From positions 248,001 through 312,000 of the forward strand of contig JABTUQ010000003.1 of NCBI GenBank assembly GCA_015075225.1: a DNA stretch of 64,000 nt, read 5' to 3'. Source of the stretch: Burkholderiales bacterium. GTDB taxonomy: Bacteria; Pseudomonadota; Gammaproteobacteria; Burkholderiales; Nitrosomonadaceae. Numbering within the stretch: position 1 is the stretch's first letter; each line of letters begins with the position of its first letter. The position numbers were made by a program, and so were the translations under genes. The notes below the pieces were generated by a model. The model searched no databases. It was given only the letters and a program-made list of their open reading frames with translations, and had not been told where the DNA came from. This document shows, piece after piece, positions 1 through 64,000 of the stretch.

Positions 1-117
1 AATACTTTGCGCCGATATTTCGCTACAAAGACCAAATGGACATGCATGTTAAAAACACAGTGTCGTCCGCGCCGAATGTCGTTGTTTTCTTCCATAGACC
101 AAACTATACTATGCGAC

Positions 118-1326
118 ATGCAACGTCTTCAAGCCTACCGATTCGAGCTACAGCCCAACGGCGAACAGCAGCACCTCATGCGCCGATTTGCCGGTTCGTG
201 TCGGTATGTCTACAACAAGACGCTGGCGTTGCAGCAGGAGCGGCACGAGGCGGGAGAAAAGAAGCTCGGCTACGCCGCTCTATGCAAGGCACTCACCGAA
301 TGGAAAGGGCAACCGCAAACGCTCTGGCTGAACGAAACTCCCAGTCAAGCCTTGCAACAGGCGCTCAAGAATCTGGAACGCGCCTACAAGAACTTCTTCG
401 AGAAGCGTGCCGATTTCCCGCGCTTCAAGAAAAAAGGCGTTTCAGATAGCTTCCGCTATCCGCAAGGCATCAAACTCGATCAGGGCAACAGCCGTGTGTT
501 TCTGCCGAAACTTGGATGGCTGCGTTATCGCAACAGCCGGGACGTGCTGGGCGAAGTCAAGAACGTCACGGTGAACCAATCCTGCGGCAAGTGGTTCGTG
601 TCGATCCAAACGGAGCGTAAAGTCGACCAGCCTTTGCCGCAAGGTGAGGCTGTTGGCATCGACATGGGCATTGCCCGTTTCGCCACTCTGAGCGACGGAA
701 GCCACCTTGAGCCGCTCAACAGCTTCAAGAAACATCAGCAACGGCTGACACGCTATCAGCGAGCCATGAGCCGCAAAGTCAAATTCAGCAACAACTGGAA
801 GAAGGCGAAAATCCACGTCCAGCGCATTCACACTCGCATCGCCAACGCCCGAAAAGATTTTCTGCACAAGGCTTCGTGCCAGATCGGCCAAAACCACGCC
901 ATGATCGCCATCGAAGATTTGCAGGTTCGGAACATGTCAAAGTCGGCCAAGGGCAACAGCGAACAGCACGGCAAGCACGTGAAACAGAAGTCCGGCTTGA
1001 ATCTTTCGATTCTCGATCAGGGTTGGTTCGAGTTTCGGCGACAGCTTGAGTACAAGTCAGCATGGAATGGCGGTTTCGTCGTCGCCGTGCCGCCGCAATA
1101 CACCAGTCAAACCTGTCCGTGCTGCGGTCATGTGTCGAAAGACAACCGGCAGACGCAGGCCAAGTTTGAGTGCGTCGAGTGTGGCTTTGAAGAAAACGCC
1201 GATCTCGTCGGCGCAATCAATATCCTAGCGCGAGGGCATCGCGTTTTAGCCTGTGGAGGAATGGTGCAATCGGGCCATCCAGCGAAGCAGGAACCCACCG
1301 AAGCGACTCAGGCGATTGTCGCCTGA
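118..1326 (+). CDS. tnpB: TnpB RNA-guided nuclease of an IS200/IS605-type element
   Basis: The 402-residue protein has the full TnpB layout: an N-terminal helical and barrel part, a RuvC-like core with Asp182 in GIDMGI, Glu266 in IAIEDL and Asp362 in ENADLVGAIN, and a zinc ribbon between them (CPCC at 333-336, CVEC at 352-355). TnpB proteins are nucleases guided by an RNA made from the right end of their element. The ATG at 118 is preferred because the TnpB family begins with this MQRLQAYRFELQPN-type strand; an upstream TTG at 7 would add 37 residues unlike the family. No tnpA transposase lies in the window, so this is an IS1341-like, TnpB-only element or its partner lies further left. All catalytic residues are present and the frame is open, so the nuclease could be active. 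Confidence 0.93.
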   Translation: MQRLQAYRFELQPNGEQQHLMRRFAGSCRYVYNKTLALQQERHEAGEKKLGYAALCKALTEWKGQPQTLWLNETPSQALQQALKNLERAYKNFFEKRADFPRFKKKGVSDSFRYPQGIKLDQGNSRVFLPKLGWLRYRNSRDVLGEVKNVTVNQSCGKWFVSIQTERKVDQPLPQGEAVGIDMGIARFATLSDGSHLEPLNSFKKHQQRLTRYQRAMSRKVKFSNNWKKAKIHVQRIHTRIANARKDFLHKASCQIGQNHAMIAIEDLQVRNMSKSAKGNSEQHGKHVKQKSGLNLSILDQGWFEFRRQLEYKSAWNGGFVVAVPPQYTSQTCPCCGHVSKDNRQTQAKFECVECGFEENADLVGAINILARGHRVLACGGMVQSGHPAKQEPTEATQAIVA

Positions 1327-1368
1327 GCGCCGTAGGAACGCTGTCCTTCAGGGCGGCGAGGATGTCAA
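1240..1368 (+). ncRNA. Putative TnpB guide (omega) RNA scaffold and element right end
   Basis: The 3' end of tnpB and the 42 bases after it carry the conserved right-end signature of this family: a short GTCC-TTCA-GGGC hairpin at 1343-1354 followed by GAGGATGTCAA at 1358-1368. In characterised TnpB systems the RNA scaffold overlaps the end of tnpB and stops at this point, and the following 16-20 bases are the guide. Here the guide would start at 1369. The 5' limit is a guess; the 3' limit is well supported by the motif. Confidence 0.6.
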
Positions 1369-1589
1369 TGATACTGAGTTAGTGATTATTGCCTGCCGAT
1401 TTCACTATGAATGATGAAGTAATAGAGGGCATCCACTAACCGGCCGGAGTCAAACGAATAAAGGGATAGGATCGATACCGGCACGAACTGCCGGTTTTGA
1501 AATGCACCCTCCCTCTCCATTAGCGGTACCGGCCACATCCGTCAACAGAACGTATCAAGCTTCCAGTTTTCGGAATTGTTGCGAGAGTG

Positions 1590-1629
1590 CTGGATTGCCG
1601 CGTCGACTCTGCGGCCTTCTCTCAATGAC
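1590..1629. repeat. Dispersed CTGGATTGCCG repeat, single arm
   Basis: This stretch reads CTGGATTGCCGCGTC, then a GC-rich middle, then CTTC and CAATGAC. The same string, with changes, is found at 17518-17606 (as two facing arms) and at 18270-18297. It is probably one half of a small palindromic intergenic repeat. The rest of the 1369-1691 gap shows no convincing gene. Confidence 0.4.
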
Positions 1630-1691
1630 CCAAGATGGGACATGAAGTTTGCTCCAGGCAATGCGAGGGAATTGGCCACTACCAATTTAAG

Positions 1692-1997
1692 TTATGCAAG
1701 CTCTTCACGCTTTTGCACGTGGCGTTCAATTTCGTCGCGCGTAGGTAGTGTTTTCAGATCATAACTGGCCTGCAAGGCCAACCAGGAAGCGGCATCTCCG
1801 CCAAAATACCGTGCCAATCGTTCAGCTGTATCAGCGGAGATGGATCGCCTTTCCTTGACAATCTCATGGATACGAGTGGCAGGTATGGCCAGGGCAATAG
1901 CCAGCGCATTTGCACTTATCCCAGCTGGAATCAGAAAATCTTCCCGCAATATTTCGCCGGGATGAACGGCGCGCATGCGGTTAACGAGTTTAGTCAT
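1692..1997 (-). CDS. higA: HigA-family antitoxin (XRE helix-turn-helix)
   Basis: A 101-residue protein opening with MRAVHPGEILREDFL, the hallmark of HigA/VapI antitoxins, followed by a helix-turn-helix of the XRE type (roughly residues 20-75, with IPATRIHEIVKERRSISADTAERLARYF). It binds the HigB toxin and represses the shared promoter. It lies 9 bases downstream of higB on the same strand, which is the normal toxin-first order of hig operons. Frame and length are intact. Confidence 0.93.
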   Translation of the reverse strand: MTKLVNRMRAVHPGEILREDFLIPAGISANALAIALAIPATRIHEIVKERRSISADTAERLARYFGGDAASWLALQASYDLKTLPTRDEIERHVQKREELA

Positions 1998-2006
1998 GAC
2001 GATACC

Positions 2007-2285
2007 TCAGTGATAATCAACAATCTCAACATTAACAGGGCCGAATTCATTCCATATAAAGCATATCCGCCATTGCGCATTAATGCGGATGCTCCATTGC
2101 CCCGCGCGGTTGCCAAACAGTTTCTCCAGCCGATTTCCCGGAGGAGAGCGCAGAAATTCAATGGTTTGAGCGGCATCCAATTGAGTTAGCTTTCGTTCAG
2201 CAACAGTCCGGATCGCACGAAAACATTGCGGACATTCGCCCTCAAACAGGGTTTGTGTATTTCTGCAACGAAACGACTGAATCAT
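2007..2285 (-). CDS. higB: HigB-family toxin (RelE/ParE fold mRNA interferase)
   Basis: A 92-residue HigB-type toxin: MIQSFRCRNTQTLFEGE at the start, the LDAAQTIEFLRSPPGNRLEKL core, the INAQWRICFIW strand and the VEIVDYH end are family landmarks. HigB toxins cut mRNA at the ribosome until neutralised by HigA, which is encoded 9 bases downstream. The pair looks intact and functional. A degraded copy of the last 13 codons occurs at 3983-4024, so a second hig locus once existed nearby. Confidence 0.93.
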   Translation of the reverse strand: MIQSFRCRNTQTLFEGECPQCFRAIRTVAERKLTQLDAAQTIEFLRSPPGNRLEKLFGNRAGQWSIRINAQWRICFIWNEFGPVNVEIVDYH

Positions 2286-2358
2286 ACAAACGAGTCTATT
2301 ACGTCAAACGTAATACGTCAAACGAAGAGCACGATGCAGGAGATAGAAAATAATTTAA

Positions 2359-3207
2359 GAGCCCGTTTACAATCTTTTCTCCATCGCTGACAATACGGGG
2401 ATGAAGAGAACGAAATATGCCAGCGATATCAGCAGAGAACAATTTGCCGAGATAGAGCCATTACTGCGCAGTGTACGCCGCCGCACCAAGCCTACGACAG
2501 TGGATCTGTACGAGGTCTTCTGTGCGGTGTTGTATCTGCTGCGCACTGGCTGCCAATGGAGATACCTGCCCGACAAGTTTCCCAAGTGGCAGAGCGTATA
2601 TGCCTATTGGCGCAAATGGAGTGAGCCCGACCAGGATGGCGTCAGCCTGTTGGAGCGGGCGTTAAAAAAATCAGGTTGGCGCGGCCCGAGAGAAGTTGGG
2701 GCGCAACGCTTGCAGCACGTTCCTGATCGTGGACGCGCAGAGCGTGAAGAACACGGACACGGCGGGCCAGAAGGGCTATGACGCAGGCAAGAAGGTATCA
2801 GGCATCAAGCGTCATATCGCGGTAGATACCCAGGGTTTGCCGCATGCGATTGCGGTAACCACGGCAGAAGTGACCGATCGCAAAGGAGCGTTGCAGGCTC
2901 TCAAGCGCTGCAAACCGAACTTGAAGCAAATCCAAAGTCTGCTGTGTGATAGCGGCTACGTCGGTCAGCCTTTTGCCCAGGGCGTCAAGGACATCCTGGG
3001 CGAGCACGTGACAGTGCAGATTGCCAAGCGTAGTGAATTGCACACGTTCAAGGTTATGCCCAAACGCTGGATCGTCGAGCGCAGCTTTGCCTGGCTGGAG
3101 AAGAATCGGCGGCTGTGGAAAAACTGCGAGCGTAAACTCAATACCAGCTTGCAATTCATTCACCTGGCATTCCTGGCTCTGCTACTCAGAAGATCGTAAA
3201 CAGGATC
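2359..3207 (+). mobile_element. IS5-family element (849 bp)
   Basis: The element is bounded by imperfect inverted repeats, GAGCCCGTTTACAATC at 2359-2374 and its counterpart GATCCTGTTTACGATC read from the right end at 3207. A TAA triplet flanks both sides (2356-2358 and 3208-3210), a likely target duplication. It sits between higBA and the cassette-borne antitoxin. Confidence 0.82.
2401..3199 (+). CDS. IS5-family transposase in two overlapping frames
   Basis: The first frame (2401-2781) has the IS5 N-terminal domain with LRTGCQWRYLPDKFPKWQSVYAYWRKW. The second frame (ending 3199) has the DDE catalytic part: LIVDAQSVKNTD, VDTQGLPHAIAVTTAEVTDR, LLCDSGYVGQPF and WIVERSFAWLEKNRRLWKNCER. The family reading continues smoothly if the ribosome moves +1 just after the run of seven A at 2664-2670 (L-K-K then Q-V-G-A-A-R-E-K-L-G-R). 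IS5 elements of the IS427 type often make their transposase by frameshifting, so this may be programmed, but a plain mutation cannot be excluded. Confidence 0.8.
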
Positions 3208-3385
3208 TAAGGCGTGAAGCAACCCAATCCCCTGCAGTCACTGACTGGATTATTCCGGTGTTCGCAAGGATAATGATGGTTTGCCCGGTCTTTCCCGGAA
3301 CAAATTCCCGGGAGATTTTCCGGAAACATAGCGTTATCATTAATTTTTGTTAGCCTCCAGAAGAGCATCAATCTATACTGCCAAC

Positions 3386-3610
3386 ATGAGTCAGCACAAA
3401 CCCGACTTCCTCAACCTCTCCGTGGCCGAGCGAATCCAGCTTGCCGAGGACATTTGGGACAGTATCGCGGCCGAGAATCCTGAGGCAGCAGCTCTTACGT
3501 CCGCCCAGCTTCAAGAGCTTAAGGCTCGCCTTGATGCCCATGAGGAAGACCCGTCCTCGGCCGTGCCGTGGGGACAAGTTCGTTCCGAGCTCTTTCAGCA
3601 CAACCACTGA
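3386..3610 (+). CDS. Addiction-module antitoxin (RelB/ParD-like small helical protein)
   Basis: A 74-residue protein with the motif LSVAERIQLAEDIWDSIAAE, typical of the putative addiction module component family that pairs with RelE/ParE toxins. The ATG at 3386 is chosen because the family starts just before this motif. Its stop codon overlaps the start codon of the toxin frame (TGATG at 3608-3612), a standard coupling. The gene lies inside what looks like an integron cassette (see 3901-3981). The antitoxin is intact although its toxin partner is interrupted. Confidence 0.85.
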   Translation: MSQHKPDFLNLSVAERIQLAEDIWDSIAAENPEAAALTSAQLQELKARLDAHEEDPSSAVPWGQVRSELFQHNH

Positions 3611-3906
3611 TGCGCATCCTCTTTCGACCTTAAGCTCGGACTGACGTCGTGGAGGCACAAGCCTGGTACGAGTCACGCGCAACTGGTCTTGGCCTTGAGT
3701 TCGCTCGATCGATTGATGCTGCTATTGCTTCTGCAGTGCGCGATCCCGAGGCATTCGCTCCCATTGTCAATGACTATCGCAAGGTCTTGCTGCGGCGATT
3801 CCCGTTCTCCATGGTCTATCGGGTTCGCGGCGACGAGTTCCTGGTTGTGGCCGTATTTCATCATCGTCGTGACCCGCGCAAATTGATTCGTCGCGCAGAG
3901 GGCTAA
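3610..3906 (+). pseudogene. ParE/RelE-type toxin with an early in-frame stop
   Basis: The reading frame opens with ATG at 3610 (MRILFRP), hits TAA at 3631-3633, then continues in the same frame with the typical toxin body: VVEAQAWYESRATGLGLEF, FPFSMVYRVRGDEFLVVAVFHHRRDPRKL. Family members start with an R-I-L/V-F-x-P-x-A-R strand, so the TAA sits where a Glu or Asp codon is expected, consistent with a single-base nonsense change. A GTG at 3649 could restart an 85-residue protein lacking the first strand. Probably a toxin disarmed by mutation beside a working antitoxin. Confidence 0.75.
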
Positions 3907-3981
3907 CAATGAATGCGTTCAAGCCGAGGCCGCTTGGTTCCACTACGCAGCCCGGCTTAACTTGGGCGATATGGAAACAGA
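3901..3981 (+). other. attC-like recombination site closing an integron-type cassette (3350-3966)
   Basis: The outer box GGCTAAC at 3901-3907 is the exact complement of GTTAGCC at 3349-3355, just upstream of the antitoxin gene. Inside the site the two inner boxes TTCAAGCCG (3918-3926) and CGGCTTAAC (3953-3961) face each other around a GC-rich imperfect palindrome. This is the attC arrangement, and the toxin-antitoxin pair would be the cassette. The right outer box is degraded (GATATGG). No integrase gene is visible. Confidence 0.7.
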
Positions 3982-3982
3982 A

Positions 3983-4024
3983 TCAGTGGTCATCAACAAT
4001 CTCAACACGGGCAGAATTAATCCC
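3983..4024 (-). pseudogene. Relic of a second higB 3' end
   Basis: Read on the minus strand these bases encode INSARVEIVDDH followed by a stop, closely matching the VEIVDYH end of the intact HigB at 2007. Upstream of it the frame is broken by a stop. It lies immediately after the attC-like site. The rest of the gap to 4255 shows no recognisable gene. Confidence 0.5.
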
Positions 4025-4255
4025 GAATCAATCAGAAAAATGCTGAATAAATCACGGCCCCTTATTGCAAACGCATTCATCCTCAGCTATAAAGCCACAG
4101 GCCGTGGCGGTAAACAATCCATTACAACACAAATATCACCCTGAAACATTGCCAACGCATTTCTGTAGTCACATAAAGTACTGCACACCCCACAGCATCA
4201 CATACAGCATACACATCGAAATTTTGGATAATCTTTCCAGCCGTAATCAGCTTGC

Positions 4256-5647
4256 ATGAGCGATAAAGACACCATGAATCAGGAACAGGATGACATCGCC
4301 ATCCAGGTCAGCAACCTTTCCAAGTGCTACCAGATCTACGACACCCCGCGAGACCGGCTCAAGCAGTTCATCTTACCCCGAATACAACACGTTGTTGGTA
4401 GGCAACCTGCACAATACTTCAGAGAATTCTGGGCGCTCAAGGATGTATCGTTTGAAGTCAGAAAAGGCGAGACTATTGGCATCATCGGGCGTAACGGCAG
4501 CGGTAAATCCACCCTGTTACAGATGATCTGCGGCACGCTTAACCCCACTGCCGGCAGCATTACTACCCATGGTCGCATTGCCGCCCTGCTAGAGCTGGGT
4601 TCCGGCTTCAACCCGGAATTTACTGGGCGTGAGAATGTTTATATGAATGCCTCGGTGCTGGGGTTAAGCAAGGAAGAAATCGATCAGCGTTTTGACGATA
4701 TTGCGGCGTTCGCGGATATTGGTGAGTTCATTGAGCAGCCAGTTAAAACGTATTCAAGTGGAATGATGGTCAGGCTGGCGTTTGCTGTTATTGCGCATGT
4801 GGATGCTGAGATTCTGGTGGTGGATGAAGCTTTGGCTGTTGGAGATGCTTTTTTTGTCCAGAAATGTATGCGTTTTATTCGCCAATTTCAAAACAATGGT
4901 GGCACCTTGTTATTTGTTAGTCACGATACAGGAGCTGTCGTAAATTTATGTGGCAAGGCTATTCTTTTAAAGCAGGGTCAGGTTATTGAAGAGGGGTCTC
5001 CTAAAGAGGTGTCTGAGCGTTATCTGACTACATTGTATGAAGCCAACCAAGTGGTAGACGGCCTTCTAGGCAGCAAAATCAATGTCGCTCATAGCCAAGA
5101 GCAAAATCCTGCTGAAGATCGGGACATGCGTGAAGCATTGTTTAACTCATCTACTTTGCGCAACGACATTGAGATATTCCGATTCAATCCAGACTTGGCT
5201 GGCTTCGGAACCGGAGAGGCGAAGATCCAATCGGTGCGACTGCTTGATCAAGACAGGGCATCACTATCGTGGGTTGTTGGTGGAGAAAATATCATTTTGG
5301 AGATTCGATGCGTAGCTTACAAGTATCTTGCTCGCCCTATCATTGGATTTCAATTTAAAGATCGATTGGGGCAGACAATTTTTGCCGACAACACCTATCT
5401 CGTTTATCAGCATAATCCCCAGTCCGTTGGCCAAGGCGGTGAACTCATCGCAAGGTTTGAGTTTCGTTTGCCAATATTGCCCACCGGTGATTACAGCATT
5501 GCGGTTGCACTTGCTGACGGCTCACAAGACAGCCATATTCAACATCACTGGTTGCATGAAGCGCTCATTGTCAAAGTGCATGCAAGTTCAACATGTTTCG
5601 GCCTGGTGGGCATTCCAATGAAAAAAATAGCTTTGGTGGCGAAGTGA
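4256..5647 (+). CDS. wzt: ABC transporter ATP-binding protein for polysaccharide export (Wzt-like)
   Basis: A 463-residue ATPase that would energise export of a lipid-linked polysaccharide (O-antigen or capsule) through a Wzm-type permease. Visible are Walker A GRNGSGKS near residue 80, the signature YSSGM, Walker B ILVVDEAL, and the LFVSHD switch. About 190 C-terminal residues beyond the ATPase, with a beta-rich sequence ending near LPTGDYSIAVALADGS, match the sugar-binding domain that Wzt proteins use to recognise their cargo. A second ATG at 4274 is possible. The matching permease gene, normally directly upstream, is absent: relics and a cassette lie there instead. The next methyltransferase overlaps by 4 bases. 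Confidence 0.88.
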   Translation: MSDKDTMNQEQDDIAIQVSNLSKCYQIYDTPRDRLKQFILPRIQHVVGRQPAQYFREFWALKDVSFEVRKGETIGIIGRNGSGKSTLLQMICGTLNPTAGSITTHGRIAALLELGSGFNPEFTGRENVYMNASVLGLSKEEIDQRFDDIAAFADIGEFIEQPVKTYSSGMMVRLAFAVIAHVDAEILVVDEALAVGDAFFVQKCMRFIRQFQNNGGTLLFVSHDTGAVVNLCGKAILLKQGQVIEEGSPKEVSERYLTTLYEANQVVDGLLGSKINVAHSQEQNPAEDRDMREALFNSSTLRNDIEIFRFNPDLAGFGTGEAKIQSVRLLDQDRASLSWVVGGENIILEIRCVAYKYLARPIIGFQFKDRLGQTIFADNTYLVYQHNPQSVGQGGELIARFEFRLPILPTGDYSIAVALADGSQDSHIQHHWLHEALIVKVHASSTCFGLVGIPMKKIALVAK

Positions 5648-6336
5648 TACATCATTTCTCAGGAATTTGTCCAGTTTGCGGCGGGCATGAATTTTCTCAA
5701 GTCGATGTGCTCTGGCCGGAGCTTATCAATGCTTGGCAATTATCAAATAGTGAAGTTGCATACATTAATCGGCAACAGGGTTTTCATTGTAAGCAATGCT
5801 TTAACAATCTGCGTGCAATGGGTTTGGCGGCTGCAATTTTGCGCGAATATATGCCTCAAGACACGCTAAAGCAATTCTGTGAATATCCTTCCGAGCTATC
5901 GATTTGCGAGGTTAATCGTGCAGGCAATCTGACTCCATTTTTGGAAAGGTTGCCATCGCATGAGTTAATTGAATATCCACAGTACGATATGCTCAATCTA
6001 AAAATCGAATCGGAAAGCATTGATTTGGTAATTCATTCGGATACGCTCGAGCACATCCAAAATCCTGAGAGGGCACTATCAGAGTGCTGTAGGGTATTGC
6101 GAAAAAATGGACGGTGTATTTTTACGGTTCCAATAATCGTTGACCGTATGAGTCGGTCTCGAGTCGGGCTTGCGCCAAGTTACCACGGGCAATCAAATAT
6201 TGATGCTGATGATCAGCTGGTATGGACGGAGTTTGGCGCTGACATGTGGAAGTTTGTTATAGGGGCAGGATTTAGTTCATGCGAGATATTCGCATTTGAA
6301 TATCCGGCAGCGATGGTTTTGATTGCAAAAAAATAA
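5644..6336 (+). CDS. Zinc-ribbon SAM-dependent methyltransferase in polysaccharide cluster
   Basis: The 230-residue protein begins with a zinc-ribbon-like element (CPVCGG, then CKQC about 40 residues later) and ends in a class I methyltransferase fold of the Methyltransf_11 kind: SIDLVIHSDTLEHIQNPERA, then CCRVLRKNGRCIFTVP. The GTG at 5644 overlaps the wzt stop (GTGA), which suggests translational coupling; an ATG at 5593 would overlap wzt more deeply. Its layout resembles the C-terminal part of the giant glycosyltransferase that ends at 11849, suggesting duplication inside the cluster. The substrate, probably a glycan, is not identifiable. Confidence 0.8.
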   Translation: MIHHFSGICPVCGGHEFSQVDVLWPELINAWQLSNSEVAYINRQQGFHCKQCFNNLRAMGLAAAILREYMPQDTLKQFCEYPSELSICEVNRAGNLTPFLERLPSHELIEYPQYDMLNLKIESESIDLVIHSDTLEHIQNPERALSECCRVLRKNGRCIFTVPIIVDRMSRSRVGLAPSYHGQSNIDADDQLVWTEFGADMWKFVIGAGFSSCEIFAFEYPAAMVLIAKK

Positions 6337-6347
6337 CGAGAAGATAT

Positions 6348-7003
6348 ATGAAATTCACCGGTGAGCGATTTATTCAAGCGAACAAGGACAGATCCATATG
6401 AGCATTACCATCGGTATGCGATGATGTGATGTCGTCAAGGGAAAGCGGTCTTAGATGTAGCCTGCGGGAGGGTTATGGCTCATATCTTATGGCCGGTGTC
6501 GCGCACACTGTTGTTGGCGTTGATATCTCTGATGAAGCGGTTCGTCATGCATCATCCGTTTGCGACAAACCAAATCTAAAGTTTATTCAGGGCAGTGCAA
6601 CAAATATTGAGTTTCCGGATGGTTCGTTTGATGTAGTCGTTTCGTTTGAGACAATTGAGCATCTGGCCGAGCAAGCAGAAATGCTTTAGAAATCAGGCGG
6701 GTATTGCGCCGCAACGGTCTCCTTATCATATCTTCGCCAAACCGCCGAATTTATTCAGAAGAAAGCGGCGAGCACAACGAATTTCATGTGAAAGAACTGG
6801 ACTTCCAGGGTTCGATACACTGCTTCGATCGCAATTTCCTAAGGTCAAGTACTTTGGGCGGCGGTTACTCATGTCATCTGTTATCCAGCCACTGAATGAG
6901 ACGCCAAGCACATCTTCTGTATGGTCGGATGATGGAAGCAAATTGCAAGCAAATTCTGGGGATCTTAAAGATCCTGTTTATTTTTTGGCACTTTGTGGGT
7001 CTG
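6348..7003 (+). pseudogene. N-terminal methyltransferase part of a giant gene, frameshifted and cut by IS1182
   Basis: Starting with MKFTGERFI at 6348, the three frames together spell a class I methyltransferase: GYGSYLMAGVAHTVVGVDIS (motif I), FPDGSFDVVVSFETIEHLAEQ, then RRNGLLIISSPNRRIYSEE and a C-terminal FPKVKYFGRRLLMSSV. At least four single-base shifts are needed to read it. The frame ends in YFLALCGSAS at the IS1182 insertion and resumes directly after the element with [14 protein letters not shown]. The original protein was therefore fused to the glycosyltransferases at 8511-11849 and would have been about 1800 residues long. Confidence 0.7.
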
Positions 7004-7007
7004 CTAG

Positions 7008-8484
7008 CAGCCTGTCGGACTTGATTTTGTTTGAACGACACAAGTGATATTTTGCTGAAAAAGTGTCAAGGTCATTTTGACGGTTTTCCCTTGTTTTTGC
7101 TCAATTTCCCATTTGAAGACGCAATGAGGCCATGCGTTTCAAATTCCACGCCAGGCAAACCAGGGTCCACTCTCCCTGACCTTATTCAGGCCACGCAGTA
7201 GAATTGCCGGAATCCATCACGGTTTGATGATGCCAACACGGGTTCGACGGTTTGTTTGCGTAGTGCGTACAGTTTGCGCCCTGCCTGGCTTTTCAGTTTG
7301 TGTGCCATGCGTTGTGCCGGACTGGCATTGTCCGGCAAGGCAGGTGGCTCGGTAAAACGTTCAAACGGGCCGGGGTGGTGTGATTCGCGTCCGACTGCCA
7401 TCAGTGGTTCAATGTCGTGTGTTCTCAGGCAGCCGCATTGGCTGCGCTGTAAAGCCGTTATCGGTCAGTAAATGTTCGATCTTCCCCAGTGCGGCGGGTA
7501 TGTGTCAGCTGATTGAGCATCGGTTTGACCTGTTCCCGATCGTTGCAGGCTGGTGTGACTGCCGGTGCAACGATTAGCATGCTGTTTGTATCAACGGCCG
7601 CCTGGGCATTGTAAGCCTGTTCAAATCCTCCACCGGAGGTGGGCTGATGCGCGATTCTCGTCTGTCAGGTTGATCTGGTCTTTGTTTGTCGGCCCGACTG
7701 CGGGCGGTGCGGGTGGTTTGCCACCGGTTTTGCCACTGATCCTGGCTTTCTTCCCGCCGTACCAGTTTGTCCTGATAGTCAGCCAGTTCCGTGCAAACGT
7801 TCTTTGCGCACTTCAATCTTTGCCCGGGCGTGCCAGGGCGGCAAGACGTGTTTCCCGTCGCGCGATTTCTTCCGCAGCTCCATGCTATCCGCACGGCACT
7901 CTGATCCGCCTGTTCTGCCTGCATCAGCAATTGCTGCACTTCCTGGCGCAGTTGCGGTTCCAGCTTGTCAATGTGCCCGTAAGACGGCGCCATGGCGCGA
8001 GGGCATTGGCGTGTATTTGCTGCCATCCAGACTGATTGTTCCTAGCAAGCGGCTGCATCTCGCATGCAACCTGCAATACCTGCACAAACAGTTCGGAAAA
8101 TTCATTCAAAAACGCCGACGGAAGGTTGCCAGCGTGTCATGGTCAGGATGCTGGTTGGCGCAACAAAGGCAAAGCCAGCGAATCGTAAGTAGCTCGCTCA
8201 ATCTACGGCTGGAAAACATCCGTTGCATAGCCGTAAACCAGCAGTGCCAGCGGCATATTGGGATGATAGGCTGCTGCCACGCCCGGCATAGTCTCGTTCA
8301 GGCTGCGTTGTGGAAGGATTTTCCACCGCTTAACAATAAAACGCGCCAGGATGATTCTCCGACGGCCGTTCATCTGGAGGGTGGCAGTAATAGCCCGTAC
8401 CACGATCTACCGGACGAAAGCGACCCATATCAATATCCGCAAACGAAAAACATATTATCCTAATCTGTAAAGTCCGACAGGCTG
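7008..8484 (-). mobile_element. IS1182-family element, copy 1 (1477 bp)
   Basis: Perfect 15-base inverted ends (CAGCCTGTCGGACTT and its complement) bound the element and the four bases CTAG are duplicated at 7004-7007 and 8485-8488. It interrupts the giant methyltransferase/glycosyltransferase gene. Compared with copy 2 (14860-16383) it is 47 bases shorter, with many homopolymer runs shortened by one or two bases. Confidence 0.88.
7101..8428 (-). pseudogene. IS1182-family transposase, heavily frameshifted
   Basis: Fragments in all three minus-strand frames match the transposase of copy 2, including MNEFSELFVQVLQVACEMQ, DKLEPQLRQEVQQLLMQAEQADQ and the DDE-region segment FERFTEPPALPDNASPAQRM. 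Single-base losses prevent any continuous frame longer than about 150 codons. It cannot make a transposase as it stands. Confidence 0.82.
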
Positions 8485-8510
8485 CTAGTGCAAATCTTCC
8501 GCATCTTGGG

Positions 8511-11500
8511 ATGTCAGCGCTCTACCCTGGATCGTTAGATTTGATTAAGCACTATGTTGGATTTGCGAAATGGGCTAAGTCACTGGAGAAAATTGTTGCT
8601 GAACGTGATAGCCGAATTGCCATTCTTACAGATGAAGTTATCCGTCGCGGAGAGTGGGCGCTTAATGAAGAGCGAGCCAAGGTACTAGCTCTGACGCAGA
8701 GTAATTCCTGGCGTTTAACTCGGCCTTTGCGCGAAGTCAGACGGTGGGTATCATCACCCAGGCAGCAAACAAAACGGTATATGTTAGTGGCGTTGACTGC
8801 TCTCAAAAGACATCATCATCGTCTACCTTTCAGTTATCAGGTAAAAAGGGATGTATATAGACGGCTTTGTGTGGTTTTTCCATGGGCTTTTGGATTGCCA
8901 GCAGGCAAACCTCCTGGAATTCAGGATTTGCGAGGGATGTTTTCAAATCGTGCTGTTGTTAAGTTGGAAGAAGATCCGAGCGCAAACCTTGCTCTAATTG
9001 AGAGTTTGTATGGCAAGACATCAAATCATCCCAGAATAAGTGTCATTATTCCGATTTATGGAAAGCTTCACTACACTTTGCACTGCCTTGCATCCATTGC
9101 GGTAGCTTTGCCACAAGCTGCATTCGAAATAATTGTGGTAGATGATTGTTCACCTGACGATTCATTTGATGTTCTGTCCAAGATTCGGGGCATCTGCTTG
9201 TTGCACAATGAACAAAATCAGGGTTTTATCCGATCCTGTAATAGTGGTGCTAAGGTAGCCCGTGGTGAATATCTGTATTTCCTGAATAACGATACTGAAG
9301 TTACCGCAGGTTGGATGGATGAATTGTTGCGTACTTTCCACGAGTTTCCAGGTACAGGGCTGGTTGGTTCAAAGCTGGTTTATCCTGATGGCCGCCTGCA
9401 AGAAGCAGGCGGCATCATTTGGCAGGATGGCAGTGCATGGAATTTTGGTCGATTCCAAGATCCGCTGCTCCCTGTCTATAACTATGCTAGAGAGGTGGAT
9501 TACTGCTCAGGAGCCTCCATCATGGTGCCCAAAGCACTATTTGATGAACTGGGTGGCTTCGACGAACACTACCTACCGGCATACTGCGAAGACAGTGACC
9601 TGGCACTGAAGATTCGCGACAAGGGCTACCGTGTAATTTATCAACCCTTATCAACAGTTATTCACTTCGAGGGCATCACCTCGGGTACCGACAAAACGCA
9701 GGGCACGAAAGCCAATCAGGTACAGAACAGCCAAAAACAATTTACACGTTGGCAGCATCGCTTACAGTCGCACCAATTTCCCGGGGAAAATGTTGATAAA
9801 GCAAAAGATCGCAGAGCAACCCGCCGGGTATTGGTACTTGACCATTGCACGCCAACTCCAAATCATGATTCTGGCTCTATAGATGCGTATAACCAGATGC
9901 TGTTACTGAGAGAAATGGATTTTCAGGTTACATTTATTCCTGAAGATAATTTTTTGTATATGCCGCACTATACAACTGATTTACAGCGTGCTGGTATCGA
10001 AGTACTTTATGCCCCATATGTGGTTAGTGTTGAACAGCATGTGAAAGAGTATGGAGATCGCTATAACTTGGTTTTTATTTCGCGCCCAGTTGCATTTGAG
10101 CGAAATATTAATTTAATACGTAAATTTTGTCCAAATGCTAAAGTATTTTTCCATACGGTAGATTTACATTTTTTGCGCATATCACGCGAAGCTGAATTGC
10201 TTGAATCGAATAAAGCAAAACAAAGGGCTGCGGAGATGAAAAAACGAGAGCTAGCTTGCATGACTGCAGCTGATGCCGTTACGGTTGTTAGCAGCGAAGA
10301 GTTAGCAGAGATTAAAAATACTATACCGAGCGTAAAAGTCAGATTACTACCTTACGCGAGGTCCATCTATGGAACAAAAAAATCTTTTCAAGAACGTAGA
10401 AACATTGTCTTTGTAGGAAGCTATCAACACACACCCAACGTCGATGCGGTGAAATATTTCGCAGAAAGTGTCATGCCTTTGTTGCGTAAAAAGCTCCCTG
10501 GCGTGTGCTTTTATGCCGTAGGCAACAAGCCTCCCGAAGAAATTAAGGTACTGGCGACGGCAGACATCATCATCACCGGCTTTGTCGAAGACCTAACGTC
10601 CCTGCTCGACAAGATGCGCGTCTCGGTGGCGCCACTGCGTTACGGTGCGGGTATCAAGGGGAAAATTGGAACAGCCATGGCTGTTGGCTTGCCAGTTGTG
10701 GCCACCTCATTGGCGGCAGAAGGCATGTCGCTCACCGATGGAGAAAATATCCTGGTGGCTGATGGTGCCGAATCCCTTGCGGATACGCTTGCCAGAATCT
10801 ATCAGGATGAAGCGTTGTGGAATCGCATCAGCAAAAACGGCCTAATTTTTGCTGAACAAACCTGGGGCGCTGAGGCTGCTTGGGGAATTTTGGCAGAAAT
10901 TCTTTCCAGCTTGAGCTTGGAGGTGAAGCGTAGCAAGCACGGGCTCTCGCTCTATTCCGAACTACCCCCCCCGAGCACTCAGCACAATATACTGCTGCCC
11001 ACCAGCTCAGTCCAAAATAGGCAGGACTATATGCAGCTTTTAGAGAGCAGCGTCCTCAAGCAATCTAAGCAAGTAGCCAAGCAGCTTCTAGCCGAGGCAA
11101 AAAATGAAGCGTTTGCGGTGGACGGTTTTTGTGTACCGTGCAATAAAACTGTGTCATTCCTGGTTGACATGCAATCCGGTGGTCAACGCCACGCACATGG
11201 TTGGACGCCCAATTGGCGTGAACGCATGGAGTGTCCAATCTGCAGGATGAATAACCGCCAGCGGCTTATCGCAACGTTGCTGAAGCAGGCGCTATCTGAC
11301 GAGTACGGGAAACATGTCTATTTGATGGAGCAAGTTACGCCCATCTACAACTGGGTATCGACGACTTTTAAAAATCACAAGATCATTGGCAGTGAATACC
11401 TTGGGCACGAATACGCAGGCGGGACAGTAGTCAAAGGCATTCGCCATGAAGATGTCGAGAATCTGAGCTTTGCCGATGGGCAGCTTGACCTGATAGTGAG

Positions 11501-11849
11501 TAATGACGTGTTTGAACATGTACCCAATCCGGCCAAGGCCTTTGCTGAGTGTGCTCGCGTACTGAAAGCGGGCGGGATCATGCTGGCGACGATTCCGTTC
11601 CATTGGGAAAATGACATATCTGTCGTTCGAGCGAGATTAAGCAATGGCCAGCTGGAGCACATCTTGCCGCCAGCATTCCATGGCAACCCGGTTTCTGCCG
11701 ATGGATCACTTGTGTTCACGGATTTTGGCTGGGATTTGCTGGACACAATGAAAGAAGCTGGTTTTTTGGATGTGACTGTGGATGTGTATGCCGCAGCAGA
11801 ATTTGGGCATTTGGGTAGTGGGCAGCTTGTGTTTAGGTTAATAAGATGA
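8511..11849 (+). CDS. Large tridomain glycosyltransferase (GT2 + GT4) with C-terminal methyltransferase
   Basis: The 1112-residue open frame has a short coiled-coil-like start, a GT2 domain from about residue 175 ([29 protein letters not shown], and the [20 protein letters not shown] acceptor motif), a GT4-like domain from about 442 ([18 protein letters not shown], later [15 protein letters not shown] and [15 protein letters not shown]), and a C-terminal zinc-ribbon methyltransferase (CVPC, CPIC, then [16 protein letters not shown]). Such proteins assemble and cap surface polysaccharide at the inner membrane face. The start at 8511 is only the first ATG after IS1182: upstream codons remain in frame with the cut gene at 6348-7003, so this is the downstream piece of a split gene. 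It may still be expressed from a start inside or after the element. Confidence 0.82.
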
Positions 11850-11859
11850 GATTGGTATC

Positions 11860-12048
11860 ATGAAACTAAATTTTTATTATCTGATATTGAAATATTTTAT
11901 ATTTACCGTCACTGCCTTCCTGTTAATTTCTTCATTGCTTCAGCTTGGGCTTCTTGAATTAACCGAGCCAACCTTGATCGTCAGGGTTGGAGGCTACGTC
12001 GATAACGCTCTGTTTGCAGAGTGTAGGCATCCTGTATGTGGCTCGTGA
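11860..12048 (+). CDS. Small predicted membrane protein, unrecognised
   Basis: A 62-residue frame 10 bases after the glycosyltransferase, with one clear hydrophobic segment (residues 10-32, LKYFIFTVTAFLLISSLLQL) and a short polar tail ending in ECRHPVCGS. No good ribosome binding site precedes it and no family is recognised. It could equally be the truncated start of a larger lost membrane protein of the cluster. Confidence 0.3.
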   Translation: MKLNFYYLILKYFIFTVTAFLLISSLLQLGLLELTEPTLIVRVGGYVDNALFAECRHPVCGS

Positions 12049-12079
12049 ACTAAATTTGTTTATTGTTTTGTAGTTTGTC

Positions 12080-12823
12080 ATGAATCTAAAGCCATGCCTT
12101 ATCTTAGGGAGCGGATTCCATCGTCATGTTTTTTGGTGATAGCGATTCCCAAGATATTAGACCGCTATATGATTGGCATCACCTGGTGGGGCAAGTCGCG
12201 ACCCGGATGCAAGTGGCTATTCCAGACAGGGCAATGTCTCCCATTCAGCGCTGGGAAACATTGTTGCTATGGGCGGCTCGGGAAGGGTTTTTCGACTATG
12301 CTGGTGATTGGTTTTGTCCGCATTCGCACCAAACGCATCTGATAGAAAAAGAAGCAAGACGAAGCGTGGCTGTGATCCTGAATACGGCTGCAACAAATTA
12401 TCCCAAGTCTTCGCGTGCGCAGATCCCGCAAAGGGATTGCTGGGGTGCAGTTATTTCCCTTAATTTCGATTTAGCCTGGCTACCTGAAGAGATACGCAGA
12501 TCAAAACGAAGTCCGCAACATGGTTTGCCAACCAACAAAATAGGCCAACGAGAAAAACGTCGCCTGACCACCAATCTGTTGATTTCCGGTGTCGATGGCG
12601 GAATCCATCGGCGTGTCTGGTTCCCCAACGGTAGTTGTCTTGCGCCAGAAACCATTCGTATGGGTTTGCACGACTACGGAGCAGCGGCGACTGCGATACG
12701 GGTTGCTTTTTCACATTTGAAGGCCTGGGAGCGGGCTAGCGGGGTGAGCGAAAAATCACCTGATGTACAGTTGAGCACATGCTCGGTGGCACTCAGGCGC
12801 GCCAGTGAGGAACTGAATTGTAG
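12080..12823 (+). pseudogene. SIR2-like gene, 5' part (frameshifted, cut by IS3)
   Basis: Starting at ATG 12080 the frame reads MNLKPCLILGSGFHRHV, a Rossmann-type nucleotide-binding start as in SIR2-like proteins, then is shifted by one extra T in a run of six at 12129-12134 and continues as GDSDSQDIRPLYDWHHL. Later comes VISLNFDLAW, matching the N-F/Y-D motif of SIR2 folds. The frame breaks at the IS3 element. SIR2-like proteins are often NAD-consuming effectors of anti-phage defence, but that role here is inferred from fold only. The gene continues at 14047. Confidence 0.6.
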
Positions 12824-14046
<1,223 letters not shown>

Positions 14047-14284
14047 CAGCAAATGATCTTTCAGCGCCGTTGGGCGAGCCACCTTTGCCCTTAACCTGGG
14101 TGGCAGACTTTCTCTATCGCCCTCTGATTTTTGCCGGGGTCGGGATGTCTGATCAAGAAGCTGGGCTATGGTGGCTTCTGGCACAAAGGACAAGAAACAT
14201 TGCACGAACGAGAGCTCCATCGAATGCATATATTCTGGTTCACGCAAGTGACCGCAATGCATTCTGGCAAACCAAACCAGGCTG
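14047..14284 (+). pseudogene. SIR2-like gene, 3' part
   Basis: The frame directly after the IS3 element reads NDLSAPLGEPPLPLTWVADF, then LYRPLIFAGVGMSDQEAGLW and WLLAQRTRN, and stops at 14284. The strand RPLIFAGVGMSDQE is the typical C-terminal Rossmann element of SIR2-like proteins (compare I-x-G-Y-S-L-x-D). Joined to 12080-12823 it gives a protein of about 320 residues interrupted only by the element and one extra T. Confidence 0.55.
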
Positions 14285-14349
14285 ACCCGATCGCCTCAAA
14301 TTGGGATGAGGGATGGGAAGCGTGATGCTAAAGGCAGGAGGGTGGGAAA

Positions 14350-14855
14350 GTGAGCAATAATTCGGCCTTGTTTATCGCAGGTGCTTCAGGATATGTCCGG
14401 TAAGGTTTTGTTTGAGAAGCAAAGAAAGATAGGCTTGCTTATGGCACTTCATCGTCTGGTGGGAACGGCCTTCTACCGCTCCGTCTGGATACGCCTGCTG
14501 ATTTCGATTACGGTAAGATCCGTTCCGGCGATGTCGTGTTGCTAACAGCCGCCATTTCTGCACCCGACGTCTGCGCCCGTGAGCATGGGCCGGGCGGGCG
14601 TGGGCAGTGAACGTTACCGGCACGTCGAATTTTATCCAGAGCGTTATCGATCGCGGTGCCCGAGTGGTCTTCTTTTCCAGAGACACCGTCTATGGTGAGC
14701 GCGAAGATGCGTTCGACGAGTCAGCGGTGTGCAATCCAGCAGGTGAATATGCTGAAATGAAGCGCGAGGTTGAGCAACGCTTTTCGAGGAATGCGTCATT
14801 CAAAGCAATTCGCCTTTCGTATGTATTTTCTCGAGAAGACAAGTTCAGTCGCTAC
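14350..14855 (+). pseudogene. NAD-dependent sugar epimerase/reductase, 5' part (frameshifted, cut by IS1182)
   Basis: GTG at 14350 opens VSNNSALFIAGASGYVG, the Gly-rich NAD site of extended short-chain dehydrogenases such as RmlD. After three or more shifts the frame continues as SGDVVLLTAAISAPDV, VNVTGTSNFIQSVIDRGARV and FFSRDTVYGE, followed by EYAEMKREVEQ, where Y and K fit the catalytic YxxxK pair. Such enzymes make nucleotide sugars for the polysaccharide. The frame ends FSREDKFSRYL at the IS1182 copy and resumes at 16388. Confidence 0.6.
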
Positions 14856-14859
14856 CTAG

Positions 14860-16383
14860 CAGCCTGTCGGACTTGATTTTTGTTTGAACGATACAAAGTG
14901 ATATTTTGCTGAAAAAAAGTGTCAGAAAGGTCATTTTTGACGGTTTTTCCCTTGTTTTTTGCTCAATTTCCCATTTGAAGGCGCAATGAGGCCATGCGTT
15001 TCAAATTCCATGCCAGGCAAACCAGGGTCCATTCTCCCTTGACCTTACCCAGGCCACGTAGTGAAAATTGCCGGAATCCCATCACGGATTTGATGATGCC
15101 AAACACGGGTTCGACGGTTTATTTGCGTAGTGCGTACAGTTTGCGCCCTGCCTGGCTTTTCAGTTTGTGTGCCATGCGTTGTGCCGGGCTGGCGTTGTCC
15201 GGCAAGGCAGGCGGTTCGGTAAAACGTTCAAACGGGCCGGGGTGGTGTGATTCGTGTCCGACTGCCATCAGTGGTTCAATGCCGTGTGCTTCACAGGTTG
15301 CCGCATTGGCTGCGCTGTAAAAGCCGTTGTCGGTCAGTAAATGTTCGATCTTCCCCAGTGCGGCGGGTAATTGTGTCAGCTGATTGAGCATCGGTTTGAC
15401 CTGTTCCCGATCGTTGCAAGCTGGTGTGACTGCCGGTGCAACGATTAGCATGCTGTTTGTATCAACGGCCGCCTGGGCATTGTAAGCCTGTTCAAATCCT
15501 CCACCGGAGGTGGGCATGATGCGCGATTCCTCGTCTGTCAGGTTGATCTGGTCTTTGCCTGCCGGTCCGGCTGCAGGCGGTGCGGGTGGTTTGCCACCCG
15601 GTTTTTTGCCACTGGTCCTGGCTTTTTCTTCCCGCCGTACCAGTTTGTCCTGATAGTCAGCCAGCTCCCGTGCATAGCGTTCTTTGCGCGCACTTCAATC
15701 TTTGCCCGGGCTTGTGCCAGGGCGGCAAGACGCTCCTCCCGCCGCGCAATTTCTTCCGGCAGCTCCATGCTATCCGGCACAGCACTCTGATCCGCCTGTT
15801 CTGCCTGCATCAGCAATTGCTGCACTTCCTGGCGCAGTTGTGGCTCCAGCTTGTCAATGTGCCCGTAAGACAGCGCGCTGTGGCGCGAGGCATTGGCGTG
15901 TATTTTGCTGCCATCAGACTGATTGTTCCCAGCGAGCAGCTGCATCTCGCATGCAACCTGCAATACCTGCACAAACAGTTCGGAAAATTCATTCAAAAAC
16001 GCCGACGGAAGGTCGCCAGCGTGTCATGGTCAGGATGCTGGTTGGCCGCAATAAAACGAAAGGCCAGCGAATCGTAAGTGGCGCTCAATCTTGCGGCTGG
16101 AAAACACCGGTTGCATAACCGTAAACCAGCAGCGCCAGCAGCATATTGGGATGATAGGCTGCACTGCCACGTCCGGCATAGTCTCGTTCAAGCTGCGTTG
16201 TGGAAAGATTTTCCACCACTTCAACAATAAAACGCGCCAGATGATTCTCCGGCAGCCATTCATCTACAGAGGGCGGCAGTAAATAGCCCGTACCACGATC
16301 TACCGGACGAAAGCGACTCATATCAATATCCCGCAAACAGAAAAAAACATATTATCCATTAATCCGTAAAGCCCGACAGGCTG
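14860..16383 (-). mobile_element. IS1182-family element, copy 2 (1524 bp)
   Basis: Ends CAGCCTGTCGGACTT and AAGCCCGACAGGCTG face inward and CTAG is duplicated at 14856-14859 and 16384-16387, the same target as copy 1. It lies in the same orientation, 6.4 kb away, and splits the epimerase gene. Confidence 0.88.
14963..16321 (-). pseudogene. IS1182-family transposase, frameshifted
   Basis: Read with a few shifts the protein starts [20 protein letters not shown] at 16321 and ends RMALLRLQMGN at 14963, about 455 residues as expected for the family. Long in-frame pieces survive: 16085-16321, 15538-15996 and 15119-15517, the last with GGFEQAYNAQAAVDTN and LLTDNGFYSAANAA. Breaks are at about 16105, 15990, 15690, 15530 and 15120. 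Less damaged than copy 1 but still not a continuous gene. Confidence 0.82.
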
Positions 16384-16387
16384 CTAG

Positions 16388-16549
16388 CCAGATGCGCCAC
16401 GCGTAACGAGGAAGCCGATCTGTTCCATCCATTTTTTCGCGCCATCGTTCATCGTGGCGATGTCGTCGAGGGCGCGTTGGCGCTGGCGGCCTGCTGGGAT
16501 GACGTGCCTGCCAAGTCCCGCCTGTTTATATACCCTTTTCTTGAATAAA
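16388..16549 (+). pseudogene. Sugar epimerase, 3' part
   Basis: Directly after IS1182 the epimerase frame resumes as RNEEADLFHPFFRAIVHRGD, VVEGALALAACWDDVPAKSR and stops at 16549. Epimerases of this type usually continue for 80 or more residues, so the end is also lost or shifted. The following bases to 16805 show no recognisable gene. Confidence 0.45.
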
Positions 16550-16805
16550 TCAGGCTTTTTCACCTGCCAACTTTTCAACGCATCAACCGGTGATATGCCC
16601 AAAATAAAACGCTTTGGTCGGATGTTGGCCAGAGAACACCAGCAGTGGAATACACGGAATCTTGGGGCATTGTCCGGTTTGCATGAACAATTGACGCCAA
16701 GAATCGCCGTATCTATGATGAATTTTGCTGTTTCCGGGATGCTTCTTTGTGGCAACGGCTGTTGGCTTATACCGTACAGGGCTTTACCGGCAGACTTTCA
16801 AAATA

Positions 16806-16836
16806 CCTTGCCAAATATATTTGGCAAGGATATGAT
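16806..16836 (+). promoter_or_regulatory. Promoter with perfect 24-bp palindromic operator
   Basis: Bases 16806-16829 read the same on both strands (half site CCTTGCCAAATA). The palindrome contains a -35-like TTGCCA at 16808-16813, and a -10-like TATGAT follows at 16831-16836, spaced by exactly 17 bases. It lies 14 bases before the toxin start. This is what autoregulation of a toxin-antitoxin operon by its antitoxin should look like. Confidence 0.7.
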
Positions 16837-16850
16837 TAAAAGATAAAGAA

Positions 16851-17201
16851 ATGATGCAGGCCACAGAACCAAAAACAATCATCATTTACCAGGATGATAA
16901 AGGAAGAGAGCCTTTTGTAAAGTGGCTCGGTGGTTTGCGTGACCAAAGGGGCCGTCGCTTCATTTTGAGACGCATCGGCAGACTAGAGCAGGGACTATAC
17001 GGTGATTGTCGTCCGGTTGGTGAAGGCGTGTCGGAACTTCGGATATTTTTCGGCCCTGGCTACCGGGTATATTTTGGTGAAGAAGCTGGTCATATGGTGA
17101 TTCTGTTATGTGGTGGTGATAAGGACAGTCAGGACCGGGATATACAAGCCGCGAAGGAATACTGGAAGGAGTACAAAGATCATGGCCAAGCGAACATATA
17201 G
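16851..17201 (+). CDS. Addiction-module killer protein (RelE/HigB-like toxin)
   Basis: A 116-residue toxin of the killer-protein family that pairs with HigA-like antidotes. Landmarks are GREPFVKWLGGLRDQRGRRF, then GDCRPVGEGVSELRIFFGPG, YRVYF and VILLCGGDKDSQDRDIQAAK near the end. The ATG at 16851 is followed by a second ATG at 16854. Its 3' end overlaps the antidote gene by 20 bases and its start lies just after a palindromic promoter, so the two genes form one self-regulated operon. Frame intact. Confidence 0.88.
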   Translation: MMQATEPKTIIIYQDDKGREPFVKWLGGLRDQRGRRFILRRIGRLEQGLYGDCRPVGEGVSELRIFFGPGYRVYFGEEAGHMVILLCGGDKDSQDRDIQAAKEYWKEYKDHGQANI

Positions 17202-17511
17202 ACAATTCAGGGAAGTTGAGGAAGAGTATTTCCGCACTCGCCCGAAAGAAATCGACGCTTATCTTGACGAGATTTTCGATGAGTATGCGGAAGATCATGA
17301 TTCTGCTGCTCTGTTGGCATCATTGCGTGTCATCGCCAAGGTAAAAGGCATAAGCCATATTGCTGAGAAGGCAGGAATGACACGGCAAGGAGTTCAACAT
17401 GCCCTGTCCAGCAAAGGCAACCCTCGTTTCGATAATGTCAATTCGATTATGAATGCACTTGGCTATCGGTTGGTGCCGGAAAGACTCGATAGCAATAATC
17501 AACAAATGTGA
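17182..17511 (+). CDS. Antidote protein with helix-turn-helix (HigA-like)
   Basis: A 109-residue partner of the killer protein. A C-terminal helix-turn-helix is visible: SHIAEKAGMTRQGVQHALSS followed by GNPRFDNVNSIMNALGYRL, the standard ending of the addiction-module antidote family. The ATG at 17182 is preferred because MAKRTYRQF is close to family starts and gives the short overlap with the toxin. It probably binds the palindrome at 16806-16829. Confidence 0.88.
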   Translation: MAKRTYRQFREVEEEYFRTRPKEIDAYLDEIFDEYAEDHDSAALLASLRVIAKVKGISHIAEKAGMTRQGVQHALSSKGNPRFDNVNSIMNALGYRLVPERLDSNNQQM

Positions 17512-17517
17512 ATCTGA

Positions 17518-17606
17518 CTGGATTGCTTTGTTAGCTGCGTTCCCTCGCAAAAGCGGTGTTTCTCGTCATTGCAAGAAAGCCAGGCTGACACGGCAATCCA
17601 GTTCAG
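17518..17606. repeat. Imperfect palindromic repeat with CTGGATTGC arms
   Basis: Two facing arms, CTGGATTGCTTTGTTAGC on the left and GCAATCCAG on the right, can pair over about 32 bases with mismatches. The right arm read backwards matches the single arms at 1590 and 18270. This is probably a small intergenic repeat that folds as a hairpin; it separates two convergent toxin-antitoxin modules. Confidence 0.5.
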
Positions 17607-17636
17607 CAGGATGCGGTTCGTACCGCATCATCACAT

Positions 17637-17935
17637 CTACTGATGCTTGCCTGGTTTGTTAGCTGTAAGATCTTGCAGCGAGCCGGAGATATATTTATGA
17701 ATAATACTGGAGACAAGGGTTTGGTATGGAATGCCTTCTTCAGTTGCTTTGGACTGAATAGCGACAAGATCTCTGTTCGATATGCGAATATTTATTCGCT
17801 TATCTTTTTGAAGGTAAGGTTGGCAGCAGGCTCAAGTTCTTTTCTGCGTGATTTGGTTAGAGTCGATTCATACTCGCCAGACTCTACCGCGTCAAGCAGT
17901 GTTTTCTCTTCCTGTGATAGCTTTCCTTTGTTCAT
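17637..17935 (-). pseudogene. BrnA-like antitoxin with one frameshift
   Basis: From ATG 17935 the frame reads MNKGKLSQEEKTLLDAVESG, then TKSRRKELEPAANLTFKK, and is lost at a run of five A (complement of 17808-17812). With one more A it continues KRINIRISNRDLVAIQSK, then EEGIPYQTLVSSIIHKYISG to the stop at 17637, a complete ribbon-helix-helix antitoxin of about 99 residues. Its start overlaps the toxin stop by 4 bases (ATGA). Either a recently broken antitoxin or a consensus error. Confidence 0.7.
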
Positions 17936-18210
17936 ATTTGATCTCCGAGATATATCCTGGTGAATTTTCTGCTGGGGATAATCGTTTTAAGAAAAATCTC
18001 GTCCTGATTTTCCACGTAGGGCACCAGATAGGCATAATCATGAATCTGGACCACGAATATTCGTTGATTTGGGTAATCCATAGTATTTGGATGGACTATG
18101 TCATCCAGCAGCCCTCCATTCAAAATGCTAAAGACGGCTTCTTCAAATGACTTGCCACGATCAACTATAAGCTGTTGATTCTTGTCAGAACTCCAGTTGA
18201 AGATTTTCAT
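17932..18210 (-). CDS. BrnT-like toxin
   Basis: A 92-residue protein with NWSSDKNQQLIVDRGKSFEE, then HPNTMDYPNQRIFVVQIHDY and a C-terminal IIPSRKFTRIYLG strand, resembling the BrnT/DUF4258 toxins with a RelE-like fold. The toxin precedes a ribbon-helix-helix antitoxin with a 4-base overlap, the normal brnTA order. The toxin is intact while the antitoxin is interrupted, which should be harmful if real and supports a sequence error in the antitoxin. Confidence 0.7.
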   Translation of the reverse strand: MKIFNWSSDKNQQLIVDRGKSFEEAVFSILNGGLLDDIVHPNTMDYPNQRIFVVQIHDYAYLVPYVENQDEIFLKTIIPSRKFTRIYLGDQI

Positions 18211-18692
18211 GAGCGTAATACTAACATTTGCGTGTGCATTTTGTCATCATATTGGGTGAAATGGAATGCCTGGATTACCGCGGCTTGCAATGACGAAGGT
18301 GGCCAGGAGTAACAATTGCAATCATTTCTCCACTTTGCTATTGATGACTCAGTACGTGGTTGCTCCAAAAAAACAGCAAGCGGCAGAAGTTTTTCGGGGG
18401 CGACTATTTATCAGCGACAGGCATTGATAATTACTCGCCATCCATAATTTCATAAATCAACCAGTATCTGACATGAAAGCAGTTTTGCATGATTCTGAGT
18501 CTGGCAGTTGGATACGGCTGACCGAAGGTCGTAAGCAAAAAGTGGCGCAGCGATTTAGAACTTCCATTCTTGTTACTGGATTGCTTCACGTCTGACAGCG
18601 TTCGTAAAGACGGTAAAGGTGGTGGAATGGCATTCGTCTGCTTATGGCACAGGCAGGTGGGCAGTAAATAAATCAGAAAAACGAGAGATTAA
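18211..18692. other. Gap with no convincing gene
   Basis: A single arm of the CTGGATT repeat lies at 18270-18297. A 40-codon frame at 18472 (MKAVLHDSESGSWIRLTEG) looks like a gene fragment but is too short to name. The rest appears non-coding. Confidence 0.4.
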
Positions 18693-19019
18693 TTATTTCG
18701 CTATTCCAAGGAATACAGCCAGGCAACGCTCAATCTCTACCATGGTATCCGGGCCGATACATCCGAAAACCGGCCCTACCTTATCGCGTTTCACAGTAAT
18801 GATCTTGTCCACCATCACTTGCGAGGTTTTTTGCAAGCCATTTTCACCGCCCGGCTGTAAGGTGATGCGAAACAACGGTGCAGCAACAAGTGTACTGGTG
18901 ACAGGTAATACCGTTACGCTCGTGTGTTCCCTGAACAGGTCAGCTTGAATCACCAGAGCTGGTCTGGGTTTGCCATAATCGCCTTGTATGGCGATGGTCA
19001 CGAGATCGCCGCGTATCAT
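18693..19019 (-). CDS. mazF: MazF/PemK-family mRNA-cleaving toxin
   Basis: The 108-residue protein has the MazF fold landmarks: an opening MIRGDLVTIAIQGDYGKPRP ALV strand pair, then VTVLPVTSTLVAAPLFRI and SQVMVDKIITVKRDKVG followed by the C-terminal helix EIERCLAVFLG. MazF toxins cut mRNA at short sequence sites. The start overlaps the last base of the antitoxin gene at 19019. Frame and length are normal. Confidence 0.92.
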   Translation of the reverse strand: MIRGDLVTIAIQGDYGKPRPALVIQADLFREHTSVTVLPVTSTLVAAPLFRITLQPGGENGLQKTSQVMVDKIITVKRDKVGPVFGCIGPDTMVEIERCLAVFLGIAK

Positions 19020-19243
19020 TATTTTATCCAGCCATCCACATCGGCCAGAGCTTCATCCATGAGCTGTTGCACGGATGTGTCGGCTGCGTCCGGCTGAGCT
19101 GCGAGAAGACATTGACGGCGGCATTCTTCTGCAAAATCCGGGCGGCGGGTGTCCGGTACCCAGATTTGCACCGGACGTAGCCCGGCCATGCGCAGTGCGT
19201 CGCGGTGTTTTTTAACACGAGCATTAACGCGTGTGGTTTCCAT
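19019..19243 (-). CDS. mazE: MazE-type antitoxin (DUF3018-like)
   Basis: A 74-residue antitoxin with the family opening RVKKHRDALRMAGLRPVQIW, then VPDTRRPDFAEECRRQC and an acidic tail DEALADVDGWIK, which would block the toxin. It is preceded by AGGAG 8 bases before ATG 19243 and by a promoter with two direct repeats. It comes first in the operon, as usual for mazEF. Confidence 0.9.
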   Translation of the reverse strand: METTRVNARVKKHRDALRMAGLRPVQIWVPDTRRPDFAEECRRQCLLAAQPDAADTSVQQLMDEALADVDGWIK

Positions 19244-19261
19244 GTGGAACTCTCCTGATAC

Positions 19262-19304
19262 GTTACATGCAACACTATATGTAGTACAGATGTTACATGC
19301 AACA
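19262..19304 (-). promoter_or_regulatory. mazEF promoter with two GTTACATGCAACA repeats
   Basis: The 13-base string GTTACATGCAACA occurs at 19262-19274 and again at 19292-19304, 30 bases apart. On the minus strand a -35-like TTGCAT (19302-19297) and a -10-like TATAGT (19279-19274) are spaced by 17 bases, so one repeat covers the -35 and the other the end of the -10. Probable antitoxin operator. Confidence 0.6.
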
Positions 19305-19309
19305 ACTTT

Positions 19310-19896
19310 GCTGCATCCTTGTTCATTACTGGTTTTCAGGAGAGGAGATCAAGCCTCGGTACTGTTGTAAACAGCGTGGCTGAAGCAAATATCAGGATAT
19401 GGATGAGTTCAGAGATTACCGGGCCAGCGAAAGAATGGCGATTGCATCTGCCAAAGCCATCAATCGGGGGCAGAGAATGCCAGGATTGGTTTCTCTAAAT
19501 CTGGCAGGCATGAAATGATCCGGCAGGTGGTGTGTACTTGGTGCACTACATAACTCCGCCAGCGTCACTGGTACAAGGTGCACTCTGTGCACCAAACCTT
19601 TAGCTCGCAGTCCTGCAGCTCTTATTTTTCCGGGGGGAGGGTGCATGGAATGCGCCCTACAGGCTGAGGCACCACGGCCCGACGGGCCTCTCGATGGCGT
19701 GGCGAGCGGGCGCAGTTCATAAAAAACCAGTCCCGAGGTTACGCAGCTGACAATGTCAGGATCGTTGTATCATTCACGCGAAGTCGCAGTGTTACACGTG
19801 CCGGGCGGGGCATAGTCACGGCTATACGGCGGACACAAACATTGCTGAGACGGAATAAACCGGCGCTTCCTTACGTATCTTTGACAACGTGGTGAC
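19310..19896. other. Gap with relics, no intact gene
   Basis: The stretch 19792-19860 reads CYTCRAGHSHGYTADTNIAE in one plus-strand frame, which resembles the zinc-ribbon and last Asp region of a TnpB protein and may be a relic of a second such element. The remaining bases give no recognised gene. Confidence 0.3.
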
Positions 19897-20655
19897 ATGA
19901 TCACTATTTCTATCGTCAGTCATGGCCAGTCGGCTCTGGTTGAACAATTACTCGCGGATTTGGCCAGACTGGATATATCCATGGTTACTGAAGTTCTGGT
20001 CACCCTCAATATCCCCGAAACCATTGCATTTAAGCCCCGTGACTACCCTTATCCGGTCAGCGTGTTGAGAAATACTGCAGCCAGGGGGTTTGGCGCGAAC
20101 CACAATGCCGCCTTCCGGCAGGCGAAAGGGGAGTTGTTCTGTGTGGTGAACCCTGATATTCGTTTGCCGGATAATCCTTTTTCAATCCTGATCGAAGAGA
20201 TTGCACGTCATTCCGCAGGCGTGATCGGGCCCATGGTGGTAACACCTGATGGCATGGTTGAGGATAACGTACGTCATTTTCCAGTCCTGACATCGCTGGC
20301 AGCAAAATTATTGGGATATGGTGATGGCCGCTATGTTTTTACTGCCAGGGATAAGACATTTGCAGCGGATTGGGTGGCGGGCATGTTCATGTTGTTTCGT
20401 GCCAGGGATTTTCGCGCAGTTGGAGGTTTTGATGAAGCTTTCTTTTTGTACTACGAGGATGTCGATATTTGTGCACGTATGTGGAAATCGGGACGATCGG
20501 TATTGGTGTGCCCAAATGTCAGAGTGATCCATAATGCGCAGCGGTCGAGCCGCCGGAATCTACGTTACATGAAGTGGCATGCTTTGAGTCTGGCTCGATA
20601 CCTTTGCAAACACTGGGGACGATTGCCCCGGACAACCGGTCAGCAGATGGAGTAG
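19897..20655 (+). CDS. Family 2 glycosyltransferase (rhamnosyltransferase-like)
   Basis: The 252-residue GT2 enzyme opens with ITISIVSHGQSALVEQLLAD, has VLRNTAARGFGANHNAAFRQ and the metal/donor motif CVVNPDIRLPDNP, then GGFDEAFFLYYEDVDICARM, a close match to WbbL-like rhamnosyltransferases. It would add a sugar from a nucleotide donor during surface glycan assembly. No membrane segment is obvious. It is intact, unlike most of the cluster, and is followed 5 bases later by a truncated frame cut by a repeat. Confidence 0.88.
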   Translation: MITISIVSHGQSALVEQLLADLARLDISMVTEVLVTLNIPETIAFKPRDYPYPVSVLRNTAARGFGANHNAAFRQAKGELFCVVNPDIRLPDNPFSILIEEIARHSAGVIGPMVVTPDGMVEDNVRHFPVLTSLAAKLLGYGDGRYVFTARDKTFAADWVAGMFMLFRARDFRAVGGFDEAFFLYYEDVDICARMWKSGRSVLVCPNVRVIHNAQRSSRRNLRYMKWHALSLARYLCKHWGRLPRTTGQQME

Positions 20656-20660
20656 CTGTC

Positions 20661-20714
20661 ATGAAAGTGCTGGTGTTAGCAGATACTGCGAATAGTTGCT
20701 TGTATTCTTTTTAG
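20661..20714 (+). pseudogene. 17-codon stub of a lost gene ending in repeat copy A
   Basis: ATG 20661 opens MKVLVLADTANSCLYSF and stops at TAG 20712-20714, which is part of the left end of the 148-bp repeat. The start resembles a nucleotide-binding enzyme of the polysaccharide cluster. The rest of the gene is gone. Confidence 0.45.
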
Positions 20715-20858
20715 GGAATCTCTGAAAAACTACCTGCGTTGTTATTTTTGCGTTAAAAATCGGCTCAAAATGCTCATTTATTACATATAAACTCCGCTTT
20801 TTTTGCCGATTTTTCCTTGAACTGACTGCCTCGCTGACGTTTTTCAGAGATTCCTTAG
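20711..20858. repeat. 148-bp repeat with terminal inverted repeats, copy A
   Basis: Ends TTAGGGAATCTCTGAAAAAC and, read from the other side, CTAAGGAATCTCTGAAAAAC pair over about 20 bases. Three more copies lie at 25415, 38424 and 41972. It has the size and structure of a miniature inverted-repeat transposable element. The parent transposase is not in the window. Confidence 0.8.
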
Positions 20859-20937
20859 TTGGTGTTGGTAGTACTTTGTTAATCTTTGAGATGAGAGTTC
20901 TCCTGTAAAAAATCATTGTTATGAAGCGATTCCAGAA

Positions 20938-22002
20938 ATGACTTCAGCCGTAATTTTTCCCTGGCAGCAGGCAGTTTGGCAGCAAATGAAGCCAGCAGGA
21001 AATGCAAGGCAACACCACGCGCTATTGCTGAAAGGGCGCCGGGGGATCGGCAAACTGGGTTTTGCACTTGCTCTGGCGCAATCCAGGCTGTGCGGGCAGG
21101 TGGATGCAGCGGGCAGGGCGTGCGGGAAATGTCAGGATTGCTATTGGTTTGAACAGGGGACACATCCAAACTTTCGTTTGCTGATGCCGGAGGCGTTGTC
21201 TGTGCCGGGCGAATCCGCTGATGGGGAAGGCGAAGGGAATCAGAGCGAAGCCGGGAGTGCAAAATCTGCACGGAAACCAAGTCAGCAGATTAGTGTGGCG
21301 CAGGTGCGGGCACTGGATGATTTTATTTATTTGAGTGCTCACCAGGCACGTGACAAGGTGGTGCTGATCCACCCGGCCGAGGCAATGAATACGGCCGCTG
21401 CCAATGCGTTACTGAAAAAACTGGAGGAACCTCCGCCGGAGGTGTTGTTTATTCTGGTGACGCATAATATGGCGCTGATCCCGCTTACCATCGTCAGCCG
21501 TTGCCAGCAGGTGGCCATGTCGGCGCCGGATCAGGCTGCGGCTAGAGGCTGGTTGATCCAGCAGGGCGTGGCTGATCCCGATTTCCGTCTGGCGATATCA
21601 GGGTTTGCACCATTGCAGGCATTGCAGTATGACGAACAGCAAGCCACTTACCATGCCGATTTTATCCGGTGTTTGAGTGTCCCGGAGAAACTGGATCCGA
21701 TTGAGCTGGCAGAAAAACTGCACAAGCAGGATTTGTCCAGCGTAACCGGCTGGCTGCAAAAATGGTGCTATGACCTGATGAGCTGCCGTGCCAGCGGGCG
21801 GGTGCGTTACCATCTGCAGCAGATGGCAGTGATCCAGCGGCAGGCGGTTGTTATTGATCCGGTTGCTTGCGGGTTTTTATGGCGCAGCCTGGTTGCGTCG
21901 CAGCAACTGGCGCGCCATCCGCTCAATCCCAGATTGTTTCTGGAGGAAATACTGCTGAACTATGTGGATCTGATACGTCCTGCACGTTCAAAAGCAGGAT
22001 GA
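20938..22002 (+). CDS. holB: DNA polymerase III delta-prime subunit
   Basis: A 354-residue clamp-loader subunit: HALLLKGRRGIGKLGFALAL (Walker A-like), zinc ribbon cysteines CGQVDAAGRACGKCQDC, then LSAHQARDKVVLIHPAEAMN, AAANALLKKLEEPPPEVLFI and the sensor VSRCQ. Together with tau and delta it opens the beta clamp. An insert of about 35 polar residues (GESADGEGEGNQSEAG) sits between the zinc site and the next strand. The upstream neighbour expected in many relatives (tmk) is missing; a repeat and a truncated frame lie there. Confidence 0.93.
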   Translation: MTSAVIFPWQQAVWQQMKPAGNARQHHALLLKGRRGIGKLGFALALAQSRLCGQVDAAGRACGKCQDCYWFEQGTHPNFRLLMPEALSVPGESADGEGEGNQSEAGSAKSARKPSQQISVAQVRALDDFIYLSAHQARDKVVLIHPAEAMNTAAANALLKKLEEPPPEVLFILVTHNMALIPLTIVSRCQQVAMSAPDQAAARGWLIQQGVADPDFRLAISGFAPLQALQYDEQQATYHADFIRCLSVPEKLDPIELAEKLHKQDLSSVTGWLQKWCYDLMSCRASGRVRYHLQQMAVIQRQAVVIDPVACGFLWRSLVASQQLARHPLNPRLFLEEILLNYVDLIRPARSKAG

Positions 22003-22006
22003 AATA

Positions 22007-22498
22007 CTACTGAATGCACGATTCGCTTGTTGAATCGACAGTGCAGGCCCAGAGTGTCCGGTGGATACCTGCTGCACGGTTGAACAGGTGATCGGCCTGC
22101 TGCGATTTTTGCTGTTCCAGGGAGAGCGAGACTTTTTCCGGTACGAGGTAAGATTGGACCCAGAAACGGATTCTGCAGAACTCTTCTTCCTTGGCGCATA
22201 GCCGGTGAATGGCGGAGCTGTAAATGGTTTTATCCGCCTGCCGCCCTTTTTCGATTAGCACCATGTTCACGAATTTGCCTGAATCTCCCATTTCCAGTTT
22301 GCGTATCAGCTTCCAGCCAATGCCGCTGGGGAGTGCCTGTTCATCGGATTGAGTTGCTGATTCTGTTGCAGTGGTTGCTGTTTGTTCAACAGCCGCTGAC
22401 GGCGTGGTTTCAGCCTGTTCTCCCTCTTGTCCTGCAAAAACCAGGGTGGACCAGCCGATAACAAAAGCGGCCAGTAGTCCTTTTCCCGTTTTATTCAT
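22007..22498 (-). CDS. Secreted or periplasmic protein of unknown function
   Basis: From ATG 22498 the 163-residue protein has a signal peptide (MNKTGKGLLAAFVIGWSTLVFAG), a Thr/Ser/Ala-rich linker of about 35 residues, and a compact domain with GIGWKLIRKLEMGDSGKFVN, two close cysteines (LCAKEEEFCRI) and a last pair (ACTVDSTSESC). The four cysteines suggest disulfides. No family is recognised. It converges with holB with only 4 bases between stops. Confidence 0.65.
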   Translation of the reverse strand: MNKTGKGLLAAFVIGWSTLVFAGQEGEQAETTPSAAVEQTATTATESATQSDEQALPSGIGWKLIRKLEMGDSGKFVNMVLIEKGRQADKTIYSSAIHRLCAKEEEFCRIRFWVQSYLVPEKVSLSLEQQKSQQADHLFNRAAGIHRTLWACTVDSTSESCIQ

Positions 22499-22588
22499 TT
22501 GATTCTCCAGATAAAAATTGAAATGTATTATCCTGTCTGCGTACAGTTTTGGTAGCCAGACTGTCCGCAGACAAATGAAAATCTGATC

Positions 22589-25303
22589 ATGACAACCCGT
22601 TTCCCTGACGCTCGACAGACTAATGTAACCGATCTTATCCAAAGACTGGATGACTGTGCAACGGTTGTAACCGGAAACCGGCGGTTGGCGCGCGCGCTTG
22701 TTCAGGCATTCAATCGGGCCAAATCTGCTGAAGGGAACGAGGCATGGCCTGCGCCGGATATTCTGCCGTGGGAAGCCTGGTTGCAGCGATTATGGCAGGA
22801 GGCGATCATCTCCGGACAGGTAGAGGCAGCGCAGATTATGTTGCTGACACCGCATCAGGAATTTTCATCTGGCAGGGAATAGCAAGGAACACTTGGGAAG
22901 TATGCAGTTGCAAGCAGCCAATGAAACGGTTAACCGCCTGATGGATGCATGGCAGATGCTACAGGCATGGCATATTCCCCGCCGCAAAACGGATTTCAGC
23001 CATAACGCGGATACCCGGTTATTCTGGCGGTTGGTGGCAGTATTCGAAGCAAAATGCAGAGAACATAGCTGGCTTTCGTTGGCCAGATTGCCAGGCGTAC
23101 TGGCGGGCTGTGTGCAGGCTGGCAATTTGCAGCTGCCGCGCGAATTGGTGCTGACCGGCTTTGACGAATGGACTCCGCAACAATCATCGTTGCTGGATAT
23201 GCTCGATCAAGCAGGGTGTGCATGGCAGTGGCTGCAGCTCTCCGGACAGCCGGCCGGGATCGGCAAACTGGCGTGTGCTGATAGCCGCGATGAGATCCGG
23301 CTGGCGGCGCACTGGATCCGGCGCCGTCTGGCAGAAAATCCGGCGGCACGGATTGCGCTGGTGGTGCCGGAACTGGCTGCCCAGCGCGAAATGATCTGCC
23401 AGACACTCGACGAAGTGCTGATTCCGCAGGCATTGCAGCCGGGCCAGCATACGCTGGTGCGGCCTTACAACCTGTCGTTGGGCAGGCCGCTCAACCGGTA
23501 TCCACCTGTCAGTCTGGCACTGGATGCACTTGATTTGTCAGCAGCCATCATCGAATTGCCGCATGCCAGCCGGGTGTTGCGTTCTTCGTTCATTGCGGGC
23601 GGGGAGCGGGAAGTGGGCGCGCGTGCCTTGCTGGATGCCCGCTTGCGTGAAGCGGGTGAATGGAATCTGACTGTGCAAAAGTTGCTGGCAGAGGCTTCGC
23701 AGGGTGGGCAATCTTATTCATGCCCATTGCTGGCGCAACATCTGGCTGAATTCAGCCAGCGGATACAACAGCAACGTACATCCGTCCATCCCGGCGAATG
23801 GGCACAACGATTCGAGCAGTGGCTGAAGGCTATTGGCTGGCCGGGGGAGCGTGGATTATCCAGTGAGGAATATCAGGCCATCCAGGCATGGCAGAAACTG
23901 CTGAGAGAATTTGCCGCGCTGGACTGGGTTACCCGGCCAATCAGTTTGGACGCTGCGCTGGAGCAGCTCAGGCACATGGTTGCCAGTACGGTTTTCCAGC
24001 CGGAATCGGCGGAAGCGCCAGTGCAGGTGCTGGGACTGTTTGAAGCCAGCGGGCTGCAATTCGATCATCTCTGGATCATGGGGTTGCATGATGGTGTATT
24101 CCCCGCGCCGCCCCGGCCCAATCCTTTTCTTCCCCTGATCCTGCAGCGCAAGGCAGATGCACCGCATTCCAGCGCCGGACGTGAATTGCGCGTGGCAGAG
24201 GCGCTGCTGCAGCGGATTATTGCCAGCGCGGCGGATGTCGTCATCAGTTACCCGCAGCGCAATGGTGATGAAATGCTTGATGCCAGTCCACTGATCAAGG
24301 ATTTTTCGGCACTGGACAAGGAAGAATGCGTGGGCGAATCGTTGCCCGCCTGGCGAGAGAGTATCTATCGCAGCCGCCGACAAGTAGTGCTGTCAGAAGA
24401 TGCCGCGCCTGCCTTTGCCGGAACGGCGATCCCGGGCGGCAGCCAGATGTTTAAACTGCAGGCCGCCTGTCCGTTTCTGGCATTTGCCGAACTGCGGCTG
24501 GGTGCCCGGCCACTGGGCCGTATACAGACCGCCTGACTGCGCTGGTGCGCGGTTCTTTGCTGCACCGGGTCATGGAAACGATCTGGGGCGAATTGGATTC
24601 ATCGGCGGCGCTGATCGCCTTGTCTGTGGATGAATTGGGTGCTTTGGTTGCCGGCAAGATCAACGATGCGATACAGGAAATCGCACCGCGCTATCCATAC
24701 ACGTTTGGCCAGCGTTTGCAGGCGCTAGAAAGCAGACGATTGCATGCACTGGTGCTGGCATGGCTGGAGGTGGAAAAACAGCGCCCGCCTTTCCGTGTGT
24801 CAGGCCGGGAAAAGAAAATAGGGCTGGAGCTGGATGGCGTGCGCATCCGTGTGAAGATAGATCGTATCGATACACTGGCAGAAGGAGGCGAGTTGCTGAT
24901 CGACTATAAAACCGGTGAAGTCAAGGCTGCGGCGTGGTTTGGCGATCGTCCGGATGAACCGCAATTGCCGTTATACAGTCTGGCGTTTACTGACGAGCTG
25001 GCCGGGATGGCTTTTGCCCGCATCCGGGCGGGTGAGGCCGATTTTGATGGGGTGGCCAGAGAGGAAGTATCGATTTCCGGTGTGAAGTCTTTTGGAAAAT
25101 TGAAGTACACCCGGGAAGCAGCAAGCTGGGATGAGGTGCTGGCCAGCTGGCGCCAGACGATCGAACGGCTGGCACAGGATTTTCTGGCTGGGGAAGCCGG
25201 GGTGAATCCCAGGCAATATCCACAAACTTGCACCTACTGCGAACTTAAACCCTTGTGCAGGATTGGTGAATCGCTGGAGGCGGTGGAAGATAAAGAGCGA
25301 TAG
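22589..25303 (+). pseudogene. AddB-like helicase/exonuclease (RecB-type nuclease), three frameshifts
   Basis: Three consecutive frames (22589-22882, 22893-24536, 24545-25303) together give one protein of about 900 residues of the class called probable DNA repair protein. Its C-terminus is a PD-(D/E)XK nuclease: IDYKTGEVKAAAW then PQLPLYSLAF, and CTYCELKPLC, which fits an iron-sulfur anchor. Shifts are at about 22862 (run of T), 22878 (run of A) and 24518 (G/C run); each is cured by adding one base to a short run. The N-terminal GNRRLARAL motif is a degenerate helicase start. It would act with a helicase in double-strand break repair. Either truly broken or a consensus problem. Confidence 0.72.
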
Positions 25304-25414
25304 AAGTTTTTGCGCTCTTGCCCGCTGTGCCCGGCTATATCCTGATCTTCCCTGATGTTGCGGGCGCGTGGTAGTCGCTTTGCCTGGCGAGGAGGTCAAT
25401 GGGCAATCTTGTGT

Positions 25415-25562
25415 TTAGGGAATCTCTGAAGAACTACCTGCATTGTCATTTCTGCGTTAAAAATCGGCTTAAAATGCTCATTTATTACGTATAAACTCCG
25501 CTTTTTCTCCGATTTTTGCCTTGAACTGACTGCCTCGCTGACGTTTTTCAGAGGCTCCTTAG
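25415..25562. repeat. 148-bp repeat, copy B
   Basis: Same length and orientation as copy A. It lies between the convergent ends of the AddB-like gene and sbcC. Its right end supplies the TAA stop codon of sbcC at 25561-25559. Confidence 0.8.
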
Positions 25563-28500
25563 TGTTGTCTGCATCCCGGCCCAGCCAGAACGCTTCTGCC
25601 GCCTGACCGAGGGATGACCTGAATGCGGGTGCTGATGCGTTCCTGCAGTGCACCCACATGAGAAATGACGCCGATCAGCTTACCTTCCTGCTGCAGATTG
25701 GCAAGGGTTTCCAGGGCGGTGTCGAGTGCTTCTTCATCCAGCGTGCCAAAGCCTTCATCCAGAAACAGGGAATCCACGCGGATATGGTGGCTGACCATGC
25801 GGGAGAGGCCGAGTGCCAGCGCTAGGCTGATAACGAAGCTTTCTCCGCCCGACAGGTTTTTGGTGGAGCGGATTTCGCCTGCCTGATACTGGTCGATGAC
25901 GTTGAGTTCCAGTGGTCTGATCGGGTCGCGGATCAGGAGGTAGCGATCGGACATCTTTTGCAGTTGCCGGTTGGCATGGCGGATCATGACTTCGAACGTC
26001 AATCCCTGGGCGAAGTTGCGGTATTTTTTGCCATCAGCCGAGCCGATGAGCTCATGCAGATCGTCCCAGCGTACACATTCCCGTTTTTGTGCCTCGATTG
26101 CCTGTAGTTGCTCCTGTTGTTTTTGCCGGATGCGTTCGTTATCAGCCAGCTTTTGCCGGATGCCGCCGATTTCCTGTTGCAGGGCTTGCTGGTGGGTGGT
26201 CGCTTGTATCAGCGCCTGTTCGTGAAAACCAGCGGGTTGATCGGTCATGCGTTTTAGCCGCTCACTTTCCAGCGCATTGATCTTGTCTTTTTGTTGTGTA
26301 TCCAGCACAGTTTTTTCCTCTGCAAGCTGCTGGGCCTGTTGTGCGAGCTGTTTGCGTTCTTCTTCCGGCAGACAGGCAGCGAGGAAGGCGGTTTCATCCA
26401 TAAATCCGGCCTGGTTAAGCCGGGCGGTAAAACTGGCCAGCAGTGTGTTCAATTGATTGGCGCGCGTGGCCATATTTTTTTCCAGATCTTCCACTCTGTT
26501 TTTTAACTTGCCGGTTTCGCGTGTTTCTTCTTCCAGTTGCTGGCGCGTGCGATCTACCAGCTTTTGCGCGATTTCCACGGCTGCAGCAAGTTGCTGCTCT
26601 TCCTGATCGGTCTGCTTTCCGGCAAACAACTGAAAGCGCGTCGCGCGTAATGCGGCGAGTTCCTGTTGTAGCTGCGCCAGCTGTTGCTGCTGTTGTGCGA
26701 GCGTTTCTTCCTGCTGGCGGAGCAGGGTGGATTGATGCTGCGCGCGCGCTGTCAATTCGTTGATTTGCTGTTCCAGTGCCGATTTTTGCTGTTGCCGCTG
26801 CAACCATTGATCACGCCGGGCGGTGAGCTGGGTTTCGATTTGGTCGAGATTATCAAAAGATAGTTTTCCGGGTTGATGCTGCGCTGTTTCCAGCTGCAAT
26901 TTCTGCAGCAGATCGTGCAGTTGCCGATTGAGTGTTTCTGCTTCCTGGCGAATGTGTTGCAGCATCCGTGTTTCGGTTGACTGCTGGTGCAATGTGCGCT
27001 GTTGTTCCTGCGTGGCCAGGGTTGCCATTTCTCTGGTTTTATCCAGCCCGGTCCGCAGTGTATTGATTCCGTTTTCCAGGGTTTCAGCCGATTGCAGCGT
27101 GCCGGTTTTTTGCAACAGCTGATGGGTGATTTTCTGCAGTAACGACGGTAGCTGCTGTTGCAGATCCGGTAAGGTGGCACCGGGCAACAAGGTGACGGCG
27201 CATTGGTGTATCAGCGTTTCATTTGCCTGAACCTGCCGTTGGTATTCCTGCTGTCTGGCGGCAATCTGTTCAATATCCTTGGTGATTTCCACCTGCCGGA
27301 TTTTCAGGCGGGAGATGACGTTGTTGCACTCTTTCAGCGCTATTTTTGCCTGGCTCAGTGCAAGCTGCGTTTCATCTGGCTGCGGAATGTTTCCAGTGGC
27401 AAAAGGGTGGTGCAATGCACCACACAGCGGGCAGGGCTCTTCCTCTTTCAGTTGTTGTCTGGTTTTTTCAAAGTGCAGGATGGTTTTGAGCAGCCGATCC
27501 TGGTTTTCCAGCAGGTTGATTTCCCGCTCATGGGCGGCAAGCATGGTTTCCTGTGTTTTGAGTTGCCCGGCAAGGGCTGATTGTTCAGCCAGCAACTGGC
27601 GGGCATGTTGTTCCAGACCGGTGGATGCGGATTTTGCTTCCTTCAGCATTTGTACGGCTTCTGCAGCGCGTGTTGCCAGTGTTTTGTGTTCGGTCAGCGA
27701 GGTGACTTCCTGTCGCCAGTCCGCCAGAGTGCGGTTTTCCAGCAGTTGCTGGTATTCCGCCTGTTTATGGCCGAACAGATGTTGGCTGTGTGCCAGTTGC
27801 TTTTGCAGGGTTTCACATGTTGCTGTCTGTGTATGTACGGCAAGATCAATTTCGGCAAGATGTTTTTCGCAGGCTTGTATGGTGGCCAGTCTGGTCTGGT
27901 GTTGTGCCCGAATCTGCCGGAGGGTGCCGATTTGTGCGTGGATGCCAGCCAGTGATTCAACCAGTGAGCCATCCGCCTGGATGGTTTCGAGCTCGGTTAA
28001 ATGCGTCGCATGCATTGTTTGCAGGCTGCCAAGCCGAGTTTTATCCTGCTGGTGCTGATTGCGGAGGGCGGCCAGGTTTTTCTGCTGTTCTGCCACGGCT
28101 TTGTCTGCTGCGTTGACCGGGATTTCCTTTTCCCGGATTTGCACATCCAGTTCCCGCACGCGGCGGATCAGCGGGGTGGCTTCCTGTTGGCTTGTCCGTT
28201 GGCGCGCCAGTTGTACCAGTGCCGATTCCAGCGTTTGCCCGGTGTGTCTGGCTGCCTGTTCCAGTCCGGGTAATGTTTGCATACAGATGGCCAGATTACG
28301 CTGATCTGCTTCCTGCGCATTCCGAATAGATGCCAGTTTGCTGTATTCACCTGCCAGTTCAAGTGCGCGGTTGGCCAGATCCAGTTTGTTGCTCTCGGAA
28401 GTAAATGCATGTTTGCGTGCCAGCCATGTTTGCTGACGTTGTGCGATTTGTTGTAATTCCGCTTCGAGCCGGGCCAGATTTTCCAGCCATGCGAGCGTTT

Positions 28501-29230
28501 GCCGTTCGCGGGAAATCTGTTCGCCCAGTGCGGCATCCTGCTGTATTTTCTGGGCAAGTTCGGTGTGAAACTGTTGTTCATAGGCTGCGGTCAGCAGTTG
28601 TATTCCATTGAATCCGGCGGTAAGTTGATCCAGTTCACGTCGTGCAGCAGCACGGGTTTCGTGCACGCGGATGGAGATGCGGCTATATATCCCGGTGCCG
28701 GTGATCTGCTCCAGAATTGGTGCGCGTTCATCAGGTGCGGCCTGCAGGAAGGCGGCAAATTCTCCCTGGGCCAGCAACATGGAGCGGGTGAAGCGGGCGA
28801 AATCCATGCCGGTGGTCTGTTCGATCAGTTTGCTGACCTCGCTGAGCCGGGTTTCCAGCAGCTTGCCGGAATCGGCTTCGACTAGCTCGTGCCGGGGATT
28901 TTGCAATTCTCCCTCCGGTTTTTTGCGTGCCCGGTGCTGTCCCCAATGGCAGCGGAAGCGGCCGGAGTGAGTGGCAAATGTGACTTCAGCAAAGCATTCA
29001 CCTGTCTGCCGGGACATGATTTCATTCTCGCTTTTGCTGATCTTGTTCAGGCGTGGTGTGCGCCCGTACAGTGCCAGGCAAATGGCATCAAGTATGGTTG
29101 TTTTACCTGCGCCGGTCGGGCCGGTAATTGAAAAAATGCCATCCGCTATAAAGTCGGGCTGCGTGAAATCAATTTCCCATTCGCCCACCAGGGAATTCAA
29201 ATTTCTGAAGCGTACCTGCAGGATTTGCAT
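25559..29230 (-). CDS. sbcC: Exonuclease subunit SbcC (SMC-like ATPase)
   Basis: The 1223-residue protein has Walker A GPTGAGKTTILDA near residue 37, long Gln-rich coiled coils on both sides of a zinc hook (EEPCPLCGALHHPF), and the C-terminal ATPase part with LSGGESFVISLALALG and LFLDEGFGTLDEEALD. With the SbcD nuclease it opens and trims hairpin and blocked DNA ends. The frame is intact over 3.7 kb. Its last codons run up to a repeat whose end provides the stop, so the native C-terminus may have been trimmed slightly. sbcD, normally adjacent, is 6.3 kb away on the same strand and is damaged. Confidence 0.93.
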   Translation of the reverse strand: MQILQVRFRNLNSLVGEWEIDFTQPDFIADGIFSITGPTGAGKTTILDAICLALYGRTPRLNKISKSENEIMSRQTGECFAEVTFATHSGRFRCHWGQHRARKKPEGELQNPRHELVEADSGKLLETRLSEVSKLIEQTTGMDFARFTRSMLLAQGEFAAFLQAAPDERAPILEQITGTGIYSRISIRVHETRAAARRELDQLTAGFNGIQLLTAAYEQQFHTELAQKIQQDAALGEQISRERQTLAWLENLARLEAELQQIAQRQQTWLARKHAFTSESNKLDLANRALELAGEYSKLASIRNAQEADQRNLAICMQTLPGLEQAARHTGQTLESALVQLARQRTSQQEATPLIRRVRELDVQIREKEIPVNAADKAVAEQQKNLAALRNQHQQDKTRLGSLQTMHATHLTELETIQADGSLVESLAGIHAQIGTLRQIRAQHQTRLATIQACEKHLAEIDLAVHTQTATCETLQKQLAHSQHLFGHKQAEYQQLLENRTLADWRQEVTSLTEHKTLATRAAEAVQMLKEAKSASTGLEQHARQLLAEQSALAGQLKTQETMLAAHEREINLLENQDRLLKTILHFEKTRQQLKEEEPCPLCGALHHPFATGNIPQPDETQLALSQAKIALKECNNVISRLKIRQVEITKDIEQIAARQQEYQRQVQANETLIHQCAVTLLPGATLPDLQQQLPSLLQKITHQLLQKTGTLQSAETLENGINTLRTGLDKTREMATLATQEQQRTLHQQSTETRMLQHIRQEAETLNRQLHDLLQKLQLETAQHQPGKLSFDNLDQIETQLTARRDQWLQRQQQKSALEQQINELTARAQHQSTLLRQQEETLAQQQQQLAQLQQELAALRATRFQLFAGKQTDQEEQQLAAAVEIAQKLVDRTRQQLEEETRETGKLKNRVEDLEKNMATRANQLNTLLASFTARLNQAGFMDETAFLAACLPEEERKQLAQQAQQLAEEKTVLDTQQKDKINALESERLKRMTDQPAGFHEQALIQATTHQQALQQEIGGIRQKLADNERIRQKQQEQLQAIEAQKRECVRWDDLHELIGSADGKKYRNFAQGLTFEVMIRHANRQLQKMSDRYLLIRDPIRPLELNVIDQYQAGEIRSTKNLSGGESFVISLALALGLSRMVSHHIRVDSLFLDEGFGTLDEEALDTALETLANLQQEGKLIGVISHVGALQERISTRIQVIPRSGGRSVLAGPGCRQH

Positions 29231-29464
29231 GCTGTTGTTTTATCCTTTGATTTCATAAACTTGATGTCCTGAATGACTATGTTTAACGAAAAATACGTCA
29301 TAAATCATTGGGTTATTCTTTTGTTTGTCGTTATCAAAAAAATAATTGACAGAAATTTTTGTATCTGGTATCAATTAACTGTCTTTCTGTAAAGGGAGGC
29401 AACAAGTCTGGACTGTTGGAAGAATTATATTGCTAATGTATTTTTTTCTTATGGGAGACACAAA

Positions 29465-29620
29465 ATGAAACTTGTACTTGTTATCGCAACTTTGCTGGTT
29501 GCAACCACAACACTGACCGCCTGTATGCAACCCAAACCAGGCCAGTATCCTCCAAGCATGTCAATGGAACGTGATTCCATGCCTGACAATGTAGACAAAG
29601 CTGAACAAAACAAAAAATGA
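29465..29620 (+). CDS. Small lipoprotein (51 residues)
   Basis: The short frame opens MKLVLVIATLLVATTTLTAC, a lipoprotein signal with lipobox LTAC and Cys20 as the lipid-bearing residue; the mature part is only 31 polar residues ending DKAEQNKK. GGGAGA lies 9 bases upstream of ATG 29465 and a strong terminator follows, so this is a self-contained transcription unit. Similar tiny lipoproteins occur as single genes; the function is unknown. Confidence 0.65.
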   Translation: MKLVLVIATLLVATTTLTACMQPKPGQYPPSMSMERDSMPDNVDKAEQNKK

Positions 29621-29648
29621 GAAACAGGATATGTCACAACACCTATAA

Positions 29649-29670
29649 CCGCCCTTACGGGCGGTTTTTT
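29649..29670 (+). terminator. Rho-independent terminator
   Basis: Stem CCGCCC/GGGCGG with loop TTAC at 29649-29664, followed by six T. It ends the lipoprotein transcript. Confidence 0.85.
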
Positions 29671-29807
29671 ATTGGGTTCTTGCAAATGTGATTTCCGGAC
29701 CCATTTCTGGAGTAGTACAAACCCCGGCCAGTGAGATCGCGTTTGTGCGTTATTCATATTTTATGTTTCATGGCCGTGTCACACATGACAAAAAAGATTG
29801 AGGAGTG

Positions 29808-30620
29808 ATGGCAGAAATTCGTTCTCCCGCAGTGGCCGGGTTATTTTATCCCGCAGATACAGAGCAGCTTGCACAGGAAGTCAGGCACCTGCTTGACATG
29901 TCAATTTCGCACGGAATCAAGCCGAAGGCGTTGATCGTACCGCATGCAGGCTATGTTTACTCTGGTGCCGTTGCTGCAACTGCCTATGCAGCATTGGGCC
30001 CCATGGCTGGTGTGATCAAGCACGTGGTGCTGCTGGGTCCGGCGCATCGCGTGGCAGTGCAGGGCCTTGCCTTGCCCGGAGTGGGTATATTTGAAACTCC
30101 GCTGGGGAAAATCAGGGTAGATCAGCCGCTTGTTGACGCCATTGCTGATCTGCCGCAAGTGGTCGTCAGCCCGGAAGCGCATGCCTGGGAACATTCCCTG
30201 GAAGTTCAGTTGCCGTTTCTGCAAAGTGTGCTGAGCGAATTCACCCTGCTGCCGCTGGTGGTCGGGATGACCTCGCCAGAATCGGTTGCGCAAGTGCTGG
30301 AAGCTGTGTGGGGTGGAGAGGAAACGCTGGTCGTGGTCAGTTCTGATCTGTCGCATTACTTGTCCTATTTCGCCGCGCAGCGCACCGATCATGAAACGGT
30401 GCAGGACATACTGCAGTTGCGCCAGCCGCTTGGACAGCATCAGGCGTGTGGCAATGTGCCAGTCAACGGGTTGATGATCGCCGCACGCAAACATCACCTA
30501 GCGCCTCATTTGCTGGATTTGCGAAATTCGGGAGATACCGCTGGGCCGCGCGATCGCGTGGTGGGTTATGCGGCGATTGCGTTTGATGAAGGAGGAGACG
30601 GCAATGATGGAATCCATTGA
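29808..30620 (+). CDS. amrB: AmmeMemoRadiSam system protein B (MEMO1 family)
   Basis: A 270-residue MEMO1-like protein with RSPAVAGLFYPAD, VPHAGYVYSGAVAATAYA, HVVLLGPAHRVAVQGLAL and VVVSSDLSHYLSY, the metal-binding or pseudo-catalytic His and Asp positions of the fold, which is related to extradiol dioxygenases. The second of two adjacent starts (ATG 29808) is chosen; AGGAG precedes it. It heads a four-gene operon with 17, 8 and 4 base overlaps. The reaction is not established for bacteria; the family always travels with the next two genes. Confidence 0.9.
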   Translation: MAEIRSPAVAGLFYPADTEQLAQEVRHLLDMSISHGIKPKALIVPHAGYVYSGAVAATAYAALGPMAGVIKHVVLLGPAHRVAVQGLALPGVGIFETPLGKIRVDQPLVDAIADLPQVVVSPEAHAWEHSLEVQLPFLQSVLSEFTLLPLVVGMTSPESVAQVLEAVWGGEETLVVVSSDLSHYLSYFAAQRTDHETVQDILQLRQPLGQHQACGNVPVNGLMIAARKHHLAPHLLDLRNSGDTAGPRDRVVGYAAIAFDEGGDGNDGIH

Positions 30621-31200
30621 ACAGCATAAACAGGGTGTAATCCTGTTGCAGATCGCACGCCAGGCAATAAATCAGGCTTTGCGCGTATCGCACCCGGCTG
30701 TGAAGCTGGAATCTGATATGGATTGGCTCTATCTGCCCGGTGCTACCTTCGTGACGCTGATGCAGCACGGAGAATTGCGTGGTTGTATCGGTTCGCTGCA
30801 AGCTTGTGACCCGCTGATTGAGGATGTGAACCGCAATGCCGTATCGGCCGCGTTGCGTGATCCGCGTTTCATGCCTTTGATGGCGGATGAGCTGGATTCG
30901 GTTCGTGTGGAGGTGTCACTGCTATCCGGATTGCAGCCGGTCAACTTCACCAGAGAATCCGATGCACTGGCTCAACTGCGTCCGGCTATTGACGGCCTGG
31001 TGCTGGAATATGGCGCGCATCGCAGTACTTTCCTGCCGCAGGTTTGGGAAACTCTGCCGGATCCGGTGCAATTTCTAGCCAAATTGAAATCAAAGGCGCG
31101 TTTGCCGGAGAGTTTCTGGGATGAGGAAATCAGATTGTCGCGTTATACCGTCAGCAAATGGCGGGAAACCGATCAAGAGCAGGAGGTGGCGTATGGATGA
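30604..31200 (+). CDS. amrA: AmmeMemoRadiSam system protein A (AMMECR1 domain)
   Basis: The 198-residue protein has the AMMECR1 hallmark HGELRGCIGSLQACDPL, then VSAALRDPRFMPLMADELDS, VRVEVSLLS and a C-terminal LEYGAHRSTFLPQVWETL. ATG 30604 is supported by GGAGGAG upstream and overlaps amrB by 17 bases. The function is unknown; the conserved cysteine-containing loop suggests a nucleotide or RNA substrate site in published structures, but that is uncertain. Confidence 0.9.
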   Translation: MMESIEQHKQGVILLQIARQAINQALRVSHPAVKLESDMDWLYLPGATFVTLMQHGELRGCIGSLQACDPLIEDVNRNAVSAALRDPRFMPLMADELDSVRVEVSLLSGLQPVNFTRESDALAQLRPAIDGLVLEYGAHRSTFLPQVWETLPDPVQFLAKLKSKARLPESFWDEEIRLSRYTVSKWRETDQEQEVAYG

Positions 31201-32290
31201 GCCGATTGGTGTGGCAGAGCGTTTCCCTGCGAGATACTGGCACCGGCTGGATGATGGGCGCATCCAGTGTGATTTGTGTCCACGTGACTGCAAACTGCAT
31301 GACGGACAGCGCGGCGCCTGTTTTGTACGCGGGCGGGTGGGGGATTCAATGGTACTGACAACCTACGGGCGTTCCTCCGGTTTTTGCATTGATCCGATCG
31401 AGAAAAAGCCTTTGAACCAGTTTTATCCCGGCAGCAGCGTGCTGTCGTTTGGTACTGTCGGCTGTAATTTGGCCTGCAAGTTCTGCCAAAATTGGGATAT
31501 TTCGAAATCCCGCAGCTTTGACAAGCTGCAGGATCAGGCCAGCCCGGAAGCAATTGCGCGCTGTGCCGAGCAATATCATTGTAAAAGCGTGGCATTTACC
31601 TACAACGACCCGGTGATTTTTGCCGAGTACGCGATGGATGTGGCTGATGCTTGCCATACCAGGGGCATCAAAACGGTCGCGGTGACAGCCGGGTATATGC
31701 ATCCGCAGCCACGGCGTGATTTTTTTGCCAGAATGGATGCGGCCAATGTCGATCTCAAGGCATTTACCGAGGCGTTTTACGTCAGGCAGACCGGGTCGCA
31801 TTTGCAGCCGGTGTTGGATACCTTGCGTTATCTGCGGCATGAAACTGATGTCTGGCTGGAATTGACTACGCTGCTGATTCCGGGATTGAATGATTCCAGC
31901 GAGGAGATTGCCGCCATGAGCCACTGGATCATGAGGGAGCTGGGCCCCGATGTGCCGCTGCATTTCAGTGCCTTCCATCCGGATTACAAAATGGATGATG
32001 TCCCGTCCACACCCTCGGAAACATTGATCCGGGCGCGTGGAATCGCGCTGGATGCCGGACTGCATTACGTATACACCGGTAATGTGCATTACAGGGAAGG
32101 CGATACCACGATTTGCCCGGGGTGCGGCAGCGCCGTCATCGTGCGCGACTGGTACGAAATCGAACAATATCATCTGACGGAGGACGGGTATTGTGAACAG
32201 TGCCACACCCGGATTGCCGGTCATTTTGAGCCATTCACCGGCCAGTTCGGCAGACAGCGTATTCCCATCAAAATAGGAGCGATGACATGA
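31193..32290 (+). CDS. amrS: AmmeMemoRadiSam radical SAM enzyme
   Basis: A 365-residue radical SAM protein with the cluster motif CNLACKFC near residue 90, preceded by a cysteine-bearing region (CDLCPRDCKL). Downstream are FTYNDPVIFAEYAMD, GYMHPQPRR and LKAFTEAFY, all typical of the PflA-related AmrS group, and a C-terminal ribbon CPGCGSAV...CEQCHTR. ATG 31193 overlaps amrA by 8 bases. It should cleave SAM to a 5'-deoxyadenosyl radical; the target is unknown but probably involves the two partner proteins. Confidence 0.92.
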   Translation: MDEPIGVAERFPARYWHRLDDGRIQCDLCPRDCKLHDGQRGACFVRGRVGDSMVLTTYGRSSGFCIDPIEKKPLNQFYPGSSVLSFGTVGCNLACKFCQNWDISKSRSFDKLQDQASPEAIARCAEQYHCKSVAFTYNDPVIFAEYAMDVADACHTRGIKTVAVTAGYMHPQPRRDFFARMDAANVDLKAFTEAFYVRQTGSHLQPVLDTLRYLRHETDVWLELTTLLIPGLNDSSEEIAAMSHWIMRELGPDVPLHFSAFHPDYKMDDVPSTPSETLIRARGIALDAGLHYVYTGNVHYREGDTTICPGCGSAVIVRDWYEIEQYHLTEDGYCEQCHTRIAGHFEPFTGQFGRQRIPIKIGAMT

Positions 32291-32937
32291 CAGCGGTCAA
32301 CATTCCGGCGGGTTCCGCTGAGCTGGGTGGAGAACTGGTTTTGCCACCAGCAGCAGCGGGGGTCGTGCTGTTTGCGCATGGCAGCGGCAGCAGCCGTTTC
32401 AGCCCGCGCAATACTTTTGTCGCAAAGGTGTTGCAACGGCGGGGCATCGGCACGTTGCTGTTCGATTTGTTGACGCGCACGGAAGATCAGGATTATGCGC
32501 AGCGGTTTGATATTGATCTGCTGACGCAGCGTCTGCTGGCCGCGACAGACTGGTTGCAGACGAATCCCGAAACCAGGGCATTGAAGATCGGCTATTTTGG
32601 CGCCAGCACTGGTGCTGCTGCCGCCTTGCAAGCCTCTGCCGAAAGAAAAGCAGTTGTGGCCGCCGTGGTGTCACGCGGTGGCCGCCCCGATCTGGCGGGG
32701 GAGCCTGCCTTGGGCCAGGTGGCGGCGCCAACATTGCTGATTGTGGGTGGAGCAGATTACGGCGTGATCGAATTGAACGAACAGGCTTTCGCCATGATGA
32801 ATTGCAAGAAACAATTGAGCCTGGTGCCAGGTGCTACCCATCTGTTCGAGGAGCCAGGTACGCTGGAACAGGCAGCGCAACTGGCGGCAGACTGGTTTGC
32901 CCGATATTTGTGCAATCAGAAGGAAGGTGGTGCGTGA
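32287..32937 (+). CDS. Alpha/beta hydrolase (dienelactone hydrolase-like)
   Basis: The 216-residue protein has HGSGSSRFSPRN (oxyanion loop), the nucleophile elbow GASTG near residue 105, an Asp in GGADYGVIELN and a His in GATHLFEEP, so the full catalytic triad is present. ATG overlaps the radical SAM stop by 4 bases (ATGA), placing it in the AmmeMemoRadiSam operon. It has no signal peptide. A hydrolytic step linked to the radical SAM system is an inference from the overlap. Confidence 0.82.
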   Translation: MTAVNIPAGSAELGGELVLPPAAAGVVLFAHGSGSSRFSPRNTFVAKVLQRRGIGTLLFDLLTRTEDQDYAQRFDIDLLTQRLLAATDWLQTNPETRALKIGYFGASTGAAAALQASAERKAVVAAVVSRGGRPDLAGEPALGQVAAPTLLIVGGADYGVIELNEQAFAMMNCKKQLSLVPGATHLFEEPGTLEQAAQLAADWFARYLCNQKEGGA

Positions 32938-33072
32938 TTTTCCGGTGCTGGAAATCCCAGGGTTGTTTACACGGGAGCTGATTGATACCAGCAAACAGAT
33001 TCATAAGGCTGCGGATAAACTCTGGAGAAATCCTGTGATTACATGATCCGTGCCGGAATCTCCCGATGTTGA

Positions 33073-33573
33073 TCACAATTCTGGTTGTTCAAACCAGGTA
33101 CGCAGTATTTCTTCGCTGACGACACCCATATGTTTGTGTTTGTTGCCCTTGGCATCTACAAAAAATGTCAGTGGCAGCTCACCACGCCAACGCGAATCGA
33201 CATCCCGATAAATTATTTCGGGAAAGTGCTCGCTGAACACCCAGGTTTCAGGAAGTTGCAGATCATGCGTTGTCATGGTTTGCCAAATTACACTTTTATC
33301 CAGAAACGGATCAGCCGCAACAATGACGATTTCATGCCCGGGATAGATTTTTTGCATCCTCCCGAGCAAAGCCAGCTCATCCATACAATAGCTGCAGGTT
33401 TCCGACCAGAATGTCAGTAGAAATGGCTTGCCATTATTCCTATCCTGGATCTGGGTAAAGCTGCCTTTGACGAATGGGTGAATCGTCGCCTGCGGAGGGC
33501 TGGCTAAGGTCATCGTTGCTGCCATCCAGAGGCTGGCAGCAAGCAGGCTGAAGTATATTACCCGGTTTTTCAT
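33073..33573 (-). CDS. Secreted thioredoxin-like protein (TlpA-like)
   Basis: A 166-residue protein with a signal peptide (first 25 residues, cut after TLAS) and a thioredoxin fold: PFLLTFWSETCSYCMDELAL, with CSYC as the active-site pair, then IVIVAADPFLD, and the cis-Pro strand GELPLTFFVDAKG. It lies 23 bases downstream of the beta-propeller gene with AGGAG before its ATG, so the two are probably co-transcribed. A likely role is to keep periplasmic cysteines reduced, perhaps those in the neighbour's CACC motif. Confidence 0.82.
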   Translation of the reverse strand: MKNRVIYFSLLAASLWMAATMTLASPPQATIHPFVKGSFTQIQDRNNGKPFLLTFWSETCSYCMDELALLGRMQKIYPGHEIVIVAADPFLDKSVIWQTMTTHDLQLPETWVFSEHFPEIIYRDVDSRWRGELPLTFFVDAKGNKHKHMGVVSEEILRTWFEQPEL

Positions 33574-33596
33574 TTTTTACTCCTGGTCAACTGATG

Positions 33597-34907
33597 TCAG
33601 AAATGCTGCATTCCCAATTCTTCACGTTTGCCATCCTTGCTTTGTGTCCAGACGATCAGGAATTCCTTTCCAGCTGGTACAACTCGTGGAAAGGCTGCCC
33701 TGACATCAGGTGAAGAAACCCTTACCGGATCACTGAATGTGCCATCCTCGCGTTTCTCTGCTGCAAAAATTGCCAATCCGTTTTCCGCAAAACCATCCCA
33801 GACGACGACCAGTCTGCCATATTCATTAATTGCCACATCACCATGCAAGCCACTGTCATCACTCATTCTGAGTGGTGCGGACCATTGTTTTCCACCATCT
33901 GTGCTTTGGAGATAATAGATACCACTATGCTCGGGATGACCGGTTCCTACGACGGTATGAACGTGATTCCGATATTCACCCTGCCCGAACGCCATGCCAC
34001 CGCCAATATGCGGGCATCCTTCAAAAAACCAGTTGAACTCGCCAACGGTGCCCAGACGTTGCCAATTCTGTCCGCGCAATGTGCCAAACGACATATCGGA
34101 AGGTTGCTTGTCGCGATAAAGCACATGCAAGGTATCCTGATGCAGGCGTGCCGATGTCCAGCAGCAGGCGCAGGTCACTTCATCCAGCGTTATCGTGTCA
34201 CTCCAGCTAAGCCCTCCATCGACAGAATGCGCGTGGCGTATCCCTTGCGTGCCTTTGATTTCGCTTCGTCCGTGCCGGCTATCCAGCCAGACCAGATGTA
34301 ATTGCTTTTCATCCCCATCGGTGGCAAAGAAACCGTGAGAACCTTCATTCCAGTCAGTTGGACTGCTGCTAGGCTGCCAATGTTGTCCACCATCAATCGA
34401 GCGTGCGATGACCATCGGTCCGGCGCTATGCGATGCACCCTCTTTGTAGCTTGTCCAGAAAGCAAGCAGATGATCGCCTGATACCGCCAGACGCGCGTCA
34501 TTGCTACGTGCCAGGGATGGCTTCAGTGTCTGGCCTGCATCAACTGCAACGGGATTGGACCAGGTCTTGCCGCTATCTCCAGATGTCTTCAGTACGACGG
34601 ATTGCTTGCCATTCTCGTTCAGGCCCAGCAGCAGGTAGATCTTGTTTTTCTTTTCTACGATATCCAGGCTGATCACACCATCCGGTTTAGGGGGCATTTT
34701 ATGTTTGCTGTGATCAGTTTTTTCCGTTTTCATGGTTGCTGTCGATGCATCCTGCTGAACAGATGCCGCAGGAGCACCTTCATTTTTGTATTGAGCTTCC
34801 GCAGCCTCCAGCAGCTGGCCAGGATTCAATCCGAAAACTGATATAAACAGGGTCAAAACAAATAAATATGGCGTACTAATATTTGATGCATTTGTGCGGA
34901 TCTTCAT
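33597..34907 (-). CDS. Secreted beta-propeller (BNR/sialidase-like repeats)
   Basis: From ATG 34907 the 436-residue protein has a signal segment (YLFVLTLFISVFGLNPG), a short His/Lys/Met-rich stretch DHSKHKMPPKPDG and then at least five Asp-box repeats such as SGDSGKTW, SIDGGQHW, SVDGGLSW and STDGGKQW, the marks of a six-bladed propeller of the sialidase fold. A cysteine cluster TCACCW lies in one blade. The sialidase catalytic Arg triad cannot be assigned. ATG 34937 is an alternative start. The His/Met stretch and CACC suggest copper or another metal, a guess. Confidence 0.72.
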   Translation of the reverse strand: MKIRTNASNISTPYLFVLTLFISVFGLNPGQLLEAAEAQYKNEGAPAASVQQDASTATMKTEKTDHSKHKMPPKPDGVISLDIVEKKNKIYLLLGLNENGKQSVVLKTSGDSGKTWSNPVAVDAGQTLKPSLARSNDARLAVSGDHLLAFWTSYKEGASHSAGPMVIARSIDGGQHWQPSSSPTDWNEGSHGFFATDGDEKQLHLVWLDSRHGRSEIKGTQGIRHAHSVDGGLSWSDTITLDEVTCACCWTSARLHQDTLHVLYRDKQPSDMSFGTLRGQNWQRLGTVGEFNWFFEGCPHIGGGMAFGQGEYRNHVHTVVGTGHPEHSGIYYLQSTDGGKQWSAPLRMSDDSGLHGDVAINEYGRLVVVWDGFAENGLAIFAAEKREDGTFSDPVRVSSPDVRAAFPRVVPAGKEFLIVWTQSKDGKREELGMQHF

Positions 34908-35133
34908 GTTTTTTCTGCTGATTTTGAATTGGGCCATGATTTTAATATCCGTTGATGGTTTATCAGTGCGACAAATTGCCGCACTGATTTGGCAGGCTGA
35001 TGAAGTGTTGCAGTCAAGTATAAAAAACAAAAACCTTTGTGGATCATAAGATATTAATTTCTCCCGGTTTGTGTTTAAGTCCGGCAGTCTGTCAGGGTAA
35101 ACTGGCACGCTTTGTTTGTTGGAAGAAAACAGG

Positions 35134-35514
35134 ATGAAACAGATTTTGCTGGTTGCCTCGGGCGGTGCCATAGGCTCAATTTTTCGTTATCTGCTCTCGG
35201 GCTGGGTGTTGCACCAGGTGGCAGGCTGGCGGTTTCCGCTGGCGACCTTTACGATCAATCTGACTGGTTGTTTTATGGTTGGCTTGCTGGGTGCGCTGGT
35301 TGTAAAGCATGGGTACTTCTCGGCAGATACCCGTTTGTTTTTGTTTACCGGGATTGCCGGCGGATTTACCACCTTTTCAGCCTTTGGGCTGGAAACCTTT
35401 TATCTGCTGCGTCAGGGAGAAGTGCTGGTTGCGGGTGGTTATGCATTGGCCAGCGTGGTGGTAGGGCTGCTGGTGTTGTGGCTGGGTTTCAGCATGATTC
35501 CGGCTCGTGGCTGA
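35134..35514 (+). CDS. crcB: Fluoride channel CrcB (FluC)
   Basis: The 126-residue membrane protein has four hydrophobic segments and the family motifs GGAIGSIFRYLLS, TFTINLTGCFMVG and GGFTTFSAFGLE. It exports fluoride as a dimer. ATG 35134 is preceded by an AGGA-type site. No fluoride riboswitch is visible upstream. It is divergent from the beta-propeller gene. Confidence 0.93.
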   Translation: MKQILLVASGGAIGSIFRYLLSGWVLHQVAGWRFPLATFTINLTGCFMVGLLGALVVKHGYFSADTRLFLFTGIAGGFTTFSAFGLETFYLLRQGEVLVAGGYALASVVVGLLVLWLGFSMIPARG

Positions 35515-35563
35515 CCCCGCTGGATTGCGCTGGATTGTGCCTGCAGGATAAGTTGCTTTATTT

Positions 35564-36805
35564 TCATCCTGCTCTGCCATCATTTTCATTGAGTGAAGTC
35601 AGGATTTCCTGGTAGGCAAGCCTGAGTTCTGCTTGCTGTTCCGCCGGAATGGCATGGGCAGACAGGCAATGCTCGAATACCTCATGAACACTGAGTTCTT
35701 CTAGTGTGCCACCTTCTCCGGTTTGATCGAGTATCTGGCGGATGATCCGGTTATTTTTGATGCGGATGATTTCAAGCGATGAACCTTCGATAGTGGATTG
35801 CAGCCGTTCCGGTAGATTGGTAATCAACTCATCCCCTTCATAAATGATTTCCAGCCAGGCGCAGGAATGTTCGGCAATGAGCCTGGAAATCCTGTCGCTA
35901 ATTTCTTTCCAGTTTCCTTTGATGCGTTCGAGGGGCTGAAAAACCGGAATGCGGATCAGTCTGACGTCAGCAGGGGTTGTCGAACCGGAGTGATTGAATT
36001 CCACCAGACAGATACTTTTTTCCTGACCGGCTTCGCCGAATCCCATCGGCAGGGGAGAGCCGCTGTAACGCATGACAGGAGAATCATTGACGCATTGGGG
36101 TACGTGCAGGTGGCCCAGCGCGAGGTAATCCATATCCGCAGGAAAAATACCGGCCGGCACATGCGCCAGTGACCCGACATATAACTCCCGCACACCATCG
36201 CCTTCAATCGTCTGTCCACCGGCAACGAAAAGATGTCCCATGGTAATGATCGGGATGGCAGGGGACAGCGCGGCACGCTGCAGTCTGGCCTGATTGATGA
36301 CAGCAGCGTAATGGTCGCGGATTCCCTCGATGAGTTTGCGGGATTTGTCCTGCATGCTTTCACCAGCTTCGGCCAGCCGGATATCTCGATCGCGCAGATG
36401 CGGAATGGCACAGACGATCAGCTCTGCCACGCCTGCTGTATTGTGGAGAATGAGCACTTCATCGGCCGGATCGCCGGATAGGCTGCCGGTGACATGCACA
36501 TCCAGCGCCTTGAGCAATTCCCGGGGGGCACTGAGAAAGGAAGGGGAATCATGGTTTCCCGCGATGATGACCACATGGCGGCAGGAAGAGGCGGCAACGC
36601 AGTGCAGAAAGCGGTAATAAAGTTGCTGTGCGTGATTGCCAGGTGTACTGGTATCAAAAATATCTCCCGCAATCAGTAACGCATCCACTTGTTCCTGTTC
36701 GATTGTTTCTATTAGCCAGGTAAGGAAAGCCTCGAATTCATCGTGTCGTTTGCGGCCGTACAAGGTTTGCCGATATGCCGATCGGAGGTATGGAGAATTT
36801 TTCGT
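35564..36805 (-). pseudogene. sbcD: Exonuclease SbcD with a decayed start
   Basis: Most of the nuclease is open from 36763: YGRKRHDEFEAFLTWLIETI, LLIAGDIFDTSTPGNHAQ, VIIAGNHDSPSFLSAP and LALGHLHVPQ are the metal-binding phosphodiesterase motifs II to V. The first motif, normally M-x-I-L-H-T-S-D-W-H-x-G, lies upstream in a different frame as ILHTSDRHIGK, with ACG in place of the start codon at 36805 and Arg for Trp. One base is missing in the AAA run before TTGTAC. Without this motif the metal centre is incomplete, so the SbcCD nuclease may be lost although sbcC is intact. Confidence 0.72.
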
Positions 36806-36908
36806 TGGATAGCTGGAAAATGTTGGCGAAAATAACTCTAATTATGAAATTGATGGTTTTGTACGCAAATTGTTCGAGGGTAATGCATTTCACTGGATCG
36901 AGTAAGGA

Positions 36909-37870
36909 TCACCTTTGTTTGGCTATGTTATATGGTGTTGAAACTGCCTTGTTTCCAAAGAGATGCGAGAGCAAAGCGTTGGCGTAATATTTTGTGAGAC
37001 GGTCAATCATTCTGTGCCAACCGAGATAATTCCAAGATAGCGTTGCCACTCCATGGAAATTCTTCATCCACTGTTTGAGTCGACTGTCACTTAAGCATTG
37101 ACATTCTGAACATGATAGATGTTGTCTATCACGCGCTGACCTGCAGCGATGATGAGCGATGAGCAATGTTTCTGCCGGGTAATTTGTTTATGCGTGGGTA
37201 ACCATCAGTGCTGAGGATGACATCATATTTAACAGAGGGATAAGCGCTGGTTCATTGCTGGGTACTGGTGCCTTGCAGTATACAGCGCTTGGTTTCACCA
37301 TGACGATCCCGTACCACTAATACGGAAGTACCTGTTCTTTTGATGTCCCTTTCTTGTCAGCTTTGCCACCTCGCTTGCGTGCAGACCTGGGTAACCGGCG
37401 CTGGCCCTTTAAAGTTCAGAAAATAGGTTTCATCGGCTTCGACAATACCATTCATTTTGCCGGGTTGACGAGCTGCGGGGTGCAGAAAACGATGACGCCA
37501 CTTAAAGCTTTGTATTATTGGCTATCCACAGCTATCTGCTGATTGACGGATGTAATCCCTGAATCAGGGTTTGCTCATACTCAAACCATTTATCTGTGGC
37601 GTAACCGTGCCAGTGGCGTGCCTGTAGGCATTGAACGTGCGATGGCATTGGCGGCAACGATAACGTTGCGGTGTTGACATTCCCCAACGATATAGCTCAG
37701 TAGGTTGCAATCGGGACAAACAGGTTTGTCAGGCTGATGGCCTTCGATCAGTGCGATGACTTCATCAATGTCTCTTTTCCTGCCAGCCTTTTTCGCAGTT
37801 GCTCTCGTTGATGACGGCTCATGCGTTCTATTGAACTCATCAATCTTTGAATTCGTTGATCTCATTGTGG
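36909..37870 (-). mobile_element. IS1595-family remnant
   Basis: Several broken minus-strand frames belong to one transposase: a zinc-ribbon start (KPVCPDCNLLSYIVGECQHR), a DDE part around 37200-37430 with VLVVRDRHGETK and YDVILSTDGYP, and the C-terminal DSRLKQWMKNFHGVAT and NYLGWHRMIDRLTKY. Stops and shifts interrupt it throughout. No clear inverted repeats were found. Confidence 0.65.
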
Positions 37871-38005
37871 ACTCCTCATTCTATGGCTCAATGCACGTTC
37901 GACAGCTCATTCAATAATTAATTGTTACATAGCCTTTTATTTTGCTGTAAGTATCGAATGCTGATTGACGCTGATCGGGTTAATCGGTATAGTTACCGAC
38001 TTTTC

Positions 38006-38080
38006 CGGGGTGTAGCGTAGCCTGGTAGCGCGCCTGGTTTGGGACCAGGATGTCGGGAGTTCAAATCTCTCACCCGACCA
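38006..38080 (+). tRNA. tRNA-Pro (TGG), one base short in the acceptor stem
   Basis: Anticodon loop TTTGGGA between CCTGG and CCAGG stems, a T loop TTCAAAT and an encoded CCA are present. The 3' acceptor strand CACCCG should be CACCCCG to pair with CGGGGTG, so one C is missing. Confidence 0.8.
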
Positions 38081-38120
38081 ATTTACGTGTATTTGATGAG
38101 CCAAAGCCGGTTTGATGGCA

Positions 38121-38190
38121 GTGCCGTAGCTCAGCCGGATGGGCACCAGCCTTCTAGCTGGGGTTACGGTTCATTCCTGTCAGGCACGCC
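38121..38190 (+). tRNA. tRNA-Arg (TCT), several bases short
   Basis: Clear similarity to a bacterial Arg tRNA: GTAGCTCAGCCGGAT in the D arm, ACCAGCCTTCTAGCTGG around the anticodon TCT, CCTGTC and GGCACGCC at the end. Bases are missing in the acceptor stem, D arm, anticodon loop and T arm, each where a doublet or triplet is expected. As written it would not fold properly. Confidence 0.6.
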
Positions 38191-38236
38191 GGGTCTGATC
38201 CTGGTTTACAAGATCAACTGGTCGTTCAGATCCATG

Positions 38237-38310
38237 GTGGCTGTAGCTCAGCTGGTAGAGTCCGGATTGTGATTCCGGTTGTCGTGGGTTCGAGTCCCAT
38301 CAACACCCCA
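38237..38310 (+). tRNA. tRNA-His (GTG), two bases short
   Basis: GTGGCTGTAGCTCAGCTGGT, anticodon loop TTGTGAT with GTG, and the T arm GTGGGTTCGAGTCCCA are clear and CCCA is encoded. One C is missing before the anticodon stem and one C in the 3' acceptor strand (CAACACC where CAGCCACC is expected). Confidence 0.75.
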
Positions 38311-38423
38311 TCGGCATCAAGCGCGTTTCATTCTTTAATTTTCCAATTCTTCGGTTGTTGTTCTGGTAGATAGTTTTGCGCTATCGTGATGTGCGTTCTA
38401 GACATTTTCCTCAATGTTGTTTT

Positions 38424-38630
38424 CTAGGGAACCTCTGAAAAACTATCTGTGTTGTCATTTCTGCGTTAAAAATCGGCTCAAAATGCTCATTTATTACGGA
38501 TAAACTCCGTTTTTTACCCGGCGCCAGCGCCTCACCCTACGGGCTAGCCTTACAGCTGTTCGCTGCGTTTTACTTGTGTCTCCTATTTTTGCCTTGAATT
38601 GACTGCCTCGCTGACGTTTTGAAGCTTCCG
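38424..38630. repeat. 148-bp repeat family, copy C with an internal insert
   Basis: The outer parts match copies A and B, but about 60-70 bases (38515-38585) with an inverted GC-rich string (CACCCTACGGGCTAG) replace the middle of the right half. The right end is also degraded (GTTTTGAAGCTTCC). Confidence 0.7.
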
Positions 38631-38643
38631 GGTGTGTTCTCAA

Positions 38644-39390
38644 TCAAGTCAACCAGACGATAGCGCAAGCTAGCTGGACGAACGACAGGAAGGATTGTGC
38701 GAGAGTTTGTCGTAGCGCGTGGCGATGCGTCTGGTGCTGATACGTGGAAAACGCTCGATCAGTTGCGGCTCTTGTAGATATGGCGGTCGAACGTGCGCGG
38801 GTTGAGTCTGTTGGGCGTGGCGGGATGACCGCCTGACTGCCTTGGTTTGTAATCGCGGTGACGAGGCATCCGGTCGTACCCTTTGTCGGCCACAACAGAT
38901 TCGACGGGCTGATCCTTGGTCAGTGCGGTCGGCATTCGACTATCGGCAATCTGGCCGGCCGAAGGGTATCTGCCAGCCAGATTTAAGGCATCCACGGCGA
39001 CATGCGGTTGGTGGTCAGTCCGCTCCGTGAACGGCAATTTCCTGTTGGCCTGCTTTTGAGCGCCAGAGGGAGTGCTGGTGGGCGCGCACGATAGTCAGTC
39101 AATGAACAAATGCTCCATGTCAGCATCGCCTTGCGGTGCTGTTGCCACACGCTCCCAGACACCTTTCTCGCGCCAGCGCAGCGGACGAAGATCCGATGCC
39201 AATGCCAAGCTCTTCGGGCAGGTCACGCCACGGACTGCCGGTACGCATGATCGAGAACGACTTCGACAAAGCGTCGGTTGTCCTTCGCCGTACAGCAGGA
39301 TCGCCAACCCTTCTTGCCAACAATAACTGCTCAATGCGTGCCCTGGTCATCTCGTAACATCGTCGGTCCATCTGACTCCTGCGCAAAGAG
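38644..39390 (-). pseudogene. IS5-family transposase remnant
   Basis: Minus-strand pieces read RRCYEMTRARIEQLLLARR, SIMRTGSPWRDLPEELG, REKGVWERVATAPQGDADME and HLFID, then VVADKGYDRMPRHRDYK, and end LAQSFLSFVQLACAIVWLT. All are typical of one IS5-type transposase, read across several shifts. It abuts the 3' end of cti. Confidence 0.75.
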
Positions 39391-41932
39391 TCGGATATGA
39401 CCATAATTCATCCACTGTAGACAGCCTTGCCATGTCATTGACCGGCAACGATTTATTCGGCGATAATTGCATATGGCATACAGCTATTCGCATGATTGAG
39501 AACAAACCTAAATTTTCATAGCGGTTGACATCGAAAATGCCAGCCTGCAAGGGTTGCTGCTGCTGTTGCCAGGCGGTGATGTCATGCAGGATTTGCCAGA
39601 ATTGCGGATGTGTACGTCGAATTCCCCACGTTTCTACCGCACGTTCAAAGTCCTGAGTTTTTCCTGCTTTGCTCAAGGCGGATACAAATTCTCCAATTTG
39701 GTGAGCGGGCACGTCAAACATAAAATTTGGATAGCTACCGGTAATGCCGGGATAAACGGTGAGGCGATCTTTTCCCGGTTGATAGCGCAATTCCTCGCCC
39801 AGCATGAAGGCAACATTACTATGGGCGCGATCTCTCAGCAGCGTATAAACCGTACGCTCGTTTTGTCCGTGTCTGACGCGCACGAAGGTTACTTCCGGAA
39901 GCTGGATGATTCCGGGCAGACTGGCAGCGGGTTGTGCCGCAAGGCTCGATAAGGCGTGATCGGCCTGTTGTATCCAGCGTGGCTGATCAGCACGGCTGCA
40001 ATTGCCATTCAGGCAACGGTTGAGTGGGTCGGCTGCCATGGTATTGACCGACTGAAAGCGCTCAAGAATATGTAATGCCAACTCCTGCTTCGGATGATCT
40101 GTGGTGAAATGTTCAGCTGATGGCGATTTATCGTCAATGTCCTCGTAAATGATACCAAACTTCAATTTACCCAGATCCTGGTACCAGTCATTCAATACAG
40201 CTCTGCGTTTTCCAGCCGGAAGCAGCCGGACGAAATTCTGTTCCGAGCCGTTGCGGATCAGATCGAAATAAAGCCGTGTCAGGATTTGGTGGGCAACGTT
40301 GCCGAATACATCGAAATTGACGACTAGCTGATAGTAGGTTTGCTCCAGCAAAGGATAATCCATGAGCCAGATAGTTTGGGGAATGACTCCCGCGAGACCT
40401 CTCACGACAGAAGCGCTGTTGTGGTGGCGGAAAATGGTCAGCAAGGCATTCTCGTTTTGACCGTCGCCATTCCAGATATGGGTCAGTGATGCCCCTTGCG
40501 GTTGTTGCTGGACATAATGCTGCTGGCGTAATGCCAAATAATTATTATGGCGTTTGAGATAACGCAGCCAGTTTTCACCGGCATCGAGCAGATTGTCATC
40601 CTGCCCGGGCATGCCCAGCAAGGCAGTGGCTTTGTCTCTGTAAGCTTCATCGGTAATAAAAAGATCGGATTCCGGAGATTGAAACAATGTCCAGAAATGA
40701 TCGCGGATGACATCGGTTGCAATCTGGCCACGGCAGACCGGCCCGTGAATGAAGGTGCGCACAAAATACTCTGCTTCATCCAGCATGAATTGATAGCGTG
40801 CGCGTGCTGGTATGGCGGAAAAAGTGACAAAAGGATTGGAGCGTTCCGTGTAGCCGTAACCGGGTAAATTATCCACGGTCCAGTCATCTTTGAAAAAAAG
40901 CGCGTCAATGCGCTGCAGTTTCGTCTGGTCAAGCGGGTACAGGATACGCCGCTTGTGCGTGATCACACCGGATACCGGGCGCAGGCGGTAAAAGAACGGC
41001 CTGCCCGGGTCATCATTCGGGCTGACAGTGGCAATCGGTATGACTTCTTCACCGGTTGGCGTGGATGAACGCAGCAATTCAAAAAAACGGGGTTCTTTTC
41101 CAGCTTCCGGAAAATACAGATAAGACAAAAACAGGTGTTCGTACAACCAGCGCGCTACCAGCTGGCCGCGTTTATCCTTCCGGTTGAATAGAGTTTCCCA
41201 TGTCAGGATTGCCTGCTCCTCATCCCGCGTCAGATTAACAGCGGGTTCATCCGGTATCACCGCTCCTTGATCCAGCCACCCGGCCAGAAGCGAGTATTCC
41301 TGATTGGTCAGGCCGCTGGTGCCAAGCGGCATGCCCTCGTAGGGGTGATCATGCGCATAATCATCAAATTCTTCTTCGGAAACACACTGGTTTTTACGTG
41401 AAAAACCTGTCTCAATCGTGTCGGGCAGTTTGCTGTTGGGCGGGAGTGGAAACTGCTTCTTCAGAGAGATCATTCTTCCCAGTAATGCCCGGGATTGTTC
41501 TTTATCCGACTGCAAAACCGAATAAAAACCGCGTTTCCGCCAGCCGTCGAGCGTCAATTCATCCACTTCCAGGCGCGTGGGTTTCATCGCTTTGGTACGC
41601 ATGCTGTTGTAAATCGCTTCCTGAGAGGCGCCGCGCAGCAGGCCCCCGGTATTTTCCAGCTTGAGCTGGCAGGGTGCGTCAAAACAACTATGGCAGGAGA
41701 GACATTTGGCTTCGATAATCGGCTGGATTTCTTTTGTAAATGAAACCGGATGCTGAGCGGGTGCGGGCAAATCAAGCGGAGTAGGCGCCGGACGGGGATC
41801 AAGTAATGAACGTGCGCTGTCCTGGCACGCGGATAATATGAAAATACAGCTCAGCAGGGACAGAAAAGAGAGAAATGCACGCACAAACGGGCTCCGGGGT
41901 TGAGGGTAAAACAAACGGAAAATGGCTGACAA
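39347..41932 (-). CDS. cti: Fatty-acid cis/trans isomerase
   Basis: An 861-residue protein matching Cti: signal with lipobox LSAC (Cys36), heme c motif CLSCH at 77-81, and family segments FFYRLRPVSGVITHKRRILY, YQLVVNFDVFGNVAHQILTR, DHPKQELALHILERFQSVN and a C-terminal NRYENLGLF. The enzyme converts cis to trans unsaturated fatty acids in membrane lipids under solvent or heat stress. The frame runs past NRYENLGLF for 50 residues into the IS5-type remnant (VRWTDDVTR at the end), so the natural stop has probably been lost and the tail is foreign. Confidence 0.9.
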   Translation of the reverse strand: MSAIFRLFYPQPRSPFVRAFLSFLSLLSCIFILSACQDSARSLLDPRPAPTPLDLPAPAQHPVSFTKEIQPIIEAKCLSCHSCFDAPCQLKLENTGGLLRGASQEAIYNSMRTKAMKPTRLEVDELTLDGWRKRGFYSVLQSDKEQSRALLGRMISLKKQFPLPPNSKLPDTIETGFSRKNQCVSEEEFDDYAHDHPYEGMPLGTSGLTNQEYSLLAGWLDQGAVIPDEPAVNLTRDEEQAILTWETLFNRKDKRGQLVARWLYEHLFLSYLYFPEAGKEPRFFELLRSSTPTGEEVIPIATVSPNDDPGRPFFYRLRPVSGVITHKRRILYPLDQTKLQRIDALFFKDDWTVDNLPGYGYTERSNPFVTFSAIPARARYQFMLDEAEYFVRTFIHGPVCRGQIATDVIRDHFWTLFQSPESDLFITDEAYRDKATALLGMPGQDDNLLDAGENWLRYLKRHNNYLALRQQHYVQQQPQGASLTHIWNGDGQNENALLTIFRHHNSASVVRGLAGVIPQTIWLMDYPLLEQTYYQLVVNFDVFGNVAHQILTRLYFDLIRNGSEQNFVRLLPAGKRRAVLNDWYQDLGKLKFGIIYEDIDDKSPSAEHFTTDHPKQELALHILERFQSVNTMAADPLNRCLNGNCSRADQPRWIQQADHALSSLAAQPAASLPGIIQLPEVTFVRVRHGQNERTVYTLLRDRAHSNVAFMLGEELRYQPGKDRLTVYPGITGSYPNFMFDVPAHQIGEFVSALSKAGKTQDFERAVETWGIRRTHPQFWQILHDITAWQQQQQPLQAGIFDVNRYENLGLFSIMRIAVCHMQLSPNKSLPVNDMARLSTVDELWSYPTLCAGVRWTDDVTR

Positions 41933-41971
41933 GCATAACAGTCGTAGTTAGCAAATAGTATCAAGCCAATC

Positions 41972-42118
41972 CTAAGGAAGCTCTGCAAAACGACCTACGT
42001 TGTCATTTCTGCGTTAGAAACCGGTTCAAAATGCTCATTTATTACATATAAACTCCGCTTTTTTGCTGATTCTTCCTTGAACTGACTGCCTTGTTGATAT
42101 TTTTTAGAGGTTCCCTAA
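41972..42118. repeat. 148-bp repeat family, copy D
   Basis: Ends CTAAGGAAGCTCTGCAAAAC and TTTTTTAGAGGTTCCCTAA; the body is more diverged than in A and B. Its right end supplies the TAG stop of the TonB receptor gene at 42117-42115. It also lies 40 bases upstream of cti. Confidence 0.75.
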
Positions 42119-44217
42119 AAGTTTATCCTTATCCCCACCAGGCCAGAGCGTCCGGGTAATGGTGCACGATCTTTCAGAAAAGAAGTGTGGCGTCTCGCTT
42201 CTTCATTCAGCAAATTGGAGCCCCGGATGAACAGGTTGTAATTCATCCTTCCCCAGTCAAACCGGTAATCCAGCTGGGCATTCAGCATGGTGTAACCATC
42301 TGTGTTTGTTTCCAGTGCGGCCACATCCGTTTGTTTGTGCACCCGCATCACATCCACCCGGCTTCGCCACGGGCCATGGATATAATCAAGCGATCCACCA
42401 AAGCGGAGCGGTGTCATGCGTGGTAAATACCCACCTCCTGACAGCCGTCCGCGCACATAATCACTCCACAGTCGCAAATCCAGCTTGCCACGATGATCAT
42501 TCAGCAAGCGGGCATTTGTCTCGAATTCGGCACCCAGAAAATTGGCATTACGCTGGTCATAATTCAGTAACAGCAATCCATGGCTGTCCGGCAATCCCTT
42601 GGTGTTGACACGGTCAGGCAGGCCATCACCCGTCATATCCGATTCCCGCAGGAAAATGAAATCATTGACCCGGCTGGCAAACAGATTGAGCGTCCAGCTC
42701 AGGTTTCCACTTTGCTTATCTAGGGATAGGTCAATACTGCTGGTTTTCTCGCTTGAAAGAGTGGTGTTCCCAATCTCAAATGAATTCGTGGCCAGATGCG
42801 GTCCACCGGAATACAACTCTTCCAGTGCCGGGGCACGCATTGTGTGAGAAATATTGCTTTTCAATGCATAGCCTTCCAGAAATTTCCAGGTTGCCCCTCC
42901 TGAAACACTGAACACGCCGTGGTCAACCTTGAGACTATCCTCTTTGCGTTCCGTCCATTGATGCTCGAAGCGCCCGCCTATCTCGACCAGCCAGTGCCCG
43001 ACATCCCGTTTTTCCAGTAAAAACACACCCAGGGAATCCATGCGGGAATCAGGCACAAAGGCTTCTTGCCCGGCAGCAGAAAAATTACGGTTCTGATATT
43101 GCAGCCCCAGGACACCATCCCAGCTGCCTAATGGCTGGTGCAACATCTCAAGCCGGCCATCCCACTCACGGTTCAGCAGCAACGTTCCATCCTCTTCGCC
43201 TCCTGATTCCCGGTGTGCATGGTTGTTATACCCCCAGCGCAGTTTTATTTTCTGTAATCCAGGCAAGGGTTGATCCAATGCCCCCTTGATATCGAAACGG
43301 GTCTGTTTTTGCCTGATCCGCGTTGTTCCTTCATGGCTCAATACATCACTGCCATCATGCGAATTTTCATCTGCATCCTGACCATGATCATGTCCGGGCA
43401 CACCATAGTGGTTGACGAAACGGCTAACGGCGACCCCCAAAAATCCCTGCTCACCGATATAGGACAAGCCACTGGAAAAATTTTTTGTCCGGACACCACT
43501 ATTCTCAAGCACACCTTTTTTTGCACCGGGCTCTGGTTCTGGTTCAGCATAACCGGGAATCGAGTAGTTTCCAGCATGCCGTTTCATCCCATCTAAATGC
43601 CAGGCAAAATGTCCTGCGCCTGCATTCAACCGGAATGCGCCGGTAAAATCATCGGACACCGATCCATAGTGACCATACAGATCGCCGCCAGCTTCCTCCG
43701 GTACCTGTTCAGGTATCCGCTGATTCACGATATTCACGACCCCGCCACTGGCGCCCGAGCCATAAAGTAACGCAGAAGATCCACGAAAAATTTCAATCTG
43801 ATCAGCAAATAAAGCCTCGGCAGCTACGGCGTGATCAGGACTGATCGTGGAAACATCCATCGTGCCGATACCATTCTCCAGCACCCGTACACGTGCTCCA
43901 CCCAGGCCACGGATCACCGGGCGACCCACTGCCGAGCCAAAATCCGCGGAAGAAACACCCAGTTCCCGGGATACAGCTTCGCCAATATTGCTCAAATCGC
44001 GCGTTTGCAACCCTTCCTGCCGCAAAACTGATACAGGTTGGGGGATGGTGGTTTGGGCTTTGCGCAAGGGATCAGCAGTGATAACTACCGGTTTAAGCGG
44101 CGTGGGATTGGTGTCTCCGGGTATATCCGCTGGATTGCTTGTGACTTCCTGAGCACAGACGCAAAACGATAGTCCTGTAAAAGTTACCAGGCCGATCAAG
44201 ATTTCCAGTTTTTTCAC
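42115..44217 (-). CDS. TonB-dependent receptor, ZnuD-like
   Basis: A 700-residue outer-membrane receptor: signal peptide cut near CVCAQ, TonB-box region PVVITADPLRK, plug domain with RPVIRGLGGARVRVLENG and GSGASGGVVNIVNQRIP, then a 22-strand barrel ending SGLVGIRINF with the usual C-terminal Phe. A loop near residue 276 is rich in His and Asp (GHDHGQDADENSHDGSD), as in the zinc receptor ZnuD. A Fur-family regulator gene lies upstream and two short palindromes overlap its promoter, supporting zinc control. The stop codon lies in repeat copy D. Confidence 0.87.
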   Translation of the reverse strand: MKKLEILIGLVTFTGLSFCVCAQEVTSNPADIPGDTNPTPLKPVVITADPLRKAQTTIPQPVSVLRQEGLQTRDLSNIGEAVSRELGVSSADFGSAVGRPVIRGLGGARVRVLENGIGTMDVSTISPDHAVAAEALFADQIEIFRGSSALLYGSGASGGVVNIVNQRIPEQVPEEAGGDLYGHYGSVSDDFTGAFRLNAGAGHFAWHLDGMKRHAGNYSIPGYAEPEPEPGAKKGVLENSGVRTKNFSSGLSYIGEQGFLGVAVSRFVNHYGVPGHDHGQDADENSHDGSDVLSHEGTTRIRQKQTRFDIKGALDQPLPGLQKIKLRWGYNNHAHRESGGEEDGTLLLNREWDGRLEMLHQPLGSWDGVLGLQYQNRNFSAAGQEAFVPDSRMDSLGVFLLEKRDVGHWLVEIGGRFEHQWTERKEDSLKVDHGVFSVSGGATWKFLEGYALKSNISHTMRAPALEELYSGGPHLATNSFEIGNTTLSSEKTSSIDLSLDKQSGNLSWTLNLFASRVNDFIFLRESDMTGDGLPDRVNTKGLPDSHGLLLLNYDQRNANFLGAEFETNARLLNDHRGKLDLRLWSDYVRGRLSGGGYLPRMTPLRFGGSLDYIHGPWRSRVDVMRVHKQTDVAALETNTDGYTMLNAQLDYRFDWGRMNYNLFIRGSNLLNEEARRHTSFLKDRAPLPGRSGLVGIRINF

Positions 44218-44390
44218 TTACTTGTTTCCCAGTTTTTATTTATCGTTTTTCACACGTTGCCACCCGGTTGCCAGTGGATACCAGCAATAAATGACAAAAA
44301 CAGATGTGCAGGAAAGAATGCTGCATAGACACTCTTATCTGGGACAGACGCATGATTCGGTTGATGCACGCCTGCAAAAACCCTGTAACT

Positions 44391-44443
44391 GCAACATTGT
44401 TGCGATTATAAGTGCAGCAATAGCTGTAACGCAACTATGTTGC
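44391..44443 (-). promoter_or_regulatory. Receptor promoter with two 13-bp palindromes (candidate Zur sites)
   Basis: GCAACATTGTTGC at 44391-44403 and GCAACTATGTTGC at 44431-44443 are near-identical palindromes exactly 40 bases apart. On the minus strand TTGCGT (44434-44429) and TATAAT (44410-44405) form a promoter with 18-base spacing; one palindrome covers the -35 and the other starts just after the -10. The regulator next door is the obvious candidate to bind. Confidence 0.6.
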
Positions 44444-44451
44444 AATAAATA

Positions 44452-44875
44452 TCATTGGCCTGTCATGGCGCGGCCACAGTCAGCACAGATACCCTTGATA
44501 TTGAGTTCGATAGAATCAATAGAGAAATTGGAAGGCAGTTCATTCGGCAAGGTCGGCTGAATTTCTGGAAGACAGAACACCTTATGGCAGTGATGGCATT
44601 GAAAGTGGGCGTGACGATGCATGGACTCACTGCGTGTAACCTGAAAACGCCAGGCTCTGCCGGCACCTGCCACCTTATGCACCAACCCTGGGTGACCAGC
44701 CAGTCCAATGCACGGTATACGGTAACCCGGTCAAATGCGCCAAGTTGCTGCAGATGTCCAGCACTTCACTATGGGAAAGCACATCCTTGGCATTCAGTAA
44801 CACACCCAAGACTGCACTACGGATCGGAGTCGAGCGCTTCCCGGCGTTTTGTATCAGTTGTTCGGCAATATTCAT
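44452..44875 (-). pseudogene. zur: Fur/Zur-family regulator with two frameshifts
   Basis: From ATG 44875: MNIAEQLIQNAGKRSTPIRS, then SEVLDI; a missing C near 44762 shifts the frame, after which LQQLGAFDRVTVYRALDWLV continues; a missing T near 44695 shifts again to LVHKVAGAGRAWRFQVT, HRHAHFQCHHCHKVFCLPEI and ICADCGRAM. The winged helix, the HRHAHFxC metal site and both CxxC pairs are there. It is upstream of the ZnuD-like receptor and presumably controlled it by zinc. If the shifts are real, the receptor would be permanently on. Confidence 0.72.
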
Positions 44876-45094
44876 GCTGACTAAGCTATCTATCAATCCA
44901 GTGAGATTACGTGATTTTTAAATGAATCACCCCATTATGCACCGGCAGAACTTTCGGAACCTCCGCACTTTCGAATCAGTGGGTGTAAACCAGCGCCCCG
45001 GAGGTATCCTTTGAAAAGCTTCACCCTGCCACTGATCCGGGATGTATATGGGCTAAAGCGGTGCTTGATGCTCAATATCTTGCAGAGATGCATC

Positions 45095-45293
45095 GGCAAA
45101 ATTATCGGTCATCAATCCATAATAGCCATACAGATCGCCGCGAGCTTTCCCGGTAACATTTTAGGTATCCGCTGATTCACGGCATTTGCTACTCAAACGC
45201 TGGTGCCCGAGCCAAAATCTGCGGAAAAATACCCGGTATCCCGGCATCCCGAGCTACGGCTTTATCAATATTGCCCAAAGCGCGCGTTTATAT
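45095..45293 (-). pseudogene. Fragment of a second TonB receptor plug
   Basis: The bases match parts of the plug-coding region of the receptor at 42115-44217, for example CATACAGATCGCCGC, GGTATCCGCTGATTCACG and GCGCGCGTTT, but lack the middle. It is a leftover of a duplicated receptor gene. The rest of the gap 44876-45295 shows no gene. Confidence 0.55.
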
Positions 45294-45295
45294 TT

Positions 45296-48085
45296 TTACA
45301 TCCCGAAAACATCTTCCCAGAGCTGGGTGACGGCCAGTCTGGCTTTGCTTAACTGGTGACTGGCTACACGGGCAAATTTTTGTGATCCATCCTTGGACAG
45401 GGGGGTGCCGGTTGTTTCAGGGGCGCCGCTTAGCCTGAGCTGATGCTGTGTGCGCCGGAGTTCGCGATAGGCAGCAAGTGCGGCATTTGCTTTTTTGGCT
45501 GGAACCAGTCCAAGTTCACCTGCCAGTTTCAGCAGAGCGATATTGCCGATATTGCCAGTCAGTTGCGAATAGCGGTGAGCATGACCCAGCACCAGGTATT
45601 GCACGATGAATTCCACATCGATGATGCCGCCGGGATCATGCTTGATGTCGAATAGCGAGCTGGGATTGGGGTGCGCTTCCAGCATTTTTTTGCGCATGAG
45701 CAAAATTTCCTGTTTCAGTTTTGCCAGATCACGTGGCTGGCAGAGGATGTTTTTGCGCATGAGCTCAAACATCTCGCCCACTTCAGGATCACCCACGACG
45801 AAGCGTGCCCGGGTTAGTGCCTGATGTTCCCATACCCAGGCTTGTTCATATTGATAGCAGGCAAAGGCTTCGATGGAATTGACCAGCAATCCGCTGGTGC
45901 CATCCGGGCGTAAACGCAGATCGGTTTCATACAATATACCGGCGGAGGTGGGGCTGGTCAGCCACAGATTGATACTTTGCGCTAGCTTGGTGTAGATTTC
46001 GATGGCATCGGAATGGCGGTCGCGGTAGAGGAACACAATGTCCAGATCGGAAGCGTAACCCAGCTCCTTTCCTCCCAGTTTGCCGTAGCCGATGATGGCA
46101 AAGGCGGGTGTTTCCCGGTGCTTCTTTTTCAGACCCTGCCACGCGAGTTGCAGCACGTTATCCAGGATCAGATCAGCAAGTTCGGTCAGATGATCACTGA
46201 GTTTTTCCAGCAGCAGATCGCCTTCCAGATCGGTTGCGAGCAGACGGAACGCCTGTGCATGCTGGAAATGGCGCAATACATCCATTTGCCACTCCACCAT
46301 TTGTGTTTTGGGGATGTTAATGTGGTGCAGCTGGTGGATCAGCTCGGTTTTAAGTGCCAACCAGTCTGGCAGGGCGTACAGACCGGTTTTGGAGAGCAAT
46401 TCATCCAGCAGGATAGGGTGCCTGCCAAGATAGTCGCTCGCCCATTGGCTAACACTGACCAGTTTCGCTACGCGCGGCAGGGTTTGCGGGTGTTCCTGCA
46501 GCAATGCGAGATAAGCCGGGTGTTGTCCGATTTTTTCGAGCAGCTGCAACATGCGCTCCAGCGTGATATCTACAGGAGGAAAGCGTGCGACTACTTCCAT
46601 CAGGGTCGGCATCAGTTCGAACAAGCGTTCCTGGTTGGGGTGGGCCAGTTGCCGGAAGAAAGAACTGTCATAAAACAGCTGAATACGTGCCATGATTTTG
46701 ACCGGATCAAGGTAGCCCAGTGTCTGCAGCTGCTGATTAAGCACCTCTGTGGTTTCGCTATCCCCGGGTCGTTCCGGTTTGATCCGGGCGAGTTTGTTAT
46801 GGCGGATGGCTTTGCGGCGGGCAGCAAAAATCTGTTCGAAGTGGCGGGTCACGTTCTGGCGATGCAGATCAAGGTGATCGAGAAAACCGGCGTAACTGGT
46901 AAATCCCATGCTTTTTGCAATCAATACCTGTTCATCGGATTGTTGTGGCAGATTCTGGGTTTGCTGGTCATCAAGATATTGCAGACGATGTTCGAGTTTG
47001 CGCAGGAAGCAGTAAGCTTCGGTCAGCTCTTCGATTGTTTGTTCGGGAAGAGGCTGTTTCTGCCGCAAGCGCCGCAGCACACCCAGAGTGGGGCGTATGC
47101 ACAGATCGGCATCGCGTCCACCCCGGATCAGCTGGAATACCTGGGTGATAAATTCGATTTCGCGGATGCCGCCGGGACCCAGTTTGATATTGTCGTGCAG
47201 CTCGCGCCGATCGACTTCCTTGCGCAGTTGGGTATGCAGGCTGCGCATGGCTTCGTAGGCTTCGAAATCCAGATATTTGCGGAATACAAAAGGGCGCACA
47301 ATCAGCTCCATCAGCGCCGCTTCGGCGACTGATGAGCCGGTGATGACGCGGCTTTTGATCCAGGCGTGCCGTTCCCATTCGCGGCCTTGCGTGATGAAAT
47401 AATCCTCAAGCATCGGCAGGCTGATGGCCAGAGGGCTGTTCTCGCCATGCGGCCGCAGGCGCATATCGACACGAAAGACATACCCGTCCACGGTATAATC
47501 GTTCAGGCTTGCAATCAGTTTTCGCCCCAGCCTGACAAAGAATTCATGATTGCTGATGGATTTCTTGCCATCCGTTTCACCCTCTTCGGGGTAAATAAAA
47601 ACCAGATCCACGTCAGAGGATACATTGAGTTCGCCTCCTCCCAGTTTTCCCATGGCTACAATCAATAATTGCTGTTCCGAACCGGTTTTTTCGCCGATTG
47701 GCTTGCCGAAACGTTCGGGTTGTGCCATGGCTGCGTGGAGGAATTCCAGTGAAAAGCGGATGGTGGTATCCGCCAGTGCTGTCATGGTTGTCATGACTTC
47801 GTTCAAATCGGCCAGTCCGGCGAGATCGCGCGCAGCCAACCGGAGAATGGCCCGCTTGCGCAATTGGCGTAGTAGCCGGTGCAGATCGGTTTCATCCCTG
47901 ATGGCGGCCGGAGAAGATTGCAAAAAATCATGCATTTCCTCCCATGAAAAGGGGATCTGTAATTGATTCAGCAATTCCTGCCGCAGGCCGGGTTCGCTGG
48001 TCAGGGTGCGCTGCAGAAAGCGGCTGTAGGGCAGAATACTGTCAACAATGGATGCGGCCTGAGAGGGGTGGATGGGCGTAGACAT
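45296..48085 (-). CDS. glnE: Glutamine synthetase adenylyltransferase/deadenylylase
   Basis: The 929-residue bifunctional enzyme adds or removes AMP on glutamine synthetase according to the nitrogen state signalled by PII. Both nucleotidyltransferase domains are seen: AMGKLGGGELNVSSDVDLVF in the N-terminal deadenylylase half and GYGKLGGKELGYASDLDIVF in the C-terminal adenylylating half, each followed by its PII-uridylyl-transferase helical bundle (RLRPHGENSPLA; LRLRPDGTSGLL). Frame intact. It is divergent from yhdP with 180 bases between. Confidence 0.95.
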   Translation of the reverse strand: MSTPIHPSQAASIVDSILPYSRFLQRTLTSEPGLRQELLNQLQIPFSWEEMHDFLQSSPAAIRDETDLHRLLRQLRKRAILRLAARDLAGLADLNEVMTTMTALADTTIRFSLEFLHAAMAQPERFGKPIGEKTGSEQQLLIVAMGKLGGGELNVSSDVDLVFIYPEEGETDGKKSISNHEFFVRLGRKLIASLNDYTVDGYVFRVDMRLRPHGENSPLAISLPMLEDYFITQGREWERHAWIKSRVITGSSVAEAALMELIVRPFVFRKYLDFEAYEAMRSLHTQLRKEVDRRELHDNIKLGPGGIREIEFITQVFQLIRGGRDADLCIRPTLGVLRRLRQKQPLPEQTIEELTEAYCFLRKLEHRLQYLDDQQTQNLPQQSDEQVLIAKSMGFTSYAGFLDHLDLHRQNVTRHFEQIFAARRKAIRHNKLARIKPERPGDSETTEVLNQQLQTLGYLDPVKIMARIQLFYDSSFFRQLAHPNQERLFELMPTLMEVVARFPPVDITLERMLQLLEKIGQHPAYLALLQEHPQTLPRVAKLVSVSQWASDYLGRHPILLDELLSKTGLYALPDWLALKTELIHQLHHINIPKTQMVEWQMDVLRHFQHAQAFRLLATDLEGDLLLEKLSDHLTELADLILDNVLQLAWQGLKKKHRETPAFAIIGYGKLGGKELGYASDLDIVFLYRDRHSDAIEIYTKLAQSINLWLTSPTSAGILYETDLRLRPDGTSGLLVNSIEAFACYQYEQAWVWEHQALTRARFVVGDPEVGEMFELMRKNILCQPRDLAKLKQEILLMRKKMLEAHPNPSSLFDIKHDPGGIIDVEFIVQYLVLGHAHRYSQLTGNIGNIALLKLAGELGLVPAKKANAALAAYRELRRTQHQLRLSGAPETTGTPLSKDGSQKFARVASHQLSKARLAVTQLWEDVFGM

Positions 48086-48265
48086 ACAAAATAAATGGTA
48101 TTGGGCCAGGTCAGGGCATGGGATGGTGGGATGTCCGATGCAACGCAGGACTACATTTCATTTTTAATGTGATAAATGATTATGACAGCAATCATATCCT
48201 GCCGAAGATGGCCGGTGCTATTTCTCCATTGGGCACACTTCGAATGATGGCTGGGTATTGAATTT

Positions 48266-51200
48266 ATGCCGCAACCTCTTGTGCATCTTTGTGCGACCGG
48301 ATTGAGCTGGGCGGGCCGTGGGCTCTTGCTGGGGGGGGTATTGGCTGGTTTGCTGGTTATCGCGTTACGTTACTGGCTTTTGCCTGATATCGACCATTAC
48401 CGTTCTGATATTGCGGCAGCTCTCACCCGTGTTGCCGGACAAACCATACGGATTGATGCCATTCAGGCCAACTGGGATGGGCTGCGTCCGCATTTGCTGA
48501 TGCAGGGAATCAGCGTGGCTGATCGCCAGGGCCATCCGGTGCTGACATTTCCCGCCATTGAAGGCACGGTTTCGTGGCGATCCATGCTGCGCGGTCAGCT
48601 CAATTTTCATGAAATTGTGATTGACCAGCCTGCATTACTGGCGCGCCGTGATGCAGAAGGAAATGTGCATATTGCGGGCATTGCGCTCGGTGAACATCAG
48701 CAGGACAGCGGTTTCTTTGACTGGTTGTTGCACCAGCGGCGCGTGATTGTCAGGGATGCCGCTCTTTACTGGCAAGATGATTGGCATCAGAGCCCGGTGC
48801 GCTATTTTGAATCCGTCAATCTGCATTTGCAGAATAAACGCGGCGGCAGGCGCCATTTGTTTGGCTTGCAGGCGCACTCATCCGATCCATTGTTTTCCCG
48901 GGTGGATTTGCGTGGAGATCTGACCGGCAAAGCTGTACAGGATTTGTCGGCGTGGCAGGGGCAGCTTTATGTTGCGTTGCAGGATACCGCTCTGGCAAGC
49001 TGGCCAAAATGGACAACCCTGCCGGAGGGTTTGGCATTCAGGAAAGGCAAGGGCAGTTTGCTTGCCTGGGCAGAGCTTCATGGTGGCAGTTTTACAAGAT
49101 GGGTATCGGATATCAGTCTGCGAGATGCGGCCATTCAGGCTTCACCGGGTTTGCCAGAACTGGAGATCAGCCGGTTATCTGGCCGTGGAGAATGGCGCAA
49201 ATCGGAAGAGGCCAGGGGAACGGATCAGCAATGGTTTATCCGTGATTTGCATGTTGGGCTAAAAGGTTTGCCACTGGCCGGGCCGGTAGATGGATCGTGG
49301 CGAGTGCAGCACGGTAAGGATGATGGTTTGCCAAAACACAATCTGCAGGCCACAGGGCTGAATATGGAAGTGCTGACGCAACTGGCTGCCAGTCTGCCGG
49401 TTGAGGAAAAATGGCATGCACTTTTGTCCGGGTTGTCCCCGCGCGGGACAGTCAGGCATGTGAATCTGGAGTGGCAGGGTGACTGGGCAGCACAGCCTTC
49501 TTTCCGGATCAATGCCGCTTTCAATGATCTGGCCGCGCAGTCATTTGGGGATTACCCGGCGTTCAAGGGAATGAGCGGGATTGTCGATGCCTCTGCGGCG
49601 GGCGGTTCCTTGTTTTTTTCTGCAAAACAAATGGAAATTACCCGGCCGCAGCAGCCGGAAGACACTTTTCATGTCGATGTGCTGACCGGGCGGGTGGATT
49701 GGAAAACCGCTGCTGATCGCAAGGTAACCCGGGTTGAGTTCAGTGATGTTGTCTTCAGAAGTGAATCTGGAAGTGGAAATTTGCAGGGAAGTTATGTTCT
49801 GAATCCGGATAGGCCAGGGCAGATTGATCTGACGGGGAATCTGTCGCGGGCCGATATTTCTCACCTTGGACGATACGTCACTTGGCTGGCCGGGGATGAC
49901 AGGAAGAAAAATCTGGATAAGTGGGTGTTTTCAGGTTCTTTGGCCGATGCCCGTTTTCATGTCAAGGCAGCATTGCCTGATTTTTCCGGGAACGCGGGCG
50001 CAGAACAGTTTTCCATTCGTGCTGAAACGGCCATCAGTAACGTCGGCATCAAAATAGCGGATGATTGGCCAGAGATCACGGGTGCGACAGGGCACATATC
50101 CATTCGGGAAGGAGCGCTCGATTTGTCTCTGTCAGCAGCCAGGGTTGCCGGGATTCGGCTGCAAAAGCTGGTGCTGCAATCGGATGCTCTTGATGCTGAT
50201 CGACCGGAAATCAGGATCAAAGGCGAAGCAGAAGGAGAAAGCAAGGAAATTGCGGCTTTGCTGCGGCAGGTGGATCTGGGCCAATCTGTTGGCGAATTGT
50301 TGCAACAGGCCGAATTTTCCGGAAACGGGCAATTGCAGGCAGATATGACGCTGGTTATTGGCCGGGATGAATTTGCCGTTGCCAAATTGCAGGGGCGTTA
50401 CCAGTTCATGGATAACCGGATCAATCTTGATCGCTATGTGCCTGATTTTTATCAGGTCAATGGATCACTGGTTTTTACCGGATCAGGGGTGTCGCTGGAG
50501 GGAATGAATGCCCGGTTACTGGGCGGCCCGGTTGATATTTTTTCTTCACCCTTGCCGGGCGGAGGCATACGTATTGCTGCTACAGGTCACGCCGATTTTG
50601 ATCGTTTCCGTGCGGATACGAGTGTGGCCGGTTCGGGGAATTTATCGCAACTATGGACCCAGTTTACGCGCGGCAACGGGGAATGGCAGGTGGCCGTGGA
50701 TGTTGAGCGGAATAAAGTGGGTATCGTGATTGATACCTCGCTGGAAGGGGTGGAACTTGCATTTCCGGCCCCTTTTACCAAAGCGGCGGCAGAAAAGATT
50801 CCCATGCATCTGGAGAAGGTATTTATTCTGCCGCGCGATGATCACATCCGTTTCCGTTATGGCGATATTGTGCCTGCGGAGTTTGAACGTATTCGCAAAA
50901 AAGCGCATGACTACCAGCCGGTGCGGGGGGTAGTCCATTTGGGCGGTTCCGGAGTATTGCCCCAGAGTAAAACCACCTGGATCGGTGGCTCTGTGCCGGA
51001 GCTGGAATGGGATCAATGGCGGGAATTGTTTCAGAGACATGCCAAACTGGATGTATCTATAGATCATGCCGCACGCGGAATGGACAATATCCTGACCCAG
51101 TCGATGCAGTTTGATTTGCACATTGGCCAATTTGAGTTTCTTTCCAGCTGTTTCAATGATGTTCAGCTTGCAATTAACCGGCAGGGTGAAGATTGGCTTA

Positions 51201-52186
51201 TGGATGTTTCCAGCCGAGAAATCGACGGCAAGATAGATTGGTACGCAGCCGCACCACAAAAAGTGGTGGCACGTCTGAAACGGCTAAAAATACCGGAGGA
51301 TGCGCCAGAGACTATTTTTACACCTTCCAAGCAGGAACCTCCGGGAGATTGGCCTGCTGTGGATATCGAAGCCGATGAATTGTATGTAAAGGGCGGCCGG
51401 ATGGGGCAGATGAAGCTCAGCGCTGTACAAAGGCCGGATGGCTGGCTGGTGGAAAATCTGGATATTAGGCACCCTGATAGCAGATTGACCGCCAGTGGAT
51501 TGTGGGAGAATCACAAGCCGCCTTACCGGATATATAGCCGCATCCAGCTGCAATCAAGTAATATCGGCAAGCTGTTCAAGCGTCATGGTTATCCTGGCCG
51601 TGTAGCGCGTGGCGAAGGAGTGCTGGAAGGAGAGCTTGACTGGGCTGGAAAACCATCCTTGATTGATTACCAAACTTTGTCGGGGACTCTCCAGCTGGAA
51701 GCGCAACACGGGCAGTTCACAGAATTAAAACCTGGTATCGGCAGATTACTGGGGGTTTTTGACCTGAGATCCCTGCCTCGCAGGTTGATGCTGGACTTTT
51801 ATGATGTGTTCGGGAAAGGATTTGCGTTTGATGAGCTTAATGGGCAGATCCACATCAGAAACGGCATTGCTTCAGTCGATAATCTGCATATCTCCGGGAG
51901 TGCGGCAGAGCTTGCCTTGAATGGGAATTGGGATCTGGTGAACGAAACACAAGCTCTGAATCTGAAGGTGTTTCCTTCATTTGGCCTGGCAACCCCCATT
52001 GCTGGGATTGCGGCGATGATCGCCAAGGGAAATTTGAGGGATCCTTTTGACCGGGTGTTGCTCAACGAATATGTTATAACCGGCAGCTGGAATGATCCGG
52101 TGGTTATCGGGGTGGAGGAGACGGAGGATGGGGTGGAACAACCCCGAGTTTCGCCACAGCAGCCACCGCTGCCAGTAGGGCAATAA
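48266..52186 (+). CDS. yhdP: YhdP-family AsmA-like envelope protein
   Basis: The 1306-residue protein has one N-terminal membrane segment (LLLGGVLAGLLVIALRYWLL) and a very long beta-rich periplasmic part, as in the AsmA-like YhdP proteins that bridge inner and outer membrane and help carry phospholipids outward. Family landmarks include ANWDGLRPHLLMQGISVADR, the C-terminal GQFTELKPGIGRLLGVFDLR and FATPIAGIAAMIAKG-type end. Intact over 3.9 kb. It heads a row with nitrilase and tldD, an arrangement conserved in proteobacteria. Confidence 0.92.
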   Translation: MPQPLVHLCATGLSWAGRGLLLGGVLAGLLVIALRYWLLPDIDHYRSDIAAALTRVAGQTIRIDAIQANWDGLRPHLLMQGISVADRQGHPVLTFPAIEGTVSWRSMLRGQLNFHEIVIDQPALLARRDAEGNVHIAGIALGEHQQDSGFFDWLLHQRRVIVRDAALYWQDDWHQSPVRYFESVNLHLQNKRGGRRHLFGLQAHSSDPLFSRVDLRGDLTGKAVQDLSAWQGQLYVALQDTALASWPKWTTLPEGLAFRKGKGSLLAWAELHGGSFTRWVSDISLRDAAIQASPGLPELEISRLSGRGEWRKSEEARGTDQQWFIRDLHVGLKGLPLAGPVDGSWRVQHGKDDGLPKHNLQATGLNMEVLTQLAASLPVEEKWHALLSGLSPRGTVRHVNLEWQGDWAAQPSFRINAAFNDLAAQSFGDYPAFKGMSGIVDASAAGGSLFFSAKQMEITRPQQPEDTFHVDVLTGRVDWKTAADRKVTRVEFSDVVFRSESGSGNLQGSYVLNPDRPGQIDLTGNLSRADISHLGRYVTWLAGDDRKKNLDKWVFSGSLADARFHVKAALPDFSGNAGAEQFSIRAETAISNVGIKIADDWPEITGATGHISIREGALDLSLSAARVAGIRLQKLVLQSDALDADRPEIRIKGEAEGESKEIAALLRQVDLGQSVGELLQQAEFSGNGQLQADMTLVIGRDEFAVAKLQGRYQFMDNRINLDRYVPDFYQVNGSLVFTGSGVSLEGMNARLLGGPVDIFSSPLPGGGIRIAATGHADFDRFRADTSVAGSGNLSQLWTQFTRGNGEWQVAVDVERNKVGIVIDTSLEGVELAFPAPFTKAAAEKIPMHLEKVFILPRDDHIRFRYGDIVPAEFERIRKKAHDYQPVRGVVHLGGSGVLPQSKTTWIGGSVPELEWDQWRELFQRHAKLDVSIDHAARGMDNILTQSMQFDLHIGQFEFLSSCFNDVQLAINRQGEDWLMDVSSREIDGKIDWYAAAPQKVVARLKRLKIPEDAPETIFTPSKQEPPGDWPAVDIEADELYVKGGRMGQMKLSAVQRPDGWLVENLDIRHPDSRLTASGLWENHKPPYRIYSRIQLQSSNIGKLFKRHGYPGRVARGEGVLEGELDWAGKPSLIDYQTLSGTLQLEAQHGQFTELKPGIGRLLGVFDLRSLPRRLMLDFYDVFGKGFAFDELNGQIHIRNGIASVDNLHISGSAAELALNGNWDLVNETQALNLKVFPSFGLATPIAGIAAMIAKGNLRDPFDRVLLNEYVITGSWNDPVVIGVEETEDGVEQPRVSPQQPPLPVGQ

Positions 52187-52382
52187 ATTTCGCCCAGATT
52201 TTTAACTGCGACACTGGCCTGTAATAGAAGCCAATTATTATAACGATAGCGGAGAGAAGGAAAAAGGCATCTCCGCATTGAGATTAATCCAGAGGAAGGA
52301 AAGCTGAATATGAACGGCTTGATGAAATGGTTGCGGGCGGCGCTCGCGTTGGTGGAAACCAAATATAAAAAGGGAGGGAATC

Positions 52383-53246
52383 ATGTCAACTGATACCAGT
52401 ATTGATCAGGTCACCCGTTCCGGATCGGGGGATCATGACAAGGTAAGGGTGGCGGCTGTGCAAATGGCTTCCGGTCCCAGTGTATCTGCCAATCTTGAGG
52501 AGGCATTTCGCCTGATCGAGGAGGCGGCGGCAAAACAGGCCAAGCTGGTGGTTTTGCCGGAATATTTCTGTATCATGGGGATGAAGGATACGGATAAGCT
52601 CGCAGTGCGCGAAAATCCCGGTGAGGGGGAAGTGCAGAATTTTCTGAGTGAAACCGCCAGGCGTTTTGGTATCTGGCTGGTGGGGGGGTCGGTTCCTCTG
52701 GTTTCACCAGTATCGAACAAGGTCTACAACAGCTGTCTGGTATATGACGAACATGGCCGGCAGGCTGCGCGGTATGACAAGATTCATTTGTTTGGATTGT
52801 CGCTTGGTAACGAGAATTTTGCCGAAGAAAGGACCATTGACGCAGGTAACCGGGTGGTCGCTCTTGATTCTCCGTTTGGACGTATGGGATTGTCTATTTG
52901 CTACGATCTGCGCTTCCCCGAGCTTTACCGTATGATGGGCAAGGTGGATATTATCCTGGCACCTTCGGCGTTCACTGCTATTACTGGCAAGGCGCACTGG
53001 GAAACACTGATTCGTGCGCGTGCCATCGAGAATCAGGCTTATCTGGTCGCCCCGGCTCAGGGAGGATTCCATGTAAACGGGCGCGAAACCAATGGTGACA
53101 GCATGATCGTCGATCCATGGGGTGTGGTGATTGACCGTCTTCCACGTGGCTCTGGGGTGGTGGTGGCTGATATTGATCGTGTATATCAATCAAGTGTGCG
53201 GGCGAGTTTGCCAGCCCTGGAGCACCGTTGCCTGTTGGCCTGCTGA
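52383..53246 (+). CDS. Carbon-nitrogen hydrolase (nitrilase superfamily, Nit-like)
   Basis: A 287-residue amidase with the catalytic triad Glu60 (LVVLPEYF), Lys133 (YDKIHLFG) and Cys173 (LSICYDLRFPELYR). Nit-type enzymes of this context hydrolyse small amides, probably deaminated glutathione, as damage repair. It lies 196 bases after yhdP and 98 bases before tldD. The frame begins with a polar 20-residue extension before the RVAAVQMAS strand. Confidence 0.9.
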   Translation: MSTDTSIDQVTRSGSGDHDKVRVAAVQMASGPSVSANLEEAFRLIEEAAAKQAKLVVLPEYFCIMGMKDTDKLAVRENPGEGEVQNFLSETARRFGIWLVGGSVPLVSPVSNKVYNSCLVYDEHGRQAARYDKIHLFGLSLGNENFAEERTIDAGNRVVALDSPFGRMGLSICYDLRFPELYRMMGKVDIILAPSAFTAITGKAHWETLIRARAIENQAYLVAPAQGGFHVNGRETNGDSMIVDPWGVVIDRLPRGSGVVVADIDRVYQSSVRASLPALEHRCLLAC

Positions 53247-53280
53247 AAAATTTCCCACCGGTACTTTTTCTGCAATCCTT

Positions 53281-53312
53281 CCGCTGCTGCCGGGTGTGGC
53301 AGCGGTTTGTTT
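53281..53312 (+). terminator. Possible weak terminator between nitrilase and tldD
   Basis: Stem CCGCTGC/GCAGCGG with an 11-base loop, followed by TTTGTTT. The T tract is interrupted, so it may only attenuate. Confidence 0.45.
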
Positions 53313-53344
53313 GCTAATCCTTTTTTACTAAATGTGTTTCTGAA

Positions 53345-54796
53345 ATGATGGATTCATTTGCGATTGCCAATCAATGTCTGTTGGCTCCTTACGAGCTGAA
53401 TGCTGGCAGACTGCAGGATGTGTTTGGTCACATTCTTTCCCATCAAATTGATTATGCAGATATTTATTTCCAGTATAGCCGTTCGGAAGGATGGGTGCTG
53501 GAAGAGGGTATCGTCAAATCAGGCAGTTTCAGTATTGATCAGGGTGTTGGTGTACGTGCAATCAGCGGTGAAAAAACTGCTTTTGCCTACTCGGACGATA
53601 TCAGCAGCCAGGCTCTGATTTCTGCGGCTCGCGCGACGCGTGCAATTGCTGCCCAGGGTGGCGGAACACAAACCCGGATAGCCGGGCTATCAGGAAGTGC
53701 TGCGAGGCATGCACTGTATTATCCTTCCCTGGATCCCATAGCGCTTTGCAAGGACGCTGACAAAATCGGAATGCTTGAACGGCTGGAGGGATTTGCGCGC
53801 GCTTTGGATAAGCGGGTGATTCAGGTCATGGCTTCGCTGGCGGGAGAGTATGAGGTTGTTATGGTTGCGCGCAGTGATGGTCTGCTTGCAGCCGATGTTC
53901 GACCGCTGGTGCGTGTGTCATTGCAAGTCATTGTTGAGGAAAATGGCCGGCGGGAACAGGGGGTGGCCGGTGGTGGTGGTCGGTTTGATTACGCCTATTT
54001 TACTGATGATGTATTGCAGGATTATGCACACAAGGCTGTGCATCAGGCATTAACGAATCTGGTGGCAAAACCGGCTCCGGCAGGGAGTATGACCGTTGTA
54101 CTGGGAAGTGGTTGGCCAGGCATTTTGCTGCATGAAGCGATTGGCCATGGTCTTGAGGCTGATTTCAACCGCAAGGGAAGCTCAGCTTTCTCCGGCCGGA
54201 TCGGTGAACGGGTGGCTGCGCCGGGGGTAACAGTGGTGGATGATGGAACAATACCCGATCGTCGCGGATCACTGAATATTGATGATGAAGGCAATCCGGC
54301 GCAGTGTACTACCTTGATCGAGGACGGTATTCTCAAGGGCTATTTGCAGGATAATCTGAATGCGCGGCTAATGGATCAACCAGTCACAGGTAACGGTCGG
54401 CGTGAATCGTTTGCTCATATTCCCATGCCGCGCATGACCAATACCTGCATGCTGAATGGCGATAAGGAGCCGGAAGAAATCATTGCATCTGTCAAGCATG
54501 GTTTGTACGCGGTCAATTTTGGTGGCGGACAGGTGGATATCACCAGCGGCAAGTTTGTCTTTTCTGCTGCCGAAGCTTACATGATCGAGAACGGCAAGAT
54601 TACTTATCCGGTGAAAGGGGCGACACTGATTGGCAACGGGCCAGATGTGCTGACCCGAGTATCCATGATTGGCAATGATCTGGCCCTGGATCCGGGTGTT
54701 GGTACCTGCGGCAAGGAAGGGCAGAGTGTGCCGGTGGGCGTCGGGCAGCCAACATTGCGTATTGATGGATTAACGGTTGGTGGTACGAACGGCTAA
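53345..54796 (+). CDS. tldD: Metalloprotease TldD
   Basis: The 483-residue protein has the zinc motif [11 protein letters not shown] (His263, Glu264, His268) and the family segments [37 protein letters not shown] and [21 protein letters not shown] C-terminus. TldD with TldE forms a protease that trims unfolded peptides, including modified antibiotics. tldE is not in the window. Frame intact. Confidence 0.95.
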
Positions 54797-55108
54797 TTTT
54801 CTGGATCAGAACATTGTCAATAGGGATTGGCGAGATATTTGCAGGAAGTAAATATATAATCCTAGTAACATATAGCGAGAGTTGTTCGCTTTATATCTTT
54901 CATTCCACGCTGGTGATTAACCTGTTTCGAGAGTACTTTCCTGGTAAGGCGGTAATCTCGATATTTTTATTTGTTTGTGCGCCGGAATGCTTGGCTAGAC
55001 GTGTTTTGAAGTGTTTGATGTTTTTGTAATCGGTAATCGATACAAGGCAAATATTAGTTTTAATGACAAGATGAAGAAAAATTATTTTGAATCCGGGGAT
55101 TCTCTGTT
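54797..55108. other. Leader region upstream of ilvB, no clear gene
   Basis: 312 bases, AT-rich. A TTG-started 71-codon frame (54814-55029) lacks a ribosome binding site. No convincing attenuator or T-box pairing was found. The ilvB promoter presumably lies here. Confidence 0.4.
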
Positions 55109-56812
55109 ATGAGTACCGAGTTGACGGGTGCTGAGATCACGATACGTTGTTTGCAGGAAGAAGGAGTAAGCCATATTTTTGGCTATCCCGGCGGGGCTGT
55201 ATTGTTCCTGTACGATGAATTGTTCAAGCAGGACAAAGTAAAGCATGTGCTGGTTCGTCACGAACAGGCTGCTCTCCATGCGGCAGATGGTTATGCGCGC
55301 TCCAGTAATAAAGTGGGCGTGGCATTGGTGACATCAGGCCCGGGTGTCACCAATGCCGTAACGGGTATTGCCACAGCTTACATGGATTCCATTCCGATGG
55401 TGATTATTAGTGGGCAAGTGCCCACGGCCGCCATTGGCCAGGATGCGTTCCAGGAAGTGGATACGGTGGGAATTACACGTCCCTGCGTCAAACATAACTT
55501 TCTGGTCAAGGATATATCGGAGCTGGCTGTTACGATCAAAAAAGCTTTTTATATTGCTTCGACAGGTCGCCCGGGGCCGGTACTGGTGGATATACCCAAG
55601 GATGTTACCCAGCAAAAAGCGATATTCCATTACCCTGACAGTGTTTCACTGCGTTCCTATTCGCCGGTGGTAAGTGGTGATATTCATCAGATCGATAAGG
55701 CAGTCCAGATGATTCTGGAGGCCAAGCGGCCCATGGTTTATTCGGGTGGGGGCGTCATTCTGGACGATGCAGCACCGGAATTGACCGAACTTGTGCGGAT
55801 GCTGAATTTTCCCTGTACCAGCACATTGATGGGTCTGGGGGGGTATCCGGCAACGGATCGCCAGTTTGTCGGGATGCTGGGCATGCATGGCACCTATGAA
55901 GCCAATATGGCGATGCAATACTGCGATGTGCTAATTGCGATAGGCGCGCGTTTTGATGATCGTGTTATTGGTAATCCCAAGCATTTTTATAGCGAAGAAC
56001 GGAAGATTATTCATATCGATATTGATCCATCATCAATTTCCAAGCGTGTAAAGGTGGATGTGCCCATTGTCGGTAGCGTATCTGCTGTATTAAAAGACCT
56101 GATCATATTGTTCAAGGCTAATAAGGAAAAAGTCGAGGCTCATGCTTTGCAGAAATGGTGGGAGCAGATCGAGTTGTGGCGGGCGCGTGACTGTCTGAAA
56201 TACGATCGCTCAGCCAGTGTTATCAAGCCGCAGCTGGTAGTGGAAAAATTGTATGAAATAACCGGTGGAGACGCATTCATCACATCTGATGTTGGCCAGC
56301 ACCAGATGTGGGCCGCACAATTTTACAAATTTGATAAACCACGTCGCTGGGTGAACTCAGGTGGTTTGGGTACGATGGGATTTGGTTTGCCTTCTGCAAT
56401 GGGTGTGCAGATGGCCAATCCTGGCAGCACAGTGGCCTGTATTACGGGTGAAGCAAGTATCCAGATGTGCATTCAGGAATTATCTACCTGTAAGCAATAT
56501 CATCTGCCCATCAAGATCATTAACCTGAATAACCGCTATATGGGGATGGTGCGCCAATGGCAGGAATTTTTTCACGGTAATCGTTATGCGGAATCCTACA
56601 TGGATGCATTGCCTGATTTTGTCAAACTGGCGGAAAGTTACGGACATGTCGGGATGCGGATTGATAAGCCTGAAGATATTGATGGGGCTCTGAGAGAGGC
56701 TTTCAAACTGGATAAGCAGCTGGTATTCATGGATTTCATTACGGACCAAACCGAGAATGTATTCCCCATGGTGCCGGGTGGAAAAGGGTTGTCTGAAATG
56801 ATTCTGGTATAA
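55109..56812 (+). CDS. ilvB: Acetolactate synthase large subunit
   Basis: The 567-residue thiamine diphosphate enzyme makes acetolactate or acetohydroxybutyrate, the first common step of valine, leucine and isoleucine synthesis. Seen are the catalytic Glu in VRHEQAALHAADGYAR, GPGVTNAVTGIATAYMDSIP, the middle domain DARFDDRVIGNP-type motif and the cofactor stretch GEASIQMCIQELSTC...NLNNRYMGMVRQWQ. The small subunit follows 4 bases later. Intact. Confidence 0.95.
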   Translation: MSTELTGAEITIRCLQEEGVSHIFGYPGGAVLFLYDELFKQDKVKHVLVRHEQAALHAADGYARSSNKVGVALVTSGPGVTNAVTGIATAYMDSIPMVIISGQVPTAAIGQDAFQEVDTVGITRPCVKHNFLVKDISELAVTIKKAFYIASTGRPGPVLVDIPKDVTQQKAIFHYPDSVSLRSYSPVVSGDIHQIDKAVQMILEAKRPMVYSGGGVILDDAAPELTELVRMLNFPCTSTLMGLGGYPATDRQFVGMLGMHGTYEANMAMQYCDVLIAIGARFDDRVIGNPKHFYSEERKIIHIDIDPSSISKRVKVDVPIVGSVSAVLKDLIILFKANKEKVEAHALQKWWEQIELWRARDCLKYDRSASVIKPQLVVEKLYEITGGDAFITSDVGQHQMWAAQFYKFDKPRRWVNSGGLGTMGFGLPSAMGVQMANPGSTVACITGEASIQMCIQELSTCKQYHLPIKIINLNNRYMGMVRQWQEFFHGNRYAESYMDALPDFVKLAESYGHVGMRIDKPEDIDGALREAFKLDKQLVFMDFITDQTENVFPMVPGGKGLSEMILV

Positions 56813-56816
56813 CAGC

Positions 56817-57311
56817 ATGCGACATATTATTTCTTTGTTAATGGAAAATGAGGCTGGAGCCTTATCGCGAGTAGCAGGTCTGTTTTCTGCCCGTGGCTAC
56901 AATATTGAATCTCTTTCGGTAGCTCCCACCGAGGATCCGACATTGTCGCGCATGACGCTGGTTACCAATGGACCAGACGAAGTCGTCGAACAAATTACCA
57001 AACAACTCAACAAATTGATTGAGGTGGTCAAACTACTTGATTTAAGTAGCGAGGGTTATGTTGAGCGTGAGCTTATGCTGGTGAAGGTAAGAGCGGTAGG
57101 TGGCCAGGATCGCGAGGAAATAAAGCGGCTGGTCGATATCTTCCGTGGAAATATCATTGACGTTACCGACAAAATCTACACAGTCGAGCTTACTGGAACC
57201 CGGTCAAAACTGGATGGATTTTTGCAAGCAATGGATCGCAACCTGATTCTGGAAATAGCCAGGACAGGTGTTTCGGGCCTCAGTCGTGGGGAACGGATTT
57301 TAAAATTGTGA
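56817..57311 (+). CDS. ilvH: Acetolactate synthase small (regulatory) subunit
   Basis: A 164-residue subunit with an N-terminal ACT domain (HIISLLMENEAGALSRVAGL FSARGYNIESLSVAPTED) and a C-terminal domain VRAVGGQDREEIKRLVDIFR. It gives activity and valine feedback control to IlvB. Immediately downstream of ilvB; two hairpins separate it from ilvC. Confidence 0.95.
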   Translation: MRHIISLLMENEAGALSRVAGLFSARGYNIESLSVAPTEDPTLSRMTLVTNGPDEVVEQITKQLNKLIEVVKLLDLSSEGYVERELMLVKVRAVGGQDREEIKRLVDIFRGNIIDVTDKIYTVELTGTRSKLDGFLQAMDRNLILEIARTGVSGLSRGERILKL

Positions 57312-57317
57312 ATTTTT

Positions 57318-57373
57318 ACCGGAATCTGGTGATGGATTCCGGTTTCATCAATAAACCACATCCGTTGATGTGG
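57318..57373 (+). promoter_or_regulatory. Two perfect hairpins between ilvH and ilvC
   Basis: Hairpin 1: ACCGGAATC (57318-57326) with GATTCCGGT (57335-57343). Hairpin 2: CCACATC (57356-57362) with GATGTGG (57367-57373). Neither is followed by a T run, so they may stabilise or process the mRNA rather than end it. Confidence 0.5.
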
Positions 57374-57377
57374 CTGA

Positions 57378-58418
<1,041 letters not shown>

Positions 58419-58422
58419 ACGT

Positions 58423-59073
58423 ATGTCGAATTCTTATTATCCACATCCGATCATTGCCCGCGAAGGATGGCCTTTTATTGCTGGCATATTTGCTGTGGCT
58501 CTGCTGGTGCAGCTTATGGCTGGCTGGTTATGGGCATCGCCATTCTGGCTGATAGCCCTATTCATCTTGCAATTCTTCCGGGATCCTCCAAGGGTTATCC
58601 CTGATCTTGCCGGGGTTGTGCTCGCTCCGGCAGATGGGAGAATCGTTGCTGTGGATAAAGTTCAGGATCCTTATCTGATGCGCGAAGCACTGAAAGTCAG
58701 TGTTTTTATGAATGTTTTCAACGTGCATTCAAATCGTAGCCCGGTGGATGGAGAGATACGTAATCAATGGTATTTTCCTGGGAATTTCCTGAATGCAAGC
58801 TTGTCCAAGGCTTCCCTTGAGAATGAACGTAACGCGCTATGGATTCAAACCGATAAAGGGCAGAATGTGACCTGTGTACAGATCGCCGGTCTTGTTGCAA
58901 AGCGGATTGTTTGTCATGTTCACCCGGGGGAGCACCTTGCCTGCGGGCAGCGTTTTGGTTTTATCCGTTTTGGTTCACGCGTGGACGTGTAACTACCTGT
59001 GGGAACCAAGATCAATGTCAGACTAGGTGATAAGGTGCGTGCAACCGAGACCGTTCTGGCCGAATTTAGCTGA
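58423..59073 (+). pseudogene. psd: Phosphatidylserine decarboxylase with a premature stop after the processing site
   Basis: The 216-codon frame has two N-terminal membrane segments (residues 17-50), [49 protein letters not shown] and the Gly184-Ser185 pair (RFGSRVDV) where these proenzymes are expected to cut themselves, turning Ser into the catalytic pyruvoyl group. At codon 190 a TAA (58990-58992) replaces an expected aromatic residue; the same frame then runs on for 26 clean codons, LPVGTKINVRLGDKV to TVLAEFS, up to TGA at 59071. As read, the alpha chain would be only five residues long. psd is the last step of phosphatidylethanolamine synthesis after pssA, which follows. Confidence 0.85.
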
Positions 59074-59101
59074 AAATTTCCAGCTGACATCCATCTTATT
59101 T

Positions 59102-59881
59102 ATGCGGGAATCTGACTCAGAGCAATTATCTGTTACCAATCCGCGCTGGAGGAGGCGGGGTATCTATCTTTTGCCCAACCTCTTTACGACTGCAGCGCTG
59201 TTTGCTGGTTTCTATGCAATTGTGCAGGCAATGAATGGCCATTATGAGCATTCCGTCATCGCTATTTTTGTGGCTATGGTGTTTGATGGCCTGGATGGCC
59301 GGGTAGCTCGCCTGACACATACACAAAGTGAATTCGGTGCTGAATATGATAGCTTGTCCGATATGGTTTCGTTTGGAGCTGCTCCCGCGTTGATTGTGTA
59401 TGAATGGGCATTAAGGGATCTGGGGAAGCTGGGCTGGATTGCTGCATTTATCTATTGCGCTTGTGCTGCGTTGCGCCTCGCCCGGTTCAATGTAACCGTC
59501 GAAGTTATTGACAAACGGTTTTTTCAGGGTTTGCCAAGTCCGGCTGCGGCTGCATTGATTGCTGGAATGATCTGGGTAGTGTTGGATTTTCAGGTGGTGC
59601 CTGCCGATATCTCGTGGTTGGCGTGGATCATGACGCTGTTTGCCGGGTTGACCATGGTAACCAATATCCCTTACTACAGCGGTAAGGAAATCAATTTGCA
59701 CAAAAGAGTTTCATTTTTTGTGATTGTGGTGCTTCTTCTGTTCGTTTTTGTCCTGATTCCAAGCCATCCTCCACTGGTGTTATTCGGAATGTTCCTGGCT
59801 TATGCATTATCCGGGTACGGTATGAAGATCTGGCGGCTGTACAAGAACAGAAAACGTAATGAAATTCGTAAAGAAGCTTGA
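59102..59881 (+). CDS. pssA: Phosphatidylserine synthase
   Basis: The 259-residue integral membrane enzyme joins CDP-diacylglycerol and serine. The CDP-alcohol transferase signature is complete: DGLDGRVARLTHTQSEFGAE then YDSLSD. Seven or eight hydrophobic segments follow. ATG 59102 is chosen because the MRESDSEQLSVTNPRWRRRG start is usual for relatives; upstream codons overlap the end of psd. Intact, in operon with psd. Confidence 0.93.
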   Translation: MRESDSEQLSVTNPRWRRRGIYLLPNLFTTAALFAGFYAIVQAMNGHYEHSVIAIFVAMVFDGLDGRVARLTHTQSEFGAEYDSLSDMVSFGAAPALIVYEWALRDLGKLGWIAAFIYCACAALRLARFNVTVEVIDKRFFQGLPSPAAAALIAGMIWVVLDFQVVPADISWLAWIMTLFAGLTMVTNIPYYSGKEINLHKRVSFFVIVVLLLFVFVLIPSHPPLVLFGMFLAYALSGYGMKIWRLYKNRKRNEIRKEA

Positions 59882-60117
59882 ATATCTGCTGTTGCGAAAC
59901 GAAGGTAAACGTTTTATATTTGCCGGCATGATGCAATTTACTGAAATTACCCACATCTTTCATCCTTCCTGCCCGACAGTCTGGCTCTATCTTGCCAACT
60001 GGCTGCTGCGCCCAGTGCGCTAACTATTTCAATCCTTTCTATACCCGTTTTGAAGAATAGAGGCTGTCTATCAGCCAATTGTCCGGTTTTTGGCCAGAAT
60101 AATCGTGGAGTGGAGCA

Positions 60118-61650
60118 ATGAAAGAACGTTTGGTTATTTTTGATACAACGTTGCGTGACGGCGAGCAAAGCCCCGGCGCATCCATGACTTTGGAGGAAAA
60201 AGTACGCATCGCGAGGCAGCTGGAGCGTATGGGAGTGGATGTGATAGAGGCAGGATTCCCGGCCGCATCAAAAGGCGATTTTGAAGCAGTCAGAGCAGTG
60301 GCGGAGGCTGTGAACAACAGTACCGTATGCGGACTTGCCCGTGCAATGGAAGCAGATATCAACCGTGCCGGCGAGGCATTGCAAGTGAATCAGAATGTGC
60401 GTATTCACACCTTTATCGCCACCTCTCCGATACATATGAAGAACAAGCTGCGGATGTCGCCTGAACAGGTGATCGAGCAGGCGGTCAAGGCAGTCAAATG
60501 GGCGCGCCAGTACACCGATAATGTCGAATTTTCACCTGAGGATGCCGGGCGATCCGAAACCGATTTTCTTTGCCGTGTTCTGGAGGCTGTCATTGACGCG
60601 GGTGCGCGGACGCTGAATATTCCGGATACAGTGGGATACACTATGCCTGATCAATTTGGTGGCTTGATTCGTACCCTGCGGGAGCGTATTCCGAATTCTG
60701 ACAAAGCAGTTTTCTCGGTTCATTGCCATAACGATCTCGGTCTGGCCGTCGCCAATTCGTTGTCTGCTGTTATGAATGGTGCGCGCCAGGTGGAATGCAC
60801 CATCAATGGATTGGGTGAACGTGCTGGTAATGCTGCGCTTGAAGAAATAGTGATGGCAGTACGGACACGGCAGGATTACTTCCCGTGCGACACACGCATC
60901 GATACTACGCAAATTGTGCCTGCCAGCAAGCTGGTGTCAGGTATTACCGGATTTCCGGTGCAACCCAATAAAGCGATTGTTGGCGCCAATGCGTTTGCCC
61001 ATGAATCAGGCATTCATCAGGATGGAGTGCTTAAACACCGTGAAACTTATGAAATCATGCGGGCGGAAGATGTGGGCTGGGGAGCCAATAAACTGTTGCT
61101 GGGCAAACATTCCGGGCGGAATGCATTTCGCAGCCGTTTGAAAGATCTGGGAATCAAATTGGAATCGGAAGAGCAGTTGAATGCCGTATTTATGCGCTTC
61201 AAGGATCTTGCCGATAAAAAACACGAGATTTTTGACGAAGATTTGCATGCACTTGTTTCGGATGAAGTGCAAATTCCTGAGGAACACTACCGCCTGCTTT
61301 CGCTAGCCGCTCGTAGTGAAACCGGAGAAATGCCTTTTTCCCGGGTCGTGATAGCAATTGGGAATAGCGAACATCGGGCCGAATCCGAAGGGAGCGGGCC
61401 GGTGGATGCTACATTCCGGGCGATTGAGAAAATACTGGATAGCAAGGCTGAGCTACAGTTGTTTTCTGTGAATAACATTACCAGTGGTACGGATGCACAG
61501 GGCGAAGTGACTGTGCGTTTGCAAAAAGCCGGGCGGATTGTGAATGGCCATGGCGCTGATACCGATATCATTGCTGCCTCTGCCAAGGCCTATCTCAGTG
61601 CATGCAATAAATTGCACTCCAGTCTGGAACGAACCCATCCACAAGTGTAG
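60118..61650 (+). CDS. leuA: 2-isopropylmalate synthase
   Basis: The 510-residue enzyme commits ketoisovalerate to leucine. The N-terminal barrel has [47 protein letters not shown] and [17 protein letters not shown] with the metal His pair; the C-terminal regulatory domain (from about 390) senses leucine. A gap of 236 bases before it shows no gene. Intact; a thioredoxin gene follows 15 bases later. Confidence 0.95.
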
Positions 61651-61665
61651 GTACGAGAGCGAATC

Positions 61666-62130
61666 ATGAAACAGTGGTTTTCTGTTTTTCTGCTTGCACT
61701 GGTTCTGAGTCTGTCCGCAAAAGCAGCGGAAGCTTTTGGCTTCCGCTTCGAGGATAGTGCAGGCAAAACTCACACCTTATCTGGCTATAAAGGGAAATGG
61801 GTGCTGGTCAATTTCTGGGCAACGTGGTGCCCGCCCTGTCTGAGAGAAATTCCTGATTTATCCGAGCTATCCAGGGAAAGGAACGATATTGTCGTCATTG
61901 GCATTGCCATGGAGTATGACAATGCACGGGATATTGTGGCATTCGCAGAGAAGATGGCGATACCTTACCCGATCGTGCTGGGTGACAGAGCATCAGTGGC
62001 ACAACTCGACGATGAGGAAATTTCATTGTTGCCAAGCACTTATTTGTTTGATCCTGAAGGTAAACCAGCTGCACGTAAAATTGGGTTGATTACCCGTGCC
62101 GAGATCGAGGCGTTCGTAGGCGCCCGCTAA
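61666..62130 (+). CDS. TlpA-like periplasmic thioredoxin
   Basis: A 154-residue protein with a signal peptide (first 22 residues, cut near SAKAA) and the thioredoxin site FWATWCPPCLREIPDLSEL (CPPC), then VVIGIAMEYDN and the cis-Pro strand LLPSTYLFDPEG. It would reduce periplasmic disulfides, for example during cytochrome c maturation. It follows leuA closely and may share its transcript. Confidence 0.85.
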   Translation: MKQWFSVFLLALVLSLSAKAAEAFGFRFEDSAGKTHTLSGYKGKWVLVNFWATWCPPCLREIPDLSELSRERNDIVVIGIAMEYDNARDIVAFAEKMAIPYPIVLGDRASVAQLDDEEISLLPSTYLFDPEGKPAARKIGLITRAEIEAFVGAR

Positions 62131-62147
62131 AATGATGTAAACCCTGG

Positions 62148-62741
62148 TTATTCTGGTGCCGCAGCATAAGTCCAGTTGCGGCGCCAGGCACTTAGTATCA
62201 AATCGGGATAGGTGGCCTTGCCCAGACTCCCGTTATACCTTCCCAGTGCTCTGAAATAATCCCCTTTTTCCAGATCAAGGTAGTGGCGCAGGATGGTGCA
62301 ACCGTAACGCAAGTTAACACGCAGATGAAACAGGTTGTGCTCCTGGTTGCCGATCATTTCCACCCAGAATGGCATGACTTGCATGTATCCGCGTGCGCCG
62401 GCTGAAGAGACTGCATATTTCCTGAAATTACTTTCAACTTGAATGATGCTGAGTACCAGCTCAGGATCCAGTCCGGCGCGCGTGGCTTCATAGTGAACGG
62501 TAATCAGAAATGCCCTGCGTTCCTCTATATCTGGGATACGTTTTTCCAGTCGTTCCGTCATGCTATCCAGCCAATCTTTTGCTTCAGGCCTGGGGAGTGT
62601 AATAAGCATGGGCACTACCCGGTCGCTGATGGCACGATGTAGTACCGTTCGAGTACTGACTGACAAGGGCTCATGGACCTGGGCTCCAGCCATGGCTGCA
62701 TCGGAGATCAAGAATAATATTGAATATATCAGTCGCCACAT
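62148..62741 (-). CDS. Lytic transglycosylase (SLT domain)
   Basis: The 197-residue protein has a signal peptide (cut near AMAGA), a helical lead, and a lysozyme-like domain: [20 protein letters not shown] with catalytic Glu103, [12 protein letters not shown], and [29 protein letters not shown]. It cleaves peptidoglycan strands. Its start overlaps the proS stop by 13 bases on the same strand, so the two are probably translated together, as in many relatives. Confidence 0.9.
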
Positions 62742-64000
62742 ATTTTATTGATGATAGAAGCTACCTCCGTGAGTGAGAGCATTTGCGGTGTTTTATCCAG
62801 CCGTCCCTGATATTCCACCTTGCCTTCTTTCAGATTCCGTTCGCCGATCACGATACGGTGCGGAATGCCGATGAGCTCCTGATCGGCAAACATCACCCCG
62901 GGTCTTTCCTCGCGATCATCCAGCAATACCTCAATACCAGCATTGCGGCAGGCCTGATAAATATTCTCTGTTTCCGTCTGGACCAGCTGGCTTTTATGGT
63001 AGCTGACCGGAATAATCGATAATTGGAACGGTGCGATTGATCGGGGAAATATGATGCCTCGTTCGTCATAGTTTTGCTCAATAGCGGCCGCGACAATACG
63101 TGAAACACCAATGCCATAACAGCCCATTTCCAGAATTCTGGTTTGCCCGGATTCATCCAGGTAAGTAGCTTTCATTTTTTCCGAATACTTGGTACGCAAT
63201 TGAAAAACATGGCCCACCTCAATACCCCGGCAAATTTCCAGTATTCCCTTGCCGTCGGGTGAAGGATCGCCTGTCACCACATTGCGGATGTCAAACACTT
63301 GTTGTGGCAAGGGCAGATCCCGTTCGAAATTGACATGATGCAGGTGAAAATCTTCTTCGTTGGCTCCGCAAGCGAAGTTGCTCATTTCTAGGACGGCACG
63401 ATCAGCAATAATCATGGCTTTTGTGCCAACCGGCCCGAGATACCCTGGCGGGCAGCCCATTTCGGAAATAATCCTGCTTTCTTCGGCAAATTCGAAATCA
63501 CTCAAAAACGGAATTTTTCTGACCTTGGTTTCATTAAGCTGGTGGTCGCCACGCAGTAGTAGCAGATAAAATTTGTCTCCTGCCGTAACAGCGAGCGTTT
63601 TGAGGGTTTGTTCAATGGGAATATGCAAGAAGTCAGCAACATCCTGGCAGGATTTGCGTTCGGGCGTGGCGATCTTTTCCATGACCTCCACTGAGATCTT
63701 GCGCGGGATGCCATGCGGCACAGCCTCGGCGAGTTCAATATTGGCGGCATAATCGGAATCAGGACAGAAAGCGATGGCATCTTCACCGGAATCAGCCAGA
63801 ACATGAAATTCATGTGAACCGCTTCCTCCGATTGCTCCGGTATCAGCAGCCACAGCCCGGAATTTCAGGCCAATCCGGGTAAAAATCCTGCCGTAGGTTT
63901 CCTGCATGAGGCGATAGGTCTGTTCCAGGCTCTCCACATCAGCATGAAAGGAATAAGCATCTTTCATGATAAATTCGCGTGCACGCATAACACCAAAACG
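62729..64000 (-). CDS. proS: Prolyl-tRNA synthetase, C-terminal part (runs off the window)
   Basis: 424 codons of proS lie in the window. Seen are motif 2 region [19 protein letters not shown], the inserted editing domain (from [20 protein letters not shown] to ERDLPLP), motif 3 [17 protein letters not shown] and the anticodon-binding domain [13 protein letters not shown]. The bacterial type with a YbaK-like insert removes mischarged alanine. Its 5' third lies beyond base 64000. No break is seen. Confidence 0.95.

Follow-up and report, generated by a model that had tools for sequence, protein, structure and literature searches.

An in-frame TAA in the only psd gene found in a draft Nitrosomonas-like genome is probably a consensus error

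Our analyses point to a consensus error, arisen in sequencing or assembly, as the probable source of the in-frame TAA (58990-58992) in the sole psd gene found in a draft Nitrosomonas-like genome, and we infer that the DNA of the organism itself lacks the stop. This explanation is favoured because the contig that carries psd has other lesions in genes on which a living cell would depend. On this view Psd would be produced in the organism as a normal, full-length protein. Its proenzyme would undergo self-cleavage at the Gly184-Ser185 pair, giving a beta chain and a pyruvoyl-bearing alpha chain of 32 residues, and the enzyme is predicted to turn the phosphatidylserine supplied by PssA into phosphatidylethanolamine. 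If true, the stop would mean either a Nitrosomonas living without its sole known phosphatidylethanolamine enzyme or a new assembly route for a pyruvoyl enzyme; most likely, it is not a real feature of the organism. The main use of the case at present is as a warning on single-base oddities in an assembly: since damaged tRNA genes for which no intact copy was found lie in the same 64-kb window (the whole stretch of DNA analysed here), reads should be checked before such oddities are interpreted biologically.

Results

The psd frame and its internal stop

Positions 58423-59073 of the forward strand form a frame that reads M...FGSRVDV*LPVGTKINVRLGDKVRATETVLAEFS*. An earlier note on this DNA had described a TAA at codon 190, five codons after the expected cleavage pair Gly184-Ser185 and followed by a tail of 26 open codons; translation of the frame bears this out, and all of its coordinates and residue numbers are correct. 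Codons 1-189 occupy 58423-58989 and reach five codons beyond the Gly-Ser pair, the TAA lies at 58990-58992, and the remainder of the alpha chain (58993-59073) consists of 26 sense codons and a TGA. Codons 1-189 score well above the curated cut-offs of the Psd family profiles, with 138 bits for PF02666 (cut-off 22) and 332 bits for NCBIfam NF003680 (cut-off 262), the latter alignment ending at profile position 188 of 217. The NF003680 score, and alignments with psd from five relatives that continue past the TAA, show that the frame is not open merely by chance.

The gene lies immediately 3' of an intact ilvC-like gene (57402-58418, +), and the genes on this side are presumably ilvB-, ilvH- and ilvC-like. 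Downstream, pssA (59102-59881, +), coding for the CDP-diacylglycerol--serine O-phosphatidyltransferase that makes the substrate of Psd, is intact, its product being identical to the homologue P0124 at 242 of 243 residues; a further gene on the 3' side is one that we take to be leuA-like. TAA is the terminal codon in four of the seven neighbouring genes checked.

Under the standard code, cleavage would leave an alpha chain of five residues, whereas chains of the family have about 32-34 (32 in P0001, the nearest homologue among the matches listed), a length reached in the window only if the TAA is unreal. The alpha chain of E. coli Psd comprises 34 residues, 29 of them in contact with the beta chain, and its first strand lies between two beta-chain sheets; a form limited to residues 1-287 is as active as the full-length form, according to the parts of the structural report available to us (PMC7952604). 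By analogy between this 34-residue chain and the short form, a Psd with a five-residue alpha chain is very unlikely to function and would probably be dead. The window gene resembles short-form bacterial Psd (PF02666; NF003680) in codons 1-189, in the 26 tail codons, in the Gly-Ser cleavage pair and in the adjoining pssA, and differs from it in ending, as printed, five codons past the cleavage serine. Sequence searches found no relatives of Psd among solved structures, and the structure predicted for P0001 was of low confidence (mean pLDDT 63.5), its Foldseek matches not being Psd. No report of a stop within a bacterial psd was found in the literature, judged by titles.

psd in relatives and homologues

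A search with the Pfam model recovered psd in all 61 genomes compared, namely the source genome and 60 relatives, with an internal stop in the source genome only. Within the genus psd was present in 85 of 85 genomes, in a search whose query ran to codon 189 and which consequently bears on the presence of the gene and not on codon 190. Additional matches inside the genus were pieces only (G004, G014, G018), while two strong matches occurred in four of the 61 genomes (G039, G048, G050, G057), all from other families of the order. Near relatives were represented by N. eutropha Nm57 as the nearest named genome (86%), in a collection from which very near records may be missing, and by Nitrosomonas/N. 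europaea as the best protein matches (91-92%, among those listed).

Three protein searches, including one with PssA that contributed 120 sequences, yielded 310 proteins, of which 188 were retained because they contain the FGS motif and are 151-239 residues long; being the best-scoring matches listed, they represent a sample of near relatives. Among these matches residue 190 is Tyr in 188 of 188, and the pair Gly184 and Ser185 is likewise invariant (188/188). P0001 is full length and differs from the window Psd solely at residues 41, 190, 193 and 201. At the last two positions the window has Val (GTG, 58999-59001) and Leu (59023-59025); P0001 and 162 of the 188 listed homologues have Leu at residue 193, where Val occurs once, and P0001 and 185 of the 188 have Ile at residue 201, where Leu occurs twice. 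Another protein, P0005, coded on a contig of 2,133 bases, is identical over residues 1-172 and ends one residue later, so it says nothing of codon 190.

Two further positions set this lineage apart. Asn148 (58864-58866) and Cys174 (58942-58944) are common to the window Psd and P0001 only, the other 187 of the 188 homologues listed having Asp and Arg. The two residues are a lineage trait that predates the stop, and they could hint, weakly, at a relaxed constraint in the lineage before the stop arose.

Selection and divergence

For codons 1-189, dN/dS was 0.04-0.07 in six of the seven pairs formed with relatives and saturated in the seventh, the pairs covering 7 of the 11 aligned relative loci; as the dS values are high, these ratios describe the long branch, whereas the period after the divergence from P0001 lies outside their reach. 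They indicate strong long-term purifying selection on psd. The tail beyond the stop is open and coding-like, and together with the low dN/dS this rules out an old pseudogene, a very recent loss being compatible with both. Gross over-divergence of the tail DNA found no support either: in comparison with the relative locus L153, differences number 17 in the 81 bases of the tail and 129 in the 567 bases that precede the stop, and with L148 they number 24 and 104, respectively.

At the protein level, changes relative to P0001 fall in 3 of the 27 codons from 190 on and in 1 of the 189 before (Fisher p = 0.006, for a split picked after seeing the data). Across the compared genes, the window differs at 74 of 3,588 codons on which at least four relatives agree, psd contributing 5 of 146 such codons before the stop and 3 of 19 at and after it. 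Codon 190 of psd is the sole stop among the differences listed, which comprise those in psd and those in the densest clusters, part of the 74. Elsewhere in the compared genes, three changes fall within 36 bp in three further clusters, and for this reason the cluster of three at psd codons 190-201 is unexceptional by itself.

Other lesions in the assembly

A cluster of tRNA-Pro, tRNA-Arg(TCT) and tRNA-His genes (38006-38310), 20.7 kb upstream of the psd stop, lacks 16-22 bp in comparison with six relatives and shows small, scattered deletions. At this locus ARAGORN calls three tRNAs in every one of these relatives but tRNA-Pro alone in the window. The tRNA-Pro(TGG) gene (38006-38079, +) is still called in spite of being two bases shorter than in the relatives, while tRNA-Arg(TCT) (38124-38190, +), with scattered small deletions, and tRNA-His(GTG) (38237-38310, +) are damaged and uncalled. 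When the whole genome was searched with the genes of a relative, the tRNA-His query matched the damaged gene at 95% and two different tRNAs at 79% and 74%, the tRNA-Arg query found the damaged copy alone, and neither revealed an intact tRNA-His or tRNA-Arg(TCT) elsewhere. A cell devoid of tRNA-His or tRNA-Arg(TCT) is not expected to live.

A gene at positions 186048-187291 of the same contig (C13; locus L280), which we take to be icd, carries a frameshift near codon 39 and is open in six of six relatives. It is the only strong match in the genome; a second match is partial, at 35%, and is present in the relatives too. An assembly in which the sole tRNA-His, tRNA-Arg(TCT) and icd are broken appears, from these sequences, to hold consensus errors or mixed-strain artefacts.

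As a control, one script was run on the source contig and on stretches of five relatives, each compared with the genes of the others. On the source contig 34 of 37 distinct loci were intact and three were broken: psd, icd and a presumed UDP-glucose dehydrogenase-like gene (C13:97617-98706), whose frame breaks at 98365-98399 in comparison with a single relative. In the five relatives the script called 2 of 172 distinct loci broken, a modest difference founded on few events (3/37 vs 2/172, Fisher p = 0.04). As the stretches taken from the relatives share few genes with the contig, the control covers 42,076 of 397,106 bases.

Decoding capacity

The source genome gave 37 tRNA matches, of which ARAGORN types 36, the 37th being the damaged tRNA-His. 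No suppressor tRNA, or other tRNA able to read UAA, was found among the 36 typed in this incomplete draft. tRNA-Phe and tRNA-Arg(ACG) are also missing among the typed tRNAs of this genome (G000), owing either to the incompleteness of the draft or to more damaged genes.

Discussion

The earlier note had left four options for the stop, and these fared differently: that one base is wrong is now the best supported, given the lesions of the tRNA cluster and icd on the same contig; a second psd and readthrough both lost ground; and a recent loss of the enzyme keeps some probability. With a contig broken at other genes and a near-identical full-length protein in P0001, the psd stop is most simply explained as one more error. 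Several observations count against an error: the tRNA and icd lesions are deletions and that of psd is a substitution, so a shared cause is not required; 34 of the 37 loci compared are intact, and the codon differences listed contain no further stop; the cluster at codons 190-201 has counterparts in other genes; and residues 148 and 174 are altered in both the window and P0001. Consensus errors that fragment genes are known from long-read bacterial assemblies (PMC12007338, PMC8812927) and, in the portions of these reports available to us, appear as frameshifts and early stops where the genes of relatives are unbroken, as in the window; these reports concern long-read assemblies, which may not be the method behind the source genome, and the psd lesion is a substitution and not a homopolymer-length error.

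Against a consensus error, the alternative with the strongest claim, unlikely as we consider it, is a genuine and very recent nonsense mutation in the strain or a subpopulation, by which Psd would be inactivated and phosphatidylserine would build up, leaving a cell that either subsists on other lipids or is dying out. The TAA does stand in the consensus, the changes from P0001 gather in the tail (on the post hoc split given above), and this lineage has unusual residues at 148 and 174; yet the gene is kept throughout the genus, the adjoining pssA is intact, P0001 is full length, and the other lesions of the contig suggest a faulty consensus. That the stop is real and read through, yielding enough full-length proenzyme, would agree with the open, coding-like tail and the retention of pssA, but we regard it as very improbable, since no suppressor was found among the typed tRNAs, none of the 60 relatives has a stop within psd, let alone at the same place, and TAA ends most of the neighbouring genes checked.

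No more credible is a true loss of Psd with another enzyme supplying phosphatidylethanolamine, or a second psd among the sequences missing from the assembly. At 95.5% completeness the draft leaves room for such a copy, and the four genomes with two strong psd matches give a precedent; in the source genome, however, PF02666 matched the single interrupted psd and nothing else within that 95.5%, and the extra matches of the genus are only pieces. It is equally far-fetched, in our estimation, that a real stop is followed by a new start of translation at codon 193, a GTG two codons past the TAA that none of the 11 aligned relative loci has at this codon. Such a restart would give a three-piece decarboxylase, composed of the beta chain, a pyruvoyl peptide of five residues and an independent fragment of 24, which we judge just as implausible.

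Further interrupted frames on the contig

A coding-potential scan of the contig for in-frame stops like that of psd gave 23 candidates including psd itself. Ten of the other 22 were inspected; seven look like ordinary gene ends or non-genes, and three look broken, namely an hsdR-like gene, an outer-membrane protein gene and a transposase. Family matches back the hsdR-like gene and the transposase from both pieces, and the outer-membrane protein weakly, from one piece.

The Type I restriction subunit R-like gene (C13:1183-2985; L213) is interrupted by a TGA in frame, close to the end of the contig. Its two pieces each match HsdR-type domains, and its break may be natural decay. In the outer-membrane protein gene (C13:201385-202293; L223:1385-2293) the in-frame TAA lies at 201631, where both relatives aligned at the site have a sense codon; its downstream part has a stop-free match in seven of eight relatives and none in the eighth. 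Within the window, a DDE transposase (14966-15694, -) is interrupted by a TAA at 15119-15121, both pieces matching transposase families, which is ordinary for an insertion sequence. A short segment beyond the tRNA cluster (38424-38620) matches dozens of places in two relatives (G063 and G020) and represents a dispersed repeat family.
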